The position numbers and the translations under genes are program-made. A stretch of 64,000 nt of DNA, taken from assembly GCF_021083645.1 (NCBI RefSeq), contig NZ_JAJNRQ010000002.1, forward strand, positions 372,001 to 436,000. Direction: 5' to 3'. The stretch comes from Schaalia sp. lx-260. GTDB taxonomy: Bacteria > Actinomycetota > Actinomycetes > Actinomycetales > Actinomycetaceae. The notes under the pieces were generated by a model. The model had not been told where the DNA came from. It saw only the letters and a program-made list of their open reading frames with translations, and made no database searches. Numbering within the stretch: position 1 is the first letter of the stretch; every line of letters starts with the position of its first letter. Shown here one piece after another: positions 1-64,000 of the stretch.

Positions 1-1
1 T

Positions 2-424
2 TTCCGCAGTGCTGCAGCCTTAAATATGGATGCTGTTCTTGTCACACCTTCATGTGCAGATCCGCTGTACCGTCGTTCTGTTCGCGTGTCTATGGGAACG
101 GTGTTCCAAGTCCCATGGACTCGGCTGACACATTGGCCCCATCCCACTATCACTGAATTACATTCCCTTGGGTTTACTGTTGCCGCACTTGCTTTGTCGG
201 AAAAATCTTTATCTCTGGATGATTTTATTACCTCTCCGGCGTGCTGTGATCCTCATGCGAGATTAGCTCTAGTTATGGGAACTGAAGGTGATGGTTTAGC
301 ACAATCTACCATTGCCGCATGTGATGAGGTCGTGAAAATACCGATGGCTGGCGGAGTTGATTCCTTAAATGTCGCTTCAGCCTCCGCTGTTGCTTTCTGG
401 GCGACACGACATGTAGGCACATGA
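2..424 (+). CDS. SpoU/TrmH-family RNA 2'-O-methyltransferase, C-terminal part
   Basis: The gene enters from the left edge, and 140 codons are visible in a frame open from base 2. The visible part starts FRSAALNMDAVLV, which matches the 'GAIFRSA' substrate/SAM region of SpoU methyltransferases. It ends with the two hallmark SPOUT motifs: LVMGTEGDGL (motif 2) and IPMAGGVDSLNVASASAV (motif 3, the trefoil-knot SAM site). Such enzymes methylate a ribose 2'-OH in tRNA or 23S rRNA, but the exact target cannot be told from this fragment. The C-terminus is intact, ending FWATRHVGT. The gene is followed by mobile-element debris rather than an obvious partner. Confidence 0.88.
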   Translation, partial: FRSAAALNMDAVLVTPSCADPLYRRSVRVSMGTVFQVPWTRLTHWPHPTITELHSLGFTVAALALSEKSLSLDDFITSPACCDPHARLALVMGTEGDGLAQSTIAACDEVVKIPMAGGVDSLNVASASAVAFWATRHVGT

Positions 425-483
425 GTTAGGATCGCTTTCCTTTTCTCATCGACACGTATAGAGTATTTTGGCTCATTGGCCAA

Positions 484-494
484 GGGGGGGGGGG
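484..494. repeat. 11-G homopolymer tract at a putative IS left end
   Basis: Eleven consecutive G residues are followed directly by TCGGACTCAG. The tract lies about 60 bp after the methyltransferase stop and about 110 bp before the truncated transposase start. The order G-run, terminal sequence, short leader, transposase start is what the left end of an insertion sequence looks like, but no matching right end was found in the window. Long G runs also slip during replication. Confidence 0.6.
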
Positions 495-605
495 TCGGAC
501 TCAGTTTGTGTCGAGTTTTTGCTTGGACATTTCGTGTTGGTTTTTGTGCTGTTTGACCGCTGTTCTTGCGGTTAAGTCGGTGTTGGAGTCGGCTTGAATT
601 GAGAG

Positions 606-683
606 ATGGGGAATCCTCGATGCAAGATCTGCGGTGCAGTAACACAAAAATGGGGTAAGACCACTGCTGGTATGACCACATGA
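606..683 (+). pseudogene. Transposase N-terminal remnant (zinc-ribbon, IS1249-like)
   Basis: A 25-residue frame reads MGNPRCKICGAVTQKW followed by GKTTAGMTT and a stop. The CxxCG knuckle followed by a 'W/NGKTxAG' stretch is the usual N-terminus of zinc-ribbon transposases such as IS1249, where it normally continues into a second CxxC pair and an HTH. Here it stops within 25 residues and runs straight into an unrelated cell-wall-binding module, so only the 5' tip of the element survives. Family assignment is from memory of the motif and is tentative. Confidence 0.5.
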
Positions 684-883
684 ACGGCCAAGCCACCCCC
701 ACGCCCGCTCCTACTCTAAAGCTTGTGGGTAAGAACCTGGACGACCTTGCCCGTGAAGTCATTAACGGTGCGTGGAGTAACGGTGAAGAACACCATGCTC
801 ACCTAAACGCCACCGGATACAACTACGACATGGTGCAAACCCGAGTCAACGCCAAACTCGGATACTCATTCGTCGTTCAGTAA
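680..883 (+). pseudogene. Isolated Cpl-7 (CW_7) cell-wall-binding module, lysin remnant
   Basis: The frame encodes a Pro/Thr-rich linker (ATPTPAPTLKLVG) and then one CW_7 repeat. The repeat is recognisable by LDDLAREVINGAWSNGEE, the ATGYNYDMVQ stretch and the closing VNAKLGY. In the Cpl-7 lysozyme family this module binds peptidoglycan muropeptides and sits C-terminal to a hydrolase. No catalytic domain is present upstream, only IS debris, so this is most likely the severed 3' end of a cell-wall hydrolase gene. After LGY the frame reads through into SFVVQ, whereas the second copy at 3955-4056 stops directly after LGY. That suggests the junction with the bacteriocin cassette lies near base 866. 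There is no clear ribosome-binding site, so expression is doubtful. Confidence 0.6.
845..866 (+). repeat. 22-bp direct repeat, left copy
   Basis: This is the left copy of a 22-bp perfect direct repeat whose other copy is at 4033-4054, same orientation. It encodes the VNAKLGY end of the CW_7 module in both places. The two copies bracket the whole bacteriocin cassette. Confidence 0.85.
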
Positions 884-909
884 AACTTACATCGATTTGA
901 CATTTTCTG

Positions 910-938
910 TTGCATGCGCTTTAGCTATTCGATATATT
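910..938 (+). promoter_or_regulatory. Candidate sigma70-type promoter of the bacteriocin cassette
   Basis: TTGCAT (910-915) and TATATT (933-938) are separated by exactly 17 bp, close to the housekeeping consensus. They lie about 50 bp upstream of the bacteriocin start. A TTGACA at 897-902 could be an alternative -35, but it lacks a good -10 at the right distance. No operator is obvious. Confidence 0.5.
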
Positions 939-990
939 GAAAATATGTAAAGCATTGGGGCTTTACGCATTGGAGTCTCAGGAGAATATC

Positions 991-1305
991 ATGAAGCTTC
1001 CAAAGAAAGCTATCGGAGTTGTTGCGTCTGCAACAATGTTACTTGGGATGAGCGCTGGGGCTGCATTCGCTGAAGATCTGTTCGGTGGCGATTGGTACTA
1101 CGGCACAAATTACGCAACTGGTAACGCGAGCTCGTCTTACTATCATGGCTCACGGTGGCACTGGACATCCATTGGAACGAGTTCTGGGAAATATGAGCGT
1201 TCCAACGCCTCTGCAGGTAACACTGCTTCAACTTGGCTGTGGCGCACTCCTGGTTCTTCCGTGACCTTTAAAGCTGGAACTTCATCTCAGTCGGCTACTC
1301 GTTAA
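991..1305 (+). CDS. Lactococcin 972-family bacteriocin precursor
   Basis: A 104-residue secreted peptide. The ATG at 991 is preferred over an upstream in-frame start at 937 because AGGAG (980-984) precedes it at 6 bases and because it opens a classic signal peptide: MKLPKKAIG, a hydrophobic core, then AGAAFA with cleavage expected before EDLFGG. The mature part has the lactococcin 972 pattern: GGDWYYG near its start, a Ser/Tyr-rich stretch with SYYHGSRWHW, and a late AGNTASTWLW. It has no cysteine, as expected of this unmodified, Sec-secreted family, which inhibits septum formation by binding lipid II. The two genes downstream are the partners normally found with it. The target range is not deducible. 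Confidence 0.88.
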   Translation: MKLPKKAIGVVASATMLLGMSAGAAFAEDLFGGDWYYGTNYATGNASSSYYHGSRWHWTSIGTSSGKYERSNASAGNTASTWLWRTPGSSVTFKAGTSSQSATR

Positions 1306-1331
1306 GTGAGTATGGATGAGGAAGTGATGCG

Positions 1332-3227
1332 ATGATGCGACGTTTGGTGGTTTTCTGCGGTGTAGTACTGGGAGCCTTAGCTACTTGTATTGGTTTTTTG
1401 CAAGCCATTCAGGAAGAAAGCGTATTGCCCTTGAACACTTCAGACGTTGGTTTCATTAACTTCCAGCTTTCTGATATTCCACCTGCTGCCGTAGATGAGC
1501 AACTCCAAGAGGTTTCTTCACGGCAGTGGGTGGAAATCTTTCAGCTATCTGGCACTACAGGCATTAAAACTGTAAAAATTATTGCTCGAGGGTTTCCGCA
1601 GCCCACTCAGCTAAGCTCTATCACTTGGGTGAATCCCAGTAAAACTGGAGTCCTCCTACCCTCTGCTAATGCTACGGATATTCCACCTTCAGGCGTATAT
1701 GCACTGAAAGGAACTAAAGAAAATATCGCTGGCTTTAAGCAATGGTTAACTTCTCATGGTGCCGTGCATACTTGGGAACAGTACTCGAGTTTAGAATTAC
1801 TGCTACTTCCTTTGGCTTACCAAGGGGTGATAGCAGTAGTGTTGGTCACTGCACTACTTACTTCAATCATTATTATCGGCTGGTTTATTTCTAAACGACG
1901 CTCTCAAGTAGTGCGGATGCTTAACGGTTATAGCAACCGTCAGATTGTTATGCGAGATTTGTGGGATCTTATTTTCCCGCTTTTCAGCACTTGCGCATTA
2001 AGTAGTATATGCACAGCGATAGTCATATCGTTCTTTAGTGGCCGCATTCTACCTGTGCTTGTAACTGCAGGTATAATTCTGATCGTTATTGCTGCACTGA
2101 TTGCGGTTTTCAGTCTTATTGTTGCTGTGTTGTCTAGAGTGAAGATTAGTGAGTTCGCACAGCGTAAGCCACTACCTCTCTCCTTCAGTATTGTTAGTTT
2201 CCTGCTACGTATGGCTGTGTTGCTACTGGTATTTACAACTATTCCGCTTACTTTTTATGCTGCGCAGGTTGCTCAGTCAAACTATGTTGCTGCACAAAAA
2301 GCTAGTGAGTACTCTGACCTATATACTGCGAACTTTGGAGGTATTGTAGACGAGAACCGGGATTGGAATGCTCATGTAGAAGACTTTGCTAAACTCGTTA
2401 CCCAGTTAGAAAATGAGCATAAAATTTTCTACGCGAAGCTCTATCCCGAAGAATCTAACGCAATTAGCGGAATCGGCGTTGATTCAGTGGTGGTGTATAA
2501 CGAAGATGCCTTCAACCTTTTCTATGCTGATCAAACCGCTGATTTACGTGAAGTACCCGCGTCGTCTCTTTCTGCACAAACGCTATCTTCCCTCGGATTA
2601 TCGGCAGGGGATTTGCGTGTTTTCCTGCCAGAAGAATCCCAAGCGGTTATCGGCGTGCGTGGCACCGGACTGTTCCAGGTCGCTGAAAACCCCGTTATCA
2701 TCGTGTTACCACAGGTAAGTAAGGTACATAACGGAGATTTGTTGATGAGTCACGCGACTACCGGCGCGGTAATTTTTACTGATTCAGATAATCTTTTGAA
2801 GTCTACTTCGCAGATTGGGTTGAATCTAACCTTTGATAATATTCGCGATAAGAATGCCGTTTATGCTTCAGATCAACGCTTAGCCTATCAAGTGTCACTC
2901 TTTACGTTGGGTACGCTAATTGTTTCATTTCTCGCGTCAATCTTTATTTCCGCCCTGATATATGCAAACAGACGCAGGCGTGCTCTGTTTCCCCGTTATC
3001 TCAACGGAGCCAGCTGGACGATACTCTTCCGAGTTCCACTGGTAACTGACTTCCTTGGTTTAGTACTCGCACTCACGTTATCGCTAGTAATTGCATATGC
3101 CCTAAGCGTTAACCAACCTGCGTTTCTTATAGCAACTGTGATAGTTTTCGCTCTTATTTCTTTTTTCATTTATCGCCGTACTATACGTAAAGCCATGCTT
3201 TCCTTAGCCATTAGAAAGGTGGACTAA
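1332..3227 (+). CDS. Bacteriocin-associated integral membrane protein (DUF1430-like)
   Basis: 631 residues. The protein has an N-terminal TM segment, then an extracytoplasmic domain of about 130 residues. A cluster of TM helices follows at about 160-185, 210-235, 240-265 and 290-310, then a second extracytoplasmic domain (about 315-515), and three C-terminal TM helices (about 520-545, 560-585, 590-610). This FtsX/MacB-like layout matches the putative immunity or export permease that accompanies lactococcin 972-type peptides. It follows the bacteriocin by 26 bp, with GAGGAAG just ahead of the start, and is followed after 2 bp by its ATPase. Family knowledge suggests producer self-protection or export of the toxin. 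Which of the two is not settled by sequence. Confidence 0.85.
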   Translation: MMRRLVVFCGVVLGALATCIGFLQAIQEESVLPLNTSDVGFINFQLSDIPPAAVDEQLQEVSSRQWVEIFQLSGTTGIKTVKIIARGFPQPTQLSSITWVNPSKTGVLLPSANATDIPPSGVYALKGTKENIAGFKQWLTSHGAVHTWEQYSSLELLLLPLAYQGVIAVVLVTALLTSIIIIGWFISKRRSQVVRMLNGYSNRQIVMRDLWDLIFPLFSTCALSSICTAIVISFFSGRILPVLVTAGIILIVIAALIAVFSLIVAVLSRVKISEFAQRKPLPLSFSIVSFLLRMAVLLLVFTTIPLTFYAAQVAQSNYVAAQKASEYSDLYTANFGGIVDENRDWNAHVEDFAKLVTQLENEHKIFYAKLYPEESNAISGIGVDSVVVYNEDAFNLFYADQTADLREVPASSLSAQTLSSLGLSAGDLRVFLPEESQAVIGVRGTGLFQVAENPVIIVLPQVSKVHNGDLLMSHATTGAVIFTDSDNLLKSTSQIGLNLTFDNIRDKNAVYASDQRLAYQVSLFTLGTLIVSFLASIFISALIYANRRRRALFPRYLNGASWTILFRVPLVTDFLGLVLALTLSLVIAYALSVNQPAFLIATVIVFALISFFIYRRTIRKAMLSLAIRKVD

Positions 3228-3229
3228 TA

Positions 3230-3862
3230 ATGGGGTTAGAAGCTAATGACCTATCAATGAAAATTGGGGCGCGCACCCTATTTCAAGGTGTTTCCCTGCA
3301 ATGCCCTAAAGGAAACAGCTTGGCAATAGTCGGTGAATCAGGAGTCGGTAAAACCACTTTACTTAATATTCTCGCTCTAATACTTCCCACGCATTCGGGA
3401 ACCATCTCATTTGACGGAGTTGAAGCGCAAGCATGGAACGAACGAAAAATCCGAAAATTCTGGAAGGAAAAAGTTTCGTTTATTCTGCAAGACGCTGGAC
3501 TAGATGACAGTGAAACCGTTGCCTACAACATCACGCTTAAACACGGACTCCCATGGCGTCATACACAGCAGGAAGCATACGCAGCAGCCCAGCAAGTGGG
3601 GCTTGCAGACCGTTTAGAATCACAAATCGTGGAACTAAGCGGTGGCGAGCAACGCCGCGTAGCTATTGCCCGCGCGATCTATAAACAAGCAGACTATCTA
3701 TTCGCTGACGAACCGACCGCCTCACTAGACGACACCAACCGACAACTAGTGCAAGACCTACTTTTAGAACAGGTAGCAAAAGGAGCCACAGTTATTATCG
3801 CAACACATGACTTAACACTAGCCGCCGCCTGCGATCAGACCTATACACTCACGAAAATCTAA
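3230..3862 (+). CDS. ABC transporter ATP-binding protein of the bacteriocin cassette
   Basis: A 210-residue stand-alone nucleotide-binding domain with Walker A GESGVGKTT (about residues 35-43), a Q-loop in FILQDAG, signature LSGGEQRR, Walker B YLFADEPTAS and the switch His in ATHDL. It resembles the LolD/MacB-type ATPases of the lactococcin 972 group. It starts 2 bp after the DUF1430-like permease, so the two almost certainly form one complex energising immunity or export. It is the last gene of the cassette. What follows is the second CW_7 relic and a strong hairpin. Confidence 0.9.
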   Translation: MGLEANDLSMKIGARTLFQGVSLQCPKGNSLAIVGESGVGKTTLLNILALILPTHSGTISFDGVEAQAWNERKIRKFWKEKVSFILQDAGLDDSETVAYNITLKHGLPWRHTQQEAYAAAQQVGLADRLESQIVELSGGEQRRVAIARAIYKQADYLFADEPTASLDDTNRQLVQDLLLEQVAKGATVIIATHDLTLAAACDQTYTLTKI

Positions 3863-3954
3863 ACACCTATCCCAAATACTTGTGCTAACCAGACTTCTGT
3901 TATTAGACATGTAAACTGCGCTTGAAGCCATAATAAGCGTCTAAAGAAAGTGCC

Positions 3955-4056
3955 ATGACACATATAAGTTTCGGCAACGGGGATGAACACCAACACCACC
4001 TGGCCAATCTATATGACCAAGTCCAGGCAGGCGTCAACGCCAAACTCGGATACTAA
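3955..4056 (+). pseudogene. Second CW_7 module remnant, degraded
   Basis: 33 codons read as the C-terminal half of a CW_7 repeat: FGNGDEHQQHHL, a shortened middle, then YDQVQAGVNAKLGY and a stop. It aligns with the module at 680-883 (NGEEHHAHL, YDMVQTRVNAKLGY) but has lost the first half and a few central residues. The stop immediately after LGY and the hairpin 23 bases later look like the natural 3' end of a lysin gene. This copy is therefore probably the original terminus, cut from its 5' part by the inserted cassette. Confidence 0.55.
4033..4054 (+). repeat. 22-bp direct repeat, right copy
   Basis: Identical to 845-866 and in the same orientation, 3.2 kb away. It falls in the VNAKLGY codons of the second CW_7 relic. 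It may derive from tandem CW_7 repeats of one ancestral lysin gene or from a recombination event that placed the bacteriocin genes there. Confidence 0.85.
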
Positions 4057-4078
4057 CCCTAGCAATGCCTAGCCTTTT

Positions 4079-4140
4079 GAGGCTCCACGCTAGCCTTCTT
4101 CCCATCCGCGGGAATGAGGGAAGGCGTGGAACCTCTTTTT
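4079..4140 (+). terminator. Rho-independent terminator after the bacteriocin locus
   Basis: GAGGCTCCACGC (4079-4090) pairs with GCGTGGAACCTC (4124-4135) with a single mismatch. The inner CCTT/AAGG and CCC/GGG segments extend the stem, and five T follow. It would end transcription from the bacteriocin operon, or formerly the lysin gene. Confidence 0.75.
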
Positions 4141-4234
4141 ATTTCCCCAACGAAGGGGATTATAAAACCTGTGGTCTCAAGGCCTTACTGACTTATTGTC
4201 CCTTTCGTACTAAAAATAAGGAATAAATATAGAC

Positions 4235-4279
4235 CTGTGCCTGCACCAGAATTTACATGTCATTCTGATGCAGGCACAG
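4235..4279 (-). terminator. Large hairpin downstream of metS
   Basis: Two 18-base arms (4235-4252 and 4262-4279) pair with one mismatch around a 9-base loop. On the minus strand a T/A-rich tail follows. It sits 55 bp after the metS stop and probably ends the metPS transcript. Confidence 0.6.
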
Positions 4280-4334
4280 TGTTAATCACAGCAGTTTCAC
4301 CATCAGTGAGCAGAAGGTGTCTTGCGGCAAGAAC

Positions 4335-4499
4335 CTAGCACGTAACCTCACGTGGAACCTGAGATTCTTCGAAGTCCCAAGAAAGATCATGATCTTCTTC
4401 AGGTAAAGGAATGACGCGCAAAAGTACGATAGAAGCAACAAGACCTCCCCATACTAAAAGCATTGTCACTACCATCATTACAATAGCAGGAGCAGTCAT
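4335..4499 (-). CDS. metS: MetS-type small subunit of NSS methionine/alanine importer
   Basis: A 54-residue protein: MTAPAIVMMVVTMLLVWGG, one TM helix to about residue 27, then a short acidic tail (PLPEEDHDLSWDFEES). The single TM with a 'VWGGL' turn and the position right after an NSS-family transporter are diagnostic of MetS, the small partner that MetP needs for activity in Corynebacterium glutamicum (family knowledge). Its ATG overlaps the metP stop as ATGA, so the two are translationally coupled. Confidence 0.85.
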   Translation of the reverse strand: MTAPAIVMMVVTMLLVWGGLVASIVLLRVIPLPEEDHDLSWDFEESQVPREVTC

Positions 4500-6058
4500 T
4501 GTGAAACCCCCTCAGTCATCATTTCTCCGTCATTTACTGCATGTTTTGGCTTCTGATGTTTCCACGGTGCCAAAGTGAAAAGGATCGAGGCAATAACGCA
4601 GAGCGCCACGCATCCCCAACCAAATGTGAGGACATACCACGATGGGTATTCACCGTAACCACGACTAATGTAATCCACGATTGCCATAAACATCATGACA
4701 GCTAAAACAACGGGACAAAGAACACCTACGAGGAAATCCCAGATCGCTGGCACTTTCACAGAGGAAACCTTATTCAAATGCTCGCGTAGTGCGCGCATAC
4801 GGCCTCCAAGGAGCGCTGCAAAAAGAGTCATGACAATTGCTGAACCTACTACACCGATATTGTTAATAAAAGCATCAACAACATCCAAGGTATTCAGACC
4901 TGATGTTGTACCAAAGAGGACCAGTGAAACAACCATTGCGGGAATACCCATAATCATTGCGGCCGTCTTTGGCGCAAAACCAAATTTGTCTTGTAAAGCA
5001 CCACTGACCACTTGCAGTAAGGATAGTAAAGATGTGACTCCCGCCAAAACTAAGGAAGTGAAGAAAAGAACACCAAATAATGGGCCGCCCGGCATCATGG
5101 AGATGATTTGTGGGAATGTCACGAAAGACAAAATAGGACCACTTAAACCTTGTAGTTCAGAAACTCCAACACCTTGTTTGTAGGCCATGAAACCCAGTGC
5201 ACTGAATACACCGATACCTGCCAAGATTTCAAATGAGGAGTTAGCGAAACCTGCAACCAAACCCGTACCTGTCAGGTTAGAACGCGGCTTCAGGTAGGAA
5301 GCGTAAGTAAGCATGATGCCGAAAGCAATCGACAGTGAATAGAAAATCTGAGCGAATGCTGCTAGCCACACGTGCGGGTCAGATAATGCGCTCCATTTTG
5401 GTGTGAAGAAAGCGTTGAGTCCTTCTAACGCTCCCGGCAGGAATAATGCGCGTATCACTAAAACAAGGAAAAGGATGACCAACAAAGGCAAGAAAATACG
5501 GTTCGCCATCTCAACACCTCGTGAGATACCCATTCCCACAATCAGCAATACGAGTATCCATACGAGAGCAAGAGGGATAGCAACCGCTGCCACCGGAGAA
5601 AAAGAAAGGCTATCTGCGGAAGAAACCTGTAGGTAGTCACTGACAAAGAAAGATTTGGCGTCATCTCCCCACGCTTCATTCACTGAGTAAATAGCGTACT
5701 GAGCTGCCCACGCGATAACGGCAGCATAGTAGGTGAAAATGACAAAACAAATCATTACTTGGAACCAACCGATAAATTCTCCGGCTGCTCCAATGCGGCG
5801 CAGTGCCCACGGTGGTGTTCCACGGAATTTATGGCCTATTGCGTAGTCCAAACAAAGAAATGGAATACCGACCAGTAAAAGTGCTACGAGGTAGGGCACA
5901 AGGAAAGCGCCGCCACCGTTTTCGTAGGCAACCCCAGGAAATCGCCAAATATTACCCAGACCAATTGCGGAACCAATAGCAGCAAGAAGAAAACCTGTTT
6001 GTCCTGTCCAGGTCTCACGTTTTTTCGCTGGTGATACCGGCATAGCCGAATCTGTCAT
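4496..6058 (-). CDS. metP: MetP-type sodium-dependent methionine/alanine importer (NSS family)
   Basis: 520 residues and about 12 TM helices, with the SNF/NSS hallmark near the N-terminus: TGFLLAAIGSAIGLGNIWRF, the Na+ and substrate site of LeuT-like carriers. I place the start at 6058 (MTDSAMPVSPAKK), because AAAAGGAGGT lies 6 bases upstream. A further upstream in-frame start at 6196 would add residues with no family counterpart. The coupled small gene metS supports the MetPS assignment over other NSS carriers. The likely role is secondary uptake of methionine and alanine at the cytoplasmic membrane. Substrate is inferred from the pairing. Confidence 0.85.
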   Translation of the reverse strand: MTDSAMPVSPAKKRETWTGQTGFLLAAIGSAIGLGNIWRFPGVAYENGGGAFLVPYLVALLLVGIPFLCLDYAIGHKFRGTPPWALRRIGAAGEFIGWFQVMICFVIFTYYAAVIAWAAQYAIYSVNEAWGDDAKSFFVSDYLQVSSADSLSFSPVAAVAIPLALVWILVLLIVGMGISRGVEMANRIFLPLLVILFLVLVIRALFLPGALEGLNAFFTPKWSALSDPHVWLAAFAQIFYSLSIAFGIMLTYASYLKPRSNLTGTGLVAGFANSSFEILAGIGVFSALGFMAYKQGVGVSELQGLSGPILSFVTFPQIISMMPGGPLFGVLFFTSLVLAGVTSLLSLLQVVSGALQDKFGFAPKTAAMIMGIPAMVVSLVLFGTTSGLNTLDVVDAFINNIGVVGSAIVMTLFAALLGGRMRALREHLNKVSSVKVPAIWDFLVGVLCPVVLAVMMFMAIVDYISRGYGEYPSWYVLTFGWGCVALCVIASILFTLAPWKHQKPKHAVNDGEMMTEGVSQ

Positions 6059-6462
6059 GAAGATACCTCCTTTTAAGCTGAGGAAAACAGTATCCATATA
6101 CCACATTATGAATAAAAAATGACCATATAATGAACAAGATCGAGGAAAACCGCAAAATATCAAGCAGAAATAAGGATTATTCACCCACAGCGACATCCCC
6201 TATTCAGTAACATTTCATACTCACCACATCCCTTTCCCACACACTCGTCAACAGGCACTATGCAGCAGCCTCACAAGTACATGACAGATGAAGGTATAAA
6301 CCTGGAAAGTCCTTGAAAAGATTCAAATATTATTCCCCTTACTAGCACAGGAAAATATGCTTCTTCTGCGACCTGCTTCACCCCATCTAGCAGTGGGCAT
6401 TCGCATATATTTCGCGGGATAATTCCTCATATCGAATAGCAGAAGAAAAGGACAGCAATTCC
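6059..6462. other. Divergent intergenic region with a possible 21-codon peptide gene
   Basis: The space between metP and the LytTR regulator must hold both promoters. It also contains a 21-codon frame at 6357-6422 (+), MLLLRPASPHLAV followed by GIRIYFAG, preceded by AGGA at a spacing of 4. It ends 40 bp before the regulator. It could be a leader or signal peptide, or chance. No other structure stood out. Confidence 0.3.
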
Positions 6463-7173
6463 GTGATTCGTATTGGAATCGTCGAAGATGAGGCAGTATC
6501 ACGCCGCCTGTTGTGTGACTATGTAGCCCGCTATCAAAAAGAGTACGACATCGCCTGTGAAGTCTCGACTTTCCACGATGGTGCCGCTATCAGCGCAGGA
6601 TACAAACCGATATACGACATTATTTTCCTTGACATTCAAATGGAACATATGGATGGCCTTACAGCAGCACGTCACATTCGTTCACTGGATCAACAAGTTG
6701 TCCTCGTATTCATTACCTCAGCACCGCAATATGCTATTCGAGGCTATGAAGTAAATGCTTTGTCCTACCTATTAAAACCTCTGCCCTGGTTTGCTTTTGA
6801 GCAAGAACTTACCCGCTGTATTGCCACAGTCCGTAAACGTGCTTCCAGTTCACTACTCGTCCAATCAGGAACAAATATTCAACGTATCGCTATTAAAGAC
6901 ATTATTTACATTGAATCAATTAAACATCGTCTCGACATTTACACAATTGACGGAAAACTTTCAATGGTAGGCGCACTCAAAGATATGGAAACACAGCTTA
7001 CCCCTCATGATTTTTTCCGCTCAAATTCATGCTATTTAGTAAATTTGGCTCGCGTTCAAGGAGTAAAAGACCAAAGTTGTTTTATGACTGGCGGAATTGA
7101 ACTACGTATTTCACGTCCACGGAAAAAAGCTTTCCTCACAGCCCTTACACAGTACGCGGGAGGAATCCGATGA
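6463..7173 (+). CDS. LytTR-family response regulator
   Basis: 236 residues starting at GTG, with AAAGGAC upstream. Residues 1-120 form a receiver domain with acidic pocket VEDE (8-10), phospho-acceptor Asp57 in IIFLDIQM, and the conserved Ser/Thr and Lys in FITSAP and LLKPL. Residues about 130-232 are a LytTR DNA-binding domain (IIYIESIKHRLDIYT, FFRSNSCYLVNLARV). Such regulators (AgrA, ComE types) bind paired direct repeats and often control bacteriocins or surface traits in response to peptides. It overlaps the kinase gene by 4 bases (ATGA), so the two are one signalling unit. Targets are unknown; the bacteriocin cassette 2.5 kb away is one possibility. Confidence 0.92.
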   Translation: MIRIGIVEDEAVSRRLLCDYVARYQKEYDIACEVSTFHDGAAISAGYKPIYDIIFLDIQMEHMDGLTAARHIRSLDQQVVLVFITSAPQYAIRGYEVNALSYLLKPLPWFAFEQELTRCIATVRKRASSSLLVQSGTNIQRIAIKDIIYIESIKHRLDIYTIDGKLSMVGALKDMETQLTPHDFFRSNSCYLVNLARVQGVKDQSCFMTGGIELRISRPRKKAFLTALTQYAGGIR

Positions 7174-8492
7174 TATTTCAACAACTGCCTGATATTCCGC
7201 GTCTCTATACAGCGTGCGCTGAATGGAGTGCCTGCGCATTGTATGCATTACTTTTCTGGGATACCCGAATTCCTCGGCGCCACACTGTCACGGCATTACT
7301 CCTTGGACTTCCCTTATTAATATTCATACAATTTATCGCCGGAAAAGCACCTATTGAACTATGGATACCGGGCATGTTGGCTGCCATTATCACAATGGCA
7401 TGTATCATTTGGATGGCTACTGGAGAAAACTGGGTTTTTATCGGGCACCTTACAACCCGCGCTTTCGTTTTCGCAGAACTTGTTGCTTCTTTTTCTTGGC
7501 ACCTAGTGGTCTGGTCCCTAAGGGATGACTCCCCCACACACCCCTCTGTTATTTTTCTCAGTATTCTCATTCACGCAGTTGTTATCACTATCGTATGGTT
7601 CAGCGAAAAACGCCATTTCCCCCGCGAAGAACCCACTCGATTGCTCGGTGTCGATCTATGGTCAGCAATTGCTATCACCGCAATAACATTTGCAATGTCA
7701 AATCTATCTTTTATAACTGTGACAACACCTTTTTCTGGACGTGCAGGAAGTGAAATCTTTTATATTCGCACCCTTGTTGATCTCTGTGGTTTTATTTTGC
7801 TATACGCACAACAAGAACGCTTACGTCAGATCACAGTTACCAGCGAATTAGCTACCATGAATGCTGTTCTTCATGCTCAGCACACTCAGTACTTACAGGC
7901 AAAAGCAAATATTGAGGCAGCTGCACGTGTACGCCATGATATGAAGCATCAAATTGCTTTAATTCGAGATGAAGTAGATTCAGACCGCACTCACGTATAC
8001 CTCAGTGAATTAGAACGTACAGTCGGTGCTTTACGACAGCAATACCATTGCGGTAACCCTGTACTTGATGTGATCCTCACATCGAAAGCAGATTCATGCG
8101 CTGCTTCCGATATTACTTTTACAGCAGTTGTTGACGGCACTTTAGTATCAAATATGACAGCTATGGATATTGCTACCCTTTTCGGTAATGCCCTGGATAA
8201 CGCTATTGAAGCATCAATGCGAGTTGAAGCACCCGAACAACGACTGATTAATGTCGCTTTACATTCCCAGGGAACGATGGTTGTTTTACGAGTCGATAAC
8301 TGGTTCGACGGTCATGTGGAAGTTGACGAAGCCGGTGACCTCCGCACCGTCAAAAACGATAACTCACTACACGGATACGGTATTCGTTCTATCCGATGGA
8401 CAGCACATAAATACGGTGGTGAAGTCACCACTCATATCAAGAACCACTGGTTTACCTTGACAGTCCTCTTACCATCAACAATTCAAGAATAA
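7170..8492 (+). CDS. HPK10-type (AgrC-like) sensor histidine kinase
   Basis: 440 residues: about six TM helices over residues 15-210, a linker coiled coil (about 215-255), and the phospho-acceptor His256 in RHDMKHQ, the HPK10 'RHDxxHH' type. A GHKL ATPase domain follows, with N box LFGNALDNAIEAS and G box LHGYGIRS. The polytopic, loop-poor sensor is typical of kinases that read small peptides. It partners with the overlapping LytTR regulator. No AgrB/AgrD-like processing gene is next to it, so the ligand is not evident. Confidence 0.9.
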   Translation: MIFQQLPDIPRLYTACAEWSACALYALLFWDTRIPRRHTVTALLLGLPLLIFIQFIAGKAPIELWIPGMLAAIITMACIIWMATGENWVFIGHLTTRAFVFAELVASFSWHLVVWSLRDDSPTHPSVIFLSILIHAVVITIVWFSEKRHFPREEPTRLLGVDLWSAIAITAITFAMSNLSFITVTTPFSGRAGSEIFYIRTLVDLCGFILLYAQQERLRQITVTSELATMNAVLHAQHTQYLQAKANIEAAARVRHDMKHQIALIRDEVDSDRTHVYLSELERTVGALRQQYHCGNPVLDVILTSKADSCAASDITFTAVVDGTLVSNMTAMDIATLFGNALDNAIEASMRVEAPEQRLINVALHSQGTMVVLRVDNWFDGHVEVDEAGDLRTVKNDNSLHGYGIRSIRWTAHKYGGEVTTHIKNHWFTLTVLLPSTIQE

Positions 8493-8529
8493 GGACATAA
8501 AAGCACGCAGACGCATAGCCAACGAAAAT

Positions 8530-9582
8530 CTAGTTAAAACCAATGAAAGAACGGGCAACCTTATAACCAGCTGTAATGACTCGCTGCCCTGCCCGACCTG
8601 GCAAGGTAATAAGACATCCCAGTAAATCAGCCCGCACGGCACGAGATGCTTGCGGATTACGCTCAGCTAATTCACGCCACAAACGTTCTTTCGTTTCTAG
8701 ATGTTCTGGGGTTCCAGAAAGCAGCAACATCACAGTACATGCCGCACAGTTAATCCTCAGATAATGCACCATATACCGGTAGAGATTCGCAGGTACATCC
8801 GCAGGATTTGGCATTGCCTCAACCATTGCGAGATTTACACGGAGTAGCTGGTCAATACGTGTAATCATGACAGATTCATTGACTGACTGATCATCGCGTC
8901 CAATGAAATAACGGTACAAATCCACATCAAGGTATCGAATTGTACGAACCAGAGGTAAAGGAGTGTGACTATACAGGTAGTCCACATAGAAAGTATGTTC
9001 TGGCAAAATTAGACCAGACTCACGAACCAAATCTGTTCGTAATATCAACGAATGCATCATCAAATATTGGTCATAGCGACATGGACGCATATCATCCCAC
9101 GTGATTACACGCCCCTGAGGAAGCACATTACGGAATTTAATAACAGCTTTATGCGCACGTCCTTGCTTCTCATAGACGTAATTGGTGACCAGCAGATCAA
9201 GGATTTGACCATTTTCCCTGTCTGTACGAAGTGTACGTAAAACTTCCTGCATAGCGGCACGATCCACCCAGTCATCTGAATCAACCACTTTCAGATGTGT
9301 TCCACGGGCATGAGCGATACCAGCATTTAAGGCGCCACCGTGTCCAGCATTTTTCTGATGAATTGCTCGAACACGGCCAGGGTGTTGCGCTGCCCATTGG
9401 TCCGCGATACGTGCTGTTTCATCAGTTGAACCGTCATTGACTATCAGTACCTCTACTTCATCCCCATACCCCACTAAGGACTGCATGGCACGACCTAAGT
9501 AGTCCTGAGAATTGTAAGAAGGAACAATCACACTTAAAAGAGGACGATCATCGTACTCGGATATTTGAGCGTTCTTTTGCAT
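8530..9582 (-). CDS. Family 2 glycosyltransferase
   Basis: 350 residues. The start is placed at ATG 9582 because AGAGG precedes it by 5 bases; a GTG at 9588 would overlap that site. The GT-A fold is clear: LLSVIVPSYNSQDYLGRAM, VLIVNDGSTDETA, then GHGGALNAGIAHARG and the metal-binding VDSDDWVD. It has no TM segments, so it is cytoplasmic or peripheral. It resembles enzymes that transfer a sugar to a lipid or polysaccharide acceptor. With the GtrA-like protein and glycosidases next to it, a cell-envelope glycan role is likely. Donor and acceptor cannot be told. Confidence 0.85.
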   Translation of the reverse strand: MQKNAQISEYDDRPLLSVIVPSYNSQDYLGRAMQSLVGYGDEVEVLIVNDGSTDETARIADQWAAQHPGRVRAIHQKNAGHGGALNAGIAHARGTHLKVVDSDDWVDRAAMQEVLRTLRTDRENGQILDLLVTNYVYEKQGRAHKAVIKFRNVLPQGRVITWDDMRPCRYDQYLMMHSLILRTDLVRESGLILPEHTFYVDYLYSHTPLPLVRTIRYLDVDLYRYFIGRDDQSVNESVMITRIDQLLRVNLAMVEAMPNPADVPANLYRYMVHYLRINCAACTVMLLLSGTPEHLETKERLWRELAERNPQASRAVRADLLGCLITLPGRAGQRVITAGYKVARSFIGFN

Positions 9583-9808
9583 AGTCACCTCTTTATACTG
9601 CCTGACTTAGACAACAATGACAATAGAAACATTCGTTTACGTATAACCCTCATATGAATTGAGCCGATCAAAAGATCTCACAAGCATCTGATACTTTTCT
9701 GATGAAAGTATTAAAATACAGGATTTTTCCATTATTCTGCAGCATATCTTTACCTCTATTCGTTCTTTTTCATAAGAAACACAGGATACGGCCTCAAGAA
9801 ATACGCGC

Positions 9809-9849
9809 GCCCTCCCCTACCATTAAAATTTAATGATATGAAGGAGGGC
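9809..9849 (-). terminator. Nested hairpin downstream of the GtrA-like gene
   Basis: GCCCTCC (9809-9815) pairs with GGAGGGC (9843-9849) around an inner near-perfect palindrome CATTAAAATTTAATG (9821-9835). On the minus strand TATTTCTT follows. It lies 16 bp after the stop of the GtrA-like gene. Confidence 0.55.
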
Positions 9850-9865
9850 AGGTTAGAGGATTTAT

Positions 9866-10510
9866 TCAGGAGCTCATAGAATCTGCTGTCACAACAGGTG
9901 TTTTGATTTTTTCAGCAGATTCTTCTGGCACCTGACGAAAAATCACCTTAAAAATCGGGAAGAATACCCAGAAAGAAATCGCCGAGTTAATAATCATCGT
10001 GAGAACGTCAGCAATAACCTGCCCCATTCCCATCCCGAAAGAGCTCTGGAAGAAAGAATAAATAGGGGCTTTATACACCACTTGTAAAGCTGCAGCTAAA
10101 ATTGTGATCGCCACATATGCAATCGCGTACCACATGGCTGCTTTCCACACGGATGAATTTGACTTAAAAGTAATATTTCGTTGAGCAAAGAAGTTAATAA
10201 CCTGTGCAATAAGTAAAGTAATCTGCACGGCAAGAAAATAGGCTAAGCCACCGCCAAATCCTTCTGGAGTTACCGGACCTGCCGCATAATCAAACATGTA
10301 AACGACAACCCCATTACTCATACCGATAGGTAAAAATTGGAAAGCTGTATCTACAAGTGCCGTTTTACCGAAAACCCACTTAAAAACGGGCATAAGTATA
10401 AGCTGAAGAAGCGTTACCCCATTTGAAAGGATAAAAAACACGATAAATTGAGAACTTGTCACGTGTTTTTCTGCAAAAGAATTCCATTTTTCAGCAAGTC
10501 CGCGAAACAT
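9866..10510 (-). CDS. GtrA-like membrane protein
   Basis: 214 residues from the Met at 10510 (MFRGLAEKWNSF, with AGAG upstream); a longer frame to 10606 has no support. Four to five TM helices with the GtrA-typical RNITFKSN ('NR.WTF'-like) motif after the third. Family members flip or channel lipid-linked sugars, classically undecaprenyl-phosphate glucose, in O-antigen or teichoic acid and arabinogalactan decoration. It lies just downstream of a GH3 gene and upstream of the GT2 gene on the same strand. A joint role in glycan modification is inferred. Confidence 0.75.
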   Translation of the reverse strand: MFRGLAEKWNSFAEKHVTSSQFIVFFILSNGVTLLQLILMPVFKWVFGKTALVDTAFQFLPIGMSNGVVVYMFDYAAGPVTPEGFGGGLAYFLAVQITLLIAQVINFFAQRNITFKSNSSVWKAAMWYAIAYVAITILAAALQVVYKAPIYSFFQSSFGMGMGQVIADVLTMIINSAISFWVFFPIFKVIFRQVPEESAEKIKTPVVTADSMSS

Positions 10511-10616
10511 TTTTATCTCTTTCACTTTTAAGTTCTGACATTGAGAGAATAAGTGACACAATTTTGACAGCAATGAAATTATTCGTTGATTCATCGAATG
10601 CGCCACAGGATTTTAT

Positions 10617-13064
10617 TCATGAGGCTGCAGATGCGTGACCAGCTTCGCTACGTGTCACAGCTTCATCAATGGCCCGTTGAGTCTGACGATTTTGCCTGCG
10701 TGTTCTCACGATTTCACGAATTAAATGCCCAAGTCCTCGGAAAGTACGTCCATTAACACATTCCACAATTGCATCAACTGCTTGCGTGGAAATCAGGCCC
10801 TTACTCATTTTCCCCATTGCCCGAAAAGGCATATTTGTCAGGAATAAAATATTCAGATCAGGTTTTCCTGTGGCATCCGCTTGTGCTTTTTTCTTTTCAA
10901 GCATACGGCCTGCACAACGCGCAACCCAGCTACGGGAATAAACCATATTCGACAGCGGATCATTTACAGTCAACACTGTTGCTTTTTGATGCTGAGGCAC
11001 AGGATATCCTAGGAGCTTTGCCACATCTGCATCGCTTAGGTCACGTACATGGCCTGTTTGATACGGCACAGGAATCGCTTCATACCCTTCAGCACTATTG
11101 TCATCTTGTGATGCGACATCCCACGTAGCGTTCAAAACCAAATCTGCAATATTATTCCCAATGCTCACAGTCCATCGGCCACTTTCAACCTGCCATTTGT
11201 GGTGAGCGCGATCAAAATGACGGAATGTGTACTGGTCAAAAGGAATAAAAACCTCTGTGCTTTCGCCAGCTTCAAGTCTGACTTTCGCAAAGCCTTTCAG
11301 TTCACGCCTTGGTCCCCATACTTTCCCCGGACGAGCAACATACATTTGTGGAACACACACACCTGCACGATCAGATGTATTCGTCACTGTGAAACGAACG
11401 CCCTCAGATGCCAGAACAATATCTGAGTATTCCCACGTTGCATACGACAGGCCATAACCAAAAGGGAAAGCAACAGGAACTTCAGCGGTATCAAAATAAC
11501 GGTAGCCCACATACGGACCTTCACGGTACACAGAAAAAGGTTCATGTGAAGGGACAAAACCACAAGTCGGATGATCCTCTAAACGCAATGGCCATGTTTG
11601 CGATAGACGTCCTGACGGCTCAGCATGCCCCATCAGAATATCCCATGCAGCACTTGCGCCGGCTTGCCCTGATAAACATGTATGAACCAATGCCTGAGTA
11701 AATGTCAGCCATGAGGTTTCAACAACTGATCCTGCTGAAAGCACAACAACAATACGATCATTGATACTCGCTAAAGATTCAAGCAAAGTGCGTTGAACTT
11801 GCGGGATCTGCAGATGTTGACGATCAAGCCCTTCAGACTCAGAAAGCTCATCTAAACCTAAAGCCAGCACAACCACATCAGCACGAGCAGCTAATTCGCA
11901 TGCTTCACTTATAAGATCTGGCCGCGGTTTGCCTAAACGATCGTATCCTTGTGCATAACCCACAACATGCACATCAGCATTTGTCGCTGTATCACACAGG
12001 CTTTCCAGCTGAGTCGGATTGATCTGCGAGGAACCCGAACCCTGATAACGCGGATTTTGTGCCATATCACCAATAATCGCAACACGAGTACCGGAAGCCA
12101 GAGGCAAAATACCGTTATTTCGCATCAGAACAATAGATTCGCGTGCCACTTGACGGGCAAGCTCATGGTGAGCCTCACGATTATATGTGGGACGTTCTTC
12201 ATGCGAATGAGCCGAACGTGCAATAGCAATTACTTCAGCAACACGAGCACGCACATCGGCTTCACTTATCTCACCGGCTTCAACTGCTGCAAGGATTTCA
12301 CGCACAGAATGAAGGCCCGGAGCCGGCATTTCTAAAGACCCACCAGCCCTTACCGCTGCAGAAGCTGAATTAGAACCACCCCAGTCGGAAACAACCATCC
12401 CATCAAAACCCCATTCATTCCTGAGGATATCAGTAAGTAAATGAGCGTTTTCATGCGCATATGTCCCATTAATTTTATTGTAGGAAGACATGAGGGCACG
12501 AGGATGCGATTCACGGACAATAATTTCAAAAGCGGTTAAATAAATTTCACGCATAGTACGTTCATCAAGAACAGAATCAGAAGCTTGACGACGTAATTCC
12601 TGTGAATTCACCGCAAAATGTTTCGGCGTGGCGGCAACTCCTTGCGATTGAATACCCCTCACCATACCAGCAGCCATTTTCCCTGATAAATAGGGATCTT
12701 CAGAGTAATACTCAAAATTTCGCCCGCATAAAGGAGAACGAGCAATATTAAGACCTGGCCCTAAAAGAACATCCACTCCCAATGATCGCGCTTCTGCTCC
12801 TAATGCTTCACCCATAGACTCAGCAAGCTCCGGGTCCCATGAATGGGCCACTGTTGCAGCTGTAGGAAAACATGTGGCAGGTTCAGCAGCAGCGATCCCT
12901 AAGTGATCGCCTGACCCTAGCTGTCGCCTGACCCCGTGAGGCCCATCTGACATAACGAATGAAGGAATACCTCGTTTGGGAAGCGCTCGGGAATCCCACT
13001 CTGAAGTACCGGAAAGTAAAGCGGCAGCTTCAATAAGTGTGAGCGTCTCAGCTGTGGCCTTCAC
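10617..13064 (-). CDS. Cytoplasmic GH3 beta-glycosidase
   Basis: 815 residues in standard GH3 order. The (beta/alpha)8 domain has GIPSFVMSDGPHGVRR, GRNFEYYSEDPYLSG and KHFAVNSQE, with the nucleophile Asp near residue 227 in MVVSDWGG. Then comes the alpha/beta sandwich (RESIVLMRNNGILPL) and a fibronectin III-like domain around 580-650. The GTG start at 13064 has AGGAGG 6 bases upstream. There is no signal peptide, so it acts on imported oligosaccharides. About 130 C-terminal residues beyond the Fn3 domain are unassigned. Beta-glucosidase is the default call, and GH3 specificity cannot be read reliably from sequence. Confidence 0.9.
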   Translation of the reverse strand: MKATAETLTLIEAAALLSGTSEWDSRALPKRGIPSFVMSDGPHGVRRQLGSGDHLGIAAAEPATCFPTAATVAHSWDPELAESMGEALGAEARSLGVDVLLGPGLNIARSPLCGRNFEYYSEDPYLSGKMAAGMVRGIQSQGVAATPKHFAVNSQELRRQASDSVLDERTMREIYLTAFEIIVRESHPRALMSSYNKINGTYAHENAHLLTDILRNEWGFDGMVVSDWGGSNSASAAVRAGGSLEMPAPGLHSVREILAAVEAGEISEADVRARVAEVIAIARSAHSHEERPTYNREAHHELARQVARESIVLMRNNGILPLASGTRVAIIGDMAQNPRYQGSGSSQINPTQLESLCDTATNADVHVVGYAQGYDRLGKPRPDLISEACELAARADVVVLALGLDELSESEGLDRQHLQIPQVQRTLLESLASINDRIVVVLSAGSVVETSWLTFTQALVHTCLSGQAGASAAWDILMGHAEPSGRLSQTWPLRLEDHPTCGFVPSHEPFSVYREGPYVGYRYFDTAEVPVAFPFGYGLSYATWEYSDIVLASEGVRFTVTNTSDRAGVCVPQMYVARPGKVWGPRRELKGFAKVRLEAGESTEVFIPFDQYTFRHFDRAHHKWQVESGRWTVSIGNNIADLVLNATWDVASQDDNSAEGYEAIPVPYQTGHVRDLSDADVAKLLGYPVPQHQKATVLTVNDPLSNMVYSRSWVARCAGRMLEKKKAQADATGKPDLNILFLTNMPFRAMGKMSKGLISTQAVDAIVECVNGRTFRGLGHLIREIVRTRRQNRQTQRAIDEAVTRSEAGHASAAS

Positions 13065-13190
13065 GATTACCTCCTAGGGCTCCTTTGCCGACACTGCTGA
13101 TAAAAACAGCGATCTTTCAACTTCTATCCAAGCCGCACATTCACGCTTATGCCATTGCAACGACATAATTTGTCACTTTTCATCCATGTT

Positions 13191-13210
13191 TTACATCGTT
13201 ACGGATGTAA
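13191..13210. promoter_or_regulatory. Dyad, candidate operator upstream of the GH3 gene
   Basis: TTACATC (13191-13197) and GATGTAA (13204-13210) form a perfect 7+7 dyad with a 6-base spacer. It lies about 130 bp ahead of the cytoplasmic GH3 start. LacI-type sugar repressors commonly bind sites of this size. Three copies of a GTATAT(AT)GC motif follow at about 13217, 13235 and 13250. Confidence 0.35.
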
Positions 13211-13286
13211 TCACGTGTATATGCACGACACAAAGGTATATATGCGAGGTATATGCACAAAGATCCTCTTGTGCATCCAACAAAAA

Positions 13287-13325
13287 CTGTGAGGGCAAGG
13301 ACCTAATAGATCCTCACCCTCACAG
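13287..13325 (-). terminator. Terminator of the membrane-anchored GH3 gene
   Basis: CTGTGAGGG (13287-13295) pairs perfectly with CCCTCACAG (13317-13325), and an inner AGGA/TCCT segment extends the stem. On the minus strand TTTTTGTT follows, as in an intrinsic terminator. It separates this gene from the next GH3 gene. Confidence 0.8.
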
Positions 13326-13350
13326 TGCGATATGCCGAGCGCCAGTCAGA

Positions 13351-16284
13351 CTAGTTCTGTACTGCTGTTTCCACGCTCACTGTCGCCGCGCTGTGCTTAC
13401 GACAGCGACGCAACAGGCCATAGGCACCTAGCACAATAATGACTGCGCATAGACCTGTTACACCCCACTGAATGTACTTCCACGTTGGGGGCGTGTATGA
13501 CACGGTTGCTCCCGGCGCTTGTCCGTCCATAGCATTTGAATTTACTACAGCAAAGAGGATGTTCTTTGTTGCGTGACGGATATTCGAGACAGCATGAGCT
13601 GAGGTAGTATCTGCAAAACTCTTGGAGGGAGCAAAAGCCAGAGTCAAATCTGTACCAGCTTCAATACTTTGGTCCGGACTCATATAGCTATTTAAGTTAA
13701 AGTCCGAGATCGCAAAGCCTTCAAAACCCCATTCTCCACGTAAAACATCAGTCATTAAAGCCTTATTACCGCCTGCCCACGTCGCACCAATACGGTTATA
13801 TGAGCTCATAACAGCAGTAGCACCGACGGTCATTTCTGAGCGTGTCCCTTGCTTATCAGAAATGTATGTGACGGGCATTTTGACTTCTTTAATAGCCATT
13901 TCAAATGGTTTGAGGTAGAGTTCGCGGATCGCTTGCTCATTCGCCCAAACTGCGACACCGTTATTACTGCGGTTAGTTTCCTGGTCATTTAACGCAAAGT
14001 GTTTGAGTGTTGTGTACAGACCTTTCGTTGCTGCGCCTTGTGAGGTTGCAGCAGCCATCGCACCAGACAAGTATGGGTCTTCTGAGTAATACTCAAAGTT
14101 ACGGCCGGCAAAAGGACTGCGGTGCAGGTTCATAGCAGGCGCATACCAACCGGACACCTTCTTCAACAAGGATTCATTCCCCATCATCACACCCATATCC
14201 TGTGCAAGTTTCACATTCCATGTTTGTGCAATCGTGAATTCTGAAGGGTACGCAGGGCCATTAACAGAGGAATTAATGAATGACGAGAAGCCTGCTGGCC
14301 CGTCAAGATCCACCGCCTTTGGTTTTGCAATCGAAGGTAAAGCCGCTGAAGTATAGGCCCCATTAAGCAACATACTTGTCATATCTGACACATGCAGCGA
14401 ATCAAGGAGTTCATCCCACTTTGGGTCCTCATAGGACAAACCGCGCAAATCCACTAACGTCAAATCGGTTTTTGCTCCAGTTTTCGGCATAGATGCTTTG
14501 GAGGAATCAGCAACAGCTTTATGGTCCCACACGGCAAAACCTTGACGTGCAGCTTCGCTTGCGTGCAGGAGGTCGCCTTCAGGTGCTTGAGGGAAAGTAC
14601 CAGCGAAATCAGCACGTGACATATTCACGATCTTTCCGCTGTGTGAAGCCTCATCAGTAAATTGTGAAGAAACATCATCAAAACGATTTGTTGCAGCAGT
14701 TTTATCATGTGAACGAGGGTTCTTGTCATCGTAAATGATAGTGTCCTTGACCGTGTAGGTCACAGGTTCAGTACCGGGAGCAACAGTATGTGAATTGGTG
14801 CGTACACTCAGGGTGTACTCTCCTGCTTCAAGAACATATGCGTGAGCGTTCTTGTAGTCATAGGAGGCCATGTCCTCTGCACGCATAGTCAGTGTAACGG
14901 TTTGTGAGGAACCGGCAGCGATCAGATCTGTTTTAGCGAAAGCACCAAGAACGACCTCAGGTTTTTCAATTCCGCCACGAGTGTATGGGGCGGTGTAGTA
15001 CAGTTCTACGACCTCTTTACCAGGAATATTTCCTGTATTCGTTACTTCCACATCAACTGAAAGAGTGCCATCGGTATTTTCTGTGTGAGTGCCAACAATT
15101 TTCCAGTCAAAGTTGGTGTAGCTCAGACCGTAACCAAATGGGTAAACAACCGCTTGATCGTAGTTGATGAATTGTTCCGCGGCAGCAGTTTCCCAGTAGC
15201 GGTAGCCAACATAGATACCTTCTTGATAATTCACAAAAGGCGCAGTATCAGATACTTTCGCATTTGAAGCCACAGAGCTCAGCACATTGGACGGATAGGA
15301 AACTTTCAGATCATCATAAGCAAAGTGACCGAAGTTCACGTATGTCGGATCTTGCGTAAAGTCTGCTGCCCAGATATCAGTTGTACGACCAGATGGGTTA
15401 ATTTCACCACTCAAAACTTTGCCCACTGCGTTAAAACCTGACAGGCCAGGTGAACCGATCAGTAAAACTGCGTCAATTGCAGGGTCATTTTGTATAGGAG
15501 CCATTTCAATAGGTGTTGAAGCATTCACGACAACAACAACCGTGTCAAAGTGTTCTTTTGCCAGGTTAAGTAGGTCCAGTTCGTCTTTATTCAGCTCAAG
15601 TTGGTGCTGACCTGGAGTGTAGTTGTCATCCCAGCCATTCATGTCGCGTGTGAGGTCACCACCTTCACCACCGCCACGGCCGATGTACACCAGTGCCGCA
15701 TCTTTATAGTCAGCAAAAGTGGATTGAATGGCTTCATACTGCGTAACAGGAAGCTCCCCAATGTTGTAGGAGGAGATTTCTGGTTTATCCATTTCGATTA
15801 CCGCGCGACGGTTGGCTTTCGCATATTCGGCAATGGTTTGGTAAGCCACTTCATTCACGCTGAAACCAGAGTTTTCAAGCCCTGCTCGCGCATTAACAGC
15901 TGAGGTTGTGTCCACTGATCCAGAACCGGAGCCGCCATAGATGGGGTCTACTGCTGCACGACCCAGCATGGTTACGTGCGCTCCAGCTTTTAACGGTAAC
16001 GCTGAAGATACGTTCTTCGCCAGGACAATACCCTCACCTGCTATATCTTCGATGAGTTGAGCGGCAGCTTTTTCGTGTTCTTCAGTGCTCGCATAGTCAG
16101 CAGTGTAGTAGGAAGTATCCCATGTTTTCCCTTGCTCACTATTGTTCACTGTATAGGTTCCTGCACCAAGGACACCTTCAATCCACTTATCAAAAATACC
16201 AATAGCTATATTAGCAATGATGACAAAGACAGTAAAGACTGCGAGAATCGGCACCCAGATTGCCAAGAACTTTTTATTTGTCAT
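13351..16284 (-). CDS. Membrane-anchored GH3 glycosidase with swapped domain order
   Basis: 977 residues from ATG 16284 (MTNKKFLAIWVP); AAGGA lies 11 bases upstream. An N-terminal TM helix (about 5-30) is followed first by the alpha/beta sandwich domain (GEGIVLAKNVSSALPL, YGGSGSGSVD) and an Fn3-like domain (about 380-490). The catalytic barrel comes last: DLDGPAGFSSF, GRNFEYYSEDPYLSG, KHFALNDQE and the nucleophile Asp near residue 861 in AFAISDFN. This reversed order is known for a minority of GH3 enzymes (such as the Ruminococcus albus beta-glucosidase type). A second TM helix near the C-terminus (about 940-960) is followed by basic residues (RRCRKHS), so both ends are cytoplasmic and the enzyme faces outward. 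Confidence 0.9.
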   Translation of the reverse strand: MTNKKFLAIWVPILAVFTVFVIIANIAIGIFDKWIEGVLGAGTYTVNNSEQGKTWDTSYYTADYASTEEHEKAAAQLIEDIAGEGIVLAKNVSSALPLKAGAHVTMLGRAAVDPIYGGSGSGSVDTTSAVNARAGLENSGFSVNEVAYQTIAEYAKANRRAVIEMDKPEISSYNIGELPVTQYEAIQSTFADYKDAALVYIGRGGGEGGDLTRDMNGWDDNYTPGQHQLELNKDELDLLNLAKEHFDTVVVVVNASTPIEMAPIQNDPAIDAVLLIGSPGLSGFNAVGKVLSGEINPSGRTTDIWAADFTQDPTYVNFGHFAYDDLKVSYPSNVLSSVASNAKVSDTAPFVNYQEGIYVGYRYWETAAAEQFINYDQAVVYPFGYGLSYTNFDWKIVGTHTENTDGTLSVDVEVTNTGNIPGKEVVELYYTAPYTRGGIEKPEVVLGAFAKTDLIAAGSSQTVTLTMRAEDMASYDYKNAHAYVLEAGEYTLSVRTNSHTVAPGTEPVTYTVKDTIIYDDKNPRSHDKTAATNRFDDVSSQFTDEASHSGKIVNMSRADFAGTFPQAPEGDLLHASEAARQGFAVWDHKAVADSSKASMPKTGAKTDLTLVDLRGLSYEDPKWDELLDSLHVSDMTSMLLNGAYTSAALPSIAKPKAVDLDGPAGFSSFINSSVNGPAYPSEFTIAQTWNVKLAQDMGVMMGNESLLKKVSGWYAPAMNLHRSPFAGRNFEYYSEDPYLSGAMAAATSQGAATKGLYTTLKHFALNDQETNRSNNGVAVWANEQAIRELYLKPFEMAIKEVKMPVTYISDKQGTRSEMTVGATAVMSSYNRIGATWAGGNKALMTDVLRGEWGFEGFAISDFNLNSYMSPDQSIEAGTDLTLAFAPSKSFADTTSAHAVSNIRHATKNILFAVVNSNAMDGQAPGATVSYTPPTWKYIQWGVTGLCAVIIVLGAYGLLRRCRKHSAATVSVETAVQN

Positions 16285-16360
16285 CGGCTTTTTTATCCTT
16301 GCTGCGCCCACCGGCCCAACTCCTCGATTAAAAATTCGTATAAGTTAAAATATGGTAGTG

Positions 16361-16390
16361 GCTCAGAGCCACCGATCGGCGGCTCTGAGC
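16361..16390 (-). other. Perfect 10-bp inverted repeat between lipoprotein and GH3 genes
   Basis: GCTCAGAGCC (16361-16370) and GGCTCTGAGC (16381-16390) enclose a 10-base loop. On the minus strand a weak ATATTTTAAC tail follows, so it may be a leaky terminator or an mRNA-stabilising structure within the cluster. Confidence 0.55.
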
Positions 16391-16439
16391 TGTCCCCCAC
16401 AGATCTGCCCCCGGATAGGAGCAGACGTCTTTGTGATTA

Positions 16440-16856
16440 TTACTTGGTTTTCTCCGAGATTTTGCCATCTTGGTCAATCTGCCAAGTCTTTTGTGATTCT
16501 TTAGCAACTGCGCCAATCACATACTTGCCACCATTAATTTCCACAATAGAGGTTGTGAGTTTTTCTGTGGCATCTGAGTAGGCGTAAGGAACAACAAGCA
16601 TTCCGTATTTTTCGGTGGGCTTATCCACGTCATTCGCCAAGTAAATCTGTGTGAGTTCAGGCTTAGAAGCCAAGGTATCTTTCACAGTCTGCAGCGCCTT
16701 TTCCAGGTCAGCTTTCGTTGCTGAATCTTCACCGCTTGCAGCTGATGCAGAGGCGCCTGACTGTGTGGAGGAGCTGCTAGAACATGCAGCAAGACCAATG
16801 CCCATGGTGACAACAAGTGAGGCTGCCAGCGTGATACGAAGAAGTGAGTTTTTCAT
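16440..16856 (-). CDS. Small lipoprotein of unknown function
   Basis: 138 residues. A clear type II signal peptide ends in GLAAC, with lipidated Cys25, followed by a long Ser/Ala linker and a globular part of about 90 residues (ADLEKALQTVKDTL, YGMLVVPYAYSDATEKL, KYVIGAVAKESQKTWQIDQD). AAGGA stands 5 bases before the start. I do not recognise the domain. It lies between two GH3 genes on the same strand, so a surface role with those enzymes (substrate capture or inhibition) is a guess. It is bracketed by hairpins on both sides. Confidence 0.75.
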   Translation of the reverse strand: MKNSLLRITLAASLVVTMGIGLAACSSSSSTQSGASASAASGEDSATKADLEKALQTVKDTLASKPELTQIYLANDVDKPTEKYGMLVVPYAYSDATEKLTTSIVEINGGKYVIGAVAKESQKTWQIDQDGKISEKTK

Positions 16857-16869
16857 GTTTTTCCTTCCG

Positions 16870-16919
16870 GGTTCCTGTGTGGGAACCTGGGTAGGTGACT
16901 CATACAGCCACCTACCCAG
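16870..16919 (-). other. Two adjacent hairpins in the GH3-lipoprotein gap
   Basis: An 11-bp perfect stem (16887-16897 with 16909-16919) and a 6-bp stem (16870-16875 with 16882-16887) sit back to back between the GH3 lipoprotein stop and the next ribosome-binding site. No T-run follows. This suggests an intercistronic RNA structure that sets gene dosage rather than a full terminator. Confidence 0.5.
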
Positions 16920-16929
16920 TGTGATGGTT

Positions 16930-19323
16930 TTACTTCAGTGGCTTATTGTCAGCGCCTAAACCGAAACCGTAATCATATGTGTTGCCCTGAGAGTCAGTGT
17001 AAGGAGTCACGTCTTTAGGAACGTCTTCCTTATTTGCCTCTACTGTATCCATATCCTTGGGGAACTGGATAGGCAGACGGCCAGCAGGCTTGTGCAAGCC
17101 AAGAGCGACGCGTAAGAGTGCTTCATCAGCAGTACCAAAGCCTACAAAGATCGCATCAGATTGTTCTTCAAATTCTGCGGGGATCACAGGGTTATTTGCT
17201 TTGATAACGGCGATCAGAGGAATGTTCTTACCTGAAGCTGTGATGGCTTCACGCGCACGCAGTAGCGCATCCAAATCAGCGGCATTAGTAATACGAGAAG
17301 TGTGACCAAAGTAGGAACGGTTTTCCTTTGAGCCGTCAGCAAGTGTGTCACCAGAAATTGACTGGGTACGAACATGCTCCCCATCAGCGGTGTAGGGACG
17401 GTATTGCAAGGACAATGGGTACCATGTGTTGTTTTCTTGATCCCAGCCAGCCTTGCTGAAGTTATTCCCTGAAGTTGGAGAGTGCATACCAACCAGAACC
17501 ATATCTACATTGGACAGGTCCGGAACCTTGTATTCACTGATCTTGCCATCAGCGTCCAAGGTCACCTCATCAGTGACAACATCTTTGAAGAACTTCTTTG
17601 CCACATCAACATCAACACTAGGACCGTAAGTGTATTCAGCTTCACCAAAGAGGCTTGGGCTGCCAAGGTCAGCGGTTTGAGGAATGTAAACGACCTTATC
17701 GGAATAATCCGCCTGGGCATCAAATTTCACGGTGTTATCAGCATTCTTCAGCATAACGATGGAGTTAAGCTGTGCCTCACGACCGGCCTCGACTTTATCC
17801 TGTGAGCCAACAACGGCTTGTGAATCCTCAAGGACAAGGAAAGGATTGTCGAATCCGTCATTTGCAAATCCCATGGTCAAAATGCGCTGCGCAGACTGTG
17901 CCCAACGGGTAGCTGCATCAACCTCAAGTTCGCCCTTCTCGAACTTTTCCTGCCACATGTCGTAAGCGGCAAGAACCGGAGCCACATCATTATTGCCACC
18001 AAACATGTCGGTGCCATTCTTAATGATTTCAAAGTGACGTTCGTCAACAGTCATATCTGCAACGCCCCAACCGGTAGCGATACGCGGCTGGTCAGCATCC
18101 GTGGAAGCCTTAGTTACACCCCAGTCGGTGACAACAACACCTTGGTAGTTCGCATCTTTACGGAGAGCATCGAGTTTTCCTGAGTCATAGGATGTCCCTT
18201 TCAGCTCAGCAAATTCAGGGCTGCCATCAGCTGCCACAGCAGCAGAGTAGGAAGTCATGACCGCAGCAGATTCCAGAGCCTTCTTAAAGACGGAGAGGTG
18301 CTCTTGTGCGTTATCACCTGGATAAACAGCATATTTACCAGCATTGGTATGCGATTCACGACCGCTTTCACCAACACCATCACCTGGCCAGTGCTTAATC
18401 ATGGCATTGACTGATTCACTACCCCACCCTTGGTTGGCACCATCGGCACTAAATGTGCCCTGGAAGCCTTCAACATATGCTTTAGCCATGTCGCCAGCCA
18501 TTGTTGAGTCTTCACCGAAAGTGCCAGAGACACGAAGCCAACGAGGTTCCGTTGCCAAGTCAATCTGAGGCGAAAGCGCAGTGCCGATACCTAATGCTTT
18601 GTATTCAGCGGAGGCAGCCTTAGCGAATTCCAGCACAGTGGAAGGTGAGAATGTCGCCGCTAAACCTAATGAGGAAGGCCACTTCGAGATTTCACCAACC
18701 TCACTGAAAGACTTGTCTTTGGAAGCATCAGAACGAGGATCGGATGAGTAGTTCACAGGAACATACGGGGTTTGTGCGCTGGTCAGTGTTTCCACATAAG
18801 CTTGCATTTCATTGACCCACTGAACATTCTGCTTCGCATCAGAAGTGCCTGCATTCAAAACTGCACGCAAATGCGAACCTGATAAGTATTCTTTCTGCTT
18901 ATCGGTCAAGCCATCGCCCGGAGCACGTTCATGAGATGAGAACAGCATCAAACCAGCTTGCTGTTCTTTTGACAACTGTGGAGCCAAATCAGCTGCGCGC
19001 GCGCTGTCATCTAGGCGCCAGTCCTCAAAGGGGTCCAATGTGCCATTTGCATTCATATCTTTGAAAGCGTAAGTGTAGTCGCCATCAACAACTTCAATCA
19101 CTTTCATGCTTCCACCGGTTGCGAAACTTAAAGTTGCACCACCGTTAGGGTTCACTACGCGAGTGAATTCTGTTTTTCCGTCAGTTAGTTCCTGTGTTGT
19201 AAATGTCTTAGCGGCATTACTCTCACCGGAAGCCTGCGTGTTATTAGCAGATGAGCATCCTGCTAAAACGAAAGCTACTGCGCCGACTGCAGCGACTGCG
19301 CCTGTGCCTCGTACTTTCCGCAT
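16930..19323 (-). CDS. GH3-family lipoprotein glycosidase
   Basis: 797 residues. The signal peptide ends FVLAGC (Cys23 lipidated) and a Ser/Asn-rich linker follows. A short DMNANGTLDPFEDWRLD stretch resembles a calcium-binding loop, and then comes the GH3 barrel with SGTFGEDS, IKHWPGDGVG and the nucleophile Asp near residue 399 in VVVTDWG. The alpha/beta sandwich follows (IVMLKNADNTVKF, ending near VGFGTADEALL). The start has AGGAG 9 bases upstream. It is anchored on the outer face of the membrane, so it should trim extracellular glycans before uptake. It does not closely match the two other GH3 enzymes of the cluster, so the three are not recent duplicates. Confidence 0.9.
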   Translation of the reverse strand: MRKVRGTGAVAAVGAVAFVLAGCSSANNTQASGESNAAKTFTTQELTDGKTEFTRVVNPNGGATLSFATGGSMKVIEVVDGDYTYAFKDMNANGTLDPFEDWRLDDSARAADLAPQLSKEQQAGLMLFSSHERAPGDGLTDKQKEYLSGSHLRAVLNAGTSDAKQNVQWVNEMQAYVETLTSAQTPYVPVNYSSDPRSDASKDKSFSEVGEISKWPSSLGLAATFSPSTVLEFAKAASAEYKALGIGTALSPQIDLATEPRWLRVSGTFGEDSTMAGDMAKAYVEGFQGTFSADGANQGWGSESVNAMIKHWPGDGVGESGRESHTNAGKYAVYPGDNAQEHLSVFKKALESAAVMTSYSAAVAADGSPEFAELKGTSYDSGKLDALRKDANYQGVVVTDWGVTKASTDADQPRIATGWGVADMTVDERHFEIIKNGTDMFGGNNDVAPVLAAYDMWQEKFEKGELEVDAATRWAQSAQRILTMGFANDGFDNPFLVLEDSQAVVGSQDKVEAGREAQLNSIVMLKNADNTVKFDAQADYSDKVVYIPQTADLGSPSLFGEAEYTYGPSVDVDVAKKFFKDVVTDEVTLDADGKISEYKVPDLSNVDMVLVGMHSPTSGNNFSKAGWDQENNTWYPLSLQYRPYTADGEHVRTQSISGDTLADGSKENRSYFGHTSRITNAADLDALLRAREAITASGKNIPLIAVIKANNPVIPAEFEEQSDAIFVGFGTADEALLRVALGLHKPAGRLPIQFPKDMDTVEANKEDVPKDVTPYTDSQGNTYDYGFGLGADNKPLK

Positions 19324-19679
19324 TCGTGAGTCTCCTCAAACTGTATCCCGTTTTCGGGCTGTCATGTGTTGCCTGGGCATACACCGAAGCTCCAGAGCCT
19401 TACCCACCCAATAGGTTGTGGCTCCATTGCCGTCGGGGGCTGTCCCCCACATGTGATGTCCACCTACGATGGTATTGACAGGCAGGTAAAGAGCGCCTTT
19501 CGTTATGCATGATCTGTCAAAGGCCGCACACAATCTGTCACGCTGTAACCACTTCGTTACCAAAGCCTATTTTGCTTCCACTGCTTATCTATACCCCCCT
19601 ACAACATACTGCGCCTTTTCCTTTCACTTACTTCAAAAATAGGTACACGTCCCCCGTAAGCTATGGCAGGATAAAAGTT
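19324..19679. other. Divergent intergenic region between GH3 cluster and HAD gene
   Basis: No gene seen. It holds a GGGGG/CCCCC mini-hairpin around 19435-19448 and two ATCTGTCA direct repeats at 19512-19519 and 19533-19540, 21 bp apart (two helical turns). It also has a small dyad GTAAC/GTTAC (19545-19549, 19556-19560). These could be regulator sites for either side. Confidence 0.35.
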
Positions 19680-20540
19680 ATGAACTCAGCTCTGCACTCA
19701 TTTCGTTCTTTTCTTTCCGAAGGGCCCGTTGCACTTTTCGTTGACATTGATGGCACACTTATCACGCATGAGCAGCGCATTCCTACCTCAGCGCTTCATG
19801 CTTGTCGTTCAGCTCAAGAAAAAGGGCATCACCTGTTTTTGTCCTCTGGGCGTTCCCTGCCTGAGATTTACCCTCGTCTATGGGATTTAGGTTTTTCAGG
19901 ATTCATCGGTGGAGGCGGCGCATATGTACGTGTCGCAGATCAAGTCCTACAAGATGAACGCCTCAGCTCACAACAAATCACAGCTCTTGATTCTCTTTTG
20001 AGTAACTTGAATGCCGTGTACTTATGGCAAGGTGTTGACGCTATGCATCCCAGCCCTGGTTTCATCGACTTTTTCACACATGCAATGGATAAACCTGAAG
20101 CAGCCGGATGGCGCGAATACAATGAGGTGATTACACCTTTTATTCGCCAAGGCACACCCGATACCATAACGAAATGCACCGCTTATATTCCAGCGTGCGA
20201 TAACCTGCTGGATATTCTGACTCATCATTTACCTGACGGAATCCGTTATATCCCAGGGTCGATAGCTGCAGGTAATACAACAGTTGCCGAATTTATGCCT
20301 TCTCATATTTCTAAAGGCGCATCAATGGGACTGGTATGCGATTACTTAGGTATTGCTCGCCAGCACAGTGTGGCTATTGGTGATTCGCATAATGACATTG
20401 AGGCTTTGCAGGTCGCAGGCTGCGGCGTTGCAATGGGTCAAGCTCCCACGCAGGTCCGTGAAGCTGCTGATTACGTCACCGCACCGGTCACTGAGGACGG
20501 TTTGGCACAAGCATTAACTCTACTTGGACTTGCCGAATAG
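19680..20540 (+). CDS. Cof-type HAD-IIB sugar phosphatase
   Basis: 286 residues from ATG 19680 (MNSALHSFRSF), with AGGA upstream; a longer in-frame start at 19509 adds non-homologous sequence. HAD motif I is ALFVDIDGTLI (nucleophile and acid/base Asp), motif II the Ser in LFLSSGRS, motif III the Lys in SKGASMG and motif IV AIGDSHNDIEA. The large C2B cap between motifs II and III marks the Cof/HAD-IIB subfamily, which mostly dephosphorylates sugar phosphates or pyridoxal phosphate. It precedes two PTS genes on the same strand, so a role against sugar-phosphate stress is plausible but unproven. Confidence 0.85.
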   Translation: MNSALHSFRSFLSEGPVALFVDIDGTLITHEQRIPTSALHACRSAQEKGHHLFLSSGRSLPEIYPRLWDLGFSGFIGGGGAYVRVADQVLQDERLSSQQITALDSLLSNLNAVYLWQGVDAMHPSPGFIDFFTHAMDKPEAAGWREYNEVITPFIRQGTPDTITKCTAYIPACDNLLDILTHHLPDGIRYIPGSIAAGNTTVAEFMPSHISKGASMGLVCDYLGIARQHSVAIGDSHNDIEALQVAGCGVAMGQAPTQVREAADYVTAPVTEDGLAQALTLLGLAE

Positions 20541-20659
20541 TCACCGGTAATAAAAACCGCATATTCACAGGCCCAAAGCCACACATAGAATACTTCAAAG
20601 GACTATCGTTAACACATAAGTTGCGCGAAATATCAGCACGCTACGACGAGGAGGCACCT

Positions 20660-20890
20660 ATGACGCAGGCAGAATCAATCCTCTCAGCACTTGGAGGATG
20701 GGACAACATCACTACCATTGAAGCATGTATTACGCGTATCCGCGTTGATGTGAAAGACACCGATTGTGTGGACGAATCCGCCCTCGAAAAAGCTGGAGCC
20801 TTCGGTGTCGTTGGCCTTGGTCAATCACTTCAAGTAGTCATGGGCCCTGAAGCTGAAGAAATCACAGCAGAAATTGAGGCACTCAGGTGA
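20660..20890 (+). CDS. PTS glucose-family EIIB component, stand-alone
   Basis: 76 residues from ATG 20660, with GAGGAGG 5 bases upstream. It is a single glucose/sucrose-family IIB domain with the phosphorylated Cys23 in EACITRIRV, and GVVGLGQSLQVVMGP further on. It receives phosphate from IIA and passes it to the sugar during transport. The next gene, for IIA, overlaps its stop. In most bacteria IIB is fused to IIC, but no IIC gene is in the window. These two must serve a membrane component encoded elsewhere. Confidence 0.88.
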   Translation: MTQAESILSALGGWDNITTIEACITRIRVDVKDTDCVDESALEKAGAFGVVGLGQSLQVVMGPEAEEITAEIEALR

Positions 20891-21345
20891 CCATTAGCTT
20901 GCATTCACCTATCGCAGGTCTTCTTGCGCCCTTATCGGAAGTTCCTGATCCTGTATTTGCGCGAGAAATCATTGGTCCCGGTGTTGCTATCCGCCCGAGT
21001 GCAGGTCACATACATGAATTGTGCGCGCCAGCAACTGGCACACTTATCAAAGTGTTCCCGCATGCCTTTGTTCTTAGAACACTGAAGGGAACCGATATCC
21101 TCATTCACTTAGGAATTGATACGATCAAACTCCACGGCCACGGCTTTACGACATTACGTGAAGAAAAAGATAGTGTAGCCGCAGGTGAACCACTTATTCG
21201 CTGGGATACTTCTGTTGCCCATGAGGCGGGTTTTGATCTTTCTGTTCCCGTTATCATTTTGCATGGGCCACCTCATATTGTGCCCGCACAGAATTTTCAT
21301 TCAAATATAGAGGTTGGTGCACCACTTTTTACCGTGCCAGAGTAA
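20887..21345 (+). CDS. PTS glucose-family EIIA component, stand-alone
   Basis: 152 residues, GTG start overlapping the IIB stop (GTGA). The EIIA-Glc (Crr) fold shows SPIAGLLAPLSEVPDPVFA near the start, GPGVAIRPS, and the active-site His74 in DILIHLGIDT, with His59 in FPHAF as the helper. It carries phosphate from HPr to IIB. As a free protein it could also serve in sugar-dependent signalling. Transcription ends at the hairpin just downstream. Confidence 0.9.
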   Translation: MTISLHSPIAGLLAPLSEVPDPVFAREIIGPGVAIRPSAGHIHELCAPATGTLIKVFPHAFVLRTLKGTDILIHLGIDTIKLHGHGFTTLREEKDSVAAGEPLIRWDTSVAHEAGFDLSVPVIILHGPPHIVPAQNFHSNIEVGAPLFTVPE

Positions 21346-21365
21346 ATACGCTGCGCACTAAAATT

Positions 21366-21392
21366 TATGCCCTGTACAAGCTACAGGGCATA
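21366..21392 (+). terminator. Terminator of the PTS genes
   Basis: An 11-bp perfect stem TATGCCCTGTA/TACAGGGCATA (21366-21376, 21382-21392) with a 5-base loop, followed by TTTTG. It lies between convergent IIA and malQ and may serve both strands. Confidence 0.8.
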
Positions 21393-21445
21393 TTTTGTTG
21401 GAGGATCACCGAGTAGGAAAACGAGTATTTCCTCAGAGGGAAAGC

Positions 21446-23653
21446 TCATCCCACAGATGATGCTTCACAAGAACAATCATTGAGTTCATGACGCATCACG
21501 CGAGACAGCGAATGAAAACGATCATTATGTGCTAACAATTCAACTGTTATTTCTTCACCTTGTTCGTTACACAATGGGACACACCAGTTCGGATATTCCC
21601 GATATGTTCCTGGTAAATTCTGTGGGCGCATATCCCCTACCGCATCCACTAAAGAAGCCACCACTAAACGTGCAGGAGTACGCGCCGCATAACGATGTAA
21701 AGCTTCAACGAAAGTCTGCGTATCCACCTCACAGGTATCCGTGTGATTGTTAGTTGGGGCTGAATCAGAATCTAAAAGGCCATACTCATATAGGCGTAGG
21801 CGCATACGTTCTTGTTCGTCCCTATCAGCTTGACGCACTGTCTGAATATCATCAACCAGCAAGCCAAGCTCATGACGTAAGCTCGTTTGAATTCCATTAA
21901 TATAACCAGCAGTGGGCGGTAAATCATGAGTGGTTACAGCAGCAAGACATTCCGTACGATATTCCTGCGCATGTAAAGGATCTCCCGCTTGGTCTTTTTC
22001 AAACCATAATACGGAAGTTCCCTGCACACCACGCTCACGTAGATAATCACGCACCCATGGCTCTACCGTGCCTAAATCTTCACCGATTACCTGTGCCCCT
22101 GCACGCTGAGCTTCCAATAAAAGCACACCCACCATGGCCTCATGATCGTAATAAACATACGTTCCGGCACTTGCTTCTTGGCCAGCAGGAATCCACCATA
22201 AACGGAACATACCTAAAATATGATCAATACGAACCGCGCCAGCATGTGCCAAAACCGCACGTAACATGTCACGTAGCGGCGCATAACCAGCCTCAGCTAA
22301 ACCACGCGGAGACCACGGTGGCTGCGACCAATTTTGACCTTGCTGGGAGTACATATCCGGCGGAGCACCCACACTCATTCCACGTGCAAATACCGTCGGC
22401 ATTGACCACACATCTGAACCTGTCGGATGTACACCCACAGCTAAATCAGCCATGACTCCCACGTTCATTCCTAGCGAACGAGCCAGAGCCTGAGCATGGG
22501 ACAATTGCTCAGAAGCTACCCACTGACACCATTGCCAAAATAAGACGCGCTCAGCGAAGTAATGACGTGCTTCCTTTACAGCAGGAGCATGAACGTTGCT
22601 CATATTTTCTGGTAGTTCTAGGCTGCCTTTGTCTTCAACCAGAGCGCACCACAGTGCAAAGTTTTCTAAATCCACACCGCATTTTTCAACGAAAGTACGG
22701 AATTGAATCTCACGATGTATGCTGCGTGGCTGATAAAAAATACGCTCCAACGCCTTGCATTTACCTGTCCAACTTACATCACGATCAATATAGGCTGCCG
22801 TTCCTGTTGCCTTATTCGTTTCCTCATGCAGTTGCTGCACATACTCGCGGTCCGATTCAGAAAGGAACGCGTATTCTTCAATAGATTCTGGATGAATATA
22901 TAAAGGATTCACCCAGCGGCGGCTCACCGGTAAGTAGGGGGAATTCTCAATCGGTGTAATAGGCGCACACGCATGGACAGGGTTCATGAGCAAAAAATCT
23001 GCACCCTGCTGTCCGCACAAAGCTAAAATATCAGCCAAATCTGCCGTATCGCCCATCCCCCATGAGGTACGGGAACGGATCGAATACAACTGAGCTGCTA
23101 CCCCCCAGCGACGTGGCCCATCAGCTAAAGGAACATTCAGACGTTGAGGAACCACAATCAGTGTAGCTTCACAGGTCTGATTATCTTGAGCAGTTGCGAC
23201 CAAGCGATGCCACCCTAACGGCATATCTGAGGGCACAGTAAAAGTGGCTCGACCTATCACTTGTCCGTCTACTTCACGGGGAGGAACCCAACGGTCTTGC
23301 TGCTGACAGTGGCCGCGAGCACCTTCTTCGCTCACCCATTCCACATATACCCAGTATCCATCGGGAACATGAACATTGAATTCACGGCTTTCACCTTGAC
23401 GGGCGACAACAGTTGTTGGGAGCAAGCGACGCCAGTGACGGTCCTCTGTTTCTTTGAGGGCATTGTGGATATCAGCACGGGTAGCTTGTGGTGTGACAGG
23501 TAAATCTAAAGATTGAAGGACACGTAACAGAGAATCTGCAGATACGTCTTTGCGTTGTCCGTACCAGTCCCAAAAATGTGTTGCAATACCATTGAGGTCA
23601 GCTAGGTGGCGCAGTAAATCCATGTCGTGAGCTGCTGGAGTCTGAGCGTCCAC
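21446..23653 (-). CDS. malQ: 4-alpha-glucanotransferase (amylomaltase, GH77)
   Basis: 735 residues, GTG start at 23653 with AAAGGGGAA upstream. An N-terminal extension of about 170 residues (beta-sandwich) precedes the GH77 barrel, as in actinobacterial and E. coli-type MalQ. Catalytic features: nucleophile Asp near 477 in VRIDHILGM, acid/base Glu near 524 in VIGEDLGTV, and the stabilising Asp near 576 in TTHDLPPTAGY. It disproportionates malto-oligosaccharides and feeds glucose and longer dextrins into glycogen metabolism. It is monocistronic as far as visible, convergent with the PTS genes. Confidence 0.95.
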   Translation of the reverse strand: MDAQTPAAHDMDLLRHLADLNGIATHFWDWYGQRKDVSADSLLRVLQSLDLPVTPQATRADIHNALKETEDRHWRRLLPTTVVARQGESREFNVHVPDGYWVYVEWVSEEGARGHCQQQDRWVPPREVDGQVIGRATFTVPSDMPLGWHRLVATAQDNQTCEATLIVVPQRLNVPLADGPRRWGVAAQLYSIRSRTSWGMGDTADLADILALCGQQGADFLLMNPVHACAPITPIENSPYLPVSRRWVNPLYIHPESIEEYAFLSESDREYVQQLHEETNKATGTAAYIDRDVSWTGKCKALERIFYQPRSIHREIQFRTFVEKCGVDLENFALWCALVEDKGSLELPENMSNVHAPAVKEARHYFAERVLFWQWCQWVASEQLSHAQALARSLGMNVGVMADLAVGVHPTGSDVWSMPTVFARGMSVGAPPDMYSQQGQNWSQPPWSPRGLAEAGYAPLRDMLRAVLAHAGAVRIDHILGMFRLWWIPAGQEASAGTYVYYDHEAMVGVLLLEAQRAGAQVIGEDLGTVEPWVRDYLRERGVQGTSVLWFEKDQAGDPLHAQEYRTECLAAVTTHDLPPTAGYINGIQTSLRHELGLLVDDIQTVRQADRDEQERMRLRLYEYGLLDSDSAPTNNHTDTCEVDTQTFVEALHRYAARTPARLVVASLVDAVGDMRPQNLPGTYREYPNWCVPLCNEQGEEITVELLAHNDRFHSLSRVMRHELNDCSCEASSVG

Positions 23654-23937
23654 TGATTCCCCTTTTTTGTGTTTATTGCATCGCGCAGATCAAGACACTA
23701 TCACTGGGCGTTTACATGGTAAAGCGTAGCGAATTATCTGCTGTATAGCAGTTTGCGTATTCGGTATTTTCCGCTTTCATCCTAGGACTTTTTGCAGGTG
23801 AGAACGAAAACTTTGATCTGTTATCTCAGATGTAGCAACGTGTACCTGTTCACATTATTTTATGTGTGTGATCTGCATATTCATTGTGTTGTTCTTTGTG
23901 ATTTGGTGCGTGCTCTCAGGAAAAACCACGATGCCTC

Positions 23938-24912
23938 ATGAAGAATATATGTATGACTCGACCTATTCCTGTGCCTTTGACAAGTGAAGAACCTGTTGCT
24001 TCTGTTCTTCGGATTTTGTCTTTGCGTGAAGTAGAAAATGATACTTTTACCGCATATTCGCTTCCTCAAGTTCGCAGAGTTTATGGTGGGCAAGTTGTTG
24101 CTCAGGCTTTACTTGCTGCCGCTGCAACTTTGGAGCATCCTTCACGTGTGGCACACTCACTTCATGCGTCTTTTTTGCGTGGTGGCAATCCTGAAAATGC
24201 TTTTACTTTAGCGGTGCAACGGATACGTGAAGGGCGTTCTTTTACGTCACGTTTTGTGCGTGCTTTCCAAGATGAGCGGGAGATATTGACGATGTCTGCT
24301 TCTTTTGCTCCTCCTGAAAATGGTCTTGAGTTTGTTGTACCTGCCCCGAAGGTGCCTGAGCCTGAAGGTTTACGTTCTGCGATTGAAATTTTCCGCGCAA
24401 TGGATCATCCTGTCGGACGTTTCCTTGGGAAAACAGCTTCTTTTGATGTTCGCCATGTGGAGAATAATCTGTACACGGGGTCGGATCCTGCCCGCGCCCA
24501 TATTCAGCATTTGTGGATGCGTCCACGGGCTTCAATGCCTCCTGCATTGTCTCAGCATATTCACCGTGCGCTTTTAGCCTACGTTGTCGATCAGGTCATG
24601 TTTGAGCCGGCAATGCGTGTTTTAGGCTTGTCGTGGATGACTCCAGGAATGTCTGCGGCTTCACTTGACCATTCCATGTGGTTTCATCGTGATGTGGATA
24701 TGAATCAGTGGCTTTTATATGAGGGAACGTGTTTTAACGTGAACAGTGGTCGGACTTTGACACGTACACGTATTTTCACTCGAGAGGGGATTTTAGTCGC
24801 TGAGGCCGAGCAGCAAGGTATGTTGCGTATTCCAACAGAAGAACATCAAGGATCTGATCGTTGGGGTTTTGGTGTGGATTCTCGTGGTCAGGTCTCGGTA
24901 GGTATGGCTTAG
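23938..24912 (+). CDS. tesB: Acyl-CoA thioesterase II
   Basis: 324 residues, a tandem (double) hot-dog protein of TesB length. The first half contains RRVYGGQVVAQALLAA and HSLHASFLRGGN. The second contains LDHSMWFHRDVDMNQWLLYE, which carries the catalytic Asp, and the Thr/Gln triad partners follow in the GRTLTR and EAEQQGM regions. It hydrolyses acyl-CoA to free fatty acid and CoA. AGGAAA lies rather far (15 bases) from the first ATG at 23938, so ATG 23953 is an alternative start that would shorten it by five residues. A strong hairpin follows. Confidence 0.92.
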   Translation: MKNICMTRPIPVPLTSEEPVASVLRILSLREVENDTFTAYSLPQVRRVYGGQVVAQALLAAAATLEHPSRVAHSLHASFLRGGNPENAFTLAVQRIREGRSFTSRFVRAFQDEREILTMSASFAPPENGLEFVVPAPKVPEPEGLRSAIEIFRAMDHPVGRFLGKTASFDVRHVENNLYTGSDPARAHIQHLWMRPRASMPPALSQHIHRALLAYVVDQVMFEPAMRVLGLSWMTPGMSAASLDHSMWFHRDVDMNQWLLYEGTCFNVNSGRTLTRTRIFTREGILVAEAEQQGMLRIPTEEHQGSDRWGFGVDSRGQVSVGMA

Positions 24913-25092
24913 GTGTAGGCAGCTGACATCGAGTTTTCGCTTGTTGCCGGTAAGTTTTTATTCCTGCACGTATCATTACTGCCACTATTTACGCACATCA
25001 GCTTAGGTGTACGCATTATATGGGAGCTATACGGTGCGTACATGCAGCTATCAGAAAAACTATTGAGGACATACACCCTTGTACGCACAAAC

Positions 25093-25141
25093 CCTCCGAG
25101 CGGGTAACTGTGATGACTCATTCACATTACCTGCTCGGAGG
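25093..25141 (+). terminator. Long hairpin between tesB and ettA
   Basis: A stem of about 20 bp (left arm 25093-25113, right arm 25122-25141) with one bulge and a G-T pair around an 8-base loop, followed on the plus strand by ATTCTGTTT. It lies between convergent tesB and ettA and probably ends tesB. Confidence 0.65.
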
Positions 25142-25187
25142 ATTCTGTTTCACGTGCGGCTGTGTTTCCTGCCGCTATTGATTTATT

Positions 25188-26870
25188 TCAGCCACGAGTG
25201 AGTTTGCGGTGTGTTACGCGATGAGGTTTAGCAGCAGCTTCACCTAAACGCGCCACCTTATTTGCCTCGTATGCTTCAAAGTTCCCTTCGAACCAGTACC
25301 AGTTAGCTGGATTTTCTTCTGTTCCTTCCCACGCAAGGATATGTGTCGCTACGCGATCAAGGAACCAGCGATCGTGGGTAACAACTACGGCGCAGCCTGG
25401 GAATTGGAGAAGCGCATTTTCCAAGGAGCTAAGAGTTTCCACATCAAGGTCGTTTGTTGGTTCGTCAAGAAGCAACAAGTTACCACCTTGTTTGAGTGTA
25501 AGCGCAAGGTTCAAACGGTTACGCTCACCGCCAGAAAGTACGCCAGCTGGCTTTTGCTGATCGGCACCTTTGAAACCAAATGCGGACACATATGCGCGTG
25601 AAGGCATTTCCACGTTGCCAACCTGTATGTAGTCAAGACCGTCAGATACAACTTCCCACAGGGTTTTTTCAGGGTCGATACCTGCACGGCTCTGGTCTAC
25701 GTAGGAGATTTTGACTGTCTCACCAACTGTGAGGTCGCCACCATCTAAAGGTTCTAAGCCAACGATTGTTTTGAAAAGGGTGGTTTTACCGACACCATTT
25801 GGACCAATCACCCCAACGATTCCGTTACGTGGCAAAGAGAAAGATAAACCGTCAATGAGGGTACGTTCACCAAAACCTTTCATCAGGTTTTCTGCTTCAA
25901 TGACAACACTCCCTAAACGGGGGCCTGGCGGAATCTGGATTTCTTCGAAGTCCAGTTTACGAGTACGTTCGGCTTCCGCTGCCATTTCTTCATAGCGTTC
26001 CAAACGTGCTTTCGATTTGGCTTGGCGACCCTTCGGGTTAGAACGAACCCACTCAAGTTCTTCTTTCAGACGTTTTTGCAGTTTCGCATCTTTTTGTCCT
26101 TGAACTTGTAGACGCTTTTCTTTTGTCTCCAAATAGGTGGAATAGTTTCCTTCATAGGGATACAGGTGACCTCGATCAACTTCAGCGATCCATCCTGCCA
26201 CGTGATCTAAGAAATAGCGGTCGTGAGTGACTGCTATAACAGCACCAGGATAATCTGCAAGGTGTTTTTCTAACCATAAGACAGATTCTGCATCTAGGTG
26301 GTTCGTTGGTTCGTCAAGAAGGAGCAGATCCGGAGCCTCAATAAGCAAGCGACATAAAGCCACACGACGTCGCTCACCACCTGACAGAACATTTACCGGC
26401 TGATCTGCTGGTGGGCAACGGAGCGCGTCCATCGCTTGTTCCAGCTGTGAATCAATATCCCATGCATTGAGGGCATCAATTTCTGTTTGCAGCGTGCCCA
26501 TTTCTTCCATGAGTGCATCAAAATCCGCATCTGGATTAGCCATTTCTGCGGATATTTCATTAAAACGCTCAAGTTTTGCGAAAGTATCCGCAGCTCCCAT
26601 GCGCACATTTTCGACAACAGTTTTGGTGTCGTCGAGTTCTGGTTCTTGCATGAGTATGCCAACTGTATAACCAGGGGTCAGGCGTGCTTCACCGTTGGAA
26701 GGCTCATCAAGGCCCGCCATAATTTTCAAAATTGATGATTTACCAGCACCATTCGGTCCGACCATACCGATTTTTGCACCGGGGAAAAACGACATACTCA
26801 CGTCGTCAAGAATGACCTTATCGCCGTGCGCTTTACGTGCCTTAATCATCTGGTAGATATACTCAGCCAC
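25188..26870 (-). CDS. ettA: Energy-dependent translational throttle protein EttA (ABC-F)
   Basis: 560 residues, the full ABC-F layout without TM segments. NBD1 has GPNGAGKSS, LSGGERRR and LLLLDEPTNHLD. A linker with a charged P-site tRNA-interaction motif follows, including LEWVRSNPKGRQAKSKARL. NBD2 has GPNGVGKTT, LSGGERNR and LLLDEPTNDLD. The extra 'arm' in NBD1 and overall similarity to EttA set it apart from resistance ABC-F proteins. It binds the ribosomal E site and gates elongation according to ATP/ADP. The GTG start at 26870 has GGAG 5 bases upstream. Confidence 0.95.
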   Translation of the reverse strand: MAEYIYQMIKARKAHGDKVILDDVSMSFFPGAKIGMVGPNGAGKSSILKIMAGLDEPSNGEARLTPGYTVGILMQEPELDDTKTVVENVRMGAADTFAKLERFNEISAEMANPDADFDALMEEMGTLQTEIDALNAWDIDSQLEQAMDALRCPPADQPVNVLSGGERRRVALCRLLIEAPDLLLLDEPTNHLDAESVLWLEKHLADYPGAVIAVTHDRYFLDHVAGWIAEVDRGHLYPYEGNYSTYLETKEKRLQVQGQKDAKLQKRLKEELEWVRSNPKGRQAKSKARLERYEEMAAEAERTRKLDFEEIQIPPGPRLGSVVIEAENLMKGFGERTLIDGLSFSLPRNGIVGVIGPNGVGKTTLFKTIVGLEPLDGGDLTVGETVKISYVDQSRAGIDPEKTLWEVVSDGLDYIQVGNVEMPSRAYVSAFGFKGADQQKPAGVLSGGERNRLNLALTLKQGGNLLLLDEPTNDLDVETLSSLENALLQFPGCAVVVTHDRWFLDRVATHILAWEGTEENPANWYWFEGNFEAYEANKVARLGEAAAKPHRVTHRKLTRG

Positions 26871-26914
26871 TGTGCTCCATCCAGGGTTGAAATAGATTGT
26901 CTATATATACACTT

Positions 26915-26930
26915 CCATGCTAAAGCATGG
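26915..26930. promoter_or_regulatory. Palindrome in the ettA promoter region
   Basis: CCATGCT (26915-26921) and AGCATGG (26924-26930) form a perfect dyad with a 2-base centre. On the minus strand it is flanked by TTGTCA upstream and TGTATATATA downstream. It would sit inside an over-long promoter spacer, as in MerR-type promoters. Speculative. Confidence 0.3.
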
Positions 26931-27082
26931 TGACAAATGAACGATCAAGCAAAGCTCATCAAGTGGCCTATCCCACCGCATAAAAACTTTTCCTCCCCCT
27001 AAATACAAACCACAGGTATTTTCCAAGGAATAGGCCGCATCATTTCTTTCTATCAATCACTTTCAGCGTCTGTTAGGAGCCT

Positions 27083-27682
27083 TTATACGAGGATATTTTG
27101 TTGAGAATCTTCAAAACATTCATCGTCATTCACGTGTTGCTGTGGATATTCATTACTGTGTGAGGACAGATCCATAGAACTTTCAGAATCAAGTGGGCCT
27201 GGAACCCACATATGTGAAAGTATCGACTCACATGCCATATCTGATTCTTTTGTGTTGTTTTCTCTAGAAATATTCTGTGAAGCAGAATCCTTCGTCTGAG
27301 CGTTTACTTCCTTTACTTCATTGCTATGCAGCGAGGTAAAGCGACTAGTCCCTACAGTTAAATCATGCCCAATTGTTATTGCTGTCACCGATAAAGCTGA
27401 ATGTATATTCCCCTCTTTATCTTGCCAAGCTTGTGCCGTAGGACGACCAACAACAATGATTTTTTGCCCTTTATGTAAAGAAAGTAAAGCATTGTCCCCT
27501 AATTGGTCCCATGCTTTCACTGAATACCAACGTGTCCCTATTTCTTGAAACTCACCTGAATCTTTCATGCGCCATTGCGGGACTGCTAAACGGAAACGTA
27601 TAAACCTGTGCCCTTGTGTTCCTTTATGCAATATCAGTTCTGTCCCCACACGTCCACGTAATGTCATCATGTGCTCAGCCAT
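27083..27682 (-). CDS. ssb: Single-stranded DNA-binding protein paralogue
   Basis: 199 residues with AAAGGAG before the ATG. Residues 1-105 form an SSB-type OB fold: LRGRVGTELILHKG, HRFIRFRLAVPQW, TRWYSVKAWDQLG and KGQKIIVVGRPTAQAW. The rest is a low-complexity polar tail (Ser/Asn/Glu-rich). The tail ends SQQNILV and lacks the conserved acidic DDxxF tip through which housekeeping SSB recruits replication and repair proteins. That points to a secondary SSB, as many actinobacteria carry, rather than the rpsF-linked essential copy. Confidence 0.85.
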   Translation of the reverse strand: MAEHMMTLRGRVGTELILHKGTQGHRFIRFRLAVPQWRMKDSGEFQEIGTRWYSVKAWDQLGDNALLSLHKGQKIIVVGRPTAQAWQDKEGNIHSALSVTAITIGHDLTVGTSRFTSLHSNEVKEVNAQTKDSASQNISRENNTKESDMACESILSHMWVPGPLDSESSMDLSSHSNEYPQQHVNDDECFEDSQQNILV

Positions 27683-27797
27683 TGTTTTCTCCTTTCAGTG
27701 GCATACACGCCTCATTGATTCCTATGAATCTCACCTATGAAGCGATATCTCCACAGTGCCGAAAAAATCTCTTGATGCCTAGTTTTTCCATGCAAAC

Positions 27798-27836
27798 TGT
27801 GGATAAAGAAAAGAAAAAGCTGCACCTTGTGGATAA
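27798..27836 (-). promoter_or_regulatory. Two DnaA-box-like sites ahead of ssb
   Basis: TGTGGATAA occurs at 27798-27806 and 27828-27836, both followed by AGA, 30 bp apart in the same orientation. The reverse complement TTATCCACA is the DnaA-box consensus. They lie about 120-150 bp upstream of the ssb start. There is no origin context (no dnaA/dnaN, no further cluster), so regulation rather than an origin is the likelier reading. Confidence 0.4.
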
Positions 27837-27929
27837 AGAGAAGTACAGACGCTGATAGTGCTCACACTTATGAGTCTTTAAGTAAAGAAAATCCGTAAAT
27901 ACGTTCAAGCGTATTCAGTTCATTTCCAG

Positions 27930-28547
27930 CTACCTAACTATTCCTTCCGCAACGACTGCACGAGATGCCTCCCGCGCATCCTCACGCGATATTCCATGAG
28001 AAGGAAACAAAATTCGACGATAATATTTCAGTTCCTGAATGGATTCTAAAATATCCGCAAGAGCGCGATGGCCTCCATGTTTCGTTGGCGCTTCATCAAA
28101 TGCGACCCGCGCCCAACGTTTCGCTAATTCCTTTACAGAGGACACATCAATAATGCGATAGTGCAGGTAGTCAACAAGTTCAGGCATATAGGCTTCAAGG
28201 AATTTCTTATCGGTCCCCACTGAATTACCTGCAAGTAAAGCTTTACGCGCCAAGGGAACAAAACGTTTCACATACTCAAGCACTTGAGCAGATGCTTCTT
28301 CTAAAGAAACACCACGCTCCAAATCTTTCAACAAACCTGAGGACGTGTGCATGTGACGCACAAAATCATTCATATGTTCTAAAGCTTCAGACGGCGGAGC
28401 AATAAGAACATCAATCCCCGGATCAAGGATATTAAGCTCTGAATCCGTGATAACAACTGCGACTTCGATCAGTGCATCCTTTTCGACATCTAACCCTGTC
28501 ATTTCACAGTCAATCCACACCAAAGGATCTTTTAGTTTCGCATTCAC
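27930..28547 (-). CDS. orn: Oligoribonuclease
   Basis: 205 residues with the DEDDh exonuclease signature: VWIDCEMTGLD (Asp and Glu), NSVGTDKKFL (Asp), and HGGHRALADI (His and Asp). Orn degrades 2-5 nt RNAs and pGpG in the cytoplasm and is standard in actinobacteria. The start is unusual. GTG at 28547 gives the expected N-terminus (MNAKLKDPLVWID), yet AGGAGG abuts it directly. An out-of-frame ATG 4 bases later meets a stop after two sense codons. No better in-frame start exists. Confidence 0.93.
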   Translation of the reverse strand: MNAKLKDPLVWIDCEMTGLDVEKDALIEVAVVITDSELNILDPGIDVLIAPPSEALEHMNDFVRHMHTSSGLLKDLERGVSLEEASAQVLEYVKRFVPLARKALLAGNSVGTDKKFLEAYMPELVDYLHYRIIDVSSVKELAKRWARVAFDEAPTKHGGHRALADILESIQELKYYRRILFPSHGISREDAREASRAVVAEGIVR

Positions 28548-28713
28548 CCTCCTATTTTAAGACTCATCCGCTTTTTCATCTTCATACGAGTACTTTCTTT
28601 TGCCTCACATATGCGCAGCGGAACAGATTTTTCTTTCCACGCTGCGGGCATCACGTCACAGCCCATATTGCGAGGTTTACAATCCCAAAGCACGTATTTT
28701 GTCAGGAGGAAAC

Positions 28714-30006
28714 ATGTCTGCCCCGAAGAACACTTTGCCCGTGAGTCCTGAACTTATTGACTCTGCCGCAAATATTCTTCAGGGAATTGTGCGCCGTACC
28801 CCCGTGGAACGTTCTGAACGTTTATCAGCCGCCCTTGGCACTGATGTCTATCTTAAACGTGAAGACCTCCAAAAATGCCGTTCTTTCAAAGTACGAGGGG
28901 CCTATGCGCGTATGGCTGTTCTTACTCCTACAGAACGTGAACGTGGAGTCGTCTGCGCCTCTGCGGGTAACCATGCTCAAGGAGTTGCCTACGCGTGTGC
29001 CCATCTGAAAGTTCGTGGCACCATTTATCTGCCCTCAAACACACCTACACAAAAACGCCGTCGCATAGCCGATATTGGAGGCAAGTGGGTAGAACAAGTA
29101 ATAGTCGATGGCACTTTTGATAAAGCGAATGCTCTAGCACAAGAAGCTGCTCGCGTATCTGATCGCACTTACATTCACCCGTATGATGATCCATTGACCG
29201 TTGCAGGACAAGGAACAATCGGTGTTGAATTAGCTGAACAAATGCCTGAAAATACTGCTGCTGTCCTCGTCCCTGTTGGGGGAGGCGGACTGCTTGCTGG
29301 CATTGTGACCGCGTTACACGACTTGCGTCCTGATGTTCGTGTTATCGGTGTGGAACCAAGTGGAGCAGCAAGTATGTATGCTGCGTTAAATGCTGGACAT
29401 CCTGTACGTTTAGATCACGTTGATCCTTTCGTTGATGGTACAGCTGTTGGCTGTGCAGGAACAGTTCCTTTTACAACAGTTATGGCACAAGTCGATGACA
29501 TACTTGTTGTCCCTGAAGGTGCTGTATGTACTGAAATGCTTGAGCTATACCAATCTGATGGTGTGATTGCCGAACCTGCAGGCGCTCTTACCTCCACAGC
29601 AACTTTACATTCTTTGAAAACAGCTGAAGCACGTGAAAAGATACTTGGTCGTCATGACGGCGCAATCGTCTGCCTCGTATCCGGGGGTAATAATGACTTA
29701 ACGCGCTATGCGGAGATCATGGAACGCTCATTGCGGCATGAAGGTTTGCGTCATTATTTCCTTGTGACATTCCCACAGCAGCCAGGTATGCTCCGCATGT
29801 TCCTTGAAGGTGTGCTTGGACCACATGACGATATTGTGCATTTCGAATATACCAAGAAGAATAATCGTGATTCTGGTCCTGCCCTTGTAGGCATTGATTT
29901 ATCCGATAAATCAGATATTCATGCTTTGCGTGCACGTATGGAAGAATCCCCTTTGCATGTCGAAGAGTTGCAAGCTGATTCTGATTTTTACCGTTTAGTG
30001 ATCTAA
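28714..30006 (+). CDS. ilvA: Threonine ammonia-lyase (threonine dehydratase)
   Basis: 430 residues from ATG 28714 with AGGAGG 4 bases upstream. It is a fold-type II PLP enzyme: the PLP Lys is in SFKVRGAYARM, the phosphate-binding loop is GGGGLLAG, and CLVSGGNND lies near the end of the catalytic domain. A single C-terminal ACT-like regulatory domain (about 335-430, LRHYFLVTFPQQPGMLRMF) gives the short biosynthetic form common in actinobacteria. It makes 2-oxobutanoate for isoleucine. No leader peptide or T-box was seen upstream. Confidence 0.94.
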   Translation: MSAPKNTLPVSPELIDSAANILQGIVRRTPVERSERLSAALGTDVYLKREDLQKCRSFKVRGAYARMAVLTPTERERGVVCASAGNHAQGVAYACAHLKVRGTIYLPSNTPTQKRRRIADIGGKWVEQVIVDGTFDKANALAQEAARVSDRTYIHPYDDPLTVAGQGTIGVELAEQMPENTAAVLVPVGGGGLLAGIVTALHDLRPDVRVIGVEPSGAASMYAALNAGHPVRLDHVDPFVDGTAVGCAGTVPFTTVMAQVDDILVVPEGAVCTEMLELYQSDGVIAEPAGALTSTATLHSLKTAEAREKILGRHDGAIVCLVSGGNNDLTRYAEIMERSLRHEGLRHYFLVTFPQQPGMLRMFLEGVLGPHDDIVHFEYTKKNNRDSGPALVGIDLSDKSDIHALRARMEESPLHVEELQADSDFYRLVI

Positions 30007-30141
30007 ACCTATGGGAAAAGTCTGCGGCACGTTTTCACGAGGTCACTTCCATCAGTGAATTATCAGATGATAAGGAACCGGTCTTCTTAGGGTTATACGA
30101 CTTTTGACAACAAATCAGTAACGTAGGAAGCGAATAAAACC

Positions 30142-30561
30142 TCAGGCCACCAAAGCATGAGCGCGTGAAATCTGCACACGTACTTCCGGTGAAGAATTAA
30201 AACGGTATCCTTCGCCACGAACAGTAGAAATGAGGTCAGGCACATTTAACTTGGCACGCAAACGACGAATATGCGCATCAACTGTGCGCGATTGTGCATC
30301 CAAGTCGCTGCCCTGCCACACAGTGTTAAAAAGTTCTTCACGCGACACAGCCCGGTCACTGTGGAGAACTAAGTGTGCTAGCAATTGAAATTCTTTGTGG
30401 CATAAAAGCAGGTGAATACCATCAATAATGACATGGCGGTTATCAATATCAATTTCAACGCGGGCTGGGCTTAAATGAAGGTTATTTAATACCTGCAAAA
30501 ATTCTTCAAAGGAAGTTTGATGAGCGGCAGAGACAGTTTCAGGGGAAAATTTCAAAGTCAT
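30142..30561 (-). CDS. Orphan OmpR-type winged-helix DNA-binding protein
   Basis: 139 residues without a receiver domain. After about 40 residues of unclear role, a Trans_reg_C winged helix runs from HVIIDGIHLLLCHKEFQLL through AVSREELFNTVW, RTVDAHIRRLRAKL and ISTVRGEGYRF. Actinobacteria often carry such stand-alone OmpR/RegX-like regulators. It faces convergent ilvA and lies upstream of no obvious operon. Targets are unknown. The ATG start has only a poor ribosome-binding site. Confidence 0.8.
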   Translation of the reverse strand: MTLKFSPETVSAAHQTSFEEFLQVLNNLHLSPARVEIDIDNRHVIIDGIHLLLCHKEFQLLAHLVLHSDRAVSREELFNTVWQGSDLDAQSRTVDAHIRRLRAKLNVPDLISTVRGEGYRFNSSPEVRVQISRAHALVA

Positions 30562-30925
30562 TTTTGTGTATCCGTTTCTTACGGAGCCGCATGCCTAATT
30601 CCGATAGAAATTTTTGAGGCTTTGATCTGCGGCTGGATCGACAAGGGAACTGGGACGTCGATCACATACACATTCGAGAGCACATGGAACCGCACTGGGG
30701 GCGGCACATCATCAGCATCTCGAAAGCGGTCATGTACCCAGTATGACGTGCCCTGCTCTCAAGGCAGAAACTGTCCACATATTGAAATTATGTGATATGC
30801 AAGCAGGTCATATATAAAAGACACAGGATGTAGGATCGCCCACCCCTAGGTAGCACTCACAAATATCATGAAAATGATCATTCTTTGGGGTCGGGACATC
30901 ATTCTGATAGAGTGCCTGTGATATC
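30562..30925. other. Intergenic region with a GC-richer patch; no recognised gene
   Basis: Between the winged-helix gene and tRNA-Arg. From about 30579 to 30758 a minus-strand frame of 59 codons stays open and stops just before the regulator. It includes SYWVHDRFRDADDV and RFHVLSNVYVIDVPVPL, but it has no start codon with a ribosome-binding site. A plus-strand frame over the same bases also looks protein-like. The patch is visibly richer in G and C than its flanks, so it may be a relic of an acquired gene. Confidence 0.25.
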
Positions 30926-30998
30926 GCCTCCGTAGCTCAATGGATAGAGCAAGGGCCTTCTAATCCCGAGGTTGCAGGTTCGAATCCTGTCGGGGGCA
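30926..30998 (+). tRNA. tRNA-Arg (anticodon TCT)
   Basis: A 73-nt cloverleaf. The acceptor stem GCCTCCG pairs with CGGGGGC (one G-T), the D stem is GCTC/GAGC, the anticodon loop is CTTCTAA with TCT, the T arm is GCAGG-TTCGAAT-CCTGT, and A73 is the discriminator. CCA is not encoded. The anticodon stem is held by three G-C pairs with weak ends (A27-G43, C31-T39). It reads AGA codons. Confidence 0.93.
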
Positions 30999-31018
30999 CT
31001 TTTCCCGAGGAATAGAAT

Positions 31019-31774
31019 TTAGCAGTAACACGCAACCGGACCGCTCGGCCCCTCAATGACACGAATCGGTGTTTCAAAAATATCGCTCAAAACTTCGTCG
31101 CGCATAATCTGTGCAGGAGTGCCCATATAGGCCACTTCCCCATTTTTCATTGCGCAAATCTGGTCAGCAAAACTCGCAGCAAAATTAATGTCATGAAGGA
31201 CAAGCACAATTGTCCTCCCAAATTCAACACAGGCTCGTGCCAGATGACGCATCATATCCACACAACGAGCGATATCAAGATTATTCAGTGGCTCATCTAA
31301 GAGCACATATTCAGTTTCTTGACATAAAACCATTGCAACATATGCGCGCTGACGCTGTCCACCTGATAATTCATCAAGATAGCGCCCTTCAAGATCGCTC
31401 ATACCAAGGAAATCAATGCTGCGTGAAATAATCGCTTCATCTGCCTCACTGAGACGACCATGCGAATACGGAAAACGCCCAAAACCAACCAACTGACGCA
31501 CAGTAAGTCTAGATACGAAATGATTTTCTTGACGCAAAATAGAAAGTATTCGTGCAAGATCCGCTGATTTTGTTGTTGTCACATCCATGCCAGCAACTTC
31601 AATGACCCCCTCATCGACACCTAAAAGGCGCCCAATCATTGTGAGTAGCGTTGATTTACCTGCACCATTTGGACCAACGAGAGCAGTAATACCACCTCGT
31701 GGAATATCAAGAGTGACAGGACCAATACGCACTGTATCGGAGTAGTTCTTTACTACATCACGAAGAGTAATCAC
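31019..31774 (-). CDS. Iron-siderophore ABC importer, ATP-binding protein
   Basis: 251 residues: Walker A GPNGAGKST, Q-loop LRQENHF, signature LSGGQRQRA, Walker B YVLLDEPLNNLD and H-loop VLHDINFA. The 'HDI/LNxA' ending and the partners place it in the FecE/CeuD class that powers ferric-siderophore import. It is the last gene of a four-gene operon and overlaps the permease by 4 bases (ATGA). It lies immediately downstream of, and convergent with, tRNA-Arg. Confidence 0.93.
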   Translation of the reverse strand: MITLRDVVKNYSDTVRIGPVTLDIPRGGITALVGPNGAGKSTLLTMIGRLLGVDEGVIEVAGMDVTTTKSADLARILSILRQENHFVSRLTVRQLVGFGRFPYSHGRLSEADEAIISRSIDFLGMSDLEGRYLDELSGGQRQRAYVAMVLCQETEYVLLDEPLNNLDIARCVDMMRHLARACVEFGRTIVLVLHDINFAASFADQICAMKNGEVAYMGTPAQIMRDEVLSDIFETPIRVIEGPSGPVACYC

Positions 31775-32805
31775 AATCGTCCTTTCTTGAGAATCACAAT
31801 AATAAACGTGAGGCCACCAATAAATTCAATAATGAGCGAAACAACGCCTTGCGCATTAAAGATGTGATTCATAATGAAATAGGCGCTTGTCAGGACAACA
31901 ACACCTAAAGCAATAGCCATAGCAAAAAGCCGTCGGTGATCAAAAGTTCCAGAAAACTGGTAGGTCAAAGTTGCCACCATGAAACCTAAGAAAGTCATGG
32001 GGCCAACTAACGCAGTTGAGGTAGCCATTAGTACTGATACGAGAATAAGCACAAGGATGCTGGTCTTACGATGATTCACGCCAAGAGTAATTGCCATTTC
32101 ACGTCCTAAAGACATGATATTGAGGCGAGGTGACAACAAGAAAAGGCCCCCAGCGCATATTAAAACCAGCGTAATGGCAATGGGATAGTATTCGTCGCTT
32201 GCATTATTGACTGAACCGAAAAGACGAGCCGTCAGTACATCAAATTCACTTGGGGTGAGCAAACGCTGCATAAGGGTTGATATAGAACCTAGACCTGCGC
32301 CTATGACAACCCCAAGCAGCAACATTGCGTGTAGGGTCGCGTATTTGCTGGTAAGTAACCACGAATAGAGCAACAAACACATAGCCACCATCAGTATGAG
32401 GGTTCCCACGAATGTTTCATGTGTGCGGGCAGCAACTAGGCCGCTCACGCCAAGGAAAAAGATAGTGGATGTGTGGATTGCTCGGTATAGGGACTCAAAT
32501 CCAAGGATTGAGGGGGTGATAATCCGATTGGCTGCAACTGTTTGGAAAGCGATGGTGGCCATTGCCTGAGATACAGCAACAATGAGCATAGCAATAACAG
32601 CACTGCTCCGTCGTTGAACGATAAGCCAAAACGCACGCGTCCCTGGCTCTACTGGATTTGCCCACATCAGCAAAGCTAGGCACATAATGAATCCGAGTAG
32701 GCACATGGCGATAAAAAGAATCCACCAGCGTCTGTGTGCTTTTCGCGTAGGAAAAGCCTGTGAGCGCACATGTGTTGGATGTTTTTTAACGTCACATGTT
32801 TTCAT
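31771..32805 (-). CDS. Iron-siderophore ABC importer, permease 2 (FecCD family)
   Basis: 344 residues, about nine to ten TM helices. FecCD features include RSSAVIAMLIVAVSQAMATIAFQ near the N-terminal third, LGVNHRKTSILVL (the ATPase-contacting loop) and VGPMTFLGFMVATL. It starts as ATGA within the stop of permease 1 and ends overlapping the ATPase. The two FecCD proteins probably form a heterodimeric channel, as in CeuBC or FatCD. The substrate class is ferric siderophore, without finer detail. Confidence 0.92.
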   Translation of the reverse strand: MKTCDVKKHPTHVRSQAFPTRKAHRRWWILFIAMCLLGFIMCLALLMWANPVEPGTRAFWLIVQRRSSAVIAMLIVAVSQAMATIAFQTVAANRIITPSILGFESLYRAIHTSTIFFLGVSGLVAARTHETFVGTLILMVAMCLLLYSWLLTSKYATLHAMLLLGVVIGAGLGSISTLMQRLLTPSEFDVLTARLFGSVNNASDEYYPIAITLVLICAGGLFLLSPRLNIMSLGREMAITLGVNHRKTSILVLILVSVLMATSTALVGPMTFLGFMVATLTYQFSGTFDHRRLFAMAIALGVVVLTSAYFIMNHIFNAQGVVSLIIEFIGGLTFIIVILKKGRL

Positions 32806-33863
32806 AGGCTGTTCTTTCGTGAGCGCATGATGACAAGTACGATAAATACGCTCGCACCAAGGATCCCTAAAATCACAGATACAGGGATTTCAAAGGGAGA
32901 AATAATTATTCGCGCTAGTAGGTCACACACGGTCACCAAACCAATTCCCATCACAACAACCCACGGCAGGTTGGAACGCAGGTCATCGCCTCGCACCATG
33001 GACACAATGTTGGGAACAATCAATCCTAAAAACGGTAAAGAACCAACAACAACTGTGACAACGCCCGTTGCCATAGCAACAAGTCCTGTGGCGATAAGAA
33101 CCATTCGTCGGTAATTCACACCTATGCTAGTTGCTACATCTTCCCCTAAACCAACAGCGGTTAAACGATCAGCGAGAAGGAAAACAATGGCGACAACTCC
33201 CGCCACAATCCAGAGGACTTCATATTGACCGGTGTAGACAGATGTAAAAGAACCTTGAAACCAGATTCCTAAAGATTGCAGCATATTTGCTTGTAGGGCA
33301 ATGAATGTTGATACTGCTGATACAACAGAACCGAGCATAATGCCAAGGATTGGTACAAGCAGCGAAGAACGTAATGATACGCGGTTCAAAAGTAGAAAGA
33401 AAACCATTGTTCCCACAAATGCTGCGCATACCGCACCTGTCATACGTGTAAGAACGGAAGCTCCCGGAAAGATTGCCATAACAAGCAGCAAACCTAAGCC
33501 TGCCCATTCGGTTGTCCCTGTTGTTGTCGGTTCTGCAAAACGATTTTGTGTAATGAGTTGCATGACTAAACCGGACATCGACATGGCTGCACCGGAAAGA
33601 ATCAGTGCAATTGTCCGAGGAATACGCACATCAAAGAACATGCGGCTACCTTCAGAACCGGTAAGTATGGAGTATTCACCTGTCGCAAGGCTAATCAAAA
33701 GCAGGGTAAGTACAGCAAATGTTGCTATGAGTAGTCCCACTGTTAATCTGCGCGTGCGACCTCTTTCAGGGGCAGGTGTTTCTTCAGAAAATTGTGCAGG
33801 GCAAGGCTCCAAACCCTGTGTTAGCGATTCCGAGCCTGTACCGTTAGAGTGTGTTTTCAACAC
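32802..33863 (-). CDS. Iron-siderophore ABC importer, permease 1 (FecCD family)
   Basis: 353 residues. A polar N-terminal tail of about 35 residues precedes the first TM helix. FecCD motifs are VRIPRTIALILSGAAMSMSGLVMQ, IGVNYRRMVLIATGLVAMATG and VGSLPFLGLIVPNIV. It follows the binding-protein gene by 12 bp and overlaps permease 2 by 4 bp. Confidence 0.92.
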   Translation of the reverse strand: MLKTHSNGTGSESLTQGLEPCPAQFSEETPAPERGRTRRLTVGLLIATFAVLTLLLISLATGEYSILTGSEGSRMFFDVRIPRTIALILSGAAMSMSGLVMQLITQNRFAEPTTTGTTEWAGLGLLLVMAIFPGASVLTRMTGAVCAAFVGTMVFFLLLNRVSLRSSLLVPILGIMLGSVVSAVSTFIALQANMLQSLGIWFQGSFTSVYTGQYEVLWIVAGVVAIVFLLADRLTAVGLGEDVATSIGVNYRRMVLIATGLVAMATGVVTVVVGSLPFLGLIVPNIVSMVRGDDLRSNLPWVVVMGIGLVTVCDLLARIIISPFEIPVSVILGILGASVFIVLVIMRSRKNSL

Positions 33864-33875
33864 CGCAGTAGCACC

Positions 33876-34886
33876 TTAGGAATGGGCTGCCTCGAATGCC
33901 TCAGCTATGTTATTGAGGATTTCGGTGTAGGTGATAATTGATTCATTGGTGTAGGTGTCAGAAGGTGCGACAACAAGGCGTTTGTGAGCAACCGCGTCGA
34001 TTCCTGACAGTGCTGGATTATGTGCAATGACATCAGCTGCAGGTGTATATCCAGCTTTGTCGGCGGCTATAGCACCATCACGGTCGAGGACGAAAATCCA
34101 TGCAGGATTGGATTCTGCAATGGCTTCCACTGAAATATCGTCGCCTGTGTGTGAGTGTGTTCCTTCAGGAACTTCAAGTGCAGGTTTGAGGCCAAGTAGG
34201 TCAAAGAGTGGCCCCCAGGTGCGACCAACTGAAGGTGCGACATAGCCGATTTCACCGCCAGAAACATTGACTGCCATGACCGTGGATTTTCCATCATATG
34301 CTTTCTTTGCACGTTCAATTGCGGCAGTGAAGTTATCAATGAGTTCTTTTGCTTCAGCTTCTTTGCTAAAGATTTTTCCGAGGTTTTCGACTTGACGGAT
34401 TATTTCTTTATCCAATGGCTGATTTTCGCGTGGTTCAAAGTCAATGACAGGCGCATCAGTTAAAGAAGCAATGTCTTTATTGTGCTGGCTGAAGCGTTGT
34501 CCGGAGATAATCAGATCAGGCTGAGCTGCGACTAAGGCTTCAAGATTAGGTTCACGATGGGTTCCCACATTTGCTACATCGGGTCCCGAGTAGGCGGTAA
34601 TCGTTGAGGGAATGAGATTTTGAGGTGCGGCTACCAGTGGGATTCCCCATGCAGCCAAGACTTCAAAAGTGCGATTATCAAGGGAAGCTGCACGTTTAAT
34701 TGGCAATGTGAGTGTGGCTGTTCCAAGGTTAGATTCGATGGTGAAGGAAGTGGGTGCTGCGCTTTGAGCCATGCTATCCGCGGCACTTTGTGATTGCGAA
34801 GATGCGGAGCTTCCAGTGTTTCCTGAGCAGCCACTCAGGAGGAGTGCAGCGGTAGCTGTTGTCGCCATGATCCGAGTGATTTTCAC
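33876..34886 (-). CDS. Iron-siderophore-binding lipoprotein
   Basis: 336 residues. The lipoprotein signal ends LLLSGC (Cys20), followed by a Ser/Gln-rich linker and a PeripBP/FepB fold (RTFEVLAAWGIPLVAAP, LEALVAAQPDLIISGQRF, AYDGKSTVMAVNVSGGEIGYV). It is related to CeuE/FatB, which bind catecholate or similar ferric siderophores. The GTG at 34886 is the likely start (AAGGA 12 bases upstream); ATG 34868 is an alternative. It heads the iron operon, directly behind an IdeR/DtxR-like box. Confidence 0.92.
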   Translation of the reverse strand: MKITRIMATTATAALLLSGCSGNTGSSASSQSQSAADSMAQSAAPTSFTIESNLGTATLTLPIKRAASLDNRTFEVLAAWGIPLVAAPQNLIPSTITAYSGPDVANVGTHREPNLEALVAAQPDLIISGQRFSQHNKDIASLTDAPVIDFEPRENQPLDKEIIRQVENLGKIFSKEAEAKELIDNFTAAIERAKKAYDGKSTVMAVNVSGGEIGYVAPSVGRTWGPLFDLLGLKPALEVPEGTHSHTGDDISVEAIAESNPAWIFVLDRDGAIAADKAGYTPAADVIAHNPALSGIDAVAHKRLVVAPSDTYTNESIITYTEILNNIAEAFEAAHS

Positions 34887-34951
34887 GGGCAGCAGTATCC
34901 TTTCCGTTATTCACAATTGGTATAGGTAGGTTGCACTACCAGAAGAATTTA

Positions 34952-34970
34952 TTAGCTTAGGCTTTCCTAA
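34952..34970. promoter_or_regulatory. IdeR/DtxR-like iron box
   Basis: TTAGCTTAGGCTTTCCTAA matches the actinobacterial IdeR/DtxR consensus TTAGGTTAGSCTAACCTAA at 16 of 19 positions. It lies 66 bp upstream of the siderophore-binding gene. Repression by an iron-loaded DtxR-type regulator is the natural reading. Confidence 0.7.
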
Positions 34971-35219
34971 GCATGAATGAAGATACTAAAATTTCAACAA
35001 TTGCTCAACGAATGAATACTCTAAGTAGCACAGTTCACAGCGGCAGGTACATAAAAAATCTGCGAAATTCACACATATCTCATCCGAGATACTCCGCATA
35101 TAACAGCACGTATATGAAGCATATGAGCACTCAAACGACACATAAGCACTCAAGGTCCGAAACGACGTGCACGCGTCCCATATTTTGACACGACGCTTCA
35201 CATATCCTTGAGTTTCCCT
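34971..35219. other. AT-rich intergenic stretch, no gene seen
   Basis: This completes the 333-bp gap between the siderophore operon and ribY. I see direct repeats of (G)AGCACTCAA around 35126 and 35145, and an ACTCAAGG/CCTTGAGT pair (35148-35155, 35206-35213). No coding frame has a credible start or similarity. Confidence 0.4.
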
Positions 35220-36266
35220 TTATTCCACATACATATTTGTCACTGCAAGATCCACATGAACAGCCCCTGACAAAATATCTGGAATCTCGGCGAAAAAATC
35301 TCCCATACGCTGCCATAATTCCATATCTTGCTTCAATGACACAGAGCCATCGTCACCCATAAAAAGCGGAAGAGTAGCCGCTAAAACCTCACGAGCCGTC
35401 TGCAAGCCTTCACTACTTAAAGACGGATCTTGACGCTGAGTTGCCTCAATACCTTCTTCAGGATGGGTCATCACCTGCTGTATCCCTTGTCGCGTTCCAT
35501 TCAGCACCGCACGCACAAGATCAGGATGAGCACGCGCCCACGCACTTGTCGTCACCAAAGAAGCTGAAACTAATGGGATACGCGCAAAATCCACAGGTAA
35601 CTCGCGCACATTCATACCGGAACGTTGCATAAAAACTTTGTCATTATTAGAAAAACCAACAACAAGATCCACCTGACCTTGAGCAAGGGCAGATTGCTGC
35701 GTATAACCAATCGGAATGATTTCCACATCCTGACGAGTCAAACCAACATCTGCAAGTACTGCCAACAATGCAAACCAGTTTGAACCATATTCACCGGGAA
35801 TACCTATGCGCTTACCTGCAATATCACGCAGATCGTGAAGCTGTGATTCTTCGGGCACAATAAAAGCCACCGGTGAACGCCTGTAGTAGGTCCCCACCGA
35901 CACAAGATCCATTCCAGCTTCACGCGCTTGCAAAACCTCATCTCCTGAAGCCAGAACCATATCTTCATGACCCGACACAAGAGCCGTAAAAAGCCCTTCC
36001 TCCGCCCCGTGATGCCGAAGCTTCACATGAGCACCTGCATTCATATAAGCCTGACTATCAGCAGCAACATACACTGGCGAAAACTGCACATTTGGCACAT
36101 AAGTCAACCCTAAAATCACATCTTTACCTGAAGGCGTGGCAGCGGGCTTCACATGCTGAGTACCAGATTCCGCAGAAGGCACCCCCCCTGCGCACGCTGT
36201 GACAGCAAGAAGAATCACCCCTACAAGAAAAGCAGATAAAGCGTAATGGATAGAGTGTTTTTTCAT
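35220..36266 (-). CDS. ribY: NMT1/THI5-like substrate-binding lipoprotein, probable flavin importer (RibY-like)
   Basis: 348 residues. The lipoprotein signal ends LAVTAC (Cys25), followed by an NMT1/THI5 periplasmic-binding fold: LGLTYVPNVQFSPVYVAAD, VSGHEDMVLASGDEVLQAR, GKRIGIPGEYGSNWFALLA and VVGFSNNDKVF. This fold normally binds thiamine pyrimidines. However, the operon is preceded by an FMN riboswitch, and RibXY importers with an NMT1-type binding protein are known to carry riboflavin, so flavin is the better guess. It overlaps the permease gene by 4 bases (ATGA). The symbol is assigned by context. Confidence 0.75.
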   Translation of the reverse strand: MKKHSIHYALSAFLVGVILLAVTACAGGVPSAESGTQHVKPAATPSGKDVILGLTYVPNVQFSPVYVAADSQAYMNAGAHVKLRHHGAEEGLFTALVSGHEDMVLASGDEVLQAREAGMDLVSVGTYYRRSPVAFIVPEESQLHDLRDIAGKRIGIPGEYGSNWFALLAVLADVGLTRQDVEIIPIGYTQQSALAQGQVDLVVGFSNNDKVFMQRSGMNVRELPVDFARIPLVSASLVTTSAWARAHPDLVRAVLNGTRQGIQQVMTHPEEGIEATQRQDPSLSSEGLQTAREVLAATLPLFMGDDGSVSLKQDMELWQRMGDFFAEIPDILSGAVHVDLAVTNMYVE

Positions 36267-37054
36267 TGTGAACCCATCGAATAAGAAAGCGCATCACGCC
36301 TATAGCGATGTTCAATGCGATGCACGGTAACGTAAATTACTGTTGCCATTGCGCAGAGCAGGAAAATCGTCACAAAAAGAGAGGCTGTATCTACATTTGT
36401 ACGCGCTTGAACAAGAACCTGTCCAAGACCTGTCCCACCCATCACCATTTCACCGACAACAGCTCCGGTAACAGATAAGGTGAAGCCGTTACGTAGACCC
36501 GCCAAAATAGCAGGAGCTGCAAGAGGCGCTTCCATTGTCCACAATAATGTCCATCCAGAAGCACCATCAAGTTCAGCAGCTTCTAATACCTGCGGATCAA
36601 TATGACGGAGCCCTAAAACTGTGGATACAAGAATTGGGAAAAAAACCATCAAGGCACAAAGCGCAGAAATAGCCCATACCCCATAGCCCAACCAGAGAAC
36701 CAGAAGTGGTGCCACAGCGATCGCTGGTAAAGCCTGTGTAGCCCCCAAAAAAGGCTCAACTGCGGCAGCTAATACGACAGAACGATAAATCATCCAGCTC
36801 AGCGGTAAAGCACATACAGCACCTAAAACAGCACCGAGTATAGCTTCATACGCAGTGACTCCTACACGCTGCCATAGCCACAGGTGAGTGAGCATATCCG
36901 TTCCACGTACAAAAACTTGATGAGGCGAAGGTAAACGCCACGCTTCCACACCGGAAAAATAAGTAAAAAACCACCATGCAGCAAGCACAAGAAACACAAA
37001 AATAACAGGAGCTAGCACCAGCGTTATCTTGTTCCTTGTACGGTAACGCGCCAC
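36263..37054 (-). CDS. ribX: ABC permease, probable flavin importer (RibX-like)
   Basis: 263 residues with six TM helices and the binding-protein-dependent EAA loop (EAAELDGASGWTLLWTMEAPLA), of the SsuC/ThiX permease family. The GTG start at 37054 has AAAGGAA about 7 bases upstream. It is the first gene behind the FMN riboswitch and is followed by the binding protein. No ATPase gene is in the operon, so it must share one encoded elsewhere. Flavin specificity rests on the riboswitch. Confidence 0.78.
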   Translation of the reverse strand: MARYRTRNKITLVLAPVIFVFLVLAAWWFFTYFSGVEAWRLPSPHQVFVRGTDMLTHLWLWQRVGVTAYEAILGAVLGAVCALPLSWMIYRSVVLAAAVEPFLGATQALPAIAVAPLLVLWLGYGVWAISALCALMVFFPILVSTVLGLRHIDPQVLEAAELDGASGWTLLWTMEAPLAAPAILAGLRNGFTLSVTGAVVGEMVMGGTGLGQVLVQARTNVDTASLFVTIFLLCAMATVIYVTVHRIEHRYRRDALSYSMGSQ

Positions 37055-37125
37055 CGTCGGTTCCTTTCCGGCATACGGGGCGCACGTATCGGACTACACG
37101 CACATACAGGCACATGTAGCCCTGC

Positions 37126-37241
37126 GTACTCCTCCCATCCGGACTTTCACCGTCGGTGTCGGAATTTCACCGACTCAGCCACCATGTAGGCGGGTCGCGG
37201 ACTTTCACCGCCGGCTCGGATTTTCACCGACCCCGAAGCAC
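37126..37241 (-). ncRNA. FMN riboswitch (RFN element)
   Basis: Read on the minus strand, all conserved RFN blocks are present in order: GGGGTCGGTGAAAATCC, GCCGGCGGTGAAAGTCCGC, GACCC, a variable hairpin, TCGGTGAAATTCCGAC, ACCGACGGTGAAAGTCCGG, and ATGGGAGGAG. Closing helix P1 forms between GTGCTTC and GGAGTAC. The first gene starts about 70 bases downstream. Between them GGGCTACA and TGTAGTCC (37115-37122 with 37091-37098) can pair and may belong to the expression platform. FMN should switch off expression of the importer. Confidence 0.95.
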
Positions 37242-37310
37242 CCTGCTATTGTGCCATGTTCTGTACGAATATGCGCACGAAAGAATCAGGCACACACCTA
37301 CTTGAAACGC

Positions 37311-37976
37311 TCAGTGACAGTGCTGAGAAGCCAATTCGCGCAAAACCTCAATTTCCGCATACGCGTCTTCTGCGTTAAATACCGCTGAACCTGCAACGAA
37401 ATTATCAGCACCCGCTTGCGCAGCCATTTCAATGGTTTTACGTGAAATTCCACCATCTACTTGAATACTCACAGGTAATTCAGCACTGCGAATAGCTTCT
37501 CGTGTACGACGTACTTTCGGCATCATCGACTCAATAAATGATTGACCACCGAAACCCGGCTCCACCGTCATAATGAGGATCATGTCAAATTCATGCAAAA
37601 TATCAACGAAAGGCGCAATATCCGTTGCCGGTCGCAAAGCTAAACCCGCGCGAGCACCTAAATGCCGCAACTCACGCGCTAAACGCACAGGAGCTGTTAC
37701 CGCTTCAGCGTGAAAAGTAACAGAAGCACAACCAGCTTCAGCATATCCTGGGGCCCAACGGTCAGGATCCTCAATCATCAAATGCGCATCCACTGGCAAA
37801 ATATTTGCCTGTATCGTTGCTTCAACGATTGGTAATCCCCACGATAAATTTGGAACAAAATGATTATCCATCACATCCACATGAACAAGGTCAGCATGTG
37901 CAATTCGTTCAAGTGATCCACGTAGATCACCAATATCACAGTTCAAAATTGACGGAGAAATAGTGCTATGAGTCAT
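37311..37976 (-). CDS. rpe: Ribulose-phosphate 3-epimerase
   Basis: 221 residues, TIM barrel. Signatures: ISPSILNCDIGDL, HVDVMDNHFVPNLSWG (metal/catalytic Asp and His), VDAHLMIEDPDRW, MTVEPGFGGQSFI and QVDGGISRKTIE. It interconverts ribulose-5-P and xylulose-5-P in the pentose phosphate pathway. It is 18 bp after rsmB in the conserved fmt-rsmB-rpe series. Confidence 0.96.
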   Translation of the reverse strand: MTHSTISPSILNCDIGDLRGSLERIAHADLVHVDVMDNHFVPNLSWGLPIVEATIQANILPVDAHLMIEDPDRWAPGYAEAGCASVTFHAEAVTAPVRLARELRHLGARAGLALRPATDIAPFVDILHEFDMILIMTVEPGFGGQSFIESMMPKVRRTREAIRSAELPVSIQVDGGISRKTIEMAAQAGADNFVAGSAVFNAEDAYAEIEVLRELASQHCH

Positions 37977-37994
37977 AAAGCAATTTTACCTGTT

Positions 37995-39452
37995 TCAGAG
38001 CTTCCGTAAAGCGGCAATGTACATCAAATCTGTGTCATGACGATGAACCCATAATTGGATACCTTGCGGCCGTGATTCTCCCTCAGAAATTCCCGCAATC
38101 GGATGAGATGAATACTGATGAGCAATCGCAGCAGTATCCAATAACTCGACCTTTCCCTCAGCAACAAGTGCATGCACCTGCTGCACAGTCTCAGCAACAT
38201 GCGGTGAACAAGTCACATATGTCAAAACACCGCCTGAACGTAATAATTGCACAGCCCGACCTAGCAAAGCACTTTGCAAGTCCACAAGCTCAGCCACGTC
38301 GCTTTCTTGCCGCCTCCACCGTGACTCTGGTCGTCGCCTCATAGATCCCATACCAGAACATGGAGCATCTACCAGAACACGATCAAAGAAACCGAAGGGC
38401 CATGCTGTTGCTGGGCCTCCTAAAGTACGCCCATCTGCGCAAAGCACATTCACATTATCAAGAGCACGAGTAGCACGCTCCACTAAACGCGCACGATGAG
38501 GATGGACTTCATTTGCTACCACCTGTGCGCCACGCTTTGCACCCAGAGCAGCCAGAAGCGCTGTTTTACCTCCTGGCCCTGCACATAAGTCCAGCCAACG
38601 CTGATCGGAACCTATGACAGGTGCTTGAGCTGCAATAATAGCAGCCAATTGGCTACCCTCATCTTGCGCTCCTGCATGTGCAGAACGAATTGACGGTAAA
38701 CGAGCAGGATCCCCGTTCTCAATAAAAACTGCGTATGGGCTTAAATCGCCTAATGCCACACGAGTACGTAAGTAATCTTCGGCTTCATCAGCAAGATCTT
38801 CTGTTTCAATAAGCCCTGGACGTGCAACCAAGGTCACGATCGGCGCTTCATTGTCAGCAGCTAAAAGATCCCTTAGCTCATGCGCCGCACCACTATGAAT
38901 TTCAAGTGCTCGACGAAATTCTTTTACCATCCATTGCGGATGTGAGTACTCAATGGCAAGGCGTTCATCTTCATCAATGATATTTTCGAGGACAACTGCA
39001 CGTTCTTCTGGGCTTTGCCGTGTAAGAGAACGAAGAACCGCATTACAAAATTTTGCTGGCCCATCAGTACTCACTTCGCGGGCAAGATCCACGCTTGTTG
39101 CAACCGCCGCATGTTCTGGCACACGCATATACAGCAACTGATACGCGCCCATACGTAAGAGATCAACAACAGCGGAGTCTACAGCGCTCAACGCCCGATT
39201 CATATGCTGTTCGAGAACCCAATCAAGGTAGCCGCGAGTACGCAGTGTTCCGTACACAAGTTCCGAGGTAAAAGCCGCATCACGCCCATCAAAGCCAGCC
39301 TCATGCTGGGCTTCACGCAGGGCTTGAGGAAGCACAATATTTGCGTATGCTCCCTGCTCATGTACCTGTCGTATCACTTCATAAGCAATGCGACGCGGCC
39401 GATCAACTAATTGGCGAGGACGATAACCCTGTGAATAAGGCCGTGTGGACAT
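37995..39452 (-). CDS. rsmB: 16S rRNA m5C967 methyltransferase RsmB
   Basis: 485 residues. The N-terminal NusB-like RNA-binding domain (about 15-150, RIAYEVIRQVHEQGAYANIVLP) is followed by a SAM-dependent methyltransferase domain with LDLCAGPGGKTALL, VDAPCSGMGSMRRRPE (one active-site Cys) and TYVTCSPHVAE (catalytic Cys). It methylates a cytosine in small-subunit rRNA. It starts 2 bp after fmt ends. Confidence 0.94.
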   Translation of the reverse strand: MSTRPYSQGYRPRQLVDRPRRIAYEVIRQVHEQGAYANIVLPQALREAQHEAGFDGRDAAFTSELVYGTLRTRGYLDWVLEQHMNRALSAVDSAVVDLLRMGAYQLLYMRVPEHAAVATSVDLAREVSTDGPAKFCNAVLRSLTRQSPEERAVVLENIIDEDERLAIEYSHPQWMVKEFRRALEIHSGAAHELRDLLAADNEAPIVTLVARPGLIETEDLADEAEDYLRTRVALGDLSPYAVFIENGDPARLPSIRSAHAGAQDEGSQLAAIIAAQAPVIGSDQRWLDLCAGPGGKTALLAALGAKRGAQVVANEVHPHRARLVERATRALDNVNVLCADGRTLGGPATAWPFGFFDRVLVDAPCSGMGSMRRRPESRWRRQESDVAELVDLQSALLGRAVQLLRSGGVLTYVTCSPHVAETVQQVHALVAEGKVELLDTAAIAHQYSSHPIAGISEGESRPQGIQLWVHRHDTDLMYIAALRKL

Positions 39453-39454
39453 TT

Positions 39455-40393
39455 TTATCGTGCCTCTCCCAGACGAAAATCTGCTTCAGGTCGTGCTCCG
39501 CGTGCCCACGCTGCTCCGTCCATCCAGCCTTTACCGGCAGGTGCTACTGTGTCAATTCGCAGGCATGTATCTGTGCATCCAACTTCAAGAGTATTTTTTG
39601 TCGCACGTACAATTCCAACACCTGGACTGGGAATATCAGTTAGTGTGACTGCGGCAATTTTCATCCTGCGACCATCAGGCAACACAGTCCAAGCTCCAGG
39701 ATTTGGTGTTACTGAACGAATACATTGGTCGATACGTGCGGCAGTATCTGCGAAATCCACGTAACCGTCTTCATGTGTCAGCATTCGTGCTTTCGTGATT
39801 CCTTCACTACTTTGCGGTGTGGCAATGGCCGTTCCTGCTTCTAAAGAATCAACCACGTCACATACTTGTTGGGCACCTGTAAAAGACATTTTTTCAAGTA
39901 ATTCACCTGTATTTTCACCCCTGATCGGCATGTACTGTCGTGAGAAAACAGGACCGGTGTCTAACCCTGTTTCCAGTTGGAATACGCAGCTTGCAGTCAT
40001 TGTGTCCCCTGAGCGAATGGCCCATTGAACAGGAGCGGCTCCTCGCCACCGGGGGAGGTCTGAAAAATGAAGGTTAATCCAACCAAAGCGCGGGATCTGT
40101 AAAACCTCTGAAGGTACTAGGCCACCGTAGGCAACGACAACACCTAAGTCAGGGTGTAGCTCGCGCATATGATGCGCAAATTCCGGTGCTTTCATGTGGG
40201 ATGTTTCAATCAGGGAAATACCGGCGCGTGCAGCATATTCTGCAACGGGTGAGGGGTGAAGTCCGCGTCCTCGCCCCACACGTGAGGGCGGTCGGGTAAT
40301 GACTGCAATAACCTCATGTGATGAAGCGATAAGATTTTCAAGTGTTGGAAGGGCTACTTCGGGAGTTCCCGCGAAAACAATACGCACTCCCAC
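39455..40393 (-). CDS. fmt: Methionyl-tRNA formyltransferase
   Basis: 312 residues. The N-terminal formyltransferase domain shows MGVRIVFAGTPEVALPTLE, a folate-binding loop INLHFSDLPRWRGAAPVQWAI, and the conserved ETGLDTGPVF. The C-terminal domain (about 205-300) binds tRNA. It formylates initiator Met-tRNA. Start is GTG at 40393; GTG 40387 is equally possible, and no clear ribosome-binding site favours either. Confidence 0.95.
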   Translation of the reverse strand: MGVRIVFAGTPEVALPTLENLIASSHEVIAVITRPPSRVGRGRGLHPSPVAEYAARAGISLIETSHMKAPEFAHHMRELHPDLGVVVAYGGLVPSEVLQIPRFGWINLHFSDLPRWRGAAPVQWAIRSGDTMTASCVFQLETGLDTGPVFSRQYMPIRGENTGELLEKMSFTGAQQVCDVVDSLEAGTAIATPQSSEGITKARMLTHEDGYVDFADTAARIDQCIRSVTPNPGAWTVLPDGRRMKIAAVTLTDIPSPGVGIVRATKNTLEVGCTDTCLRIDTVAPAGKGWMDGAAWARGARPEADFRLGEAR

Positions 40394-40587
40394 AGTGTAC
40401 CGTTATGGGCAAGCAGACCTGAATTTTAGACAGGCGATCAACGCTCGTCTTTCGCTTCCTTTAGCGCTTTTACGCGGGTTTTTCGTTCGAGACGTGCTCA
40501 TAGTGTATTCAAGCATGTGCGGCAAAGTAATGACACATATCCGCAGATACGTATTTTCCATGTCGAAACTGAGGAAAGAAAATACTT

Positions 40588-42582
40588 TTAGAATAACTCC
40601 GGTGGATTCACGGTGATTTTCACTAAAGGCAAGTGCCGTGAAGAACGCATTTGTTGAAGGGTTTTTAATGTATGTAATCCGTCAGAAGTTGTTTCTTTAG
40701 GCCACCGCACGAGGGTACGAACCGTTGCATGCTGTTCTGCTTTGCGAGGGGGACGGGAAACTGTTCCAAGAATCTCCCCCCCACATGCATCTGCCATGGC
40801 GTACACATCTGCGGCCTGCCCATCCAGTGCGACAACTGTGGCAGCCGGGAAGTATCCTAGGGCTTCACGTTCATCAAGTAACCTGTCGGCAAAATCAACG
40901 AAATCCCAGCGGATAAGATTTTGTGCAAATGAAGGTTCAAGCCCCCCAGTAATCAACGCAGGTGCCCCTGCCCGAGCAAGCACAAGCGCAGATGTCCACC
41001 GGCGGATAGCTTCTTCTGGCGCCCATAGTTCTGGACGTCCAGCAACAGCTGGCGCGTCAAGTATAAGAACAGCGGCATAGCCATTTTCTGCTTCTGGTTC
41101 GCATCCTGGTGTGGACACAACAATCCGCGGGGTGGAGTCAATGTGCCGACTGATTTCACGCTCTGCTGATGAGACAGTGAGCGGAAAACCTGTAAAAGCA
41201 CGTCCAAGTTCCTCAGCGGTACGTTCTGAGCCAATACGCACAGCACGCAGCTTCCTGCTCTGACAGTAACGGCAATGCCAGATTTCTTCGCCTCGCCCAC
41301 ACCACGTACATGCAGGTGAACCTGAGGCGTTATATTCCACGGGCCCTGAACAGGCCAGGCAACGGGCTGGCTGACGACAATGCGCACACGCAGTGATCGG
41401 AATATACCCACTAAAAGGCGTGTGTATAAGTACTGGACCTTGCTGTAGTCCCTCATGTATTAAACGCATTGCTGCAGGTGGTAAACGATGTTTTCCTGCG
41501 GGTCCTTCACGTTCAATCTCTTTTTCATCTTGTACGCGAATAATCGCAGTGGTGCGACGACGTAACTGTAAATCAGCAACAATGTCACGCGCCCATCCTG
41601 AACGCACAAGGGCTTGCGCACGTAAAGAGCGCGTCCACGAAGCACAGATCAAAGCGATGTTTTCCATGTGGCTGCGAGTAACAGCAACTTCTAAGGCATC
41701 TGTTCGCGGAGCACGGATTTCACGTAAAAGATCATTTCCATCATCCCATACAATAATTGCTCCAAGATTTTTCATTGGAGTCCATACTGCTGAACGAGTT
41801 CCGATAACAATTCGTATATGCCCTAAAAGGCTTTCACAGTAGATACGCTGTCGGTCTGCTGCGTGGCTTTGTGATGTCAGTAATCCAATTGATTCTGGTA
41901 TGTATTCTGATATACGATCACGCAGTTTTTGAGCCAGCGTGCCTGTTGGAACTATGAGAATAATTGATCGCCGCGAAGCCAAGGTTGCCTGAATTAACGA
42001 TATGAGCTGACGATCACGATGCCCTGGCACGCACGTCCACACAGCACGCGGTGAATGTCCCGAAGCTAAATGCTGTATCAGTGCCGCTCCCCCAGCATAG
42101 CCTTCCCATATGCCAACGTCAGGTGTATTTATTGTGGAAAAAACAGGAGGCTTTTGACGAAGTACTGCTTTTTCGGCCCTTACATGGCGATTCGGTATTG
42201 CCAAACTGAGTGTTTGCGACAAAGTGGCAACGTGTTTATCAGCAATAACACGAGCTGATCGGTGCAGTGATTCTGTCAGAATTGGCAGATATGAGGTCAC
42301 TTCCTCAAGTGCTTGAATAGTTGATGATTGAGGGATACCTCGCATACGCTGAACAATCCATCCGGCCCTTTTCTTTCCGGCCAGGAATACCCTCACAGCC
42401 TTACCTTCGAGCGCATCTTCAACAAGGTCTGGTGGCACGCTGTATTCCAGCGGATAATCGAGGTGAGGCACATCAATATCAACGATGACGTGAGCAAGCT
42501 CTTGTTCTTCAACCGGTGGAGGCTCCATACCGGGAAGGGCTACCTGTGATGTCATCATGGTATCCATTGGACCACATACCAC
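40588..42582 (-). CDS. priA: Primosomal protein N' (PriA), actinobacterial degenerate form
   Basis: 664 residues (starts within the first dozen codons are possible; MTSQVALPGMEPPP at 42555 looks like the natural N-terminus). The 3'-DNA-binding domain (HVIVDIDVPHLDYPLEYSVP) and the eight-Cys zinc region (CAHCRQPARCLAC, CTWCGRGEEIWHCRYC) are intact. The helicase Walker A should read GxTGSGKT but is replaced around residue 190 by TCVPGHRDRQLI. The Walker B position reads IIVWDDGND rather than DEEH. It is thus probably an ATPase-dead primosome scaffold, a known actinobacterial peculiarity. Confidence 0.92.
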   Translation of the reverse strand: MVCGPMDTMMTSQVALPGMEPPPVEEQELAHVIVDIDVPHLDYPLEYSVPPDLVEDALEGKAVRVFLAGKKRAGWIVQRMRGIPQSSTIQALEEVTSYLPILTESLHRSARVIADKHVATLSQTLSLAIPNRHVRAEKAVLRQKPPVFSTINTPDVGIWEGYAGGAALIQHLASGHSPRAVWTCVPGHRDRQLISLIQATLASRRSIILIVPTGTLAQKLRDRISEYIPESIGLLTSQSHAADRQRIYCESLLGHIRIVIGTRSAVWTPMKNLGAIIVWDDGNDLLREIRAPRTDALEVAVTRSHMENIALICASWTRSLRAQALVRSGWARDIVADLQLRRRTTAIIRVQDEKEIEREGPAGKHRLPPAAMRLIHEGLQQGPVLIHTPFSGYIPITACAHCRQPARCLACSGPVEYNASGSPACTWCGRGEEIWHCRYCQSRKLRAVRIGSERTAEELGRAFTGFPLTVSSAEREISRHIDSTPRIVVSTPGCEPEAENGYAAVLILDAPAVAGRPELWAPEEAIRRWTSALVLARAGAPALITGGLEPSFAQNLIRWDFVDFADRLLDEREALGYFPAATVVALDGQAADVYAMADACGGEILGTVSRPPRKAEQHATVRTLVRWPKETTSDGLHTLKTLQQMRSSRHLPLVKITVNPPELF

Positions 42583-42744
42583 CTACATCTGCGTCCCAAG
42601 GCGACGGGCCGCAGGTGTCACATACAAACGAAAATACTCGTTCTCCACTTTCATACGAACACATACGTGCAAGAAGCACGGCACATACCAATACGGGTGA
42701 CCCATATACGTGAACACTAAAAACTCACGCCCTATGCTGACACC

Positions 42745-43431
42745 TCACATCAATAGGTAAACCCCATAACGGGCAAAAACCATAGCTGCCAAGATGAAAA
42801 GGAATAATCCTGTTACAGCCCAATCCATACCCATATGCACCATGCGACGAATAAAGTCAGGAACTGGCACGATACCTTGACGAATGTTAATACGTGTTAG
42901 TCCTGCCCATACGAGTGTCGTTGTCACTGTGATAAGTAAACACCATGGACATAAGACATGAAGAACAAAATATGACTGACTAAAAAGCCACAGAGCAAAG
43001 AACAAACCCACTGAGTAGAGGGCTTCAACGCATAGCATGTACCAACGCGGAAAACGGACACCTGCGATCAGAGCGACAGACACCGCAAGAACAACTGTTT
43101 CAAAAAGAATACCTAAGAAGGCATTAGGGAAACCCAGCAAAGTAGCTTGCCAAGACTGCGCAACCGCAGAACATGATAAAACCGCTGAAATATCGCAACT
43201 AAAGCGCGTAGAAGAATCTTGCGCAAGCTGCCATGCCTCAATAGAAAGCACAAAAGAGGCAAACAAACCCACGATGCCAGAGACAGCCATTTCAGTAGCT
43301 GTACGACGAATCCACCTACGACCTTCCAAGCTATGAACAAGGTCTAGCGACGATGGAGCGTGGTCTGAATCAGTTTTTCCTTCTGCTAGAGGGTCGCTAT
43401 CTGTCAAAGATGCCTTATTCGTATCACTCAT
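42745..43431 (-). CDS. Vitamin K epoxide reductase (VKOR) family protein
   Basis: 228 residues from ATG 43431 (MSDTNKASLTDSD, with GAGGG about 9 bases upstream); longer in-frame starts would overlap metK. After an N-terminal polar tail of about 60 residues there are five TM helices. The loop cysteines lie in FSCDISAVLSCSAVA, the quinone-side CxxC in LCPWCLLI, and a conserved WQATLLGFPNAFLGI follows the first loop. In actinobacteria VKOR reoxidises an exported thiol oxidase (MdbA/DsbA-like) for disulfide formation. No such partner is adjacent here. Confidence 0.88.
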   Translation of the reverse strand: MSDTNKASLTDSDPLAEGKTDSDHAPSSLDLVHSLEGRRWIRRTATEMAVSGIVGLFASFVLSIEAWQLAQDSSTRFSCDISAVLSCSAVAQSWQATLLGFPNAFLGILFETVVLAVSVALIAGVRFPRWYMLCVEALYSVGLFFALWLFSQSYFVLHVLCPWCLLITVTTTLVWAGLTRINIRQGIVPVPDFIRRMVHMGMDWAVTGLFLFILAAMVFARYGVYLLM

Positions 43432-43460
43432 ATGAGAATTTCCCTCACGGCTGTTCATAC

Positions 43461-44657
43461 TTACACGCCACATTCTGCCTGTAAAGCGTCCACACGATTC
43501 ACCTGTTCCCATGGGAAGATATCTCGTCCAAAATGTCCATATGCCGAGGTCATCCGATAAATGGGGCGTAGCAAGTCAAGTTCAGCAATCATCGCTGCCG
43601 GACGCAAATCGAAAACACGTTCAATGGCTTGAGTGATCCGCTCATCGCTTACAAGACCTGTTCCAAAGGTATCCACATACAAACCAACGGGACGGGCACG
43701 ACCAATTGCATATGCCACTTGAATTTCGCAACGCGCAGCCAATCCAGCTGCAACAATATTTTTTGCTACCCATCGAGCCGCATACGCAGCAGAACGATCA
43801 ACTTTCGATGGATCTTTACCAGAGAAAGCTCCTCCACCGTGACGGGCCATTCCACCGTAGGTGTCAACGATGATTTTCCGTCCGGTTAATCCGGCATCCC
43901 CTGCTGGGCCACCAATAACAAAACGCCCTGATGGATTCACTAAAATCTTCATATCTGCCGTGTCAAGCTTCAGTCCACTTTGCTCAAGCACAGGGTCAAT
44001 AACATGACGTTTCACTACTTCATGCACATGTTTTTGTGTCAAATTTTCATCATGCTGAGTGGATACAACAATCGTTTCAACACTCACTGGCTGATGATTT
44101 TCGTATCCCAACGTCACTTGTGTTTTACCATCTGGCCGTAAGCCTTCAACTTCACCACTGTGGCGCACATCAGCGAGTCGTTGCGCTAAACGATGTGCTA
44201 ACCAAATGGGTGCAGGCATCAGATCCGGCGTGTCTTGGCAGGCGTAGCCGAACATGAGTCCTTGATCGCCAGCCCCTTGTTTATCGTAGAGTTCTTCACT
44301 GCCCTCATCGCGTTCTTCAAGGGCATGGTTAACGCCTCCAGCAATATCTAAACTTTGCTGCCCGATAGATATTGACACCCCGCAGGAGGAACCATCGAAG
44401 CCTACTTTTGATGAGGTGTATCCGATACGACAGATTTCATCTCGTACTATCTGCGGTATTTCCACATAGCTTTCTGTGGTTACTTCACCAGCAACATGTA
44501 TGAGTCCTGTTGTTGCCATTGTTTCAACCGCAACACGGGCAGCCGGATCTGAGGTAAGTAAAGCGTCGAGGATTGCATCAGAAATACGATCACAGACTTT
44601 ATCTGGATGTCCTTCAGTCACAGATTCTGATGTAAAAAGCTGTCGTCGATAAGTCAC
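43461..44657 (-). CDS. metK: S-adenosylmethionine synthetase
   Basis: 398 residues, highly conserved: [30 protein letters not shown] (signature 1), and [19 protein letters not shown] (signature 2 with phosphate-binding residues). It makes SAM from Met and ATP. Its ATG overlaps the coaBC stop (ATGA), so it is part of the mihF-gmk-rpoZ-coaBC-metK operon. No SAM riboswitch was found ahead of the operon. Confidence 0.97.
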
Positions 44658-45895
44658 TGATCTATCGTACCCAGCATGGGTATCATATGCGTAAGAATGT
44701 CACGTGCTACGCAGATCTTTTCTCCGCGAAAATGCGCTACTTCATTTCCTTCCCCGTTCATGAGATATACCTCATTGGGAACGTCACCAAATCCATGCCC
44801 CTCGCCTACACGGTTTACTGCAATAAAGTCAGCACCTTTACGTCGTGCTTTTTCAATGCCGTAGCGCCGAACGGTAGCCGCTGACCCTGTTTCCGCTGCA
44901 AAACCGATAACAAGTGAAGGACGATCAGGATGTGCGCATACGGTGGCTAATATGTCTGTCGTGCGTTCCAATGCGAGTACTGGCGCTTCATCCGTGTGAG
45001 GATCTTTTTTTATTTTTACAGATTGAGTATTTTGTGGTCGAAAATCCGCAACAGCAGCAGTCATGATGAGGGCATCAGCTGTATGGATGTGGGCGAAAAC
45101 TTCACGTTCCATATCTGCAGCCGTTGATGTTGCGATCAGTGTGAGCGCCTTACCTGTCGGTAAAAGATCAGGGGCAACATGAGAGGCAATGAGTGTGACT
45201 TGTGCTCCCATATCTAATGCTGCTTGTGCGAAGGCACAACCTTGACGTCCTGTGGAAATATTGCCGATGTAGCGCACTGGATCAATGGGTTCACGTGTTC
45301 CCCCTGCGGTGATCACAATATGTCGCCCCTGTAGAGGCTGTTCAGATCGGCGTCTATCACTCTCGGTTTTTTGCAGGAGGGAGAATGCTTTTTCCGCGAT
45401 TATATGAGGATCCGCCAGTCGTCCTTTACCGTAGTCACCTGATCCGAGAGGCCCTTCCTCTGGTTCGCATATGTGAATACCACGTTGTTGCAGGGTCGCT
45501 ATATTGTCTTGAGTGGCTGGATGAGTCCACATGGCGGTGTGCATCGCAGGGGCCAGGAGCACAGGAGATGAGGATGCAAGAACTGTTGTTGTCAGCAGAT
45601 CATCAGCTTGACCAAGCCGAATACGGGCAATGAGATCAGCTGTTGCAGGTGCGATGACGATAAGATCTGCACGTCGCGCAAGTTCCACATGATCGGCGTC
45701 GCCGGTATCAAATACACCCGTATGTACAGGATTTTGGCTCAGGGAACTCCAGGTCGCTTCACCGACAAATTTCAACGAAGCCGGTGTCGGGACCACATGT
45801 ACGGTATGTCCCGCACGGGTAAATTCACGCAGAATATACGCGGCTTTATACGCAGCTATGCCCGCACCAACACCGAGGATAATGGTAGCGGACAT
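44654..45895 (-). CDS. coaBC: Bifunctional phosphopantothenoylcysteine decarboxylase/synthetase
   Basis: 413 residues. The N-terminal CoaC flavodoxin-like domain (about 1-180) contains [16 protein letters not shown], the catalytic His in NPVHTGVFD and [13 protein letters not shown], where the usual Asn of PxMNxxMW is His. The C-terminal CoaB domain (from about 190) has [19 protein letters not shown] and the KIKKDPH catalytic Lys region. It performs steps two and three of coenzyme A synthesis. It ends overlapping metK. Confidence 0.95.
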
Positions 45896-45912
45896 AGTGG
45901 CAACACCTTGTG

Positions 45913-46179
45913 TCAGGAATGTGATTGCACGTCGAGAGCTAATAAGCCCTCATTAATTTCCCGTAGGGCGATTGCCAGAGGCTTTTCGTGAGGATCACTT
46001 TCAACAACCGGTCCAACGAACTGGATCATATTCTGTTCCAGTTGTTGATTGTAGGAATTGATTTGACGCGCACGTCGAGCGGCAAAAATCACGAGCGCAT
46101 ACTTTGAATCAACATGTTCAAGTAAATCGTCAATTGGCGGAGAAGTAATCCCCTGTGGTTGCGCAACAATTCCAGACAT
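45913..46179 (-). CDS. rpoZ: RNA polymerase omega subunit
   Basis: 88 residues from ATG 46179 with AGGAGGGG upstream. The omega signature appears as [32 protein letters not shown], and [14 protein letters not shown] closes the domain. It stabilises the beta' subunit during polymerase assembly. It stands 17 bp ahead of coaBC and 64 bp after gmk. Confidence 0.94.
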
Positions 46180-46200
46180 TTAGCCCCTCCTAGGTGTGAG

Positions 46201-46222
46201 TGTTCCCGACTTGCGGGGAACA
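46201..46222 (-). other. Hairpin between gmk and rpoZ
   Basis: TGTTCCC (46201-46207) pairs with GGGAACA (46216-46222). On the minus strand it stands just before the rpoZ ribosome-binding site. No T-run follows, so partial attenuation or mRNA processing is more likely than termination. Confidence 0.4.
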
Positions 46223-46243
46223 TAAAAGTCACGGGTGTTGATT

Positions 46244-46801
46244 TTACTCTAGCCCCATCAAGTGAGCCAGTTCTAATACCGCTGTGTCAATGTCGTCATT
46301 GGTCACAGTTACATCGAATTCATCTTGCGCAGCCATTTCCACACGAGCAGTTTGTAAACGTCGCGCTTGTTCTTGGGGATTTTCCGTTCCGCGTCCAATT
46401 AAACGACGTTCCAATTCTTCCCATGAGGGCGGGGCAAGGAACACGCATAAAGCATCCGGTTGACTACGGCGCACCTGACGCGCACCATCAAGATCTATTT
46501 CTAAAAGCACACAGCGACCTTGACGTAAAGCTTCTTCTACAGGAGCTCGTAAGGTGCCATATTTATGATGCCCGTGAACAATCGCGTATTCCAGCATTCC
46601 ACCAGAATCAATGAGGGCATCAAATTCTTCTTCAGAGATGAAATGATAGTGAACACCATCTATTTCATCGGGGCGAGGAGGGCGTGTTGTCGCAGAAACG
46701 GTGAGAACGACCTGTGGATAACGGTCGAGAAGAGCACGTGTCACTGTCCCCTTCCCGACCGCTGTTGGACCTGCGAGGACGATAAGTTGCGAAGAAGCCA
46801 T
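46244..46801 (-). CDS. gmk: Guanylate kinase
   Basis: 185 residues if started at ATG 46801 (MASSQLIVL); the frame is open to 46846 and the extra 15 codons would overlap mihF. P-loop LAGPTAVGKGTVTRAL, GMP-binding SATTRPPRPDEIDGVHYHF, AIVHGHHKYGT, and the lid ERRLIGRGTENP are all present. It phosphorylates GMP to GDP. It sits between mihF and rpoZ, as in mycobacteria. Confidence 0.95.
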   Translation of the reverse strand: MASSQLIVLAGPTAVGKGTVTRALLDRYPQVVLTVSATTRPPRPDEIDGVHYHFISEEEFDALIDSGGMLEYAIVHGHHKYGTLRAPVEEALRQGRCVLLEIDLDGARQVRRSQPDALCVFLAPPSWEELERRLIGRGTENPQEQARRLQTARVEMAAQDEFDVTVTNDDIDTAVLELAHLMGLE

Positions 46802-46829
46802 ATCCCCATCATCCCACGACTTATGGGCT

Positions 46830-47144
46830 TCAGCCGAAACGAGCAATAAGAGCTTCTCGTTGTACAGACCCTAATCCACGGACACGACGCGAAGGGGCGA
46901 TGCCTACTTCCGTCATGATTTGTGCAGCCGTATTCACACCCACACGAGGCAGCGACTCAAGGAGTGTTACCACTTTCATTTTTGCGAGTGCTTCATCAGT
47001 CTGAGCTAAATCAAGCACCTCAGAAAAAGTCATGTGACGACTTTTTAGCGCAATTTTTACCTCTGCTCGACGTCGACGTGCAGCGGTTGCCTTTACGAGC
47101 GCTTCAGCCCGCTGTTGCGGAGTCAAGTCTGGTAGGGCAGCCAT
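46830..47144 (-). CDS. mihF: Actinobacterial integration host factor (mIHF)
   Basis: 104 residues with AGGAGG before the ATG. The typical sequence is ALPDLTPQQRAEALVKATAARRRRAEVK, a helix-two-turn-helix around LESLPRVGVNTAAQIMTEVG, and the terminal RRVRGLGSVQREALIARF. This nucleoid protein is restricted to actinobacteria and is unrelated to proteobacterial IHF. The promoter of the gmk-rpoZ-coaBC-metK operon should lie in the 99-bp gap upstream. Confidence 0.95.
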   Translation of the reverse strand: MAALPDLTPQQRAEALVKATAARRRRAEVKIALKSRHMTFSEVLDLAQTDEALAKMKVVTLLESLPRVGVNTAAQIMTEVGIAPSRRVRGLGSVQREALIARFG

Positions 47145-47243
47145 AAGATCCTCCTAAATGTTGCCTAGGTTCTTATGACAGACAGCATGCCACTAAGAGA
47201 CTAGTTTTGTGTAATAAATAGATGAAAATTCGCTGATTTTTAC

Positions 47244-48095
47244 TTAAAGACTCAAAGAAGATCGAGTTTTTTCATAGGCCTCGCACAGAGCCTCTTTTGA
47301 GGGACCTGCACTCAACACAGCGCGAGATGTTGAAATTAAAACGCGATCAATCATCTTGCCAAAAACCGCCCTGACCTCAGCTGATCCAGCTCCTTGAGCG
47401 CCCACCCCTGGAGCAAGAAAAATCCCAGAAAAATCTGAAGAATTAACTAAAAACTGCCGTAAAGCTGAGCCCACGGTTGCACCAACAACAACACCAAAAG
47501 GACCACTGTGATTAAATTCATAGTCCATATTCTTGCGTGAAACTTCTGACATCACTTTCGCAGCTACTGATTCTCCACCCTCATCCCTACAATGCTGAAT
47601 AGACATACCCTCAGGATTCGATGTCAAACCCAAAACAAAAACACCTCGACCACTTTGACCAGCCATTTCTAAAGCAGGCATCAAAGCCCCCACCCCCACA
47701 TAGGGCGATAAAGTCACTGCATCACCGGCCAGCGCAGAATCATCAGACAAAAACGCGCGAGCATAGCCCATCATTGTTGAGCCGATATCACCCCGCTTCG
47801 CATCCACGATACATAAAGTACCTGTAGCGCGACAGGCTGCAATCACCTCTTCTAAAGCCGCCACACCAGCACTGCCATACTCCTCAAAAAAAGCGACCTG
47901 CGGTTTCACAGCAGCAACGTGACCTCCTAAAGCATCAATGAGTCGAAGTCCAAAATCACGAACCCCCTGAGCTGAGCACGACAGCCCCCAATCACGCAGC
48001 AAAGCCGGATGCGGGTCAATACCCACACACACTGGACCATACAGGCCCATTGCTTCATATAACCGATCACCAAAAGAAATACCCATACCCATCAC
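47244..48095 (-). CDS. pyrF: Orotidine-5'-phosphate decarboxylase (type 2)
   Basis: 283 residues. The long (mycobacterial/myxococcal) OMPDC type with [15 protein letters not shown], the catalytic Lys in [31 protein letters not shown], and LAPGVGAQG near the phosphate site. It makes UMP. The GTG at 48095 overlaps the carB stop (GTGA); ATG 48092 is an alternative. It is the last gene of the pyr operon. pyrD, needed for the preceding step but one, is not in the window. Confidence 0.94.
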
Positions 48096-51000
48096 GCTTT
48101 CCTACGAATCTCATCCCATTCCTGCAGCGAACGCACCTGATACGAACCCCGAGTACGCGCCTCCATTGCTTGAACAGCAGCATGGAAAGCCTGAACCGTC
48201 GTAATAACTATCTTGTTATTAGCACTTGCAGCCGTCCGTATTCGGTAGCCATCATGACGATGCGACGAAGTCTGAGGAGTATTCACAATAATGTCGAATT
48301 CACCTCGTGAAATAAGGTCCACCACCGTCGGTTCCCCATCAGGTCCAGCTCCCTCCGATGACTTACGAACAACCTGAGCTGCAATACCATTACGACGTAA
48401 AACCGAAGCCGTTCCCTGAGTAGCTGCAATGGTGAAACCCAATTCCTGCATACGCAAAGCAGGGAAAACCATTGCTCGTTTATCGGAATCAGCAATCGAC
48501 AAAAACACTTTCCCACCCGTCGGGAAATCAGTAATCGCAGCTGACTGAGATTTCGCGAAAGCAACAGGGAAATTCCAATCAATTCCCATCACCTCACCCG
48601 TCGAACGCATCTCAGGTCCCAAAAGAGTATCCACAACAGAACCATCAGCACGACGGAAACGACGAAATGGCATGACTGCTGCTTTAACAGAAATTGACGT
48701 ATCCTCACGTAAATACCGTGCATCCTCGAGCGGCAACACACCGGCCTGACGCAAAGACGCGATACTTTCACCCACCTGAATAAGCGCCGCAGCTTGAGCC
48801 AAAGGCACACCCGTCGCCTTAGAAGCAAACGGTACTGTACGTGAGGCACGCGGATTTGCCTCAATGACATACAAAGTATCGGATACCAAGGCAAACTGAA
48901 TATTCAACAAACCACGCACACCCACGCCTCGCGCAATCTGCTCCGTCGAATGTGTGATTCGTTGAATCTCACGTTCAGAAAGAGTCATCGGCGGCAATAC
49001 GCACGATGAATCACCCGAATGAATCCCGGCCTCTTCAATATGCTCCATAACGGCCCCCATAAAAAGGTCCGTCCCATCGAAAAGAGCATCCACATCAATT
49101 TCAATTGCAGCATCAAGGAAACGGTCAATCAACAAAGGACCACGTTCCAAAAGAGTCGGCATATCAGGACGATCAAGATACGTTCGCAACGCAGCAACGT
49201 CATTGATGATCTCCATGCCACGCCCACCCAAAACAAAACTTGGGCGCACGAGCACCGGATACCCCACACGCTCAGCTACAGCTAATACCTGCTCAGGTGT
49301 ATGCGCCACATCATGAGCAGGAGCAGGACAATCTGTCGCAGCCAAAACCTGACCGAAAGCCTCACGATCTTCAGCTAAAGCAATAGATGCCGGACTTGTC
49401 CCTAAAATCGGCACACCCGCAGCCTCTAAATCTTCCGCCAAAGACAAAGGTGTTTGCCCACCTAACTGCACAATCACACCACGTACCGGGCCTGCCACAC
49501 ACTCAGCTCGATATACCTCAAGAACATCTTCAAGAGTCAAAGGCTCAAAATACAAACGATCTGAAATATCGTAATCCGTTGACACAGTCTCTGGATTACA
49601 GTTCACCATAATCGTGTCAAAACGTTCCCGCAAAGCCATCGTCGCATGGACACAGGAATAATCAAATTCAATTCCTTGACCAATACGATTAGGTCCTGCA
49701 CCTAAAATAATGACCGCTTCACGCTCACGCGAAACTACCTCATTTTCCTCATCATAAGAAGAATAATGATAAGGAGTACGGGCTTGGAATTGACCGGCGC
49801 ACGTATCTACTGTCTTGTAGACGGGATGAATACCAAAAGCTGTGCGAATCTCACGAACAGTTGCCTGCGACAAACCTCGAAGCTCAGCAATCTGCACATC
49901 AGAGAAACCATGCCTTTTGGCCTCAAAAAGCACATCAGGTGAAAGAGCCTTTGCCTGACGTATTCGAGTCGCCACTTCGTCAAGAAGAACCATTTGGTCA
50001 AGAAACCACGGATCAATCTTCGTTGCCTCATAGAGTTCTTCAATAGAGGCACCACCACGAATAGCTTGCTGTATCTGAACAAGACGTCCCTCGGTAGGAA
50101 TCGCACACGAACGCACCAATTCAGCAGTATGCTCGGGAGTCGGTACCGGACCATTCCAATGGAATTGAACGCTTCCTTTATCAATGGAACGCAGTGCTTT
50201 TTGCAAAGCTTCCGTGTAGTTACGCCCAATCGCCATTGCCTCACCCACAGCTTTCATAGAAGTTGTCAGGGTCGGATCAGCGTCAGGGAATTTTTCAAAT
50301 GTGAAGCGTGGAACCTTCACCACCACATAATCCAACGTCGGCTCAAAAGAAGCAGGCGTTGATTGCGTAATATCATTTGGAATTTCATCCAATGTGTAGC
50401 CCGTTGCCAGACGAGCAGCAATTTTTGCAATAGGGAAACCTGTCGCTTTTGAAGCCAAGGCTGAAGACCTAGAAACACGAGGATTCATTTCAATAACAAT
50501 GATGCGACCGGTTTCTGGGTGCACAGCAAACTGAATATTACATCCACCCGTGTCAACCCCCACCTCACGAATCACCGCAATACCAATATCACGCAGACGC
50601 TGAAGTTCACGGTCCGTTAACGTCAAAGCCGGAGCCACAGTAATGGAATCACCCGTATGCACACCCACAGGATCCACATTCTCAATGGAACACACCACCA
50701 CCACGTTATCGGCAGTATCACGCATAAGCTCCAGCTCATACTCTTTCCACCCGAGAATAGATTCCTCAAGAAGTACCTCAGTGGTCAAAGAATCAGCTAA
50801 ACCTTGACCAGCAATACGTTCAAGATCTTGCGGAGTATAAGCAAAACCGGATCCTTGACCTCCCATAGTAAAAGAAGGACGAACCACCAGTGGGTAGCCT
50901 AATTCAGCAGCAGCCTGATGACACTCCTCCATCGAATGTGCAATAAATGAACGCGCTACCTCGGCCCCACATCGCTCCACAATGTCACGGAAAATATCAC

Positions 51001-51385
51001 GATCTTCACCAGCGCGAATTGCCTCAATAGAAGCACCGATCAACTCCACATTGTATTTTTCTAAAACCCCAGCCTCAGCTAAAGCAATCGCCGCATTCAA
51101 AGCGGTTTGCCCACCAAGGGTAGGCAAGAGCGCATCAGGCCGTTCTTTTTCAATAATCGCTGTCAGTACTTCTGTATTAATAGGTTCAACATATGTTGCA
51201 TCAGCCATACTGGGATCAGTCATGATTGTCGCCGGATTTGAATTTAACAAGACGACACGCAAGCCTTCTTCCTTAAGGACACGACATGCTTGTGTTCCTG
51301 AATAGTCAAATTCACATGCCTGACCGATAACGATAGGACCTGAGCCAATGACGAGAACCGAATGGATGTCAGTTCGACGGGGCAT
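48092..51385 (-). CDS. carB: Carbamoyl-phosphate synthase large subunit
   Basis: 1097 residues, full length. Two homologous ATP-grasp halves: the first opens [21 protein letters not shown], the second [22 protein letters not shown] around residue 565. The C-terminal methylglyoxal synthase-like domain (about 955-1085) is the allosteric site. Together with CarA it makes carbamoyl phosphate from glutamine, bicarbonate and 2 ATP for both UMP and arginine. It follows carA by 2 bp. Confidence 0.97.
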
Positions 51386-51387
51386 GA

Positions 51388-52596
51388 TTAGCCTTTCTTG
51401 TGGTCACGCATCATAGCGATAAAACGATCAAAAAGGTGCTCACCATCATGTGGGCCTGCGGCCGCTTCTGGATGGTATTGCACAGAAAAAGCAGGGCGTT
51501 CAAGAGTGCGAATCCCCTCAACGACACCATCATTAAGACACACATGTGTGACTTCAACATCTCCATATCGTCCCCCATCGAAAGGAGCACGTGAAGGAGC
51601 ATTACTTGGCGCATCCACCGCAAAACCATGATTTTGCGCAGTTATTTCAACACGGCCGGTAGCCAATTCTTTCACAGGCTGATTGACACCACGATGCCCA
51701 AAAGTCAATTTATATGTGCCATATCCTAAGGCACGCCCAAAAAGCTGGTGTCCAAAGCAGATACCGAAAAATGGGATTTGTTCATCAAGGACGTTACGTA
51801 AAAGTTCAATTTCATGTTCTGCTGAGGATGGGTCACCCGGACCATTTGAGAAGAACACTCCATCAGGATTCAACGCAAGGAGCTGAGCAAAAGTAATAGT
51901 GTGTGGGACAACAAGGACACGCGCTCCCCTATTTGCGAAATGCTCCGGTGTACGTGACTTGATTCCAAGGTCAACAGCAACAATTGTGGCGACAGGTTCG
52001 CAGCCCTCATATTGTCCTGACGGTTCATATATGTAGGTATCGTGTGTAGAAACTTCACTTGCCAGCTCTGCACCTGCCATATGTGGTTGTTCAACAACAA
52101 TACGGACTAGGGCTTCTTTTGCTTGCTCACTCATATGGTCAGCACCTGCAGGCAGCGCGTTACCGGAAAAAATACCGGCCTTCATTGCCCCATGAGAGCG
52201 GATATGACGTGTGATGGCACGGGTATCGACTCCGCTAATACCGACAATATGATGCGCGATAAGTTCTTCTTCAAGGCTGCGTTGTGCTCGCCAATTTGAA
52301 GGATGTCGAGCAGGATCACGGACAACAAAGCCAGCAACCCATACGCGCTGTGATTCAGGGTCCTCATCATTGACACCTGTATTTCCAATATGAGGCGCTG
52401 TCATGACAACGATTTGTCGGTGATATGAAGGGTCTGTCAAAGTTTCTTGATATCCCGTCATACCCGTGGAAAAAACAAGTTCACCGAGTGTGCGCCCACG
52501 GCTTCCCCATGCTTTCCCCTGGTAAATAGTTCCGTCTTCAAGAACTAGGAGGGCAGGATCTGTTTCGTCAGAAATGAAGTGAGTAAAAGTTTTCAT
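51388..52596 (-). CDS. carA: Carbamoyl-phosphate synthase small subunit
   Basis: 402 residues. The N-terminal CPSase domain ([34 protein letters not shown]) is followed by a class I glutaminase domain with nucleophile Cys in [15 protein letters not shown] and the His/Glu pair in [12 protein letters not shown]. It delivers ammonia to CarB. Its ATG overlaps the pyrC stop (ATGA). Confidence 0.97.
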
Positions 52597-53915
52597 CGGC
52601 TTTCTTTCTCAAGGGGAACACCGAGAGCAACAGTCGGTTGACCAGCGTAGAAGGTATAGAGGACTTGTCCTGGTAATTCTGCTCCCACGAATGGACTATT
52701 CGATGAGCGTGTCCATTGACTATGCGGGTCAACAACACGACGAATACTAGGATCAAGTAATGTCACATGAGCAGGTGCCCCAACATTTAAGCCCTGCCCT
52801 TGAGTATGCACACGGCCAATCCGCGCAGGAGTTATGGACATGACACGTGCCACGTCAGCCCAAGTGAAACGTCCAGTCTCTACCATTGTGGCAATAACAA
52901 CAGGGAGCGCTGTTTCTAAACCGGTCATACCGAAGGCACCTGCTTGCCATTCGCAATCTTTTGATTCCAGAGGATGCGGCGCATGGTCTGTTCCAATGGC
53001 ATCAATCGTCCCATCAGCTAAGCCTTCACGCACTGCTTCCACATCTTCTGCAGAACGCAAAGGCGGGTTCACCTTGTACAAGGGGTCATAAGTGGTGGCA
53101 CGTTCCTCTGTGAGAAAAAGATGATGCGGAGTTACTTCCGCGCTCACCTGAACCCCCATACGTTTTGCCCAGCGCACAATGTCTACTGACCCTGCAGTGG
53201 ATAAATGGCATACATGCAATCGTGAACCCACATGTTTCGCTAGAAGAACATCGCGAGCAATAATGGCTTCTTCTGCGACAGCTGGCCATCCAGTAAGCCC
53301 GAGTTCTCCGGATAGAGGCGACTCATTCATTTGAGCACCGTCTGTGAGTTCAGGATCTTGCGCATGTTGAGCAACCACACCGTCAAAAGCTTTCACGTAT
53401 TCAAGTGCGCGGCGCATGAGCACCGGATCAGATACACATTTGCCGTCATCGGAAAACATTCGAACGGCTGCTCGTGAACGAGCCATTGCTCCCATTGCGG
53501 AAAGACGTTTTCCTTCAAGCCCTACGGTGACTGCACCTACGGGACGTACATCTACCCATCCGGCTTTGCGTCCCAATTGCCATACTTGTTCAACAACTGA
53601 TGCAGTATCAGCAACCGGTGTTGTATTTGCCATTGCGTGGACTGCTGTATATCCGCCGACAGCGGCAGCACGCGTACCGGTAAATACTGTTTCTGCGTCT
53701 TCTTGTCCTGGCTCACGCAGGTGAGTATGCAGATCAACGAGTCCAGGCAAAGCAATCAGACCATCTGCATCTATTATGTGAGGATCATTGGCCTGTTCAC
53801 GGGCATCTTTACCGAGGGCGATAATAGTGCCTTCACGTATAAGCAGATCGCTGCGGCCGTGACCGGTGAGGTCTGCGGCAGTAATCAACGTATCGCGCGT
53901 GTGGGTGTTAGTCAT
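52593..53915 (-). CDS. pyrC: Dihydroorotase (class I)
   Basis: 440 residues from ATG 53915 ([14 protein letters not shown]), with AGGAG 6 bases upstream; the frame remains open further into pyrB but without homology. Metal ligands are in [24 protein letters not shown] and [13 protein letters not shown]. It closes carbamoyl aspartate to dihydroorotate. It overlaps the pyrB end by 8 bp and the carA start by 4 bp. Confidence 0.95.
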
Positions 53916-54912
53916 GGGAGGCTCCTTCGGGGGCAAGCAGCAGGTAAAGAGCGGCCATGCGGATGCATACGCCATTAGATACTTGTTCAACAACAACGGA
54001 ACGTGGGGAATCTGCTGCTTCTGCGCAGATTTCAAGGCCGCGATTCATAGGTCCCGGGTGCATGACAATGCAATGATCTGAAAGGGCTGCGAACCGTTGA
54101 TGTGTCAGTCCGTAGGCTGAGTGGTATTCGCCAGGTGAAGGGAAGAATCCTCCACCTGCTCCGCTCATACGTTCTCGCTGGACACGAAGCATCATGATGG
54201 CATCCGGATTGGATGCGATCGCATGGTCAAGGTCGTAATCGATGTGGCAGTTCCAGTTTTCGCTGCCAACAGGAAGTAATGTCGGTGGCGCGACCAGTGT
54301 GACTTCGGCTCCGAGGAGGCTCAGTAAGTCAACGTTGGAACGTGCAACGCGCGAGTGTAAAACGTCGCCTACGATGACGACGCGAGCACCTGCAAGGTCG
54401 CTACCTTCAAGAATAGGGGCGCTTATTTCCTTGCCGGTGCCACCTGTGGTACGGCCTATGAAATGCCGCCGTAGTGTCATGGCATCTAATAGAGCTTGTG
54501 TGGGGTGTTGGTGTGTCCCATCCCCTGCGTTCAGTACGGGGAGGTTCATCCATCCGGCATGTGCTAAGCGGTGTGCTGCACCTGAGGATGGGTGGCGCAC
54601 AATGACTGCATCTGCTCCCATTGCTTGTAGCGTGAGTGCTGTATCTTTTAAGGATTCGCCTTTAGATACTGAGGATCCTCTAGCGGAAAAGTTAATCACA
54701 TCAGCGCTTAATCGTTTGGCAGCTGCCTCAAAAGATAGACGTGTACGTGTGGAGTCCTCAAAAAAGAGGTTAACTACTGTGCGCCCATGCAGTGTTGGTA
54801 GTTTCTTGACTTGGCGTGATTGTGTAGCTGCCATGTGTTCAGCGGTGTCCAGTATGAGTACTGCTTCACGGTAGTCAAGGTCACGAATAGAGATCAGATG
54901 TTTGAGGCCCAC
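53908..54912 (-). CDS. pyrB: Aspartate carbamoyltransferase catalytic subunit
   Basis: 334 residues: carbamoyl-phosphate loop [19 protein letters not shown], mobile loop [27 protein letters not shown] and [13 protein letters not shown]. No regulatory PyrI gene follows, so the enzyme is probably of the small, unregulated trimer or dodecamer type with PyrC. It starts 3 bp after pyrR. Confidence 0.96.
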
Positions 54913-54915
54913 GGC

Positions 54916-55470
54916 TTAGCCTTTCTTTCCAAGAAGCACGGCATCGCGTCCGTCTTTTTCTTCTAAAAGTATCGTCACAGTTTCTAGGCGTGATGTGGGT
55001 AAGTTTTTTCCAACATAGTCTGGACGTATCGGTAATTCACGATGTCCGCGGTCAACAAGCACTGCAAGTTGCACGCTACTGGCTCGCCCAATTGTGCTGA
55101 GGGCATCAAGTGCAGCTTTAATTGTGCGTCCCGTGTATAGGACATCATCGACGAGGATGACTGTCCGACCTTCAATTCCTTCAGAGGGAACATGAGTGTT
55201 TTTTGGCGCGCGCAGTGGTTGATGTGCCAAATCATCGCGGTACATCGTCGTGTCGATAATTGCGAGGTCAATCGTTGTGTCAGTGATATGACCTAAAATG
55301 TCCACCAGACGTTCTGCCAAGTATGCGCCGCCTGTGGGAATACCGGCGATGACAAGATTACCCGTAGGATTCTTTTCAATAATTTCGTATGCGATACGCT
55401 TCAACGAGCGTCCAATGTCCTGTGATCCAAGGACTTCTTTATAGTGCGACTCAGCGTATGCGGTAGCCAC
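54916..55470 (-). CDS. pyrR: Pyr operon regulator / uracil phosphoribosyltransferase
   Basis: 184 residues from GTG 55470 (ATAYAESHYKEVLG), chosen because GGAG stands about 7-9 bases ahead and an upstream extension would lie in the leader hairpin. PRPP loop VILVDDVLYTGRTIKAALDAL and early helix IGRSLKRIAYEIIEKN identify PyrR. It binds pyr mRNA when UMP is high and has weak UPRTase activity. It is the first gene of pyrR-pyrB-pyrC-carA-carB-pyrF, and its own leader carries the PyrR-binding hairpin. Confidence 0.95.
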   Translation of the reverse strand: MATAYAESHYKEVLGSQDIGRSLKRIAYEIIEKNPTGNLVIAGIPTGGAYLAERLVDILGHITDTTIDLAIIDTTMYRDDLAHQPLRAPKNTHVPSEGIEGRTVILVDDVLYTGRTIKAALDALSTIGRASSVQLAVLVDRGHRELPIRPDYVGKNLPTSRLETVTILLEEKDGRDAVLLGKKG

Positions 55471-55476
55471 AGTCCT

Positions 55477-55510
55477 CTCCTTTCCGCCTCTCTGGACGAT
55501 CCTTAAAGGA
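55477..55510 (-). promoter_or_regulatory. pyrR: PyrR-binding RNA hairpin over the pyrR ribosome-binding site
   Basis: On the minus strand TCCTTT (55505-55510) can pair with AAAGGA just ahead of the pyrR start, closing a hairpin. Its internal bulge AAGGAT and upper stem-loop GTC-CAGAGA-GGC match the PyrR recognition consensus (hexaloop CNGNGA). The pairing hides the ribosome-binding site, and no terminator follows in the leader. This implies translational repression as in Mycobacterium, not attenuation as in Bacillus. Confidence 0.85.
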
Positions 55511-55696
55511 TTAACTTCCTTCCCACAATAGCAGTACGCGATACTCTTTCTTACCTTCATCACAGTTATGTGGATAAAACCAATGTTTTTTTACTGATTT
55601 TTCGCGGAAAATGCGCGTGTCATTCTTAGTATGCAATACGTCATATGTGAAGGAAGTAGGTGTTATGCCTCTGAATTTCCTCCAGTAAAAAGAATT

Positions 55697-55720
55697 CCCC
55701 GTTCTGTGAAAAGAACGGGG
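55697..55720 (-). terminator. Terminator after nusB
   Basis: CCCCGTTCT (55697-55705) pairs perfectly with AGAACGGGG (55712-55720). On the minus strand AATTCTTTTT follows. It ends the aro-efp-nusB transcript 22 bp after nusB, so the pyr operon has its own promoter downstream. Confidence 0.88.
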
Positions 55721-55742
55721 AAATGAATACGACGATCAGTTT

Positions 55743-56408
55743 TTAGTATTCGTCAAGGAGCTCATCAAGTTGAGCAAGATCAGCGGCAGTAATATCAGCC
55801 ATTGTGAGGTATCGCTGCTCATTTTCGGCACTGTGTTCTTGCGACTCGCGCTTCTGTGTTTCGCTAGCGTGAAGCTCATCAACACGTTCAGAGTCATTGG
55901 ATTCTTGCTCTGCATATGAGGAGAGCGAATCAGCAGAGGAGGTAACGCTGTTACGCTGCCATGCCGGAGATTCAAGATCTTTACGTATCGCATCCAAAAC
56001 GGCATTAACGAAAGCTGGTGACGAATCTGTTGAAATTGAGGTGACAATCGACAAAGCCTCGTCAATGGCGATAATTGGTGATACATCCTGAGCTTGAGCC
56101 AGCATTTCCCACGTTGCCACTCGCATAGTTGCTAAATCAACAGCAGCTAAACGATACAGTCCCGGCGTTTTTGCATGTTTTTCAATGAGCTTATCAATCC
56201 GTGACAGATTATCGGCAACCCCTTGAATAATCTCAATGGAATATTCAGGAAGCGGCGTTAAAGCAGCAGTAATTACTTTACGTTCACGCAATAAGTCACG
56301 TAAAACTTCAGAGTTACGTCCCATGCCTCGTTGGTCTGCTTCAAAGACCACATCGACTGCACGTTTACGTGCCTTTGTGCGAGAAGTGAACTTATGTGCC
56401 CGTGACAT
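55743..56408 (-). CDS. nusB: Transcription antitermination factor NusB with acidic tail
   Basis: 221 residues. Residues 8-145 are the NusB helical domain (TKARKRAVDVVFEADQRG, DLATMRVATWEML, VSPIIAIDEALSIVTSIST, PAFVNAVLDAI). The rest, about 70 residues, is a Ser/Glu-rich low-complexity tail (DSLSSYAEQESNDSERVDEL, then DITAADLAQLDELLDEY) that makes it longer than the usual 140-160. NusB with NusE loads antitermination complexes on rRNA boxA. ATG overlaps the efp stop (TGATG). Confidence 0.93.
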   Translation of the reverse strand: MSRAHKFTSRTKARKRAVDVVFEADQRGMGRNSEVLRDLLRERKVITAALTPLPEYSIEIIQGVADNLSRIDKLIEKHAKTPGLYRLAAVDLATMRVATWEMLAQAQDVSPIIAIDEALSIVTSISTDSSPAFVNAVLDAIRKDLESPAWQRNSVTSSADSLSSYAEQESNDSERVDELHASETQKRESQEHSAENEQRYLTMADITAADLAQLDELLDEY

Positions 56409-56971
56409 CAGTCGTTCACACGGCCAGAGTACGAGCCGTCACGTGTATCAACTTTCACGCGCACGCCTTCCTCAAGGAAAAGTGGCACCTGAATTTCGTA
56501 TCCGGTTTCCAAAGTCGCTGGCTTAGTTCCAGCGTTTGAACGATCACCTTGTAGGCCAGGCTCAGTGTGCGCAATTGTCAGGACAACCGTTGCGGGAAGC
56601 TCCACAAATAAAACAGTGCCATCGTGTTGGGACACAATAACATCTTGGTTTTCGACCATAAAGTTACGCGCATTTCCCACCACATCAGCAGGCACATTGA
56701 TTTGCTCATATGTGGAGGTGTCCATGAAAACGTAGTCAGCACCATCTTGGTACAGGTAAGTCATATCACGACGATCAACTGTTGCCGTCTCAATCTTGAT
56801 ACCCGCATTGAATGTCTTGTCCACAGTTTTACCTGACATGACATTCTTAATCTTCGTGCGAACGAAAGCGGGCCCCTTACCCGGCTTCACGTGCTGAAAT
56901 TCAACAACCTGCCACAGTTGACCATCAATCACCATGACCATGCCATTTTTAAGATCGTTTGTGGTTGCCAC
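56408..56971 (-). CDS. efp: Elongation factor P
   Basis: 187 residues with three OB-like domains: [20 protein letters not shown], the tRNA-contact loop [12 protein letters not shown] with the modifiable Lys in PGKG, and DGSYSGRVN at the end. It rescues ribosomes at polyproline stretches. In many actinobacteria the Lys is unmodified, and no epmA or ymfI-type modifier gene is seen nearby. It is followed by overlapping nusB. Confidence 0.96.
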
Positions 56972-56998
56972 GAAAGTGCCTCACTCATTAGGGAAAAA

Positions 56999-57538
56999 TT
57001 AACCGTCCAACATTTTACACGTATTCATCACGTCAAAAGCCACCTGTGTGATGGACTTCTTATTTGTATCTACACGGATAGCTCCAATGCGTTCACACGC
57101 ACTCTGATGCGCACTCATCATCTGAGCTAACATTGCACGCGGAGCACCCAGACTTACAGGGCGCGGCACATTCATTCCCTCACGCACCGTAAGCGTTGAA
57201 ATATCAACAGATAATTGCACAATATCAGTACCTGCGCGTTGAGCCCGATCAATAGATTCCACAATCGCAGGATCATGCACTTGAGAAGCACCTAAGGCGA
57301 CAATCACGCCTTGTGTACTGATCGCATCCAAAGCAACACTTTGACGTACCTCATGCAAACGCTCATCGCCGGTAATAATGAGATCATGTATAGGCATATG
57401 TAGAACCTGACCTACACGTGTATCCACATCAATAAAAGTCACACCCGTATGCTGCGCAATATATTCACCAACAGCAGTTTTACCGCTACCAGGCACTCCC
57501 ACGAAGATCAGACGAGCATAGGCTTTTTCCTCATACAT
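56999..57538 (-). CDS. Shikimate kinase-like protein, probably divergent
   Basis: 179 residues of the shikimate kinase fold: Walker A FVGVPGSGKTAVGEYIA and the shikimate Asp region FIDVDTRVGQ. Key positions differ from the genuine kinase domain fused to AroB next door. Where that has GEAAFRDME (shikimate-binding Arg), this has GDERLHEVR. The GGGAV glycine triad is ALGASQ here. ATP binding thus looks kept and shikimate binding doubtful. It overlaps aroKB by 8 bp, so it is co-expressed. It may act on another substrate or modulate the pathway. Confidence 0.72.
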   Translation of the reverse strand: MYEEKAYARLIFVGVPGSGKTAVGEYIAQHTGVTFIDVDTRVGQVLHMPIHDLIITGDERLHEVRQSVALDAISTQGVIVALGASQVHDPAIVESIDRAQRAGTDIVQLSVDISTLTVREGMNVPRPVSLGAPRAMLAQMMSAHQSACERIGAIRVDTNKKSITQVAFDVMNTCKMLDG

Positions 57539-59117
57539 GAATGAGTCCCACTTTACGGGCAGGTTCAGTAAGTTCTTCAGCGCTGACGCGGTACACGTGC
57601 GGATTACCTATCCCATCCAAAAGAACGAAACGGAGCTGACCAGAGCGTACTTTTTTATCATTAAGCATCACTGATAACACATCCGATAAAGAAGCGCCCT
57701 CATAGCAAACGGGTAGTCCGATAAGTGAAAATACGTGACGATGCAGGTCTACACTTTCACGGTCCAACACACTACGAGCACAAGCTAGCTCTGCGGCAAA
57801 AACACAGCCCACCGCCACGGCATACCCATGGCGCCACCGGTAATTTTCACAACGCTCAATTGCATGAGCCAGCGTGTGACCATAATTAAGGATTTCACGC
57901 ATACCCAGCTCGTGTAAATCCTGCGAAACCACATCAGCTTTGACTCGTATAGAGCGTTCTACCAGCTCCATCAAAACCTCACTGTCATGCGACAGCATAT
58001 CGGCACCATGTCGGACAATAAGATCCGTAATAACACCATCACGTATGAAACCGCATTTAGCTATCTCAGCTACACCAGAACGCATATCCTCCAACGGCAA
58101 AGTTGATAAGAAATCCATATCAACTATCACTCGTGTCGGCGTATGGAAAGAGCCGACAAGGTTTTTCCCCGCCTGCGTGTTAATACCCGTTTTCCCACCT
58201 ACAGCAGCGTCCACCATTGCAAGCACAGTGGTAGGCACCTGAATGACATCAATTCCCCTCAGCCAGGTGGCGGCAACAAAACCTGCCATATCCGTGGTTG
58301 CTCCACCACCAACAGCAACAATTGCATCATGTCGACCTAAACGGATACGACCGGCCACATCCCATAGCTCGGTAACAACCTCAATATTTTTACCTGCTTC
58401 AGCATCCGGATGATCCGCACAATGAACCTGATACCCTAAAGCACGTAAACCCTCAGCTAAAACATGAGCTTGATGAAGCATTGAAGGCGCATGGATCAGT
58501 AAAATCTTCGTACACGTTGAACGTAAACCAGCGGCCACGTCACTGGCATCACTTCCACGCCCAATAATCACAGGATACGGTTTTTCCCCTCCCACATGAA
58601 CAATGCGATGCGGGACCTGCACATGAGCATATAAACGCTCAGCAACCTCATCAGCAGGAGACGAATCAGAATATTCATGATACGTCGCTACTTGCGCATA
58701 TAAGTCAGCACGTTCTTCACGTAAACGCCGCAAAGCCTCATCCGGATGATCTGCCAGCAAAGGCCGATGCGTTTTCCCTTGAGTGCGTCGCACAAGTTCA
58801 TCATGATCTACGTCTAAGAAAACGACACTATGCCCACGCAACATATCACGCACAGCAGGATTGGTAACGGCTCCTCCTCCCAGCGAAATCACCGCATGAG
58901 AACGTAAAGCAGTCTCCACAGCCGCACATTCCATATCACGAAAAGCTGCTTCTCCTTGTGCAGCAAAAATTTCACGCACACTGCGCCCCTCACGTCTTTC
59001 AACGAGAAGATCAGTATCCACATGCGCGACACCAAGTTTTTTCGCCAGAATACGGCCCACTTTTGTTTTACCAGCGCCAGGTAAACCCACAAAAACAATA
59101 GGCAATGTCAGGAGCAT
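57531..59117 (-). CDS. aroKB: Fused shikimate kinase / 3-dehydroquinate synthase
   Basis: 528 residues from ATG 59117, which shares TAATG with the aroC stop and has AGGAGG 9 bases upstream. Residues 1-170 are shikimate kinase (FVGLPGAGKTKVGRILA, VDTDLLVERREGRSV, FRDME, SLGGGAVT, RPLL). Residues about 175-525 are dehydroquinate synthase with NAD site VGGGATTDMAGFVAATWLRG, the GGKTGIN loop, and metal ligands in AEIAKCGFI, LNYGHTLAHAIE and RHGYAVAVG. The fusion couples two non-consecutive steps of chorismate synthesis in one chain. Confidence 0.95.
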   Translation of the reverse strand: MLLTLPIVFVGLPGAGKTKVGRILAKKLGVAHVDTDLLVERREGRSVREIFAAQGEAAFRDMECAAVETALRSHAVISLGGGAVTNPAVRDMLRGHSVVFLDVDHDELVRRTQGKTHRPLLADHPDEALRRLREERADLYAQVATYHEYSDSSPADEVAERLYAHVQVPHRIVHVGGEKPYPVIIGRGSDASDVAAGLRSTCTKILLIHAPSMLHQAHVLAEGLRALGYQVHCADHPDAEAGKNIEVVTELWDVAGRIRLGRHDAIVAVGGGATTDMAGFVAATWLRGIDVIQVPTTVLAMVDAAVGGKTGINTQAGKNLVGSFHTPTRVIVDMDFLSTLPLEDMRSGVAEIAKCGFIRDGVITDLIVRHGADMLSHDSEVLMELVERSIRVKADVVSQDLHELGMREILNYGHTLAHAIERCENYRWRHGYAVAVGCVFAAELACARSVLDRESVDLHRHVFSLIGLPVCYEGASLSDVLSVMLNDKKVRSGQLRFVLLDGIGNPHVYRVSAEELTEPARKVGLIHV

Positions 59118-60340
59118 TATGACCATCCTCCTAATCGAGTATTCACATGCTGCACATAAGCGTCTAAGTTACGTTTCATTTCATTGACCGACAGGCCACC
59201 AGCATGTTGGAATAACGCATCGGCAAGAACCAAAGCTACTTCAGCCTGCGAAATCACAGCAGCGGGAACGACATGGCATGTATCTGAACGCTGATGCAAC
59301 GCTGTCGTAGCTTCTCCGCTTTCCACATCAACTGTGCGCAGCGCATGAGGAATCGTTGAAATTGGCTTAAAAGCAGCACGCACAATAATGGGCTGCCCAT
59401 TGGAAGTGCCTCCTTCAATACCGCCCGCATGATTTGCTGTGCGACGCAGGCTCCCATCATTTTCACGGATCAGCTCATCTTGAGCAGCAGAACCAGGTAA
59501 AGCTGCTTGAGCAAAACCATCCCCAATTTCCACACCTTTAACAGATTGGATTGACATGAGCGCTGCCGCAATACGCGCATCCAAACGACGATCAGCGTGG
59601 ACATGTGAACCTAATCCCAAAGGCACATGCCATGCAATTACTTCAACGACACCTCCAACAGTATCGCCAGTATCTTTCGCAGCTTGAATACGAGCAAGGA
59701 AACGTTTTTCTGTTTCCGCATCTAAAGTACGCACAGGTGAGTCATCTAAAGCTGAAACATCATCTGGGGTAGGTACGCGCTCTCTGGCAGCAAGTTCTTC
59801 ACCAACAGAAACCACGTGGGAAACTAAACGAATACCTGCTACCTGTTCCAATAAGGCTTCAGCTAAAGCACCTAAAACGACACGTGCCGCAGTTTCACGA
59901 GCTGACGCGCGTTCAAGCACATTACGTATATCAGTGAGGTCATAAGACATTAATCCAGCCAGATCAGCATGTCCTGGACGGGGACGTGTGAGTTTCTTAT
60001 TACGCGCAACCTCGCGTTCGTCTCCACTTCCCGCGTCAATGAGGAGAGCTTCAGGTGGGACAGGATCCGCAGACATCACTACTTCCCATTTAGGCCACTC
60101 TGAGTTAGCGATCTGGATTGCAACTGGGGCACCTGTGGTTTGCCCGTGACGGATACCGCTCAGAATTGTGACCTCGTCTTTTTCCCATTTTTGCCGAGGC
60201 CCACGTCCCGCGCCAAGACGACGACGAGCCAGCGCGTCACGGAAAGTTTCAGTGGTGACTTCCACTCCGGAAGGCATGCCTTCAATTGTTGCAAGTAAAA
60301 CGGGGCCGTGTGATTCCCCTGCGGTCATCCATCTGAGCAT
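59117..60340 (-). CDS. aroC: Chorismate synthase
   Basis: 407 residues. Signatures include TAGESHGPVLLATIEGMPSG, the FMN/EPSP region RPGHADLAGLMSY, RASARETAARVVLGALAEALL, and HAGGIEGGTSNGQPIIVR. It forms chorismate from EPSP using reduced FMN, a link to the flavin supply discussed for ribXY. It is the first gene of aroC-aroKB-(kinase-like)-efp-nusB. The ribosome-binding site is poor. Confidence 0.97.
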   Translation of the reverse strand: MLRWMTAGESHGPVLLATIEGMPSGVEVTTETFRDALARRRLGAGRGPRQKWEKDEVTILSGIRHGQTTGAPVAIQIANSEWPKWEVVMSADPVPPEALLIDAGSGDEREVARNKKLTRPRPGHADLAGLMSYDLTDIRNVLERASARETAARVVLGALAEALLEQVAGIRLVSHVVSVGEELAARERVPTPDDVSALDDSPVRTLDAETEKRFLARIQAAKDTGDTVGGVVEVIAWHVPLGLGSHVHADRRLDARIAAALMSIQSVKGVEIGDGFAQAALPGSAAQDELIRENDGSLRRTANHAGGIEGGTSNGQPIIVRAAFKPISTIPHALRTVDVESGEATTALHQRSDTCHVVPAAVISQAEVALVLADALFQHAGGLSVNEMKRNLDAYVQHVNTRLGGWS

Positions 60341-60423
60341 GGTGTCAGTTTTTCATATCTGTCGGCAGTGTTCTGGGCGCGTCCGATCAGTAGGCACAGG
60401 AAAGACAAAAAGCTTTCTCGTGT

Positions 60424-61197
60424 TCATAAGCGAACGGGGAAATGTGCATTTTTTAGGGCTTGTTTCACCTCATGAATATGTAAAAGACCAAAATGGAAAA
60501 CAGAGGCTGCAAGTACCGCATCTGCGCCAGCTGCTGCGGCCTGCACGAAATCTTCACACCGCCCCGCGCCTCCTGAAGCAATCACGGGAACGGACACATG
60601 TTCACGTATGGTACGCAGCATATCCACATCAAAACCTTCACGTACCCCATCAGCATCCATTGAGTTCAAAAGGATTTCACCAACACCGAGTTCACATGCA
60701 CGTATCGTCCATTCAAGAGCATCAATTCCTGTTGAACGTCGCCCCCCATGCGTTGTCACCTCATAACCGGACTGCGTGCACACACCCTGCTGACAACGAC
60801 GAGCATCTACTGAAAGAACAAGCACCTGATTACCGAAACGATCAGTCACACGAGCGATCAGGTCAGGGTCAGCCAGAGCAGCCGTATTCACGCTTACTTT
60901 ATCTGCGCCGCGTTCAAGGAGGCGTGCCACGTCGTCAACGCTGCGTACTCCCCCACCTACGGTCAAAGGGACAAACACGTTTTCCGCAGTTGCAGACACG
61001 ACCTCATACATTGTGGCGCGTCCTTGTACGGATGCGGATACGTCAAGAAAAGTTATTTCATCTGCGCCTTGCTCACTGTACAGTCGAGCGCGTTCAACAG
61101 GATCGCCTGCGTCTGTCAGATTCTCAAAATTCACGCCTTTGACGACGCGGCCAGCATCCACGTCTAAACATGGGATTACACGTACAGCAACTGTCAT
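60424..61197 (-). CDS. hisF: Imidazole glycerol phosphate synthase cyclase subunit
   Basis: 257 residues from ATG 61197 ([19 protein letters not shown]); the frame extends upstream without homology. TIM barrel with catalytic Asp in CLDVD and in [15 protein letters not shown], phosphate sites in [10 protein letters not shown] and [13 protein letters not shown]. It closes the imidazole ring in histidine synthesis, using ammonia from HisH. No other his gene is in the window. A clear ribosome-binding site was not seen. Confidence 0.95.
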
Positions 61198-61377
61198 ATG
61201 TGTGAGTCTAGTTGGGTTGGCACAGAAAAAAGAGAGCGTCCGGTTTGCGTCTTTCTTTCGTAACGGCAGCACGAAAGAAAAGCACGGAGATTTTTATGTT
61301 TATCCTATTTAAGTTCCCTGTGAGTTTCCTGCTGCCTATGGCCTGTCCTCAGATTGTCTCTAAGGATCAGAACGTGC

Positions 61378-62361
61378 CTACTCTGATTCCTCAGTATCAT
61401 TTGCTGGTTCGGCTGCCAAAATATCGACAAGCACGCATAAAGTGTCGTCTCCGTAGGCTAAATCCGGAGGAATTGTGATTGCCACACGGGAACCTACACG
61501 TTGATCGACTAAAGCTTGACGGATCCCCGGCATTGCCTCACCTAATCGCAGCATACGCGGCACGCCGGTACTCCATGTAGCATCACGGACAATCCCATCT
61601 GTCCAGCCTGTCGCAATAAATTGCACAACTAAACGATCATCAAGTTGTACTTGCGGCCCGTAACCACGAATCAAAGGGTGTGCGGTTACATTATCTGGAG
61701 GGGTTTCTCCGTGACGAATAATCGGTCCTTCCGGTGCAATAGTTACATCCATCGGGCCTGTTGATACGTCAACGTTACTTCCTTGAGCAACTGTATAAAG
61801 AATGTCAATAACATCAATTTCAATGGGCGAAGCAGATTCCGCGCGTTCTTCTTCACTGAGGTAACGCACGTATAACAATCGCGTTCCTTCTGTTTTCCCT
61901 ACTACCGCACGTAAGATTTCTTGATCGAAAACTTGAGTGCTTGCACGCCCCAAAGTTATTTGTGGCCGACCATGAGGTGACAAAATACTGCCATCACGAC
62001 CATCAAATGCTGTGATCGACAATAAAACTGGTGATTCTTCCCTGATAACGCGTCCCATGCCGCGAGTAAGAACCTGACGTTTTGCTCCTGTGAGTGAAAT
62101 AGTTTCATTCACTGTGAGGACCGGAGTAGCCCCCACGCGCCCTGATACTTCAATTCCATAAAAGCTGGTAGGTGATTTTTGTGTACTCTGCGCAGCATCA
62201 TATGTTTTATGAGTAAATATGGGCAAGAGGCGCACAATCCCAAAAGTAACTGCGGCTGCTAATAGGAGCACACAGATAATACCGGCATACCACACGACAC
62301 GTCGGTATGTGCTTTGTTCTTTCGCATGCCTGCCAACATTGGGGCTGTGTTGATTCATCAT
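61378..62361 (-). CDS. Membrane-anchored FKBP-type peptidyl-prolyl isomerase-like protein
   Basis: 327 residues. A short polar N-terminus, one TM helix (about 26-48, WYAGIICVLLLAAAVTF), then an extracytoplasmic part of about 275 residues. The C-terminal third resembles FKBP (DRLVVQFIATGWTDGIV, GEAMPGIRQALVDQRVGSRVAITIPPDLAYGD). A similar but weaker pattern lies in the middle third, suggesting a tandem FKBP pair, one degenerate. In many actinobacteria an FKBP gene follows pafA. It overlaps pafA (ATGA). A folding role outside the membrane is inferred. Confidence 0.8.
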   Translation of the reverse strand: MMNQHSPNVGRHAKEQSTYRRVVWYAGIICVLLLAAAVTFGIVRLLPIFTHKTYDAAQSTQKSPTSFYGIEVSGRVGATPVLTVNETISLTGAKRQVLTRGMGRVIREESPVLLSITAFDGRDGSILSPHGRPQITLGRASTQVFDQEILRAVVGKTEGTRLLYVRYLSEEERAESASPIEIDVIDILYTVAQGSNVDVSTGPMDVTIAPEGPIIRHGETPPDNVTAHPLIRGYGPQVQLDDRLVVQFIATGWTDGIVRDATWSTGVPRMLRLGEAMPGIRQALVDQRVGSRVAITIPPDLAYGDDTLCVLVDILAAEPANDTEESE

Positions 62362-63746
62362 GCTGGTAAAACCGGTGTTGAATCAGTGATATCACGTATC
62401 AAAGCATCCACGCGCACGTCTTCGCATGCGAATGGGTCCTGCAAAGATAAGGGCTGCGCATTACCGTATTCTGGCCGTATATGTACCCAATCTGCTGCAA
62501 GATCCACATGCGCATCTTGAGCGGCACCAATGATTTTTCCACGCAGATACGCGCGTGTCGTCAGGGGCGGTGTACGGGTTGCTGATGTGACTTCTTCATC
62601 GGTGCTCAGGCGCTTCATTAACCCTGTTTTTTCCATTCGATCAGCCAAGCCGCTCGCAGTGATGTCATGATAGGACAGGTCTAGTCGGGCAATACGTGGA
62701 TCCGAAAGTCGGCATCCTGTGCGTGACATATAGGCATCAATCAGCTTTTTCTTTATGACATGGTCCAGTTCAGTATCTACCTGAGTCCAATCATTTGTAT
62801 CTAAAGCATGGATTGCACGATCCCACAGGTCCACAACATATACAAGTAACGATGTCATTTCTTCTACTGGGCATCGGCGCAGGACTCGTTCATATATTTC
62901 GCGTTGAATCTGTGCTGCCGTCATTGAACGCCCATCAGCGAGGTCAAGACGTACTTGCGTGTTATTCCCCGTATTGAGTTGCCGGATAGCACCCATAGGA
63001 TCCGCCAAGGCGAGGTCCTCTAGGTGGATTCCTTCTTCAATGGCATCTAAGAGGAGCTGTGTCGCACCAATTTTTAACGCAGTTGTTGCTTCACAAACAT
63101 TCGTGTCCCCCACGATGACATGCATACGACGGTATGACGTGGAATCTGCCAAAGGCTCATCGCGGGTATTAATGATAGGGCGTGAACGTGTTGTCGCAGA
63201 AGAAACAGCATCCCACATGTGCTCAGCTCGTTGTGATGTGCAATATACTGCGCCTGCCGGGGTGCGACGAATGTATCCTGATCCCACTAACGCTTGACGA
63301 GTAATAAAGAAAGCAACAAGAGCATCAGCGACTTGCCGGAAATCTCGCCTGCGGTGCAGCAAATAGTTTTCATGGCATCCGTAGGAATTTCCTTGTGAAT
63401 CAACGTTATTACGGAACAGGTACATGCGTTCAGGGCGACCGTGTTCTTCTAATCTGTGGTCAGCTTGTGCGGCAAGATCAGTAAAAAGGCGGCTTCCAGC
63501 ACGGTCTTGTGCAAGTAGATCGTCAAGGCGATCACATTCAGCAGTTGCGTATTCAGGGTGAGAACCCACGTCAAGGTACAGTCTGCCGCCATTACGTAAG
63601 AACAGGTTCGTTGAGCGGTACTGTTGGATAAGCGGAGTAAAAAGTTCACGCGCAGCCTCATCGGCATTTAATGAGGCAGGTGTTCCATCCAGTGTCGCAG
63701 CGGTAAGCCCGTACTCTGTTTCTATACCAAAGACGCGGCGTTTCAC
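62358..63746 (-). CDS. pafA: Pup-protein ligase PafA
   Basis: 462 residues from GTG 63746 (MKRRVFGIETEYGL), one base after the pup stop; a longer in-frame start at 63803 would lie inside pup. The catalytic N-terminus GIETEYG with the Mg-binding Glu, LRNGGRLYLDVGSHPEYATAE, GNSYGCHENYLLHRR, and INTRDEPLAD are conserved. It belongs to the glutamine-synthetase-like superfamily. PafA joins Pup's C-terminal Glu to lysines of target proteins. The downstream FKBP-like gene overlaps its stop. Confidence 0.96.
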   Translation of the reverse strand: MKRRVFGIETEYGLTAATLDGTPASLNADEAARELFTPLIQQYRSTNLFLRNGGRLYLDVGSHPEYATAECDRLDDLLAQDRAGSRLFTDLAAQADHRLEEHGRPERMYLFRNNVDSQGNSYGCHENYLLHRRRDFRQVADALVAFFITRQALVGSGYIRRTPAGAVYCTSQRAEHMWDAVSSATTRSRPIINTRDEPLADSTSYRRMHVIVGDTNVCEATTALKIGATQLLLDAIEEGIHLEDLALADPMGAIRQLNTGNNTQVRLDLADGRSMTAAQIQREIYERVLRRCPVEEMTSLLVYVVDLWDRAIHALDTNDWTQVDTELDHVIKKKLIDAYMSRTGCRLSDPRIARLDLSYHDITASGLADRMEKTGLMKRLSTDEEVTSATRTPPLTTRAYLRGKIIGAAQDAHVDLAADWVHIRPEYGNAQPLSLQDPFACEDVRVDALIRDITDSTPVLPA

Positions 63747-63747
63747 C

Positions 63748-63927
63748 TTACTGGCCACCTTTCTGAACGAATCCTTGAACGAATTGCGTGGCATTACTTT
63801 CAAGAACTAAATCAATTTCGTCCAGAAGGGCATCAATGGGTTGTACTGTTGCATTTACTTGTCCGTTGAGGATCTCCCCTTCGTCCTCATGCGAGGGGCC
63901 ACCACCATGTGCGCGTAATTGTTCCAC
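63748..63927 (-). CDS. pup: Prokaryotic ubiquitin-like protein Pup
   Basis: 59 residues. A GTG start at 63927 with GAAGGAAG about 8 bases upstream, a disordered N-terminus (EQLRAHGGGPSHEDEGE), the helical PafA/Mpa-binding part IDALLDEIDLVLESNATQF, and the invariant end FVQKGGQ. The final Gln means it must be deamidated to Glu by Dop before ligation. It is one base upstream of pafA. The N-terminus is a little shorter than in mycobacteria (64 residues). Confidence 0.95.
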   Translation of the reverse strand: MEQLRAHGGGPSHEDEGEILNGQVNATVQPIDALLDEIDLVLESNATQFVQGFVQKGGQ

Positions 63928-63976
63928 TGAATTATCTTCCTTCTCTTTGTTCTTTTCTGCTACTTTTCGTCAGTTT

Positions 63977-64000
63977 TTATTTGAGAGACTTTACCTTGCC
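63977..64000 (-). CDS. Possible C-terminal tail of an upstream gene (dop expected)
   Basis: At the right edge one minus-strand frame reads GKVKSLK and a stop, 50 bp before pup. In pup loci the gene here is usually dop, the Pup deamidase/depupylase, but seven residues are not enough to recognise it. Confidence 0.2.
   Translation of the reverse strand, partial: GKVKSLK

Follow-up and report, generated by a model that had tools for sequence, protein, structure and literature searches.

The window, a stretch of 64,000 nucleotides from the genome of Schaalia sp. lx-260, was scanned in full for structured RNAs, and an FMN riboswitch aptamer was found on the minus strand at positions 37123-37244. 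This match to RF00050 is full length, with a score of 93.8 bits (cut-off, 66.2) and an E-value of 2.7e-20. A leader at 37055-37122 (minus strand), carrying a GAAAGG that resembles a Shine-Dalgarno sequence (about 37063-37068), runs from the aptamer to the start of ribX, and folding of this leader predicts a stem that takes in the GTG start. ribX (36263-37054, minus strand) encodes a type I ABC permease of 263 amino acids that resembles SsuC and TauC (BPD_transp_1, E = 7.3e-30). ribY (35220-36266, minus strand) encodes a substrate-binding lipoprotein of 348 amino acids with the NMT1/THI5 fold (NMT1, E = 1.9e-36), and reading of the sequence places a lipobox-like VTAC within its first 30 residues. 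The two genes lie on the same strand as the riboswitch and overlap by 4 bases. Upstream are rpe, encoding ribulose-phosphate 3-epimerase (37311-37976, minus strand), and an rsmB-like rRNA methyltransferase gene (37995-39452, minus strand; the name is inferred from sequence), both of which served as markers of a conserved slot; the product of the latter was used as the tblastn query. The RF00050, BPD_transp_1 and NMT1 matches confirm the earlier note made on this DNA, which had described rpe followed by an FMN riboswitch, a permease and an NMT1/THI5-like lipoprotein. Annotation of the open reading frames and domains in the window revealed no ATPase gene in the riboswitch-ribX-ribY operon, as that note had also stated. 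The next ATPase gene downstream belongs to a separate, siderophore-type importer located directly after ribXY (31019-34886), which comprises a FecB lipoprotein, two FecCD permeases and an ATPase; many relatives have hisG at that place.

Pfam and NCBIfam models assign RibX and RibY to the SsuC/TauC and SsuA/ThiY superfamilies, respectively, at scores far under the named-family cut-offs. RibX reached 68.5 bits with the SsuC model (cut-off, 347), while RibY reached 81.2 bits with SsuA (cut-off, 163.5) and 30.9 bits with TauA (cut-off, 304.25). An AlphaFold2 model of RibY (mean pLDDT, 86) is closest among solved structures to 3ix1, which binds N-formyl-aminopyrimidine, and to 4nmy, which binds thiamin (TM of about 0.7 to 0.8). 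A sequence profile search also puts these two structures nearest to RibY, and no flavin-bound member of this fold was present among the solved structures listed. Since RibY has an NMT1/THI5 domain and the ligands of its nearest solved structures are a thiamine precursor, thiamin or sulfonates, RibY could be part of a ThiY-like thiamine-precursor importer or an SsuA-like sulfonate importer that stands behind a flavin riboswitch by chance. The low SsuA and TauA scores argue against this explanation, as does the window itself, in which the only RNA matches are the FMN riboswitch and tRNAs, with no thiamine riboswitch. The neighbors of ribXY are rpe and the FecB-type importer, and no thiamine genes lie beside it. 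Across 25 RibY sequences, the invariant positions include GLTY, P58, Q61, F62, R84-H85-H86-G87, D109-E110, T189-Q190 and N207/D209. When RibY was aligned to two thiamine-type binders, the first of these motifs was found to carry T-Y where those proteins carry D-W. This substitution is compatible with a changed ligand, not proof of one, and the RHHG, DE and N-x-D positions common across RibY likewise weigh against a thiamine-type or sulfonate-type protein.

The distribution of these genes bears on the same question. Of 121 genomes from the family Actinomycetaceae, 107 encode RibY-like proteins, called at a score above 180 bits. An FMN riboswitch lies upstream of ribY on the same strand in 105 of the 107, at a distance of 801 to 1395 bases; the median of 923 corresponds to ribX plus a leader. 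The two genomes lacking an upstream riboswitch call are fragmented assemblies. Among named loci, all nine that were checked, from Actinomycetaceae, Propionibacteriaceae and Arsenicicoccus, have an FMN riboswitch preceding ribXY. Lumazine synthase (RibH) is encoded in 31 of the 121 family genomes, 18 with RibY and 13 without, and is missing from 89 of the 107 RibY genomes. Every family genome encodes RibY or RibH save one (G036, 79% complete), in which a piece of ribX follows the riboswitch and the contig then ends. The complementarity of RibY and RibH gave a Fisher P of 2e-8, a statistic that ignores shared ancestry and is read as strong association only. Both the nearly constant pairing with the riboswitch and this complementarity count against a chance arrangement, and we regard a thiamine-precursor or sulfonate importer as very unlikely here.

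The family contains 139 FMN riboswitches in total, 105 of them before ribY and a further 30 in RibH-encoding genomes. Of the remaining four, three come from fragmented assemblies and the last stands before a solitary riboflavin synthase gene. This last one is the second FMN riboswitch of a RibXY genome in which RibH was not found (G072:C1, about 434.6-435.5 kb; L219:1205-1951), and the gene just behind it may be a relic or may encode a flavin/lumazine-binding protein. RibXY-like genes of 38 to 40% identity are also present at four Streptomyces loci (L179, L184, L185 and L187), where no FMN riboswitch was detected at the gathering cut-off; for this reason, the ligand of the Streptomyces systems may be different. 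The predicted folds of the region between aptamer and ribX vary among relatives. At three loci (L007, L011 and L020) this region holds a CCCCGG/CCGGGG hairpin and, after it, a run of T, which together resemble a terminator; the leader in the window gives no clear sign of this.

The earlier note had left the riboflavin synthesis genes of this genome to be looked up. The assembly comprises 1.93 Mb in 12 contigs and is estimated to be 99.9% complete, so that a small loss in contig gaps is possible. Within it, RibH was not found, profile searches detected neither riboflavin synthase (RibE) nor the RibD C-terminal domain, and a search for a RibBA homologue was likewise negative. RibF (FAD synthetase) is present. 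The same profile searches recovered RibH and RibD in 14/14 widely separated control genomes and riboflavin synthase in 11/14, demonstrating that the searches work. Because RibF converts riboflavin to FMN and FAD and the synthesis enzymes are missing, riboflavin auxotrophy of Schaalia sp. lx-260 is strongly predicted from gene content. With the search terms used, we found no paper on riboflavin auxotrophy in Actinomycetaceae, and the main text of a saturated transposon study of Schaalia odontolytica does not name flavin genes (PMC12369343).

A second explanation is that RibXY is an accessory importer and that riboflavin is still made by a diverged or unassembled pathway. Such coexistence occurs in the family, since RibY and RibH are both encoded in 18 of the 121 genomes and a genome of the same genus (G157) has a full rib operon. 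In Schaalia sp. lx-260, however, all of the synthesis enzymes searched for are missing, as they are from nearly all other genomes of the genus. The genome is nearly complete, its single FMN riboswitch is the one before ribX, and the profiles used recovered their targets in the controls as described above. A hidden pathway is therefore very unlikely.

Comparison of gene order with other families of the same taxonomic order places the importer in a defined position. In Actinomycetaceae the order is rsmB-rpe-FMN riboswitch-ribX-ribY, often with hisG next. Representatives of three other families (G142, G143 and G147) have rsmB-rpe-ribD-ribC-ribBA-ribH-hisG, with a riboswitch detected before ribD in two of the three (G142 and G143). 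Since the rsmB-rpe-...-hisG order is common to both arrangements, ribXY sits where the synthesis operon stands in those three families. This comparison was made within the order; the earlier note had pointed to Mycobacterium and relatives for the usual slot of the riboflavin genes. In the stretches compared from the other six sampled families of the order, no rib operon was found beside rpe. Where rib genes occur in Actinomycetaceae, they lie at other sites or, in G119, past hisG with a separate riboswitch. In G157, a complete ribD-ribC-ribBA-ribH operon lies behind an FMN riboswitch (L099, G157:C17:22000-36000). In a tree of RibD, RibBA and RibH from a small sample, the rib operons of the family do not group together, and G157 pairs with a genome from another family of the order (G149) with a support of 0.96. 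This scattering fits a history in which the synthesis genes were lost in an ancestor and later regained in some lines, a reading that would need to be taken with the small size of the sample in mind.

These data lead us to conclude, with a probability of about 0.9, that the locus encodes a RibXY riboflavin importer that is probably the sole flavin source of the cell. The assignment is a reading of sequence, supported by the riboswitch, the adjacent permease and NMT1-type protein, gene content and synteny. Import in place of synthesis, as the earlier note had proposed, is likewise supported by gene content, regulation and synteny. In the mechanism that we propose, low FMN would lead the riboswitch to permit expression of ribX and ribY. 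RibY, a lipoprotein outside the membrane, would then capture its ligand, which we infer to be riboflavin or a close flavin. RibX would carry the flavin inward, the direction expected of this importer, powered by an ATPase encoded elsewhere, and RibF would convert the imported riboflavin to FMN and FAD. In a genome that lacks the synthesis genes, RibXY is probably the only route by which the cell obtains flavin.

If ribXY is an ABC importer, the need for an unlinked ATPase that the earlier note had pointed out holds, since no linked ATPase gene was found. A motif scan detected no ATPase within 1.5 kb of ribXY in 30 family loci, and a similarity search found no ATPase gene beside ribXY in 80 loci from public genomes with flanks of up to 5 kb. 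Matches over ribX at one locus (L082) stem from the permease portion of a reference protein that is a fusion, and not from an ATPase; the ATPases at another (L148) were rejected as linked motors, being on the other strand and no closer than 2.6 kb. The genome of Schaalia sp. lx-260 yields 62 ATPase-domain matches, among which a lone SsuB/TauB/ThiZ-like ATPase was not found. Three ATPases encoded alongside NMT1-type importers in relatives served as references; the best ATPases of this genome scored 127, 135 and 119 bits against them, whereas the references score 150 to 236 bits among themselves. None of the ten likeliest ATPases of the genome is SsuB-like by curated models. The earlier note's lone SsuB/ThiZ-like ATPase thus gave way to a lone ATPase of the UgpC/MsiK type.

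This UgpC-type ATPase (374 residues, G000:C7:44469-45590) scores 465.7 bits against a curated cut-off of 432 and resembles MsmX (6yir; E = 2.4e-105). It has no permease neighbor, being flanked by kinase, DUF4032 and GDPD genes, and it is found at E <= 1e-80 in 117 of the 121 family genomes, mostly at 67 to 90% identity. It is also the ATPase best conserved (75%) between this genome and a RibXY genome of 1.5 Mb (G030), in which none of the 30 best ATPase matches is SsuB-like. When read by eye against the anchors in PMC7658222, the protein keeps MsmX residues D77 and E110 and not R104 and K154. The same pattern of kept and lost charged residues occurs in a Synechocystis ATPase that complements (PMC7658222). 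The MsiK-type ATPase is present in genomes without RibXY as well and must therefore do other work, so its presence alone gives no tie to RibX. Two RibY genomes of one genus (G040 and G064) have only a weaker MsiK-type homologue. A single genome of the family (G006, 94% complete) has RibH, no RibXY and no strong MsiK-type match.

We tentatively name this orphan MsmX/MsiK-type ATPase as the best candidate for the RibX motor, at somewhat less than even odds. The chances are about even that RibX is instead driven by an ATPase of another type, such as a MetN, FbpC-like or GlnQ-like subunit. Genes for all three types are present in this genome, with orthologues in the small G030 genome, and reports of multitask ATPases to date concern sugar importers only (PMC7658222). 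Against these subunits, MetN and the FbpC-like ATPase adjoin permease-like genes of their own, whereas the MsiK-type ATPase is unlinked and is the one best conserved in G030. A broader proposal, that an MsmX/MsiK-type sugar-importer ATPase also powers RibXY across Actinomycetaceae and ties flavin supply to the sugar-uptake motor, is possible, though we would not favor it at present. If true, the MsiK-RibXY pairing would be new, with a vitamin importer as client of a multitask ATPase, and would open the question of whether such ATPases serve non-sugar importers.

FMN riboswitches led to the prediction of RibXY, which is reported from Actinobacteria whether or not they have synthesis genes (PMC4418817). 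Chloroflexus RibXY rescues an Escherichia coli ribB mutant at low riboflavin, Chloroflexus RibY is cited as flavin binding, and in some Chloroflexi an ATPase gene is linked to RibXY (PMC4418817). RibXY itself is already known, and this locus adds another member; new here are the family-wide count, the comparison of the slot and the missing SsuB-like ATPase. We predict that most Actinomycetaceae, including human oral Schaalia, Actinomyces and Gleimia, take riboflavin from their neighbors or host by way of one importer and that the motor of RibXY is shared. Such dependence would place ribXY and the gene for its ATPase among the candidates for essential genes.

The system of Chloroflexus aurantiacus resembles that described here in having a permease and an NMT1-type protein behind an FMN riboswitch, with no ATPase in the cloned operon. 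It differs in that RibXY of Schaalia sp. lx-260 takes the place of the synthesis operon within a conserved slot and is apparently the only flavin source. In contrast to the Chloroflexi with a linked ATPase gene, the 80 actinobacterial loci have none beside ribXY. ThiXYZ, the N-formyl-aminopyrimidine importer whose ThiY is represented by 3ix1, shares its binding-protein fold and domain with RibY, but the locus here has an FMN rather than a thiamine riboswitch, different binding-motif residues and no ThiZ-like ATPase. SsuABC and TauABC have a permease and a binding protein of the same broad superfamily, yet RibXY falls under the cut-offs of these families and the genome lacks an SsuB/TauB-like ATPase. 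The multitask ATPases MsmX and MsiK are, like the candidate motor, of the UgpC type and unlinked to a permease; their known clients are sugar importers, and the vitamin importer described here is a candidate client of another kind.
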